Positions 1-36,039 of a stretch of 36,039 bases of DNA are shown piece by piece. The stretch comes from Cochliopodium minus (Eukaryota > Discosea > Himatismenida > Cochliopodiidae). The stretch lies in the NCBI GenBank assembly GCA_024220525.1, contig JAMYWO010000020.1, positions 118,614 through 154,652 of the forward strand, written 5' to 3'. Below the pieces are notes generated by a model. The model was given only the letters and a program-made list of their open reading frames with translations. It searched no databases and had not been told where the DNA came from. Every line of letters begins with the position of its first letter. Positions within the stretch are counted from its first letter, which is position 1. Position numbers and translations under genes: made by a program.

Positions 1-84
1 AAATAAAAAATAAAAAATAAAAAATAAAAAATAAAAAATAAAAAATAAAAAATAAAAAATAAAAAATAAAAAATTTTCTTTTAG
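1..84 (+). repeat. TAAAAAA heptanucleotide microsatellite in a partial intron
   Basis: About ten head-to-tail copies of a 7-base TAAAAAA unit fill the first 72 bases. They are followed by a T-rich stretch ending in TTTTAG, a plausible 3' splice site with AG at 83-84. This is therefore the 3' end of an intron of the gene whose last exon starts at 85. The repeat lies at the very start of the window, which would fit a contig boundary. Confidence 0.8.
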
Positions 85-353
85 TTTATGATCTTAAAGC
101 TAAAAATCACGGAAAATGGATTTTTGGTTGCCAAACAGAACAACACCACGACAGAGGAATGCAAACTTTGATGGACATCAAATACCAGACCTCCACCTTG
201 TTGATTATGATGTACGGACTCTTCATCTCCCTTGGCTTCCTCATCTTATTATTTTTTCTTTTGTATAGAACTTGGGTTTATAAAAGTAATCAAAGTCGAA
301 ACATGTTGATGAGGACATTCTTGCAGGAGAACATTGAGATGGATTATGAATAA
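85..353 (+). CDS. C-terminal exon of an unrecognised single-pass membrane protein (5' part outside window)
   Basis: After the acceptor AG at 83-84 an open frame runs to a TAA at 351-353, giving about 89 residues. The first half is polar with clustered His (QHHDRG). A strongly hydrophobic segment of roughly 25 residues follows (LLIMMYGLFISLGFLILLFF at its core). The tail is short, first basic (YKSNQSRNMLMR) and then acidic (ENIEMDYE). This is the arrangement of a membrane protein with one C-terminal transmembrane helix and a cytosolic tail. The first ATG in the frame (171 or so) is internal; the splice site shows that the exon starts earlier. I do not recognise the family. Confidence 0.6.
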
Positions 354-792
354 ATTTTTTTTTTTTGTTATTAATTTATTTTTGAATTAAAGTTTATTTT
401 CATTTTTTTTATTTTTTTTTATCGATGATAGAAGGGGAATTTCATTTTTTTTGGAAATTTGGAATTTGGTGTTTTGGTCAAAGTTTTCCAACTAAAACAT
501 CAAATTCATATTTTTTTTAAACACAATAATATTTTTCAACTTAAAATATTGAGAAGAATTAAAAGAAATACATGAGGATTCTAGTGAAGCAAATTAATAC
601 TATTTCCATCCAAATTTAAATAGATCTTTTATTTTCAAAGATATTTATCTTTCTCAAATATTTGAATGATCATTAATCTTTTATTTGTTCATGAATCCAT
701 ATCTGAAAGTTTTGACAGTATAAAAATAGAACAAGAGATTCATTCTGTTAAAAAAAAATATAAATAAAAAAAATTGAAATTTTATTTTTTTG
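354..792. other. Intergenic, no gene seen
   Basis: This AT-rich spacer lies between the TAA of the partial membrane-protein gene and the ATG of the RhoGAP-RasGEF gene. It would hold the 3' end of the first gene and the promoter of the second. No open frame of note and no RNA-like structure was seen. Confidence 0.6.
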
Positions 793-3700
793 ATGAGAAA
801 TAGATTATCATCACAGGATATATTCAGTGGATCCACCGATCTTGACCTTAATAACAATCAAGTATTAAAGTTGAAGAAGGCCACCACGAGACCCACATTG
901 AGCAACAGCATCTTCACCAAATCATCCGAGGTGAATGATGTAGGAGGGTTGTTGGATCAGAGCTATGAAGAGGATTTGAAAATCACAAGGCTGAGCAGAT
1001 CTGAAGAAAATATACGTGGAAATTTAAACTTGAATTTAAATCATAGTTCAAATAATCACGATGATAAAGAAGACCTTCAATCTGATAATTTATTTACAAC
1101 CCTATGGGAAAGTTCCGATTTATCATCTGTGTTGACCAATGCCACAAAGATCTTGGATCATGAATTCAAGACAATAAGGAATGATCCCAACAAATCCAAG
1201 AAGAGCAATGTAAAGGATACATGTACTTTGATCTTCAAACAAATAAAGAGATCTCGTCCTGAGAGCGTATCCAATCTCTTCAAACGCAATAGCGAGAAAA
1301 ACAATAACGAGAAAAGCATTGAGAAAAGCATTGATAATGGAAAGAATGATAGCAATGAGAGATTTGTATTGAATGTGAGGTAAATATATCACAATATAAA
1401 ATTATAAATTGAATATATTTATATTTTCTTTAAATTTTGTTAAATCCTCCTTTATAAATTTTTATTTTATCCTAAATAATAATAATTATTATACCATATC
1501 TATTCAAATCAAACATTGGAATCCATAGAGAATTTGTAACAAACTATTTCCGATTGGATACAATATGAAGGAAAGGATTTATTTAAAATCAAGATCTTCA
1601 TATCAATAAACCCAAATCTATAATTAAATATAAAGTACATCTATTTTCCTATAAACTATTAAATCAATCCATATAACTATATAATCATCCTCATCTAATT
1701 ATTTAATTCATATTTTATATTTCCCTTTTGATATAAAGTAGGGAGAAAAATCAATTCAATAGTTTCAAAGATGATCCAATCCCGAAAATCAATCTTGAGA
1801 AAAAACCATCAAAATCAATCACTCCGCCAGAATCCCTCTCACCAAAAAAATCTCCGAAAAAACTTTCGCCCAACTTCAAATTAAGCAAAAAAGATACAGA
1901 CAGTAAAGGAGACAAGAAAATAGACATCCCTCCTCCTAAATTGGAAATTTCTTTGCCTACTTTGCAGGGTAAGGTGGATCTTAGTCACTTGTTGAAAAAT
2001 AATCCCATGGCTCAGTTGATTATTAAGGGTCTTGGAAAAAGAATTTTTGGGGTTCCTTTGGAAGATTTGATGGGTGAAAAAGGTAACATTTAAAAAAAAA
2101 AAAAAAATTATTAACAAAAAAAAAAGCTAATTTTTGAACAAAAATAAAAAATGAAATCAAGCAGACTATTTTTGTATAATTTAATTCTAATATGTTAAAT
2201 AATTCCCCCTAATAGAACTTTTATTTTTTAATTTTTATTTTTTTTTATTTTTTGCATTTTAAATTTCATTTTTTATTTTTTATTTTTTACACGTTATTTT
2301 TGTTTTTTTTACATTTTAAATTTTTAAGGGGAATTGCCAAGATATCTAGTTTGTTCATTTTCAGAGTTGAAGAAGTACGGGTTAATAGAAAAGCAAGAAT
2401 GTCTCCTTTTGCCTCCCGCACAATACGACGTCCAACAGTTTTCCACCTTTTGTTCAAGGATCAACGCTGGTGATATGGGAGCTCTCAAAGAACAAGACAT
2501 ACATCCATACATTGCATTATCATTACAAGTAAAAAAATATTCTATTTAATTTTTTATTTTTTATTTATTTTTTTTGAAATTTTAATTTTTTTATTTTTAT
2601 TTTTTATTTTTTCATTTTTTATTTTTTATTTTTTTTATTTCTATTGTTTATTCTTTTAATTTTTGTGTATTTTTATTTTTTTATTTTTATTTCAAATTTT
2701 TTATTTCAAATTTTTATTTTTTTTTTTATTATTTTTTATTTATTTTTTTTAATATCAATTTTTATTTCAAATTTCAAATTTTTGTTATTTATTAGAAATG
2801 GCTTTATGAACTACCTACCCAACTTGTTCCAGAAAGTTCCACGAATTGGTTCATTTTGTTAGAGAATAACACTCACAACCCCAAAAAGAAATTAAATTCT
2901 TTGCACACCCTCATCAATTGTCTTCCAAAGAGAAACAAAATCGTCCTAAAGTTTTTGATAGGGTAAAACAAAAATTATAAAATAAAAATATCCTTAATAA
3001 AATTAAAAAATAAAAAAACAAAAAATTTTTTTCTTTAAAAATATTAATAGAAATAAAAAAATAATAAATTTTTATGAATAAAAAAACATTTAAATAAAAC
3101 AAAACTATTTCAATAAAAATTAAAAAATTAATTAAAATTAAAAAATAATTAATTAAAAAAATAATTATTTAAAAAATAATTAATTAAAATAATTAATTTA
3201 AAAAATTTAGAAATATAGAACAATGTCAATTTATCAAAAACAAGAATATTATGGACGAATTGACGACTTATTTGTGTAGCTGCCTCTTCAGAATCAATAT
3301 TCCCCACGAACAGCAGAGTTTGAAGAACATTTTGGAGATTTTCATTAACAACTTTAATTTTCTCTTTCTTAACCAAAACCCAAAGATAGAGTATTACGTT
3401 TCTAGTGATATAAATGCAAACATAGATAATCTGGTTGTTTCTGGTAAAAAATATTTTTAATTTTTTTAAATATTTTTTTCATTTTATTTTATTTTATTTT
3501 ATTTTATTTTATTTTATTTTATTTTATTTTATTTTATTTTATTTTATTTTATTTTATTTCATTTTATTTCATTTTATTTTATTTTATTTTTTTTCAGGAA
3601 ATAAATCATCTATTTTTGGGAAAATGTTTGATGACTATTACAAGATCATGGGTATAAAAAATTTTTAATATTTTATAAACCTTTTTGATTATTTAAATAT

Positions 3701-5154
3701 TTAATTTATCAATTTTTTTTTATTTTTCTTTTTGAATAATATTTTTCTTTAAAAGATCCAGAATACATCGAAATGATAATCATGACCCACACTTATTTCA
3801 TAACAAGCGTAGATTTCCTCAAATATCTCCGCGTCAAATTCTTCAAAACGCGAGAGTCAGAAAAGAAGCAAAAGACCTTCCAAAATGCTATTCTCAACAT
3901 CCTGAAGAAGTGGATAGACATCCAGTTCGAACTTAAATTTCCGCACTTTACTGAGAATTTTATTTCCGAATTTAAGAAATTTTTTGACGAGATCGAGAAT
4001 CGTGGTTTCACTTCCAGCCATTTTTATTCTCCTCTCAAGAAACATTGTTTTTTGCCCATTTCTCCTCGTAAAAATGCTGAAAGGGAGAAGAAAAGTTTCG
4101 TTGTAAGAAATTTGTTTTATTTAATTTTATTTTTTTTTTTTTTTAAAATTTTTTTTAAAATATTTTTTCAATTATTTCTTTTTTAAATTTTTTTTTTTTT
4201 TTATTTGAAGGTGGATGTTCTTTCACATAAAACAAAAGTGATGTCAAACGCTTTCACCCACAGCTCCAGTGAACTCTTTCTCGAAATAAATGTCTTCGAG
4301 CTCTTCCACAAAAACTGGAATAAATCCAATCTCTCCCCCTCATACACTTACTTTGTAAATAATTTCAATTCAAGTAAGGTTTTTTTGAAAAAAATAATAT
4401 TTTTCATTATTTTTATTTAATTTTTAAATTTTTATTAATTTTTTAGTTGCAAGTTGGTCTTCAACACAAATTCTCATCAGAAAAACTTTCTCAGAGAGAA
4501 TTCAGGTGATGCACAAGTTAATAAAGTTAGGATACTATTGTTACTTGAATAACGATTTCCATTCTTCCTTTGCAATTTTTTCTGGTAAACAAAAAGAATT
4601 AAATTTAAAAAAATAAAAAAATTAAAAATATTTTTATAAAAATAAAAAAGGAATAAATTCTCCTGACGTTCTTCGTTTGAAAAAACACTGGAAGAAAATA
4701 AACAGTCACATGATGGACAAGTTTAAGTTCATGGAGGTCCTTTTCTCTCCTTTGAAAAACCACAAGGCTTACCAAAATAAAATCATGGAGATCAAAAGCG
4801 AAATTGTTCCATACATTGGTATTATTGGAAAGTTTTTGTTTGGTATAAATTATTTTTTTTTTTTTGTTTTTTATTTTAAAAAATATTTTAATTATTTTTA
4901 AATTAGCTATTGAAGAAAACAATCCAAATACCCTTTCTAATGGCCTCATTAACTTACAAAAGTGTAGAATGATTTTTCTTTTGGCAAGACAGTTCATAAA
5001 CTTTAAAAAGAAAAAACACGACATCCCTCTCAACGATACCTCCACCAAACAAGTTTATGATACAGTTGTATCAAACTCTTTGTTCTTTTTGGAAGAGAAA
5101 GCACTCCAAGAAAACTCATTAATGATTGAACCAAGATCAATTATCCACAATTGA
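793..5154 (+). CDS. RhoGAP-like / RasGEF fusion protein, 11 exons
   Basis: Exons 793-1379, 1763-2082, 2365-2528, 2796-2962, 3211-3443, 3598-3651, 3756-4102, 4211-4373, 4447-4584, 4651-4842 and 4907-5154 join in phase to 870 codons plus TGA. Residues 1-285 are polar and low-complexity, with Ser/Lys/Pro-rich stretches. Residues about 287-450 read as a RhoGAP domain: RIFGVPLEDLM, then WLYELPTQLVP, KLNSLHTLINCLPKRNK, and KNIMDEL..LCSCLFR. Residues about 509-620 are a RasGEF N-terminal (REM) domain (THTYFITSVDFLKYLRVKFF, ILKKWIDIQF). Residues 624-870 are the CDC25 RasGEF catalytic domain (FNSIASWSSTQIL, RIQVMHKLIKLGYYCYLNND, VLRLKKHW, IVPYIGIIGKFLF). The RasGEF part should load GTP onto a Ras-type GTPase. 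The canonical RhoGAP arginine finger (GIFR) is missing: that stretch reads GLIEKQECLLLPP. The RhoGAP part may only bind Rho/Rac. The upstream TTG at 790 is not used; ATG is at 793. Confidence 0.88.
3479..3590 (+). repeat. ATTTT pentanucleotide microsatellite in intron 5
   Basis: More than twenty copies of ATTTT, two of them altered to ATTTC, fill the intron between exons 5 and 6 of the RhoGAP-RasGEF gene. They end at the acceptor TTTTCAG (AG at 3596-3597). The T-rich array is contiguous with the polypyrimidine tract of the acceptor. Confidence 0.9.
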
Positions 5155-5325
5155 TCAGATTTCAAAAACAAAAAACTTTTTTACGAAAAAAAAAAAACAA
5201 AAAAAAACAAATTTTAAAGAGGAAATTAAAAAAAAAAACATTTTTTAAAAAAACTAAGGAAAAAAAACAAATTTTTTTTAAAACAAATTTCTTCAAAAAC
5301 AAATAATTTTGTTTATAAAAAATTC

Positions 5326-7247
5326 TTAGTTTTTGTTAGAAGAAGAAGCATCAAGATGACCATTAGCAGCAAGATTAGAGGCATGGTAATTGGCAACTTG
5401 GTTGTGATGCTCCTCATCATCATTATCCTCATCAACCTCGGGAGGAGTAACCTTGACTCGATTTTCAAGCTCATAAATGTTCCAACCAACCCTATCCAAC
5501 TCTCTCACAAAATATTTCATATCCAAATCGATTTTTTCTCGAAGTTCTAAGATGAAAGCCTTTTCTTTCTTTGTTATTTTATTCCTTACGTTGAGAAATT
5601 TGATTTTTTTTCTGAAAGATCTAAGTTTGTCACCGTAGATATCATCAATATGGAGCTTGTTGACCATCTCGGAGGCGAAGAGGAAGTAGAGCGAGTCTCC
5701 GATCTCCTTGTCTTCTTTGATGAGCTCCTTGAGTTTTTCGAGGTTGATGGCGAGGATGGTGGAGGGTCTCAACACTTCGATATCGTGCTGGCTGATAGGT
5801 TCTTTACCTGTCAAAAACAGAAAGTCTCCCAATACTCTGTCCTAAGCAATAAAAAAATTTGATTAAAAATAAAATGTGAAACATTAAAAAAATAAAATAA
5901 AATTAAAAAAATTAAATTATTATAATAAAATAATATGTAATAAAAAATATGTAATAAAAAATAAATAAATTAAAAACAAAAATTAGAAAAATGAAAGGAA
6001 TAAAAAAATAAAAATTTAAAATGAAAAAAATAAAAAACAATTAAAAACAATTTTTTTTACTTTTCCGAATTTATTGCTATAACCAGAAGAAGTGAATTGA
6101 CTGTCAACGTTTCTTTTAACACCACATTTGCCATCAAAGATATAGTACAACTCCTCCATTTTCTGTCCTTCTGTGAGAATGATGTCACCCACTTGGTATT
6201 GTCTCAAATCTGAAATGTACAATATTCTTGAGAATTGTGCTTTGGTCAATAAATCTCCGAAAAAATCTAAAAAATAAAAATTTTATAAAAATAAGTGCAT
6301 TAAATTTAAAATGAAAAATTTTATAACGAAAAAAAAATTGTGAAAGAAAATATTAAATAAGAAACAAATCAAACAAAGAAATGTTTTTTTCGAAAAAATT
6401 CTCATAAAATAAACCGATCAATTGATTTTTTAATAATAAAACCAATCTAATAAAAACAATAAATCTTTAAAAAAAAATAATTCAAAAAAGTTTTTTTTAA
6501 AGATAAATGTAAATTTAAAATTGAAAATAAGTTTTTTCTTTTTTTTTTTTTTTTTTGTTTTATACCCAAATACATTTCCTCTTCCAATTTGTTGAATGAG
6601 ATCATTTTCTCGACCCAAAAATAACGAGTGATGAAATATGAATTGACCACCAAATAAAATAATGACCACTTGGCACCGATTTTCAATCTGGGTTTGACAT
6701 AATAGTAGCTGTATATGATGGAACAGATCGATGCAGCAACTATAATATATAAGTGGATAAAATAATTGTTTGAATTAGATTTATTAACTAGTTATCCCCA
6801 AATAAATATTCGTTATATGATTTTATTGTTTATGAATAGTCACTTTAAAATTTATATGAAAATGAGAATTTAATATGAACCTCATATAATATTATATTTA
6901 AGTAAATATCTATATATAAAGGTTAATTAAAATTATTTTTTACCTGCTTTTTCTCTCAATGTTATTATTTCATTACTGAGAAAAGCTGATCCAATCAATA
7001 TGAATGATAAATGCCCGAACACCCAATTATATTCTCCTGTGATCAATTTCTTGCTAAATAATCCATTCTTCATGTCGTCTATTGGCTCTATAAATTTCCT
7101 GAATCCAAATTTTTCAAATACATTCACAGGAGCTTGTGATTGATCTGTGGTATATTTGCTCTTCAACAAATTATATTTTTTGAACAAATTTGATCTTGCA
7201 AACACGTATTTGTTCTTCCATTTCATCATCATTGAATTGAATTTCAT
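5326..7247 (-). CDS. Popeye-like membrane protein with cNMP-binding fold (paralogue 1)
   Basis: Four exons (7247-6944, 6739-6566, 6266-6061, 5841-5326) join in phase to 399 residues. ATG 7247 is the first ATG; a TTG lies just upstream at 7256. Residues 1-75 are basic. A block beginning GEYNWVFGHLSFILIGSAFL with a charged LREKAG and a second block (WSLFYLVVNSYFITRYFW) give two or three membrane helices. Next comes LTKAQFSRIL and a cyclic-nucleotide-binding-like beta roll (QYQVGDIILTEGQKMEELYY). A degenerate phosphate-binding cassette follows (VLGDFLFL, where GD replaces the usual GE). Residues about 300-399 form a paralogue-specific charged tail ending in an acidic and Asn/Ser-rich stretch. 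The order W-x3-H membrane block, QF segment, beta roll is that of Popeye-domain proteins, which bind cAMP at membranes. Assignment is by pattern. The gene is divergent from paralogue 2 and convergent with the RasGEF gene. Confidence 0.72.
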
Positions 7248-7462
7248 TTGCGACAATTTTTTTTTTTATTTCACAATTCAAAAATAGTTTCTCAAAGAAA
7301 ACAGTTTGAAATATAAAACAATTTGAAATAGAAAACATAAATGGATTTGAAACTTAGTTCATTTATTTCTAATTAATTTTATTCTTGTCAAATTATTTCT
7401 AAGAAAATAAATTTAAATTTCAAAAGTAATTCGATCATTTTCGTCATCGTGTTTATTTTCTC

Positions 7463-7606
7463 CTAATCCTCCAAGAAATCGTTTACATTCTTTCCCATCT
7501 TGTTCAATCTCTTGTCCATTAAAATTTTTGACTTCTTTTCCTTGAAATCTTTTAATTTGATTTGTACCATCAGTTCAACAATGCTCATGATCCTCTCTTT
7601 CTGTGA
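7463..7606 (-). CDS. Candidate terminal exon of a small helical protein
   Basis: On the minus strand an acceptor TTTCACAG at about 7607 is followed by an open frame reading KERIMSIVELMVQIKLKDF, then a Lys-rich stretch (KKSKILMDKRLNKMGKN), then VNDFLED and a TAG at 7463-7465. The composition (charged, heptad-like I/V/L spacing, mixed codons) looks more coding than the surrounding spacer. The frame is short enough to have arisen by chance. It could be the last exon of a gene starting at the 7937 ATG, but no clean donor was found to prove the join. Family unknown. Confidence 0.35.
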   Translation of the reverse strand, partial: SQKERIMSIVELMVQIKLKDFKEKKSKILMDKRLNKMGKNVNDFLED

Positions 7607-7790
7607 AATTTACAAAAAAAGAAATAACATTCAAATTGACAAACCTCATCAAAAATGTAATATCTCCTTAAAATTCATCGTTTGAATTTTTCCCTTGCAA
7701 AGTTTTTAAATTAATCAGATTAATTTTGATTCTTACTAATTTGGAAGAATATTTACTTGTAAATACGATTTTCTTTAAAAGTTTTCGTGA

Positions 7791-7937
7791 TTATAAGTGA
7801 TGGGAAAAATAGGGGATCTTTCTTTTTCTATCTTTCATTTTATTTCTTTTTTCTTCTGAAAATACAATAAATCTAGTTAATAGTTTCATAAATTTAGGCT
7901 GCAGGATAGTTAGTTCATTGTCGTTTTGATTCACCAT
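7791..7937 (-). CDS. Candidate small ORF or first exon, 48 codons
   Basis: ATG at 7937-7935 opens a frame beginning MVNQNDNELTILQPKFMKLL, followed by TRFIVFSEEKRNKMKDRKRK, closed by TAA at 7791-7793. The N-terminal part is amphipathic and the C-terminal part strongly basic. It lies on the same strand as, and upstream of, the candidate exon at 7463-7606, and the two could belong to one small two- or three-exon gene. No homologue recognised; chance cannot be excluded. Confidence 0.3.
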   Translation of the reverse strand: MVNQNDNELTILQPKFMKLLTRFIVFSEEKRNKMKDRKRKIPYFSHHL

Positions 7938-8313
7938 TTCTATTTATCAAAAAATTTGAAGAAAAAATTTAATTAAAAATAAAATAAATTAAAAATTTAA
8001 ATTATTGGTTAAGAGGATATTTTATTCTTAAAAAAAAACTTTTGAGAGAAAGTCATATCACAACTAGAAAATCCAAGAAGTTCTTTTTCTTCAACTTAAA
8101 AAAGATTTTAACAAGAATCTTTTTAAATTAATATTTATCTGGTTAAAAATTCAATTTAAATTTCATGTTTCTTTCTTGAGCTATAAGATGATCAAGCTAA
8201 AATAGAAAAATCACACTTCATTCTATTTCTCGAGTAAATATCAATTCATCATCATTTTTTAAGTTATCTCCGAGATATAAATCAAAATTCATTCTTTCTT
8301 AATTAAATCTATT

Positions 8314-8490
8314 ATGAATGAATCTCCAACTATGGTCTTCACCAAAGAAGGAGAAAAATTAATTATAAATATTTTTAATTATTGCGTTATAAGAGAATAT
8401 AAAATTATATATAAGGAATATCCTCAAAATAAAAGTAAAAGACCAAGGTCACAATGTTTTACAAATTACAAAAAGACTTTTTGGAAGTAA
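8314..8490 (+). CDS. Candidate small ORF, 58 codons, weak helix-turn-helix flavour
   Basis: ATG 8314 opens a 58-codon frame ending in TAA at 8488-8490, starting MNESPTMVFTKEGEKLIINI and ending CFTNYKKTFWK. A donor-like GTAAAG overlaps the last codons, so it may instead be a first exon. The order (a KEGEKLIINIFNYC helix, a basic loop, then a short FTNYKKTFWK helix) weakly recalls the DNA-binding N-termini of some transposase-related proteins. No transposase core, inverted repeat or target duplication is visible nearby. Treat as an orphan ORF. Confidence 0.25.
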   Translation: MNESPTMVFTKEGEKLIINIFNYCVIREYKIIYKEYPQNKSKRPRSQCFTNYKKTFWK

Positions 8491-8601
8491 AGTAAATTAT
8501 TAAAAGAGAGTATATCAAATTTATTAATTTATTTGAAAATATAAAAATTTTTTTTAAAAAGGATCGAAATTATAAAAATAAAATCGCGTGTGTAAAAGAA
8601 A

Positions 8602-9985
8602 ATGGAGAAGACAAAGATACTCATGAGTATAATATCAAAATCCAAAACATCACTCAACAAAGCATTCAAATTCAATCACATCAAAAATAAAGCAAAAGAT
8701 ATTTACAAGTTCAAACACAAAATGAATCATTTCAAACAGATATATTATGTACAAAGAAGAACTTTTTTCCATAATTTTCGTAATAGGAGATTTTCTGAAC
8801 CATTATTTGATATCAAAGAAGGGTAAAAAAAATATATTAATCCTTTTTCTATCACTTCTCTTTTTTGGGAGTATAATTTTTATTAATTTTGAATAATATC
8901 ACTTTCAAAAAAAATTAAAATTTTATATTATTATTTTTGATTTTTATAATCTCTTTCACTGAAATTTTATTATCTCTAATTTTATAATTTTGGAATACAC
9001 AGATTATTTATGCAAAAGCTAAAAGAGGGGAAATATAATTGGGTATTTGGACATCTTTCATTTGCTTTGAGTGCTGCCTCTTTCTTCTCCGACGATTTGT
9101 TGAATTTGAGAATAGCAGCTATCTTTGCATCATTCAATGCTATCCTATTTAATAGATTTTGGATCAAACCACCTTTGATATTAGGTAAAATATAAAAAAT
9201 GATTTTTTTTTTTCATTCCAAAATTTGATATAATTAATGAACCATCACCCAAATTATCAAAATACAAGAAAAACATTATAATTTGTTTGTATAAACCTCT
9301 TTGATTTAAAATGGGAATCTTGTTTGGAGATCCAAATTTCACAATAATATTTATATAATCTTTATTTTGATTCAATGAATCCAATTCATTTATATTAATA
9401 CTTCCTATCTTAAAAAATTATTATATATTTATATTTTTTTTTACTGATTAAAATTTCTTTTTGAAAGCAATTAACTATCACATGTGTTTTATTGCGATCA
9501 ACTCATACCACGTTGCAAGATACTTCTACTTGCAACACTTTTACAAGTTCTCCGACGAACAAAAGTTGTTGTTCGACGAGATCTACTCCAAAGCGATGAC
9601 CATCCAGCAATTCCACTCCCTCATACAGTGCAGCGAGTTCCGCGACTACAACAAGGACGAACTTATCATTGGGCAAGATCAAAGGTTGAGATACATCTAC
9701 CACATTGTTCATGGGAGATGTTCTTTCATTAGAAAAAATGCTGACAATGAACTCGAATTCTTTTTTTATATGAAAAAGAACTTTTTCATCGGAGAATTGG
9801 CTTTTTTGCAACAAGAAGGTACTCAGGTTCATCAAATCGGTACTGTCAAAGCTAGGGAGCCTACCAGAGTCTTGGCCATTAACATCAAGAAGTTGAAGAA
9901 GCTCATCAGCAAGCAGGAACCCAACCTTGGTCCTGCTTTCTTGTCTCTTTTGACTCACGATTTGATTGACAGATTTGCAAGTTGA
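8602..9985 (+). CDS. Popeye-like membrane protein with cNMP-binding fold (paralogue 2)
   Basis: Three exons (8602-8822, 9003-9184, 9468-9985) join in phase to 306 residues. A very basic N-terminus of about 70 residues precedes EGLFMQKLKEGKYNWVFGHL, which aligns with NGLFSKKLITGEYNWVFGHL of paralogue 1. Hydrophobic helices follow, including LRIAAIFASFNAILFNRFW and INYHMCFIAINSYHVARYF. Then come the FSDEQKLLFDEIYSKAMTIQ segment ending in QQFHSLI, a beta roll (LIIGQDQRLRYIYHIVHGRC) and a well-kept phosphate-binding cassette, FFIGELAFL, followed by TRVLAINIKKLKKL. The arginine usual in CRP/PKA cassettes (PRAA) is replaced, so cAMP binding is likely by fold but unproven. Paralogue 2 lacks the roughly 100-residue acidic tail of paralogue 1. 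The last exon uses many C-ending codons. Confidence 0.75.
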
Positions 9986-10349
9986 TTTCTTCTTATTTTT
10001 TTTTTTAGAAAATCAGGATTTTTTTTTTTCTCTTCATCATCTTTTTTTTTCAAAAATTGTACAGAAAAACAAAAAATGAAATTTTTTTTAACATTTCCAA
10101 AAAATTCTTTTTGTTTTTCAATTTTCAATTTTTAATCTTTCTTCTTTTTTGTATAAAGACATGAATATAAAGTGTACAAAATTTTGTTTAATATTTATTA
10201 AAATTATTTACACTTCGAATTTGTTAATTCAAATTTGGAGTTTTACTGCTGTCTTTTTTTTTTCCCTTTTTTTGTTTGATCATCTTCTTTCTGCTGCTTT
10301 TTTAAAGGTAAACTTTTTTTATAAATTTGCTTTATTCATTTAATTTTTT
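9986..10349. other. Convergent 3' intergenic, no gene seen
   Basis: This T-rich spacer lies between the TGA of the plus-strand Popeye-like gene and the TAA of the minus-strand NAGPA-like gene. An open stretch around 10149-10343 is Phe/Leu/Ile-rich, as any T-rich DNA would give, and lacks a convincing start. No RNA or repeat was recognised. Confidence 0.55.
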
Positions 10350-11833
10350 TTATTTGACATAAAGCCCACTAAATATTTCTCTCAATCCATTTTTATTTGA
10401 ATTGACAACTCCAAGCCCATCAATCCAAAGAGTAGAACTCCCACCTTGATCCATTTCAACAGCTAAGGTAAAAAAATTTAAAAATAATTTAATAGAAAAA
10501 ATTATTTTAATAAAGAAATAAATTAAAGTAAATTTTGATAAGAAATTTAAAAATAAGGAAAAATAAAAATTAGAAAAAATTAAATTTTAACAAAGAAATA
10601 AATAATTAAAATAAATTTGAATAAATTATAAAAATTTTTTTACCATAACTAGCTTTAATAACATCCAACATGAAATATGCAAAAGGCTCAGTGTCGATAC
10701 CACAAGTCAAATTGGATCTAGGACAACCGTCATGACCATCTGTGACAACCAAAACTATTTGCTCCATGTTTCCTGGCTTCCCTATGAACCCCACTGCTGT
10801 GTTGGAAGAGTGTTCCCATCTGTTCAAGTTGAAGTCGTCCCATAATACCCCGTACACTCCTTTACCGTTTTCGTAACTAACTAGATTGGGTCCACATGCT
10901 ATTGCGTTCGGGTATTCTGCTCCTAGTTGTTCCCCTCTTTAGTTTGGTAAAAAAGTTTTCATAAAAAATGAAAAATAAGTTAAGTTTTCATAAAAAATAA
11001 AAAATAAAAAAAGGATATTATTTTTTAAAAAAATAATAAAATAATGTTGACTAAAAATTTCGAAAAATAAATTAATAATGATAAAAAATGTAGTTAGTTT
11101 AACATTATTTTTAAATTTTTATTGAGTAAAAATAAAAGAATAGGCCACAAATATTTAAAATATTAAAAATAAAAAGAGATTACCTTGATAACAATCTTGC
11201 ATGGCTGTTTTTTCCATCCAAAATGATTGCACTAGGATGTGAAAAACCAGGCAAATCACAATTACAAGATTTCAATGTGCCATTTATTCTCACAAAAGTG
11301 TCTCCTATTCCGTAATTGGGGTGACTCAAACTAACTTCTTTCAATGCGTCTTCTCTTGACTTTAAAAAACATACATCATCAAAAAAATGATCGTTTTTCA
11401 CTTCCCAAAAATATCCTCCATTAATAGCTGCTTTCGCACCTTATTTTTAATTTATAATTTATAATTTAAATGAAATTTAAATTTGAATTTTTTTTTTTTC
11501 CAAACCTGATATTTGTTCGATCATATCTGGTAAGTTTTGTAATCCTTTTGTTGTTTGATTGTTCACTGCAACGATTGGATATGCCTTGGTATTATTAAGA
11601 TTGGAATATACCACGTGGAAAATCAAGGGTCCAACCTTCCAGTCTCCTTTATCTTGATTTCCATTGTCTTTCATTTTGGATTGAGATTCTCCAGTGCAAT
11701 TATAAGAAATATATTTTATTCCTTCTGATACAACGTGATTCTTAACTATTGAACAATTCCAATTTGAATCAAATGCAAGGCAATCACATATTATAAAACA
11801 GAATATTAATATAATGGTCTGAGAAGCTTTCAT
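10350..11833 (-). CDS. Secreted phosphodiester glycosidase, NAGPA-domain family
   Basis: Four exons (11833-11506, 11439-11184, 10936-10644, 10462-10350) join in phase to 329 residues. The first 20 residues, MKASQTIILIFCFIICDCLA, form a signal peptide. The family hallmarks appear in order: AAINGGYFW near the start of exon 2, PSAIILDGKN and ARLLSRGEQLGAEYPNAIAC before the middle, AVGFIGKPGNMEQIVLVVTD with GHDGCPRSN, and the closing MDQGGSSTLWIDGLGVVNS. These match the NAGPA domain, first known from the lysosomal uncovering enzyme that removes the covering GlcNAc from mannose-6-phosphate. In microbes the domain occurs in exported phosphodiester glycosidases. Several Cys and NxS/T sites suit an oxidising secretory route. 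Length is close to a single-domain family member. The substrate cannot be told from sequence. Confidence 0.85.
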
Positions 11834-11987
11834 TTTTTTTTTTTAAACCCCTTTTTACAATTTGTAGTTGAATTTCTGTTAAAAATTTTTAGTTATAGTC
11901 AATTGTGACAAGCTTTTTTTGGGTCCAAACTTTTGATATAGCTTCAATTTTTATTGAGATTTATAAAAAAAATTGCTCAAATTTCCA

Positions 11988-13605
11988 ATGGGAAATTCCA
12001 ATAAAAAAAAGAAATTAGCAACTCTTTCCAACAAAAAAGTTGAGAATATTGAGAAGGATAAAGAGATATCTGAAGAGAAGATCTTTACATTTCAATTGAC
12101 TTGCCATTATGCTTATTTGATCTCTAGAATGATAGGAAAGAAATACAAAATACCAAAGGTAATGATATTTGAGAATTCAATCTTGCTCCATTTAATTTAC
12201 ATTGATCAATGAGATCCAAATGCTGATATTTTTTATAAAAATTTCAAATATCTTGAATATTTCGAATATCTTCGCATCAAATTTTTGAAGATGTTGAAAT
12301 CAGATCAAAAAAATTTCATAATCTAGAATTTTTCATTTTTCTTTTGTTTTCATTAAAAATTGAAATAAAAAATTTAAATATTTTTTCATATTAAAGCCTG
12401 TATCTCGCATGATCGCAGAATTTGTTATTAGCTCTTCCAACATTTTGGTGAGGACAGACAAAATAGAAGAAAAATACACAATAGAAAAGGTGTTGTACGA
12501 AGGATTCAAGTGTAACTTGTCCACTGCAATTTGTCCTAAGATGCACAACAAAAAAGTTGCTGTCAAAAGGATTCAAAATGAAAATCTATCATTGAACTTT
12601 AAAAAAAAAATGGGAGACTTTGTTTATAATTGTTACAAAGTGAGACACCCAAATATTGCCCATGTTTATGATGTTTATAAAGGCGAAGAATATTTTTACA
12701 TAGTTATGGAGTTGATGGAAAGTAAGATTTTAAAAAATTTTTAATAAAACAATAAACTATGAACTAATTTAATAAATAAAACAAACAATTCAGTTTTTTA
12801 ATAATAAAAAGAAAAATTGTTCAATTTTTGATAATAATAAATTTGAAAATAAAAATAAAAACTCTCCAATTTTTAAAAATGAATGGAAATTTGAAAATCA
12901 ATTTTTTTTCAACTTTTAAAAATTTAGATAATATTGTGAATCACTATTTAAAAAGCTCCTTTGTTACTGAAAAAGAAATTTCAGGGAGAATATCAGACAT
13001 CCTTCAAGCAATCCAATTTTTAGTAGAATACCGGATACGCAACCAAAATCTAAAAATAAACAACATATTCGTTCACCAAAACAAAGCTAAAATATCAGAT
13101 TATGGCCCTCAGATAAAATGTGGTAGAAGCAATTATGGAGAATTTCAAACCTTCTCCGTTGCTCCTGAGATTCTTGAAGGCATTTGTATGGACACTTGTT
13201 CAGATTTGTGGGCATTAGGTGTTATTACTTATTTACTTTTATGTGGTTTTCCTCCTTTCCATGGTAAAAAATAAAAGAATTTCTGTTAAAATTAATTGTA
13301 ATAATTTGAAATATCGAATTAAAAAAATTTTCAAATAATTATTTTAAATAGGTGAAACTATTCCGCAGTTTTTTGAAAAAGTCTTAAAGGCAAATTATGA
13401 TTTTCCAGAAGAAATGAACTGGAAATTTGTCTCGAATGTTGCAAAAGATTTTATTGAGAAGTTGTTGGTCGTGGATATAAAGAAAAGAATGACTTTGCCT
13501 GAAGCCTTGAAACATCCCTTTATAACAAGTAATGAAAATGAAAAGGAGATAGTTATTTTTGAGTATTTACAATATAATGAGACAATAATTAAAGAAGTTT
13601 ACTAA
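11988..13605 (+). CDS. CAMK-like protein kinase fold, probable pseudokinase, N-myristoylated
   Basis: Exons 11988-12158, 12397-12721, 12928-13263 and 13352-13605 join in phase to 361 residues. The start MGNSNKKKK is a classic N-myristoylation signal (Gly2, Ser4) plus a polybasic patch, so membrane attachment is expected. Kinase-fold landmarks are the VAVKRI beta-3 lysine, HPNIAHVYDVY, YFYIVMELME, DYG (KISDYGP) for DFG, VAPEIL for APE, SDLWALGVITYLLLCGFPPF for the F-helix and KRMTLPEALKHPFI for the C-terminus. These resemble CAMK-group kinases. Two key elements are degenerate. The glycine loop keeps one Gly (LYEGFKCNLSTA). The catalytic HRD loop reads NQN (IRNQNLKINNIFV), so the catalytic Asp is Asn. 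The Mg-binding Asn and DYG Asp remain, so nucleotide may still bind while phosphotransfer is doubtful. Confidence 0.82.
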
Positions 13606-13650
13606 AAAAAAGATTTAATAAAGATTTTAATAAATTATAAAGTTTTTTTT

Positions 13651-14619
13651 TTATTTTGATTTGTAAAAGTGAGAATGATCAAATGCATCTGTTTGTTCAA
13701 CTATCATATCGTTTTGATCAAACTTGAAAGTGGTGATCCCTTTCAAGTCAATATCTTGGCCAACAGGTAAACTCAAAGGGTTAGTTTGTTCAATCTTTCC
13801 TCTACAGTTCCAACTACAAATCCACAAATTAAAGCAATCAGAAGATGGACAAATTTCATATTGGTAAACAGTATCAGGTGCACAGATACGAAAATTTTCC
13901 AAGTGTTCTAGGGTCTTAATTATCTCTTCATTTTTTGATCTTGGGTTGTTCATTTTTGCGTTTTTATGGTAACTTCTCATTAAGAAATTGAGATCTAGTT
14001 TTCCGTTTAAGAATTGGAAGTAGTCATTGCATATTCTCTCTTTTGGAGAAATGAGCCCCTTCATTTGTTGAGTAAGATCTGTTGGATCCAAATAATCATA
14101 TGACTTTGTTAACTTTCCTTGATCATTGAAATAATATCTTGAACAAGTATCAACATAACACCTTGTTATTTTTTTTAAAAAGAAAAATGAATATAAAATT
14201 GAAATTTAATTATTTTTACCATTTTCCTGTTGCTTTTATACCACGAAAATCTTTTGAAAATTTTCCCCATGAAGTCCATGTTACTGCAACTGATCCGTCT
14301 TTACTCAATGTGTGAGAGCCTATCACGATACACATTGGAGAAAATGATTCAGAGTGTTGTTTGTAGAAATCCATAAACTCTGATTTCCCTTTCATCTCTT
14401 TTAATGGTTTATAACTTAAATTAAAAATAAAATTAAATATATTTATAAAATTTAATTATTTACAAAACTATATCATCTGAAATCAACTTTTCCATCTCTT
14501 CTATATTTGGAGATCCTTCGTTTGACCTTTATAAACTTTAAATTGGGCATTAATTTTAAAAAATTTAAAACTATTTACCAAGCTTCAATATAGCGCTTTG
14601 CACATTTTATTGGATTCAT
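13651..14619 (-). CDS. Tandem SnoaL/NTF2-like domain protein
   Basis: Exons 14619-14579, 14526-14464, 14414-14220 and 14161-13651 join in phase to 269 residues; start MNPIKCAKRYIEAW. The first domain (residues about 5-130) shows the SnoaL pattern: MEKLISDDIVFYKPLKEMKG, then FMDFYKQHSESFSP, a strand DGSVAVTWTSWGK, DFRGIKATGKW and FNDQGKLTKSYDYLDPTDL. The second domain (about 135-269) repeats it in worn form: NDYFQFLNGKLDLNFLMRSY, MNNPRSKNEEIIKTLEHLEN, the DLKGITTFKFDQNDMIVEQT strand and DAFDHSHFY. SnoaL/NTF2-like folds are small cone-shaped barrels used by polyketide cyclases, isomerases and scavenging proteins. Nothing here fixes the reaction. There is no signal peptide, so it is probably cytosolic. 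It sits tail-to-tail with the pseudokinase gene, 45 bases apart. Confidence 0.75.
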
Positions 14620-14841
14620 TTGATTGTTTTCTTTTTTTTTTTAATTTTATTTGTTTTTTATATTTTAATTTTAATTTTTGATAATAAAATTAAAAAATAA
14701 TTAGCTTAAAAAAAAAATTAATTAAAAAGCAAAATTTGCAAAATTGATTTAATTATGAAAGTTAATTAAGCAAATAAAAAAAAAAATGATCATTCTTTTA
14801 CTAAATTAGATCATAAAATTAGTTTGATTAAAAAAAAGGAC

Positions 14842-15037
14842 TTAATTTTTGAAGAGGGTAATTTTATCAGTATCATGATCAAGACTGAATCTAGGATTTT
14901 CTTTGTATTTATTCAAATCAAATTCTTTGTGATACTTAATCATGAAGACACATTCACCAATGATGTTGCAATCTTTCTCATGGAAATCTTTGTCGAAAAG
15001 GAAAGTCTCATGTGAATCACATTTCTTTTTACAACAA
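14842..15037 (-). CDS. Orphan 3'-terminal exon of an unidentified gene, cut by the N at 15038
   Basis: Reading the minus strand from the ambiguous base at 15038, an open frame starts CCKKKCDSHETFLFDKDFHE, runs on through CNIIGECVFMIKYHKEFDL and NKYKENPRFSLDHDTDKITL, and stops at TAA 14842-14844. The composition (Cys/His/Asp/Glu, non-repetitive, mixed codons) is clearly protein-like and contrasts with the flanks. It does not match the C-terminal half expected for the fumarylacetoacetase that lies just upstream on the same strand. It must therefore belong to another gene whose 5' part is missing from this assembly. The complementary open frame on the plus strand is a shadow. Cys/His spacing suggests possible zinc binding, but no family was recognised. 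Confidence 0.6.
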
Positions 15038-15200
15038 NAAATAAAAAAATAAAAAAATAAAAAAATAAAAAAATAAAAAAATAAAAAAATAAAAAAATAA
15101 AAAAATAAAAAAGTTAAAAAAATAAAAAATAAAAAAATAAAAAAAATAAAAAATTAATAATAAATTACTGAAATAAAATTAACAAAAATATAAATATTAC
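15038..15200. repeat. Ambiguous base and TAAAAAAA octanucleotide array in the broken FAH intron
   Basis: Position 15038 is an N. It is followed by about nine copies of an 8-base TAAAAAAA unit and then more irregular A/T repeat up to the FAH intron donor (GTAATA on the minus strand, bases 15195-15200). A repeat of this kind is a usual place for an assembly to collapse or for two contigs to be joined. The genes on the two sides do not fit together. Confidence 0.85.
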
Positions 15201-16626
15201 TCCAATCATTAAGGATGACAATTCCAAACAAATGATCACCCGCATTCTCGATCTTGATAGGCTCTCCAAGCTCATTTCCAGGACCAACAAAACACCCGAT
15301 CTCCAACTCAAAGTCCAAAAGGCCGCAAGGTCCCCACACTGGTGGCAAGTCGTCGTTAGGTCTCTTTTGTCCGTTGGGTCTTTTTAAGTCTGTTCCACTC
15401 ACTACTATAGAAGAAGATCTTCCGTGGTACCCTATTGGAAGTTTTTTTTTTGTTTAATAAAAATTATGTTTAAATATTTTTAAAATTTTTTTATAGAAAT
15501 AATTTTTAAATGAAAAATAATTTTTAATAAAAATTTATTGAAATAAAAAATTGATGAAAAAAAATTTTTAAATGAATGTTTAAACTCTACTTGATTCTAA
15601 TATTTTTTTTTTGAATGTGACTAGGATCTTGAATCAATTTAATAATTCGGATATTTAAATTTAAATGTACATAACAAAACAATTTGATTAATTTCTTTCA
15701 ATGAGTGACATGTTTTTAGTTTTGAATTAAAATATTGCTTTATTAAATAATTTAGAGAAAAATATACACAAAAGCAAAATTTTGGAAGTTTTTTAACATA
15801 AAATATTCAAAGAAAATAAAAAGAATGAAAAGAAAAATTAACATGATAAATTTCTTTTATAAAAGTGGTTATCTTCATAAAAAAAAAAAAAGTTACCAAT
15901 GGGAATATGAAGCCAGTTAGGCATCAATGCGTTTTCCTTTCCTCTGAACATGATTCCAACGTTTGTTGCATGTTGTCTGGAAGCATAAAAGTCAGTGTAG
16001 TCTCCTATATGTGAAGGGAGTAACATTTCTACTTTGCTTACTTCCACCAAAAGCTTTCCTTGCAATTCTTTGTTGTCTCTGATTGTTGCGTTGGAATCTG
16101 AGAGGAGTTCGGTTATTCTTTTTCTTACTTCTGACCATACAGTTTTTCCCAATGACATAAATTTGTTGAGTGTTTCCTTTAAAAAATGAGTTTTATATTT
16201 TTTTAAAATTATTTGATATGATTTCAAAGAAATTTCTCATAATTTGAAACATCTTTCTTTATTCTTTATAATGTTATTTTATGATGAAGATATTTGGTAT
16301 ATTTTAAATTGTTGGAGAAAATTCTCTTAGGTTTATCAAGAAAATTAATTTTCAAGTATTCATTGATTAATACAATCAATTTATATTGTACTCTTTAATA
16401 AATATTTTTTTTTTTATTTATTTTTTCTTACTTGTTCAAATGAATCAGCTACCTTTTGTTCTTTAAATAATCCCTCTTCATAAGCTCTTCTCAAATCGAG
16501 TATTTGGTTTGCAATTCTTACTCCAATAGAAGCCTTTTCATTTTTATTTCTTCTAAATACTCCATATGGCAAATTTTGGATAGGAAATTGTTCATCTTCT
16601 TGATATTGAATGAAACTTTTGCTCAT
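15201..16626 (-). CDS. fah: Fumarylacetoacetase, N-terminal 235 residues only
   Basis: Exons 16626-16432, 16176-15897 and 15431-15201 join in phase and follow animal FAH almost residue by residue: [130 protein letters not shown] and VILNDWS. The enzyme splits fumarylacetoacetate to fumarate and acetoacetate, the last step of tyrosine breakdown in the cytosol. The catalytic His of RQHAT and the four acidic metal ligands (Asp of YTDFY, both Glu of ELE, Asp of NDWS) are all present, so this half looks functional. The rest (about 180 residues, from ARDIQ in other species) should follow the intron that starts at 15200. That intron runs into the A/T repeat and the N, and no further FAH exon is seen. 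The truncation is most simply an assembly break. Confidence 0.93.
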
Positions 16627-16870
16627 TTTAATTTTTTTTGAATTCTTTTTTATTTATTCAGCAAAATATAAAAATTTTTTGATAAAAGAGTAGAAAGAAC
16701 GAATTATATTACAATATCATCAATTTCATTAATATCTGTTTCTCTTTTCATTTTTTTTGATGGTTATTTTTTAAATTTTTTATTCAGACCGCCATTATTC
16801 ATTCAATAAAAAAAATATCGTTTTAATTTTAATAAAAAAAAAAAAAAGAAAGTCACCAATTAAGAGTAAA

Positions 16871-19800
16871 ATGTTGATTGATAAAATTGAAAATAGCAAA
16901 GAAAATATAAAACCTTTAACACAAGGAAGATCAACCTCGATGCTTGAGAAAGTAACTTTGATGGATAAAGATGGGAAAGAAAATTATATCAAAGAGATGA
17001 AAGTGAAAATCGCTAAATGTATCGAAGAAGCTAAAACATCTGAGGATCCATTGAAACCATGGTTATATTATGTTTCTTGGGCAAGACAAATATACACACA
17101 TGAAGTTTCAAAATTATTGGAAGTAATAAAAACATAGATTTTTAAAAATTATGGTTCATAAATCAATATATTTAGATAATTGTGAAAGCATGCTCAGAAT
17201 TTCAATTAGGTAAAAAAATATTTTCATCAAATCAAATCAAAAATAAAATAAAATTGATTTCCTATTTAGATAAGAGATACAAGGATGATAAAAGATATCT
17301 TGAACTATGGCTTGAATATGCATTATATACCAAAAAAACAATGGGTATCTTTGAATTTCTTGCAACCCATGGTATTGGTATAGACAATCCAAGATTCTAC
17401 ATTGCCAAATCAGGTATTTTGGAAGATGGAGAATTCTATAGAGATGCAGATAAGGCTCTCCAAGATGGAATCAACAGAATAACCAATTTGGAAGATAGAA
17501 ACTTATTGAAGATGAATTACAAGCAATTATGCGCAAGAAATGAACAAAGAAAAAAACACCAAGAGGATTCAGATGAATATGAAGCTGTTGATTACAATTA
17601 CAAAAGAAGTGCATTGTCAACAATTGGAAGAAATAGTGAGAATATAGGAATTACCAACAACAAATCAAACTCGAATACAAGTAATAAAAAGAGCGAATTC
17701 GCAATCTTTGAAGATAAAAACTTTGAGACAGAAACAATGTACAATTTTGATTCAAAATCCACATGGGTGGGTGAAGAATTGCAAGAGAAAGAGAATATCA
17801 AGGCACCTAAACAATGGACAGGAAATAAAATCAAGCAGAAGATGCCAATCCAATCCACCCAACCAGATTTTGAGATCTTTGTCGATCAAAACTTCCAGGA
17901 GATAGGATACAAACCATCCAGCCAAACACAAACAATCCAATTGCAAGAGAAAAAAGGATCTGCCAAGAATGTTCAAGATGACGATGAGGAGGATGATGAA
18001 GATGATGAGAATACTGATTCAAGATCAGTATTGCAAAACAGAAATAAAAAAACTACTTTATCCAACAAACCATCTTTTAAACCAACATCCACAACTTCTA
18101 CTACATCATCATCCAAATCCTCATCTAGTTCTTCTTCTTCTTCTAGAAGTAAGCCATCGAGCTCTTCCTCTAACGGAAAGACTTTGAGAGGTCACAACGA
18201 AGAACTTTTGAAGGATGGAGTTTATTCTTTCGAGGAAATCAGAATGAAATACAAGAGAGAAACCATTTTCAGAAGAAGGAGGGTCGAGGCGGAGAGATCT
18301 TTGGAGCAAAAAGAAAGGGAAAGACAAAATTTGATGTTGTTGGAGTTGGAGAAGGAGAAAATGAAGAAGGAGATGGAGATGAAGAGACAAGAAGAGGAGA
18401 TCTTGGAGAGCCAAAAGAGACAAGAAAACAAAAAGAGAGCTTTTGGTGTTCAGGTTGACAAGAAGGAGAAAGAAACTATTGCTCCTGTTATCAAGAAAGA
18501 AAATACTCAGAAGATTGATACAAGGAGGATGAATGAGACTCTTCCTGAGGTCACTGCTACCATCAACTTTAACAACTTTGAGCTTCAGACTGTTTATGAT
18601 GATACCATCAAGATCCAGACCGAGATCTATGATGGATGTGATCTTGAAGAGCCTACCATCAATACCAAGAACGCCTTGAAGCAGTTGAACCTTGTTCTCA
18701 GTGCAAAGGTGGATGGCGAGGATGATCAGACACGTACTTTGAAGAACATCCCTTTCAGCTTCAAGCAAGATAGCACCAACAAGAAGACCAATGGGGAAAT
18801 TGCTCAGGAACTTGGTTTGAAGAAGAGCACACCTAAGATTCAATATGATGATGAGGAAGAAGAGGAGGAAGATGAGAATGATTTGATTGAGAGTTCTGTT
18901 TCTCAGTACACTGGCTTTGGATTGAGCAATAATGTTAATGATGGCGAGGAATTCGAGATTTATCAGGATGATACAGGCACCATCCCTATCCAATTGAACA
19001 CTGTTGCTAATGAGAGTTTTGAAATCTTCAATGATAATGAGAATGAAACAGAGAGACCTTCCACCATCTCCTTAATGAAATCTGAATTCTTTGAAATCGC
19101 CAATGATCGATCTGATTTTGGATCATTTAAAAGCAAGAACAAGATGATGCCTCCTATGACCCCAATCATCGAACAAGATGAGGATGAATCATCCTCCAAC
19201 AAATCCAGCTTCTTTCAAACCACACAAGTCAACATCAACAGATCCTCCATCGTTGAGAAACAACAAGAGAGGAAGTTTCCTCTTGCCAACATCCCTCCTC
19301 CACCTTCCCCTTCTGAATGTAGCTGTCTCAGTGTATTCAAAGATGAACATCAAAAAGAAATCTTCTCCAAGGTTTACATGCAAATAAAAACTAAAGAAGA
19401 AGTCTCCTCCTTCAACGAAAACTCTCCTACCATTGATGATGAAATTGATTTTGGAAACTCCATCTTTAATATCACCCGCAAGTTGAGCGAAGATGGGAGC
19501 AGAGCTACTTACTTGGTTGAAGATGTTTCCAATGTCACCTCTCTTGATGTTGAAAACTTGATCACTTATTACCTGAAAGTTGACAACCCTCCTTGCTTGT
19601 GGGAGTATTACATCTACTCAAAGATGGTCGAAAGATTCAGAAACGAGAAATACCAAAGATATTTCTTGAAGTATCATTCCGTTTATTCTTTCAATGACAA
19701 GTGTTTCATCTTGATGGATTATGACAGAGGTACCTTGGATAATGTGATTGAAGTTTATCAAAAGGCATCCAAGCAGATGGAAGAGATTCTCGTTGCTTTT

Positions 19801-20409
19801 TATTCCATCGAGATGATCAAGGCAATTGAGGCATTGCATTCTTTCGGAATCATCCATGCAAATCTTGATCTTCAATCATTCATGTTGAGATCTACATCTT
19901 CCGTAGAGAAATCATCCTGGGATGCAGATATCGAAGACACCAATTCTTTCTGGTTCAAAACTGGAGTACAACTCATGAACTTTCAAAACTCTATCGATTG
20001 CAATCTTTACCCTTCCAACACCATCTTCCAAGGATCATTGCCTTCCCAATCCAACTTTAAACAGATCTATCCTAACTGGACATTTCACACCGATTTTTAT
20101 GGTCTCGCAAGCAACATCTTCACCCTCTTGTTCCAACAAAAGATGAATGTCATCTTTGATGAACATTCCAACTCTTTTTCTCCCGAGTTCAATTTCCATC
20201 CTTCTTACCAAGTTGATATGTGGAAGTTTGTCTTTAAACAGCTCTTGAACTTCAAATCTTGTTCTGTCTCTCAATTTTCCACTCATTCTGTTCCTTATCT
20301 CGTGAATGTCCGCAAGGTTTTGGAATCATATCTTTCCTGCAAATCCATCTCTTCCAGGCTTTATGAATCTTTCACCAAACAAAACCTTCTTTTGCATGAT
20401 TACTTTTAA
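16871..20409 (+). CDS. MadBub / BUBR1-type spindle assembly checkpoint protein with degenerate kinase domain
   Basis: Two exons (16871-17122 and 17176-20409; 53-base intron) give 1161 residues. KEN1 at residue 10 sits in SKENIKPLTQGRSTSMLEKV, very close to human BUBR1 (SKENVQPLRQGR). The Mad3/BUB1 TPR-like region spans about 55-195 (DPLKPWLYYVSWARQIY, RYLELWLEYALYTKK, FEFLATHGIGIDNPRFYIAK). Next is a cassette of ABBA motif FAIFED (259), KEN2 (289) and ABBA motif FEIFVD (316). A GLEBS-like Bub3-binding motif (DGVYSFEEIRMKYKRE) lies near 431, followed by a charged coiled coil. A CDI-like motif (EPTINTKNALKQLNLVL) lies near 575. Two more ABBA-like motifs, FEIYQD and FEIFND, are near 677 and 699. 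Residues about 837-1161 are a Bub1-type kinase fold keeping the Lys (YYLKVDNPPCLWEYYI) but with HGD changed to HAN, its Lys and Asn lost, and DFG changed to NFQ. It should inhibit APC/C-Cdc20 and bind Bub3 at kinetochores; phosphotransfer is unlikely. Confidence 0.94.
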
Positions 20410-20994
20410 TCAAAAAACAAAAGAAGATATAACTTTTTAATTCATTGATTTTAATTGATTCAGTTTATTAAAAAGTTTTTCTTTTTTTTGGAAACATTTT
20501 TTTTATTTTTTTCAATTAAAGGAAAAATCATAATATTTTTTCCGTAAAAATTTAAATACAAGAAATGAAATCTTTATGTCTTGTATCTCATAAAGCAATC
20601 TCAATCTAAAACTTTCATAAAATAAAAATTTTGAGACAAATAACCTTTTTTTATTTCAACGAATATAAATTATAAATAAAAAAAAAAATAAAACAAAAAT
20701 TAGCTGTTAGAATATAAAAAAAATTTAAAAAAAAATTGATTAGGAAAACAAAAACCAATTCAAAATATCCTTTTTTAACATTCTACAGGTAATTCATTCT
20801 AAAAATTTTCAATATACAATATATTTTTTAAAAAGGGAAAATATATTACGTCATTTCAAAAATATTGATACAATAATCAAAAAAATTATGCTTCAATCAT
20901 TTTATTCCTTACTTATCTTGATAGAAATTCTTCAATAAAGAAATAATTCGGATCAAAAAAATATTTTGAATTGAAAAAATATAAACAAACAAAA
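20410..20994. other. Intergenic, no gene seen
   Basis: AT-rich spacer between the checkpoint gene and the UBL-A20-AN1 gene, both on the plus strand. It would hold the terminator of the first and the promoter of the second. No open frame, repeat array or RNA-like stem was recognised. Confidence 0.55.
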
Positions 20995-21930
20995 ATGGAA
21001 ACACAATTGATACATATATTCGTCAAAATAATGAATGGAAAAGAGGTTGAGTTAGATGTGAATCCCGAAAATTCGATAGAGGAGATCAAAAACAAGCTGA
21101 AAGAGAAAGGGGAGACAGATGTAGAGAATATCTCGATCAAATTCAAGGGAAAGGAGCTTAAAGAGGATGAGACAAAGATATCGGAGTACAACATTGTAAA
21201 CAAGTCTCGTTTGATGGTCTTTTTGAAGAAGAATGCACCTAATCCTAAAGTTCAAGCAGTTCAGAAGAAGGTAGAGGTTCCTGCCGAAAGAGTAAAATGT
21301 GCTGGTAACTGCGGTTTCTGGGGGTAAATAAAAAAATATAAAAATTTGAAAGCATATCTTTGTATAATATCAATTTTGATCATTCAATTTATAATTTAAT
21401 CTTAATTACAAAGTTATTTTAATCTCCAAAAAAAAAAAATGAGAAGTGATATAAAATTTCAAACGATATTTTTTCATTTTCACAATAAATATAAATTCTC
21501 CACACTTTAAAATAATAATTACAATACAATAACATCACTCAATAAAATCATACACACACTTTTAAAGATTAAATTTATTCCCTTATTTTTATTTAGAGAT
21601 CCTCTCAATGACAACCTTTGCTCCCAATGCGCCAAAAACAAAAAGGAGAACAAAATAAAAGAAGAGGAGCAGAAAAAGAAGCAACTGGAGGAAGAGAAAA
21701 AAAAGAAGGAGGAGAAGGAAAACGAGATCATCGTTGAACAAACCGATTTTTCAAAATGTTGGACTTGCAAACGTAAAATTGGTTCCGTTGAGTTTAAATG
21801 TGATTGTGGATACATTTTTTGTGGCAAACATCGTTATCCTGGTGAACATAGCTGTCCTGTTGATTATCGCCGTAAGGAGAGACAGACTCTTGACAAACAA
21901 ATTGGTTATGAGAATTCCAAGTTTCGTTAA
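20995..21930 (+). CDS. Ubiquitin-like / A20 / AN1 zinc-finger protein
   Basis: Exons 20995-21323 and 21597-21930 join in phase to 220 residues. Residues 1-80 are a ubiquitin-like domain (IHIFVKIMNGKEVELDVNPE, IEEIKNKLKEKG, IKFKGKELKEDETKISEYNI, SRLMVFLKK). The intron falls inside an A20 finger, CAGNCGFWGDPLNDNLCSQC (C-x3-C-x11-C-x2-C, complete). A Lys/Glu-rich helix links it to a complete AN1 finger: CWTC, then CDC, GYIFC, GKH, RYPGEHSC (C-x2-C-x10-C-x-C-x4-C-x2-H-x5-H-x-C). A20-AN1 proteins (plant SAPs, animal ZFAND5/6) bind ubiquitin chains and act in stress and protein turnover. A ubiquitin-like domain is normally found with AN1 alone (ZFAND4 type). The three-domain order here is uncommon. 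The UBL does not end in a processing GlyGly, so it is probably not cleaved. Confidence 0.9.
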
Positions 21931-22130
21931 TAATATCCCCATAATCTCTTTATTGAATACTTTAAAAAAAAAACTTGAAAAAATTAAAAAAAAAGAAAAT
22001 ATTTGTAAAATATTAAATTTCCATCTCTCAAAAAAGTGTTTTCTTTATTTAATGATCTATTTTTTTTTTTGCTTTTTTTAAAAAACAATCTCCTTTTTCT
22101 TTCTCCTAACTAAAAACAACAGAAAAATTC

Positions 22131-25100
22131 TCAAAAGATTCTTATAGATCCAGTGGAATCAACAGAAACAAGTAGATCTATCTCTGATCCCAAATTAAAG
22201 AAAGAACCTGATGTAAAAATGTCTTGAGGAGGTTCATAAATGAAACCAGATCTATTTATTTTGTTTTGGATTAAAAAAAGATAAAAAATTAAATAAAAAT
22301 CAATTAAAATGAAATAAATAAAATTACTCTAATGATGCTTCTTTTGTTTTTTCATCTATCAACCATAGAGAAAGTGAAGGAATTCCAAAGGTGATGAATG
22401 ACGAAGAAGATGAAGACACCGAAAACTGACCAATAGATTTTTGTTGGGGATCAGAAAACTTGGAGAAGCAGGATTTAGTTCTGTTATCATATATTCTTAT
22501 TTCTCCATCACCATAACTTTTTGTTTTAAATAAAATTAATAAAATAAATAAATAAAATAAAAAAAGAAAAAATAAATTAAATAAAAATAAAAAATAAAAA
22601 AAATAAAATAAATAAATAAAAATAAAAAATAAAAAATAAAAAGAAAAAAATAAGATGAATTTTTTTACCCAAACATTATTGTTTCAGGTCTCACGCTTGT
22701 ATGGCAAAAAAGTTCCATTTTTTTGGTGTTGATTACGTTGCAAGGAGAGTTTGATTTCATTCTGACATCAAAGGACTTGAAGAATCCGTCGTCAGTAGTA
22801 CAGTTCAAAATATTAGGATCTATGTAAAAGTAAAAATAATAAATAAGAAAATAAAAAAATAAATTTATAAATAAAACAATTTTGATAAATAAAAATAAAT
22901 AAATAAAATAAATAAAAAATAAAAAATAAATAAAATAAAAATAAAAATAAAAAAAAAAATAATAAATAATAAATAAAAAATAAAAAATAAATAAAATAAA
23001 ATAAAAATAAAAATAAAAATAAATAAATAAAATAAATAAAAAATAATAAATAATAAATAAAAAATAAAAAATAAATTTTGATAAATAAAATAAATTTGAT
23101 AAATTTTATAAAAAAAAATAAATAAAAAAAAAAAAATATAACCATATTGACTGAAAGATAAAGATGAAACAACATTATCACATAAGTAAAGGGAGTTTGT
23201 TGCTTTGCTTTTAGTATTGTTGAGCTGTTCTATTTCGGTGACGTACACTTTGCAGTCGAAACCGCCGCTTGCCAGGAGGGTTTTGTAGGGAGATATTGCT
23301 ATTTCTCTGATGTCGTCCACATGCATCTTTGAAAATTGGTCTTTTTTTTAACAGTAAAAAAATTTAAAAAAATGTAAAAAATAAAAATAAATAAAAAAAT
23401 ATATTAAATAAAAAAATGAAATAAACAAAAATAAATAAAAAATTGGAAAAAAAATTATCTAAGTAAATAAAATTAAAATTAAAATTAAATAAATAAAAAA
23501 TAGAAATAAAATAAAAACAAAATAATAAAAAAATAAAAATAAAAAATAAAATAAAAATAATTTTGATAACAAAATTAATTGTAAAAAAATTTAAAAAAAA
23601 AATATTTAAAATAATTTTTTTTACTGTTATGGAGAGAGAAGATGGAAAACTCGTTTTCTAAAAAGCTGCACATTCCCATGTTTGACCCAGAAGCGTAAAT
23701 CACCCGGCTGTTGTCTAGCCACTTCACATCCCTCACCATTTCTCCCACTGGGAAAAGGAAGCATCCATCGTCCTCACTAATTTGGACAAATAATCATTTA
23801 TTTTTTATTGATTTTTTATTTATTTTGAATTTTTTTTTGAATTATTTTTTATTTTTTATTTTTGAATATTTTTTTTTTGAATTATTTTTTATTTTTTATT
23901 TTTGAATATTTTTTATTTTTGAATATTTTTTTGAATATTTTTTTTTTTATTTTTTTTTTTATTTGATTCTTATTTTTTTCATCTTAATTTTTGAATCATT
24001 TTTTGGATTTTCTGATAAATTATTTTTAAAATTATTTTTTTATTTTATTTTATTTTATTTTTTGAATTATTTTATTTTGACTGTTACCCTTTGATGTCTA
24101 AATTGTTTTTGTCGACTCTGGTTATTTTTCCGAACATAAGAAAATTGTTTCCCTCATCTCCTGTCCCCGAACAAAAAGAGCCGTTCTTGTCTGTGAATGA
24201 AATGCAAGAAAGGGAGAATTTGCCTAATTAAAAATAAATAAATAAACAATAAAAAAAATAATAAATAATAAATAAACAAAATAGTAATAATAAAATAATA
24301 AAATAATAAATAATAAATAATAAAAAAAAATATAAAATGATAAATGACAAATAATAAGTAAAAATAATTCTTAAAAATAAAAAATAAATAAACAAATAAA
24401 CAATGAAATAAGTAATAAATAAATAAAGTAATTGAAAAATATGATTGAAGTGTTTTTTAAAAAATGTTTTCTTTTTACTTTTAGAAAAATTTTTGTATCT
24501 GTTAGCCAAAAGTATGTTCATGTCCTTATCAAAGATGGGCAACTAAAAAAATTTTTTTTTAAAAAAAAATGATAAGGAATATTAAAAATATTGATTGACC
24601 AAATGAAATTAGACTAAATGAAATTTTGACGAAATGATTTTTTTTTTATTTTATTTTTTAATTTTTTAATTTATAATTTTTTTATTTTACCATTGTCCCT
24701 TTCTTCGCCATTGATACTGTGATATTTTTGGAAGATGGAGTGATGGGATTGGATTTGTCGTTGGGATTGAGTGAGGGCGAGAGGGGATCGATCCCATAAT
24801 AATCGAATCTCATCAAATTGTTGTTGTCTCCATGATCCAGAGGGTTAGATGAGGATAATGGATTGGGAGTGTAATTATTATTATTATTGTTGCTGTTGTT
24901 ATTGGTATTATGACTGTTATTGCTGCTGCTATATCTTAGATAGTCGATATTATTATTATTGCTGTTGTTGTTGTTATTGTTGGGTGTATTCATTTTTGGA
25001 GGATATTCAGTTGGATAATGCGCTATATTGTTGAAATCAAACGATTTGGTGAGCTCTGGGAACAGATGATGGTTATTATGTGTTGCATTCGTCGATAATA

Positions 25101-25592
25101 CATCTGAGGTGAACTCTGTCAACGTTTCAAATGCTGTGCTGAAGGGTTGGCTTCCAGGTGACTCGAATGGATCGAAATATTTTGATGAGATATTGGGTGA
25201 ATTGAGATCAAATCTTCTATTGTGATTATTGATGTTGCTATTGTTATTGCTATCCATCCTATTTTTATTTGTTATATATTTTTTTTTCTCTGTATTTATT
25301 TTGTGAGGCGGATTATTTTTATTCGCTGATATTTTCTTTCTATTCTTGATATCCTTTATTTCCAAATCTCTAGGTATCAAATTGAAATTGGATTGATTGT
25401 TGTTTTTCAAATTAATCTTCAAATTGTTTTGATAGTATATGCTTTGAATAAAGGATGAGAAAATAAAAAATTATTTGTATTATCTTACCTAAATTCTGAT
25501 CCACTATTAATTGAATTATAATCAAGGTCCATTTCGTTATTATTTGTAACATTGGTTAAAAAATCCCATAAATCTGTGTTTTCGTCCAACAT
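22131..25592 (-). CDS. Asn-rich WD40-repeat protein, about nine exons
   Basis: The start MLDENTDLWDFLTNVTNNNE is at 25592; exon 2 (25441-24691) is long. Further exons lie near 24544-24480, 24226-24082, 23777-23625, 23341-23146, 22818-22672, 22517-22327 and 22235-22131 (TGA 22131-22133). Boundaries of the middle exons are approximate. Residues 1-285 are Asn/Ser/Pro-rich, with runs of Asn around 24875-24985. The remainder shows beta-propeller blades: FSLSCISFTDKNGSFCSGTG, EMVRDVKWLDNSRVIYASGS, HVDDIREIAISPYKTLLASG with GFDCKVYV, NILNCTTDDGFFKSFDVRM, YGDGEIRIYDNRTKSCF and EIDLLVSVDSTGSIRIF at the end. Six or seven blades fit. It should be a scaffold. The subfamily is not recognisable, though HxxxI..I..SP..LLASGGFD recalls TSSC1/EIPR1- and PEX7-like propellers. 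Introns are made of AAAT-type microsatellite. Confidence 0.72.
22840..23140. repeat. AAAT/AAAAT microsatellite filling a WD40-gene intron
   Basis: The roughly 325-base intron between the exons near 23341-23146 and 22818-22672 is almost entirely irregular AAAT, AAATAAAT and AAAAAT units on the plus strand (T-rich on the coding strand). Similar arrays fill 22530-22650, 23345-23610, 23790-24070 and 24230-24460 in the neighbouring introns of the same gene. The open frames of Phe/Leu/Ile/Tyr seen here are artefacts of the repeat. Confidence 0.85.
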
Positions 25593-25861
25593 TATTATTT
25601 GTTTTTTTTTTGTTTTTTTTTGTTTTATTTAAAAATATTTGGTCATTCTTTCAAAAATGTCATTCTTCCAAATAAATTTAACCTGACCTTGCTCCAGAAA
25701 AATATTGTATCAAATTTTTTGCCTTATAATTTAGGAGGACTTCATTTTTTTTTTTTAATTTTTTTTTAAAGTGTCTTTTGAATTATTAAAAGGAAAAAAA
25801 TTTTAAACAAATAAAAAAAAAGAGTAATTGCAGATCAGAAGAGATTTTATTAGGATCATTC

Positions 25862-27224
25862 TCAGAAAAAGTTTTCATCTTCAAAAGGATTAAAAAAATT
25901 TTCAAACAATGAAACTTCTGGAGTTAACTGGAGGTCAAAAAGATCTTGTTGGTTAAAATGAGTGTCAAGTGGAAAATTTTCACTGTGAAATTTTGAATGA
26001 TTTAATAAATTTTCAAAAGAAATATCTTCAAAACTCGAAGAATCTGTACTAGTTTGCTCCAAAATTGAATTTTCGATCATTAAAGGTTCACTTATTTTAG
26101 AATGAGATCTCTTTCTTTTGTCAGTTGGGACAGTTGCTGGGTAAGAATTAATTTTTGAAATCCCATTTTGATCAACTTTCAAATTGGGATTGTTTTCGAT
26201 GTTATGGCAGAAAAGATTGAAAGGAAGATCATCAATCAAGTTATTCCTCAAATGAAGATAACAAATACTTAAACATTTTTTGTGTGCAAATCCAGTTCCT
26301 TCCTTAAAAGAAAAGATGTCACTTCCACCAAGAACAGAATTTAAACAAATAGAGCAATTAAAAGATGAAGAATTTAATTCGAAATCTTCTTTTAATTTTT
26401 CGAGATCATCTTCCCCAAATGTTAAATTAATTTGTTTTTGAAAGAATAATCTTCTCAAAATAAATTTCTTAATTTTTTTTTAAAAAAAAGATAAGTTAAC
26501 AATAAAAATTAAATTAGTTTGATGTTTTACTAAATGCTCACAAGGAAGAAAATTTCCGCAAGAACAGTAAACCATTTTTCCCAATATAAGGTTAAATATT
26601 ACATCTTGGTGGAAAACGGAAAAATGTCTTTCTGATTGATTAGATTCAAAAAAGTTGGTTGAAAGAAGAAGGAAATCCTATAAAAATTAATTAATCCAAA
26701 AGAATTAAAAAAAATCATTAAAAACACAAAGTTCTATTACCTCCTTTATTGGTGGTTTAACGAAATTATTTATTTTCAATGTTGGTATTGATTGTTCTTT
26801 TGGTGTAGTTTTGGCTTTGAAATATTTTAGGTCCTTCATAGAATAAATGTTCGCCCTGCATTCTTCAAGGGTTTGGATATCAGATATTATTTTATCCACT
26901 TTGTCGGTTTTTGTTAATTCTAACTTTAACAAATTGATGTTATTTTCATAGCTCTTGATCTGCACAAATGATATTTATTTTTTTAGATTTAATGTTAGGT
27001 TAAGAAATTTCGAATTTAATTTCGATCCAAAAATTTTAAAATTTTACCTTCCTACATGGCCACCTTGATATTCCATATTGCCTGCATAATTTCTTCATAT
27101 TTGTCGGACAAATACCCAGATCCTTTGCTGCTAATTTTAATGGCAAATGGAAAAGATTTTTTAATTTGTTAAGTCCTTCTTCATCAATTCTCTTTTCTTT
27201 GATTCTTCTTTTTTTTGCCAACAT
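25862..27224 (-). CDS. RWP-RK / coiled-coil / SWIM-like / C2HC protein, family copy 1
   Basis: Exons 27224-27048, 26959-26741, 26677-26531 and 26467-25862 join in phase to 382 residues. Residues 16-59 are an RWP-RK DNA-binding domain (LKNLFHLPLKLAAKDLGICP, KKLCRQYGISRWPCRK). Exon 2 is a coiled coil (YENNINLLKLELTKTDKVDK). Exon 3 has LLLSTNFFESNQSERHF followed by a SWIM-like finger, CSCGNFLPCEH (C-x-C-x5-C-x-H). Exon 4 opens KFILRRLFFQKQ and then has a C2HC finger with spacing C-x2-C-x20-H-x2-C (CSICLNSVLGG, FAHKKC). The tail is acidic and Ser/Phe/Asp-rich, ending FENFFNPFEDENFF, which could be an activation domain. RWP-RK proteins are transcription factors in plants (NLP, MINUSCULE/RKD) and occur in some protists. 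The added finger set is new to me. Intron phases match those of the other copies. Confidence 0.85.
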
Positions 27225-28248
27225 TCAAGAGCACAAATTTTAGCCAAGTTTTTTTTTTTTTTTTTTTTGATCAAAAAATAAATTATTTGAAGAATAAAGA
27301 ATTCAAACATTTATGTCAGGGAATATTCTCAAAATTAATGTTTCAAGAAAGTAGTGGATTCCATTGTTTCTAATTTTACAAGTTCCATGAAAGATTTGAT
27401 TTATTATTTATCATTTCGCAAAATGAATTTTCATTTTTTTCAATATGTCAAGTTTATTTATTTTCATAAATGAATTAACTTGAGAAAATGAATTATGTTT
27501 CTTAATCAATATTCTAATTGTTGATAAATTCAATTTCAATCCTTTTTGATAATTTGTTATTTTTTTCTATGAATGTGGTGGTCCCACTTCTTGGGAAAAA
27601 ATTCATTTGTATCAAAAAGCACAAGTGGTTTTTTCAAACTTTTTCTAATATATACTGTATATAAATATCTTTTAAATCCCACTAATAAAATTTTAAATTT
27701 AATTTTCAAATCAATAGTAAAAGAATATTCTTATTGATTATTGAAGAATTTTTTATTCATAATTAAAATTTAAAGGATACCTTTAATCAAAAGCAATTGT
27801 TTATTAAAAATTACAAGATGATCTTTTTTTAAAAAATTGTTTTGGTTCTTTTTTTGTTTTGTATTCGTTTTTTTTATTTTATATTGAACTTATTAATATT
27901 TAATTGACAGAAAAAATAAAATTAAATTCATATTGTCAAATATTGAAAAGGTCTGTCATAAAAGTAAAAAAAAATATTATAACAATGAAAAAAAAAAATA
28001 CTTTTTGATTTGATATGATTGATGATCATTTCGATGGAGAAAATTTAATCTCCAATTCTTGTTTTTAATTTATATATATTTTTTTTTTTCAGATGTTTCC
28101 TTTTGGATATTAAAAAAATATTTAGAATTTGAAGAAAAGAACTTCTTTTTGAGTTGTTTTTTGGTTTTTAATCTATCTTTCTTTCATATCATTACAAAAT
28201 AAGATATATAAAAAATAATAAAAATAATAAAAATATTAATAAAAAAAA
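27225..28248. other. Divergent intergenic region, no gene seen
   Basis: One kilobase of AT-rich DNA lies between the ATG of RWP-RK copy 1 (minus) and the ATG of the secreted DRP-repeat gene (plus), so it carries two promoters. Poly-T tracts flank both starts. The last 60 bases before 28249 are A-rich (AATAAAAATAATAAA type), as expected for a leader here. No small gene or RNA was recognised. Confidence 0.55.
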
Positions 28249-29137
28249 ATGAAAATTTTTCTTGTAGCTATTCTACTTTTAATTGCATTTGCATATGCAG
28301 ATAGAACTGAAAGATCAGAAAGAAGAGCAGTACTTGTATACTATTCTGATGACAAATGTAGACACATCGAAGGTATCGCAGGAACATTCGTCTCCAATGC
28401 TCAAAGATCCATCCAAAGCGCAAACAGAGGAACATGCAGACAACAATTGGCATGTATCCATAACGAAGCATCCGAAGATTGCCACGAAGTAAGAAATTAT
28501 GGAGCTAATGTTTTGCTTTCATTCAATCTCGATAAAAATTCCTTCCTCAGCATCAGAAATAATGGAGCACCTGTAAACCAAACATACGAAACATGCTATG
28601 CTAGTTCCCTTTTTGCTGGATGCCACTTTCAACTCTTTAAAGAACGTCAAGCATTGAGAAGATTTGATGATGATGAATGTAATATTTCATAATTATAAGA
28701 ATCATAAAACTTTTAACTCTTTTGAGAACTTGGATATCCATCAAATTTAAATTTTATAATAATTTATATTCATAAAATTATTAGGGCATCATGGAAACAA
28801 TCATTATGACAATGATCACAATGATAGACCAGACAGACCACATGGTGATAGACCAGATTATGATAGACCTGAAAGACCTGAAGGTAACAGACCAGATTAT
28901 GATAGACCTGAAAGACCAAACAGACCAGATTATGATAGACCAGAAGGACCACATGGTGATAGACCAGATAGACCAAACGGTGACAGACCAGATTATGATA
29001 GACCTGAAAGACCAGAAGGTAACAGACCAGATGGTGACAGAGATTATGATCGTGAAAAACAAGAAAAACCAATTCCAAAAGATGGATGGGATTGGGATAA
29101 AAAAAGATCTCTCGGAAGATCCGCTGAACAAAAATAA
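28249..29137 (+). CDS. Secreted Cys-rich protein with DRP/DYDRPE repeat tail
   Basis: Exons 28249-28678 and 28785-29137 join in phase (TG|G) to 260 residues. Residues 1-17, MKIFLVAILLLIAFAYA, are a clear signal peptide. Residues about 25-140 form a compact domain with six Cys (VLVYYSDDKCRHIEGIAGTF, CRQQLACIHNEASEDCHEV, YETCYASSLFAGCHF), probably disulphide-bonded. Exon 2 opens with a His/Asn/Asp stretch (HHGNNHYDNDHND). It then encodes about ten Arg-Pro-centred units of the kind DRPDYDRPERPEGNRPDYD, ending KDGWDWDKKRSLGRSAEQK. The reading frame of the repeat is set by the splice; the other two frames (MIDQ-type on plus, FRSIIIWS-type on minus) are shadows. The highly charged, proline-periodic tail suggests an extended extracellular or cell-wall/spore-coat segment. 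Function unknown. It interrupts the RWP-RK array on the opposite strand and is convergent with copy 2 (88 bases apart). Confidence 0.8.
28826..29040 (+). repeat. Short tandem coding repeat (DRPDYDRPERPEGN type)
   Basis: In-frame repeats of about 18-45 bases, built from GATAGACCAGATTATGATAG and GACCTGAAAGACC-like words, encode alternating Asp-Arg-Pro and Glu-Arg-Pro units. Copies differ by a few bases, including GGT/CAT and AAC/GAT swaps, so the array is not freshly expanded. It could still vary in copy number between strains. Confidence 0.85.
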
Positions 29138-29225
29138 ATAAAATTAGAATTTAATTCGATTTGATCTGTATTAGTTTGTTTGCCTTGTTTTTGTATCCAT
29201 TGTTTTAATAAGAAGTTTTTTAATT

Positions 29226-30559
29226 TCAAATCAGATCTTTTTCAATTGTTTCTGACCTCAATTTTTTGCTCACTTCATCTGAGCAAATATCAGAATCTGC
29301 AGTGATCTCCTTTCTTTTGTTGTTTGAAAGAAAGTTTTCTTGATGAATGTTTCCAGAGATGGAATCATTATTTGGAGCCTCAATTTCGTTTCGATAGAAA
29401 GTATCGATAAGCAAATCTTCTTGTGCTGTATTCTCTGAAGAAACATGATTATTGTATTCTTGTTCTTCGATGAGTGTGTTCCCATCGATTACTTTGAAGA
29501 TGGAGTTTTGGAGGTACTGTTTATATTCCAGGGTCTCACTTTTATTCACTGTGATTGCTATTGTCATTGAATCAAAACATTCTTTGTGAGTGTAGTTTCC
29601 CACTTGATGAAAATGGAACACCTTTTTATTTCCTGTGACTTTCTTGTTGCAAAATGAGCAATTAAATGCTTCCATATTTTCTTGATAGATCTCTTTTAAA
29701 CGTTGCAACACTTCAGTTTTGTAGGAATCATATATAATGTTTTGATGGAAGAGTCTTTTGAATTATGAAACTCTATATTTTGATGTTTATTGGATATATA
29801 ATTGATATCACAAAGATTATGATAGATTTTTACCTTATGTATGCATTTAAAATTGATATCATCACAATCACATTCTATTTTTGTTCCAATCTTCACCTTG
29901 TAAAATTTAAAATCGTGCATCACTTCAAATTCTCTTTCTTCCGCATTTGATTCAAAGAAATTGGTTCCATATAAAAGCACCTTTCAAAATTTATTCCATT
30001 TTTATATAATTTTTCATAGATCAAAAAAAGAAAACTTGTTTACCCCATCAACACAAATTGATTTTATGTAGTGTCTCATTATTTTTGAAGACTTGGTATT
30101 AATTATTATTTTTTTGCTTGAATCTATATTGATATTTTTTTTTTCAAGATTTGAGCCATCAAAAGCACCACTGATCACCAATTGAATCTGTTCTTCTAAA
30201 TTTTTCTTGATCTTTTCAATTTTGACAATTTCTTCTTCATTTTTGCAACTTTTAATTTTGCTTTCACATTCTTCTATTTTCTTATTGAGACCACCCAACT
30301 GATAAAGTAATAAACAATTTAATCTTTAATAGATTCTTTTAAAGGATACCTTTCTGTGAGGCCATCTATCTATTAAAAAATTTCTGCAAATATTTTTGAA
30401 ATGTGATGGGCTTATTCCACACTCTTGAGCTGCAGATTTGATTGGAAGGTGGAATAAGCTGATGAGTTTTTCTCTTGTAACCCTAATTAAAAAAAAACTT
30501 TAATAATAATTTTACGAATTAATTTTAAAAAGGTACTCAATTTTCACTTTCTTTGGCAT
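29226..30559 (-). CDS. RWP-RK / coiled-coil / SWIM-like / C2HC protein, family copy 2 (frame problem before last exon)
   Basis: Exons 30559-30537, 30482-30350, 30298-30044, 29980-29834 and about 29755-29226. Start MPKKVKIEVTREKLISLFHL; RWP-RK core HLPIKSAAQECGISPSHFKN and ICRNFLIDRWPHRK. A coiled coil follows (LGGLNKKIEECESKIKSCKN). Then YGTNFFESNAEEREFEV and a SWIM-like finger, CDCDDINFKCIH (C-x-C-x6-C-x-H). The last exon carries LFHQNIIYDSYKTEV, the C2HC finger (CSFCNKKVTGNKKVFHF, YTHKECFD) and an acidic/basic tail ending KKLRSETIEKDLI. Between the donor at 29833 and LFHQ the sequence after the expected acceptor (ATATAG) has 22 bases where copies 1 and 3 have 21, so the frame does not carry through. 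Either an unusual acceptor is used, the assembly has a one-base error, or this copy is decaying. Confidence 0.75.
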
Positions 30560-30673
30560 TTCTCTTTGAATAATCTTTTAATCAATTTTTTATTTTATTT
30601 TTTAGAAACAATTATTCACAACATAATAATAAAATAATCAAATTTTTTTATTTCACAAAATATTAATCACTAT

Positions 30674-33600
30674 CTATTGGGGATTATCTTTTTTTTTGTA
30701 GTATCTTTTTTCCATTGAATCAATTTCGTTTTCGGAGTCACTATCCGCTAAATATTTAAGGATTTTGATGATATGGGTTTTAGAGATATCTGATTCACCA
30801 ATTGCCTCAATTAGCTTTTTTCCTATTATTCCCTTCTTCAAATTTTTCTTTTTGGATCTCTTGTTTGAATCTTTTTCTTTGCCAGAACAAGTCATCTTTC
30901 TTTTTCTCATGGATGATCCATCATCTTGATCAAGCGAAAAGTCATAAAGTGGTAGATTTATAGTTCTATTTTTTTTGATCTTTTTTTTGGGTTCTTTTAG
31001 TTTTTTGTTTTTGTTGATTATTTCAACTTCACTGCTCAAGTCTTCTTCTTCAAACAATTGTTTGGTTACCTTAGTAGAATGTTCTTCAGAAGAGTCGACA
31101 TCCTCACTCATTTCATCTTTGTCATCCACATCTTGCTTTTCATCCAATGGATCTTCAATGATGATCTTGGATAATTTTTTTCTTTTGTTCGATGATATTT
31201 GATCTTTAGAAACAATTTCAGAAGAGTTCTTTTTGTTCTTTTTTTGAGGAAAGACTTTGTCTCTCAACCCATTTTTGTCTAAATAATCATAAAGAATTTG
31301 ATAATTTGCGATTTGTCTCTTCTTGAACCATTTCTCTTTGTTTACTCCTTCCTCGTTCACTGTTGAATAAAAAGAATAAGTTGATCCACAGCACTTGTGA
31401 TTGATAATATTTCCCACAATAACTTGTCCCTTTCTGAGAACTATTTGTGGTTCATCTTGATCTTCGTCAACTTTTTCTTTTTGTTTTCTTTTGGTAGATT
31501 TAACAGAAGACTGTTCTTCCATCAAGGAGGTAGCATCAGTCATTCTTGAATTTTCGTTTTCCCCAAAAAGGTTTACTTCTTCAGCAATCTTCTTTCCCTT
31601 AGAGGAGACCCTCATTTCCTTTCTGTTCGTTGATATTTGATCTTGTGAAACAATTTCAGAAGAGTTGTTCTTGTTGTTCTTGTTCTTTTTTTGAGGAAAG
31701 ACTTTGTCTCTCAACCCATTTTTGTCTAAATAATCATAAAGAAGTTTTACGTTCGCGATTTGTCTCTTCTTGAACCATTTCTCTTTGTTTACTCCTTCCT
31801 CGTTCACTGTCGAATAAAAAGAGTAAGTGGATCCACAGCACTTGTGATTGATAATATTTTCCACAATCACTTGTCCCTTTCTGAGAACTATTTGTGGTTC
31901 ATCTTGATCTTCATCTTCATCTTCATGAATTTTTTCTTTTTGTTTTGTTTTTGCTTTTTTAGGAGATTTCCTATTGTTTTTAATCAAAGTTTCAAGTGTA
32001 TCTGATTCGTCCTCTTCGATCTCATTTAATTTCTTAGACTTTACAGGAGATGGTGATGAGCTTATTTCTTCTCCAAAATCATCTCCCAAATCTTGATTCT
32101 CATGTTCATCCTGACTTACGTCCTTGTCATTAGAGGAAATTGGAGATAATTTTTTCTTTCTGTTCGTTGATATTTGATCTTGAGAAACAATTTCAGAGGA
32201 GTTGTTCTTGTTCTTTTTGTTCTTATTTTGAGGAAAAACTTTGTCTCTCAACCCATTTTTGTCTAAATAATCATAAAGAAGTTTTACGTTTGCGATTTGT
32301 CTCTTCTTGAACCATTTCTCCTTGTTTACTCCTTCCTCGTTCACTGTTGAATAAAAAGAATAAGTGGATCCACAAACTTTATGATCCAAAATCTTATCCA
32401 CGATCACTTGTCCCTTTTTGAGAACCATTTGTGGTTCATCTTTATCTTCATCTTCATCAACTTTTTCTTTTTGTTTTCTTTTGGTAGATTTAACAGGAGA
32501 CCGTTCTTCCATCAAGGAGGTAGCATCAGTCATTCTTGTATTTTCATTTTCCCCAAAAAAGTTTACTTCTTCTTCAACCCTCTTTCCCTTTGAGATTCTT
32601 GTTTCCTTTCTTTTCGATGTTACTTGATCTTGAGAAACAATTTCAGAGGAGTTGTTCTTTTTGTTCTTTTTGTTCTTATTTTGAGGAAAAACTTTGTCTC
32701 TCAACCCATTTTTGTCTAAATAATCATAAAGAAGTTTTACGTTTGCGATTTGTCTCTTCTTGAACCATTTCTCTTTGTTTACTCCTTCCTCGTTCACTGT
32801 TGAATAAAAAGAGTAAGTGGATCCACAGCACTTGTGAAAGATAATATTTTCCACAATAACTTGTCCCTTTCTGAGAACTATTTGTGGTTCATCTTTATCT
32901 TTATCTTCATCAACTTTTTGTTTTTGTTTTGTTTTTCCTTTTTTAATCAAAGTTTCAAGTGTATCTGATTCGTCTTCATCAATCTCTTCGATCTCAGTTG
33001 GTTTTTTAGATTTTCCGGGAGATAAAGTGGAAGAAGAAGAATTGTGAGTGAAAGTTTGCTCTTTAACAGAATGTGAATGAGGAGCATTAGTTTCGTCAGG
33101 AAAAGTTTGGTCCATGTCTACTTCAACTCTTGAATTTTGGGTCTCTTTGGATATAATATCATCTACTTTTTGTACATTTTCAATCATTCCTTGAGAAGAT
33201 TCGATTGGTATGATCACTTCAGAAGAGAAATGTGGAAGTTCAATACTCTCTTTGGGAGATATGGAGTTCACATTGGAAATAACAATACTTTCTGAATGTA
33301 CTTTTTCTTGTTGTAATAATTCATCTTGTTCGAAATTCTTCTCATCTCCCTTTTTCCGATCTTGTATCACCTCATGACATTCTGTTGGAAGATTGTCCAA
33401 GGAAGATGAACAAAAAGAAGATTCAAAAGTAATAGAAGGATCGCATACACTATTATCGATAGGTTTATTTGAATCAATGAAAAAGGATAGATTAGTTAAT
33501 TGTTCAGAGAGTGCCTCTGTATCAACGCCAGTTGGTTCATGAAAAACAGTTTGTCTTGACAGTTCTTCGCTTGTTTCTTTTTTTGTAGCATTTAGTGGGT

Positions 33601-35120
33601 AGTGATCAATATCCAAGTTCAAAGGGAGCTCTATTGGAGGAGTATCATCATCAAAAAGGATATTGTCCATAAAGCAATCTTCTTGATCAACGTATTGTAT
33701 GTCATTCTCTGGATTGAGATTCTCATCAGTAAGAGTTTCTAAAACAAAGTTTTCTTGAAGAGAAAGAGCTTCTCCATCGATCACTTCGTAATCAGAATTT
33801 TGAAGGTAATATTGGTACTCTATTGTGTCACTTTTATTCAAAGTTATTGCGATCATCGCTGTTTCGAAGCATTCTTTGTGTGCGAAGCTTCCAAATTTTG
33901 GGAAATAGAACACTCTTTTGCTTCCTGTCACTCTTTTGTAGCACAATGAACAATCATGAGGATCTGAATTTTGTAATTTTATCTTTTTTAAATTCTCTAT
34001 TTCTTCAAGACCATAGGAAAATAAAATAGTATCTTGATGGAAGATCGTGTTGAAAATGAATTTCTATATTTTGTTTAGATTTTGATTGAAATTAGAAATT
34101 TGTTTCTAGCTATTGATAATTGTTTTTAATCTAAGATACTATATTATTGTTCTTATTTTATCATTTGATCTTATTATAGATCATTTTTACAAACAAATTT
34201 TTCATTATATGAAACAGATATTAAAATAAAAGTGAACTTTACCTTATGAATACAATTAAAGATTTCTTTACACTCGCATTCTATTTTCGATCCAATTATC
34301 ACCTTGTAAAAATTATTATTTTGGATGACAAAGAATTCCCTATCCACATCATTTGAATCAAAGAAATTTGTTCCATATAAGAGTACCTATTTTAAATATT
34401 TATTCAATATTAATTTTTTTTATTTATAGTAAAAGTGAATTTACCAAATTGGAGTATTTGGATTTGTATGTTGTCATTGTGGCCTCTTTTGGATTTTTGG
34501 TTTTATTTATTGCTTCTCCATTTTTGATTGAAAGATTTTTTGTCTTATTGATAGGTGAAGGATTTTCTTCAATTTGTTTAATTGAAGGAATGACCAATTT
34601 ATTTGTTGAAGATTCATGATTTTCTTCAATTTGATCCTTTTTTTTTTTATGATTGCCGCTATTGTTCAATATCTTATCCAAATTGGACTCATCAAAGGAT
34701 TTCTCAATGATATCTTTGATTTCTTCTTCACAATCACTGATATACTTCAATATGAAGGATCTTTGATTCTCTTCACAAGATAAGAGGGTAACTTTATATT
34801 GTGAAATTTTCAATTCTATAGCTTTCAACTATATATCCATTCAACAAAAAAAAAACAACATAAAATATAAAAATTTTTTATATTTTATATTTTTATCTTT
34901 GATGGTTTACCTTCCTGTGAGGCCATCTTGGAATATAAAAGCCTCTGCACAATTTTTTAAAAATAGTTGGACAAACCCCAAGCTCCCTTGATGCTTGTTT
35001 GAGTGGAAAGGAGAATAGGCTGATCATTTTTTCTTTTGTGACACTTTCAAAAATGTTTAAATAGAATTATTAATTGATAGATTTAATTTATTACTTATCG
35101 ACTATGTTTTTAATAGACAT
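30674..35120 (-). CDS. RWP-RK / SWIM-like / C2HC protein with four chromodomain-like repeats, family copy 3
   Basis: Exons 35120-35095, 35043-34911, 34828-34445, 34386-34243 and 34063-30674 join in phase to 1358 residues. Residues 1-53: MSIKNIVDNVTKEKMISLFS, RWP-RK core FPLKQASRELGVCPTIFKKL and RGFYIPRWPHRK. Residues 54-181 are a coiled coil plus a Lys/Asn-rich linker. Residues 182-229: YGTNFFDSNDVDREFFV and a SWIM-like finger, CECKEIFNCIH. Residues about 230-300: FIFNTIFHQDTILFSYG and the C2HC finger (CSLCYKRVTGSKRVFYF, FAHKECFE). The long last exon then adds an acidic stretch and four near-identical modules near residues 620, 770, 950 and 1102. Each reads KGQVIVENIINHKCCGSTYS, then FYSTVNEEGVNKEKWFKKRQ, then IANVKLLYDYLDKNGLRDKV. 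The modules are joined by Lys/Glu/Asp-rich linkers with NLS-like clusters (KRKQKEK, KNKKNKKN). The tail is basic. Predicted nuclear DNA-binding protein; the modules resemble chromodomains in pattern only. Confidence 0.88.
31244..31458 (-). repeat. Chromo-like module 4 (C-terminal-most)
   Basis: About 215 bases. It differs from the others at IANYQILYDYLDKNG, where copies 1-3 have IANVKLL; otherwise almost the same protein sequence. Its flanking linker (KKNSSEIVSKDQISSNKRKK) is also a variant of the linkers after copies 1-3, so the amplified unit is longer than the folded module. Confidence 0.9.
31691..31903 (-). repeat. Chromo-like module 3
   Basis: About 213 bases. Protein identical to copy 1 across the stretch GSTYSFYSTVNEEGVNKEKW and on to the end of DKNGLRDKVFPQ. 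The following linker (EEVNLFGENENSRMTDATSL, MEEQSSVKSTKRKQKEKVDE) closely matches the linker after copy 1 rather than that after copy 2. This implies duplication in blocks of two modules or gene conversion. Confidence 0.9.
32228..32440 (-). repeat. Chromo-like module 2
   Basis: About 213 bases. The most divergent at its start (KGQVIVDKILDHKVCGSTYS, with KVC for KCC), where it looks most like a classic chromodomain opening (V-x-x-I-L-x-H). From YSFYSTVNEEG onward it is the same as copies 1 and 3. Confidence 0.9.
32681..32893 (-). repeat. Chromo-like module 1 (N-terminal-most)
   Basis: About 213 bases, encoding IVLRKGQVIVENIIFHKCCG and the shared core to DKVFPQ. Distances between equivalent bases of neighbouring modules are 447, 537 and 453. 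The 447 and 453 spacings share linker type (FGENEN, MTDATSLMEE), while the 537 one does not. Confidence 0.9.
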
Positions 35121-35599
35121 TTCCTCAAATTTTTTTTTTTTTGAATAACTCTGACGTATTAAATTTTCTCATGAATTATGAATCAAGAATCATTTAATTT
35201 GAAATTGAAAGTAGAATATAAATCATCTTTAATTTTAATTTTAATTTTAATTTTGTCAAAGTGTATAATCAAAAGGTTTTTTTCTTAAAAAAAAAAATAA
35301 AAAAATATACCAAAGTAAAAGATTATACATTGAACTCAATAACTTGAATATTAAAGAACATCCTACTTATTGAGGATGTATAAAAATATACTTGATGGTC
35401 ATAAAAAAAGGCTTAAAAAGTAGAACTATGGTTCTTAAAATTTTCTTGTTAATTAACATCAATCAATAGAGGCCTTTCTATTTTGAGCAAATATATTTTT
35501 CTTCCAAAAATATAAAAATAATATAAACAATTAACAGAAAGTTTAAAATAGTTTTTATTTATTAAAAAAAACCGATGATACAAATTAAAATAAGGTACT
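35121..35599. other. Intergenic between RWP-RK copies 3 and 4, with a short AATTTT array
   Basis: Promoter-side spacer of copy 3 and 3' side of copy 4. It holds about four and a half AATTTT units at 35229-35254 and otherwise plain AT-rich sequence. No open frame or RNA-like structure was recognised. Confidence 0.55.
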
Positions 35600-36039
35600 T
35601 TAAGAATCTAAACTTCTGTTCTTTGTATCATTTTTATTGTAACTTGAGCTCCTATTCTTTATCTTTTTATTTTTGACCTCAACAATGATGTTTGGATCAG
35701 AGTTGATCCTTTTATTATTTTTATTAGAGGTGAGATTCTCAGTATCTAGTAGAGAAAGGGATCGTCCATCTACAAGATTATAATACATTTGTTTAAGATA
35801 TTGCTGGTACTCCTTTGTTTGGCTCTTTTTTAGAGTCAGTGCTGCTATCACGTTATCAAAGCATTCTTTGTGCGTGTAGCTGCCGAATTTCGGGAAATAA
35901 AATATTTTTTTGATTCCAATCACACTGTGATAGCACATTGAGCAATCAAGGGTATTTGTTTGTTCTATGTGGTAGTATTTCAAAATTTCCATTTGATCAA
36001 TATCATATGAGCGGGAGATAATATCTTGATGGAAGATTG
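35600..36039 (-). CDS. C-terminal part of RWP-RK / SWIM / C2HC family copy 4 (runs off right edge)
   Basis: The frame is open from the right edge to a TAA at 35600-35602 and encodes IFHQDIISRSYDIDQMEILK, then the C2HC finger (CSMCYHSVIGIKKIFYF, YTHKECFDN; C-x2-C-x20-H-x2-C). The family segment after the finger follows (ALTLKKSQTKEYQQYL, YNLVDGRSLSL), then a short basic tail ending RSSSYNKNDTKNRSLDS. IFHQD marks the start of the last exon in the other copies, so the upstream RWP-RK, coiled-coil and SWIM-like exons should lie just beyond 36039. The tail is short, without the chromo-like modules of copy 3. The internal ATG at 35992 is not the start. Confidence 0.8.
   Translation of the reverse strand, partial: IFHQDIISRSYDIDQMEILKYYHIEQTNTLDCSMCYHSVIGIKKIFYFPKFGSYTHKECFDNVIAALTLKKSQTKEYQQYLKQMYYNLVDGRSLSLLDTENLTSNKNNKRINSDPNIIVEVKNKKIKNRSSSYNKNDTKNRSLDS

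Follow-up and report, generated by a model that had tools for sequence, protein, structure and literature searches.

RWP-RK domains extend beyond plants and have been reported from slime molds, stramenopiles and Naegleria fowleri. Few extra domains are noted on RWP-RK proteins in the part of PMC7399023 on which we draw, namely NRD and PB1 in the NLPs and, as one extra domain among oomycete members, Myb in one group. In the AT-rich, 44.65 Mb genome of Cochliopodium minus, profile searching revealed a small, mostly tandem gene family in which an RWP-RK domain is combined with a SWIM-like unit and a C2HC finger. With the plant NLP and RKD proteins, and with stramenopile and amoebozoan RWP-RK factors, this family shares the RWP-RK domain followed by a charged stretch, and it differs from these in lacking a PB1 match in the parts scanned and in the SWIM unit and finger that follow. 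We found no description of such a family in the literature searched, in Pfam, in NCBIfam (one protein) or in scans of viral and prokaryote sequences, with eukaryotic protein databases lying outside the scope of the search. As pointers to affinity, eIF2-alpha was uninformative, SAHH had 6uk3 and 5v96 (the latter from Naegleria fowleri) as its two best PDB matches, and Anaeramoeba ignava seemed improbable, its genome having 80.65% A+T (PMC11550330) against 61-80% in the 2-kb bins of the window.

The window, by which we mean the whole analysed stretch of 36,039 nucleotides (A+T content 61-80% in 2-kb bins), carries three genes, c1 to c3, with exons in the order RWP-RK, helical, SWIM and finger, together with part of a fourth, c4. 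Their features are:

25862..27224, minus strand: c1, four exons (27224-27048, 26959-26741, 26677-26531, 26467-25862)
27042..27173, minus strand: RWP-RK match of c1, overrunning the exon end at 27048 by 6 bases
26531..26677, minus strand: SWIM exon of c1, C-x-C-x5-C-x-H
25862..26467, minus strand: finger and tail exon of c1, C-x2-C-x20-H-x2-C
29226..30559, minus strand: c2, exons 30559-30537, 30482-30350, 30298-30044, 29980-29834 and a finger exon extending to 29226
30347..30481, minus strand: RWP-RK domain of c2
29834..29980, minus strand: SWIM exon of c2
29454..29753, minus strand: finger region of c2, in its own open frame
30674..35120, minus strand: c3, exons 35120-35095, 35043-34911, 34828-34445, 34386-34243 and 34063-30674
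34905..35045, minus strand: RWP-RK domain of c3
34243..34386, minus strand: SWIM exon of c3
33764..34063, minus strand: finger region of c3
32675..32890, minus strand: chromo-like repeat 1 of the c3 tail
32222..32437, minus strand: chromo-like repeat 2 of the c3 tail
31685..31900, minus strand: chromo-like repeat 3 of the c3 tail
31238..31453, minus strand: chromo-like repeat 4 of the c3 tail
35600..36037, minus strand: c4, last exon only (finger and tail)

The predicted proteins comprise 382 amino acids for c1 (RWP-RK, SWIM, C2HC finger and a short tail) and 1358 for c3. An earlier sequence-only reading had proposed at least four minus-strand genes built from the same parts, the first three complete and the fourth partly visible. 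All three domains are carried by c1 to c3, with c1 and c3 complete, and c4 is indeed represented by its last exon. The claim of completeness failed for c2, whose finger exon does not continue the reading frame in the assembly; no GT-AG pair restores an open frame, and the one GC-AG pair that opens it deletes the SWIM cysteines. A search to the right for the remainder of c4, suggested at the same time, ended at a run of 3365 N that starts at the right edge of the window, contains the 5' part of c4 and may be an assembly gap. Searching the genome for more copies was productive, yielding a fifth copy on a separate contig (C254) and a sixth gene on contig C24 with SWIM unit and finger and no RWP-RK match. 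The family is thus tandem for c1 to c4, by local duplication, with further members elsewhere.

The gene models, whose 5' exons were picked by eye, carry GT-AG introns of 50-179 nt. At four loci (c1, c2, c3 and C254) the exon order is the same and the three donors from RWP-RK through finger are in phase 0, in agreement with the shared phases first noticed in the window; c2, c3 and C254 have an extra 5' intron in phase 2, and c1 instead begins at an ATG within the RWP-RK exon. We considered whether the joining could be a gene-model artefact, with RWP-RK and finger exons deriving from separate neighbouring genes. The joined models derive from the genome sequence alone, a SWIM-finger module stands without RWP-RK on C24, and c2 fails to join in frame; set against this are the recurrence of one exon order across four loci at these intron lengths, the phase 0 donors at all three junctions, and the models of c1, c3 and C254, which are open from ATG to stop as that of c2 is not. 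An artefact consequently seems to us very improbable, and a single gene family that arose by local duplication, with common introns and diverging tails, is supported; the earlier proposal of regulators with diverging tails likewise finds support, as likely regulators. Comparisons covering c2, c3 and c4, and leaving out c1 and C254, gave dN/dS values of 0.37 for RWP-RK, 0.25 for SWIM and 0.21 and 0.33 for the finger (dS was undefined in the fifth, the c2-c4 finger), and these four values of 0.21-0.37 support the view that the protein sequence of the three genes is held by selection. The helical exon had been described as a coiled coil. In a simple heptad test its a/d content was reached by 1098, 1193, 1206 and 1446 of 2000 shuffles in the four copies, no better than shuffles, and the assignment was dropped.

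The RWP-RK domain was found by genome search in all three copies whose 5' part lies in the window, with 72.1 (c1), 62.5 (c2) and 65.6 (c3) bits, and the Pfam profile gave 71.9, 60.3 and 63.6 bits, respectively, on the predicted proteins; with the C254 copy included, the scores span 60.3-74.9 bits and all pass the cut-off of 29.3 bits. PB1, a mark of the NLP subfamily, was not detected in the Pfam scan of the parts submitted (for C254, the first 319 of 634 residues), and the 23 PB1 matches of the genome all lie elsewhere, none over the family genes. A sub-threshold HTH_AraC match on the RWP-RK domain of c2 (Pfam E 0.0018) was discounted, and a search for a solved RWP-RK structure with a single query found none. 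When the RWP-RK alignment was run against prokaryote genomes, none of 70 pattern matches was confirmed, and in viral contigs neither of the two pattern matches to family relatives, obtained with one query, was confirmed.

The SWIM exon carries a TNFF...R.F motif, and the spacing C-x-C-x5/6-C-x-H occurs in all five copies that could be read, which upholds the original designation as SWIM-like. The Pfam SWIM profile reaches c1 below threshold (12.1 bits against a cut-off of 19.6) and one of seven profile rows at E 0.014, and gives no match in C254, c2, c3 or C24; the two genes listed by a genome-wide search for the SWIM family are both outside this one. The closest structural candidate was the SWIM-RING tandem of MEKK1 (MAP3K1; 9p40), an idea set down prior to both profile searches. 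With a seven-row profile of SWIM plus finger (A6), 9p40 ranked first of six PDB matches, weakly (E 0.05). The stretch reported for this match was confined to the SWIM part, and the second and fourth places went to caspases, which are surely unrelated (E 0.13 and 0.34); when the C24 row was removed, 9p40 fell to fourth of 11 (E 0.7). The MEKK1 SWIM piece, its boundaries set from the match itself, outscored 2000 of 2000 shuffles, and 1998 of 2000 when C and H were fixed. A direct MEKK1 query of the genome listed five places, none in the family. MEKK1 and the family have in common the SWIM spacing C-x-C-x5-C-x-H with a hydrophobic stretch beyond it, and then C-x2-C and H-x2-C at near-equal spacing (20 residues in the family, 21 in MEKK1), whereas the gap from SWIM to finger is 38 residues in the family and 61 in MEKK1, and the family lacks the second RING zinc site, possesses RWP-RK and gave no kinase match in Pfam scans. 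In sequence, therefore, the SWIM unit weakly resembles that of MEKK1.

The second finger, C-x2-C-x20-H-x2-C, was confirmed in six of six copies. It directly follows the SWIM unit in all five genes that show both (in c2 out of frame), at a constant distance of 38 residues in the four joined copies. Its earlier description as half-LIM-like was abandoned, with no LIM family among the matches in Pfam scans. RING and PHD domains have eight ligands for two zinc sites, of which only C-x2-C and H-x2-C are conserved here. Half a RING is our preferred reading and a plausible one, but the finger by itself is ambiguous. The RCHY1 RING was matched across the full span from C-x2-C to H-x2-C, ranking third in the PDB with A6 and second with the finger-only profile (A3). 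A tenable alternative, to which we give appreciable though lesser weight, is an independent C2HC treble-clef-like finger (DUF2175-, C1- or half-LIM-like) that binds protein or nucleic acid, the remainder of the interpretation being unchanged. It gains from the finger-only profile, whose 16 PDB matches mix ribosomal L43, the RCHY1 RING, protein kinase C and ZNRF1, none significant and MEKK1 not among them, and from the MEKK1 RING piece, whose score was equalled or exceeded in 86 of 2000 shuffles, a number that rose to 318 of 2000 when C and H were kept in place. Among Pfam families, the c2 finger is best matched by the archaeal DUF2175 (PF09943; E 0.0018, 18.9 bits), which also occurs in two of four finger rows (best E 0.019) and one of seven SWIM plus finger rows (E 0.42), but remains under its cut-off of 25.1 bits and is absent from the other two finger rows. 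By comparison, zf-RING_11 matched a single finger row (E 0.17). The position of the finger immediately behind a MEKK1-like SWIM unit, the constant distance between them and the near-equal ligand spacing argue rather for the half-RING.

Built on what the sequences show of exon order, intron phase, motif spacing and similarity, the explanation that we favour, with a probability of roughly 0.52, is that these are lineage-specific RWP-RK transcription factors carrying a MEKK1-related docking unit of SWIM and a one-zinc finger. The N-terminal RWP-RK domain would bind DNA. SWIM and finger would together make up a single docking module, akin to the SWIM-RING tandem, the finger presumably having kept the first-site ligands (C-x2-C ... 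H-x2-C) of a C4HC3-type RING/PHD and lost those of the second site. With the first site kept and the second lost in this way, the unit would most likely engage a partner or some component of the ubiquitin pathway and have no ligase activity of its own, and the diverging tails may give each copy a separate output. Were the module instead an active ubiquitin ligase, the proteins would be DNA-bound E3 ligases. In five of six copies the second cysteine is directly preceded by L, M, I or F (by A in C24), and in our own alignment this residue falls on Ile440 of MEKK1, reported as having been mutated to break E2 binding; four conserved ligands for a second zinc are missing, however, with one further C four residues past H-x2-C confined to c1, C254 and C24, and we judge ligase activity improbable. 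If the docking interpretation holds, the fusion of RWP-RK to a signalling-type module would couple DNA binding with a partner or with the ubiquitin pathway.

The tail of c3 holds four near-identical chromo-like repeats that the sequence-only reading did not mention. Seven genome matches to the repeat were obtained, four being c3 itself and three lying on contigs C7 (E 9.7e-9), C4 (8.5e-8) and C5 (0.076), where they adjoin integrase or chromodomain sequence of retroelements; the scores between the c3 repeat and each of these three were reached by none of 2000 shuffles. There is no clear resemblance to the first chromodomain of C4, whose score was reached by 158 of 2000 shuffles. Pfam Chromo does not match the c3 tail or a single repeat, nor is c3 among the 11 genome-wide Chromo listings, and a single repeat gave no PDB match at E 10. 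A profile that mixes the repeat with its relatives (A5) listed the chromodomains of CBX5 first and of CBX1 third among five matches (E 0.43 and 0.48), and these matches rest partly on the retroelements that supply three of its five rows. The residues of the aromatic cage for methyl-lysine are not evident in the c3 repeat when CBX alignments are inspected by eye. Sub-threshold Pfam matches were set aside, namely PF22745 and PB2 on the c3 tail and, at E 0.0024, ECT2_PH in the sequence from C5. The likeness to HP1/CBX chromodomains and to the integrase tails of chromodomain retroelements thus lies in the A5 matches and in relatives adjoining integrase H2C2 and Chromo domains, and the difference in the presence of four copies within one host gene lacking a Pfam Chromo match.

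We suggest that the c3 tail acquired a domain that also occurs at the ends of retroelement integrases in the same genome, capture having probably proceeded in that direction, and that its multiplication to four probably produced a chromatin or protein tether. A more far-reaching proposal, which we hold only tentatively and think somewhat unlikely as a whole, is a new class of transcription factor combining RWP-RK with a MEKK1-like SWIM/pseudo-RING docking unit, one member of which bears a domesticated retroelement chromo-like tether in four copies. If the capture is correct, c3 would clearly exemplify how a regulator can recruit a chromo-like domain from a transposon.

The window (G000:C20:118614-154652) is part of a eukaryotic assembly of 44.65 Mb (598 contigs); in it, gene models with short, AT-rich GT-AG introns were built for three tandem copies:

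c1, minus strand, 4 exons, 382 aa
c2, minus strand, 5 exons
c3, minus strand, 5 exons, 1358 aa

In each, an RWP-RK exon is followed by a charged stretch, a SWIM exon and a finger exon, and a fifth copy on contig C254 (634 aa) matches the window copies in exon order and phases, in agreement with the shared part order and intron phases proposed in the sequence-only reading. SWIM-finger searches of the genome yielded a sixth gene, on contig C24, carrying SWIM and finger; nothing on that contig was among the matches listed by the genome-wide RWP-RK search. The earlier statement that copies 1–3 are seen in full holds for the exon models of c1 and c3 but not for c2, where the finger exon, as assembled, is out of frame with the preceding exons. 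When GT-AG and GC-AG splice pairs (at least 30 nt) were tried, no GT-AG pair gave an open frame to the finger exon and a single GC-AG pair left the frame open at the cost of the SWIM cysteines; c2 is therefore a broken gene, misassembled or differently spliced. Copy 4 is readable in its last exon alone, as had been claimed, because an N-run of 3365 bases (L017 1654-5018) begins exactly at the right edge of the window and covers its 5' part, and the proposed rightward scan for the remainder ended in this run, which may be an assembly gap.

Comparisons of coding sequence took in c2, c3 and c4. For c2-c3, dN/dS was 0.37 for RWP-RK, 0.25 for SWIM and 0.21 for the finger; the finger gave 0.33 for c3-c4, and for c2-c4 dS was undefined.

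That the first finger is SWIM-like, as originally suggested, is borne out by the spacing C-x-C-x5/6-C-x-H in five of five copies read and by comparisons with the SWIM-RING unit of MEKK1, an idea (MEKK1/ZSWIM2) set down before any profile search. A SWIM plus finger profile placed the MEKK1 SWIM and RING structure, 9p40, fourth of 11 PDB sequences (E 0.7), with 13.3 bits in the SWIM part, 2.0 bits in the RING part and the same order in both. After addition of the C24 row, 9p40 came first of six (E 0.05), with the in-register alignment limited to the SWIM part and caspase sequences at ranks two and four. The score of the MEKK1 SWIM piece was reached by 0/2000 shuffles (2/2000 with C and H fixed), whereas that of the RING piece was reached by 86/2000 (318/2000), such that the SWIM part stands out from shuffles and the RING part does not. 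When the genome was searched with MEKK1 as a single-sequence query, five places were listed, none of them a member of the SWIM-finger family. The MEKK1 domain limits and E2-contact residues used were taken from PMC13072407 and PMC4356348, respectively.

The second finger keeps the spacing C-x2-C-x20-H-x2-C in six of six copies. A finger-only profile yielded 16 PDB sequences, none significant, including ribosomal L43, the RCHY1 RING (E 0.11), protein kinase C chains and ZNRF1; MEKK1 was not among them. The best Pfam match of the c2 finger (29454-29753, minus strand) was the archaeal DUF2175, covering nearly the whole profile at E 0.0018, below the cut-off, and two of four finger rows matched this family. 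On position and ligand spacing we would prefer a RING-derived finger, its ligands presumably allotted to zinc sites as is general for the RING fold. SWIM homology of the first finger is thus fairly firm, and a RING origin of the second a preference.

The c3 tail carries four repeats of 72 aa each, spaced by 453, 537 and 447 nt; identity to the repeat placed first in the alignment is 89, 97 and 94% for the remaining three, and dN/dS ranges from 0.17 to 0.43 over the six pairs. A single repeat had no PDB match at E 10 and a Pfam scan of the tail did not call Chromo; a profile of two c3 and three retroelement rows listed CBX5 first and CBX1 third of five PDB sequences, both non-significant. Within the genome a repeat had seven matches, the four in c3 and others on contigs C7 (E 9.7e-9), C4 (E 8.5e-8) and C5 (E 0.076). 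These lie downstream of an integrase H2C2 domain (69 bits), of a Pfam Chromo domain in a different frame, and of integrase-like and GPY/F-like sequence (judged by eye only), respectively, a domain order which we would label Ty3/gypsy-like. All three score against the c3 repeat above 2000/2000 shuffles; the score of the first chromodomain of C4 was reached by 158/2000. The simplest reading would be that c3 acquired the second, chromo-like domain of a retroelement, and transfer from c3 to a retroelement is also conceivable. In the retroelement-like loci (L060 and L062-L064) a second chromo-like domain comes after integrase or chromodomain sequence, the two being in different frames in C4.

The genome search gave at least 19 RWP-RK matches, four of those listed belonging to the SWIM-finger family (c1, c2, c3 and C254). 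The other 15 constitute a second class, with lower scores (25-32.6 bits), on ten contigs:

C95, C145, C74 (five matches), C162, C374, C157, C41, C593, C102, C304

SWIM-finger searches of the genome listed nothing at these 15 sites. Mean RWP-RK identity, for all four family and 8 of the 15 second-class domains, is about 60% inside each class as against 29% across classes. At least 23 PB1-domain matches also occur genome-wide.

By analogy with relatives, the RWP-RK domain of the family would bind DNA and the SWIM unit may serve docking. Yin et al. (PMC7399023) give 14 RWP-RK proteins across eight amoebozoan species, and RWP-RK as the sole domain in nearly all members from oomycetes and in most of the other non-NLP proteins; PMC8296547 and PMC8040595 record an up-regulated RWP-RK factor in Naegleria fowleri. 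No description of RWP-RK joined to SWIM was found in the literature searched, and the claim that no such family has been described extends as far as that literature, eukaryotic protein databases lying outside the search.

Other genes in the window include:

24682-25600, minus strand, asparagine-rich gene immediately downstream of c1, with no Pfam match in the stretch 24685-25470
17176-20409, plus strand, Mad3/BUB1-type gene whose kinase match stays below threshold
28243-29141, plus strand, gene lying between c1 and c2; its start resembles a signal peptide, it contains a D-R-P-rich repeat region, and its first open stretch has no Pfam match
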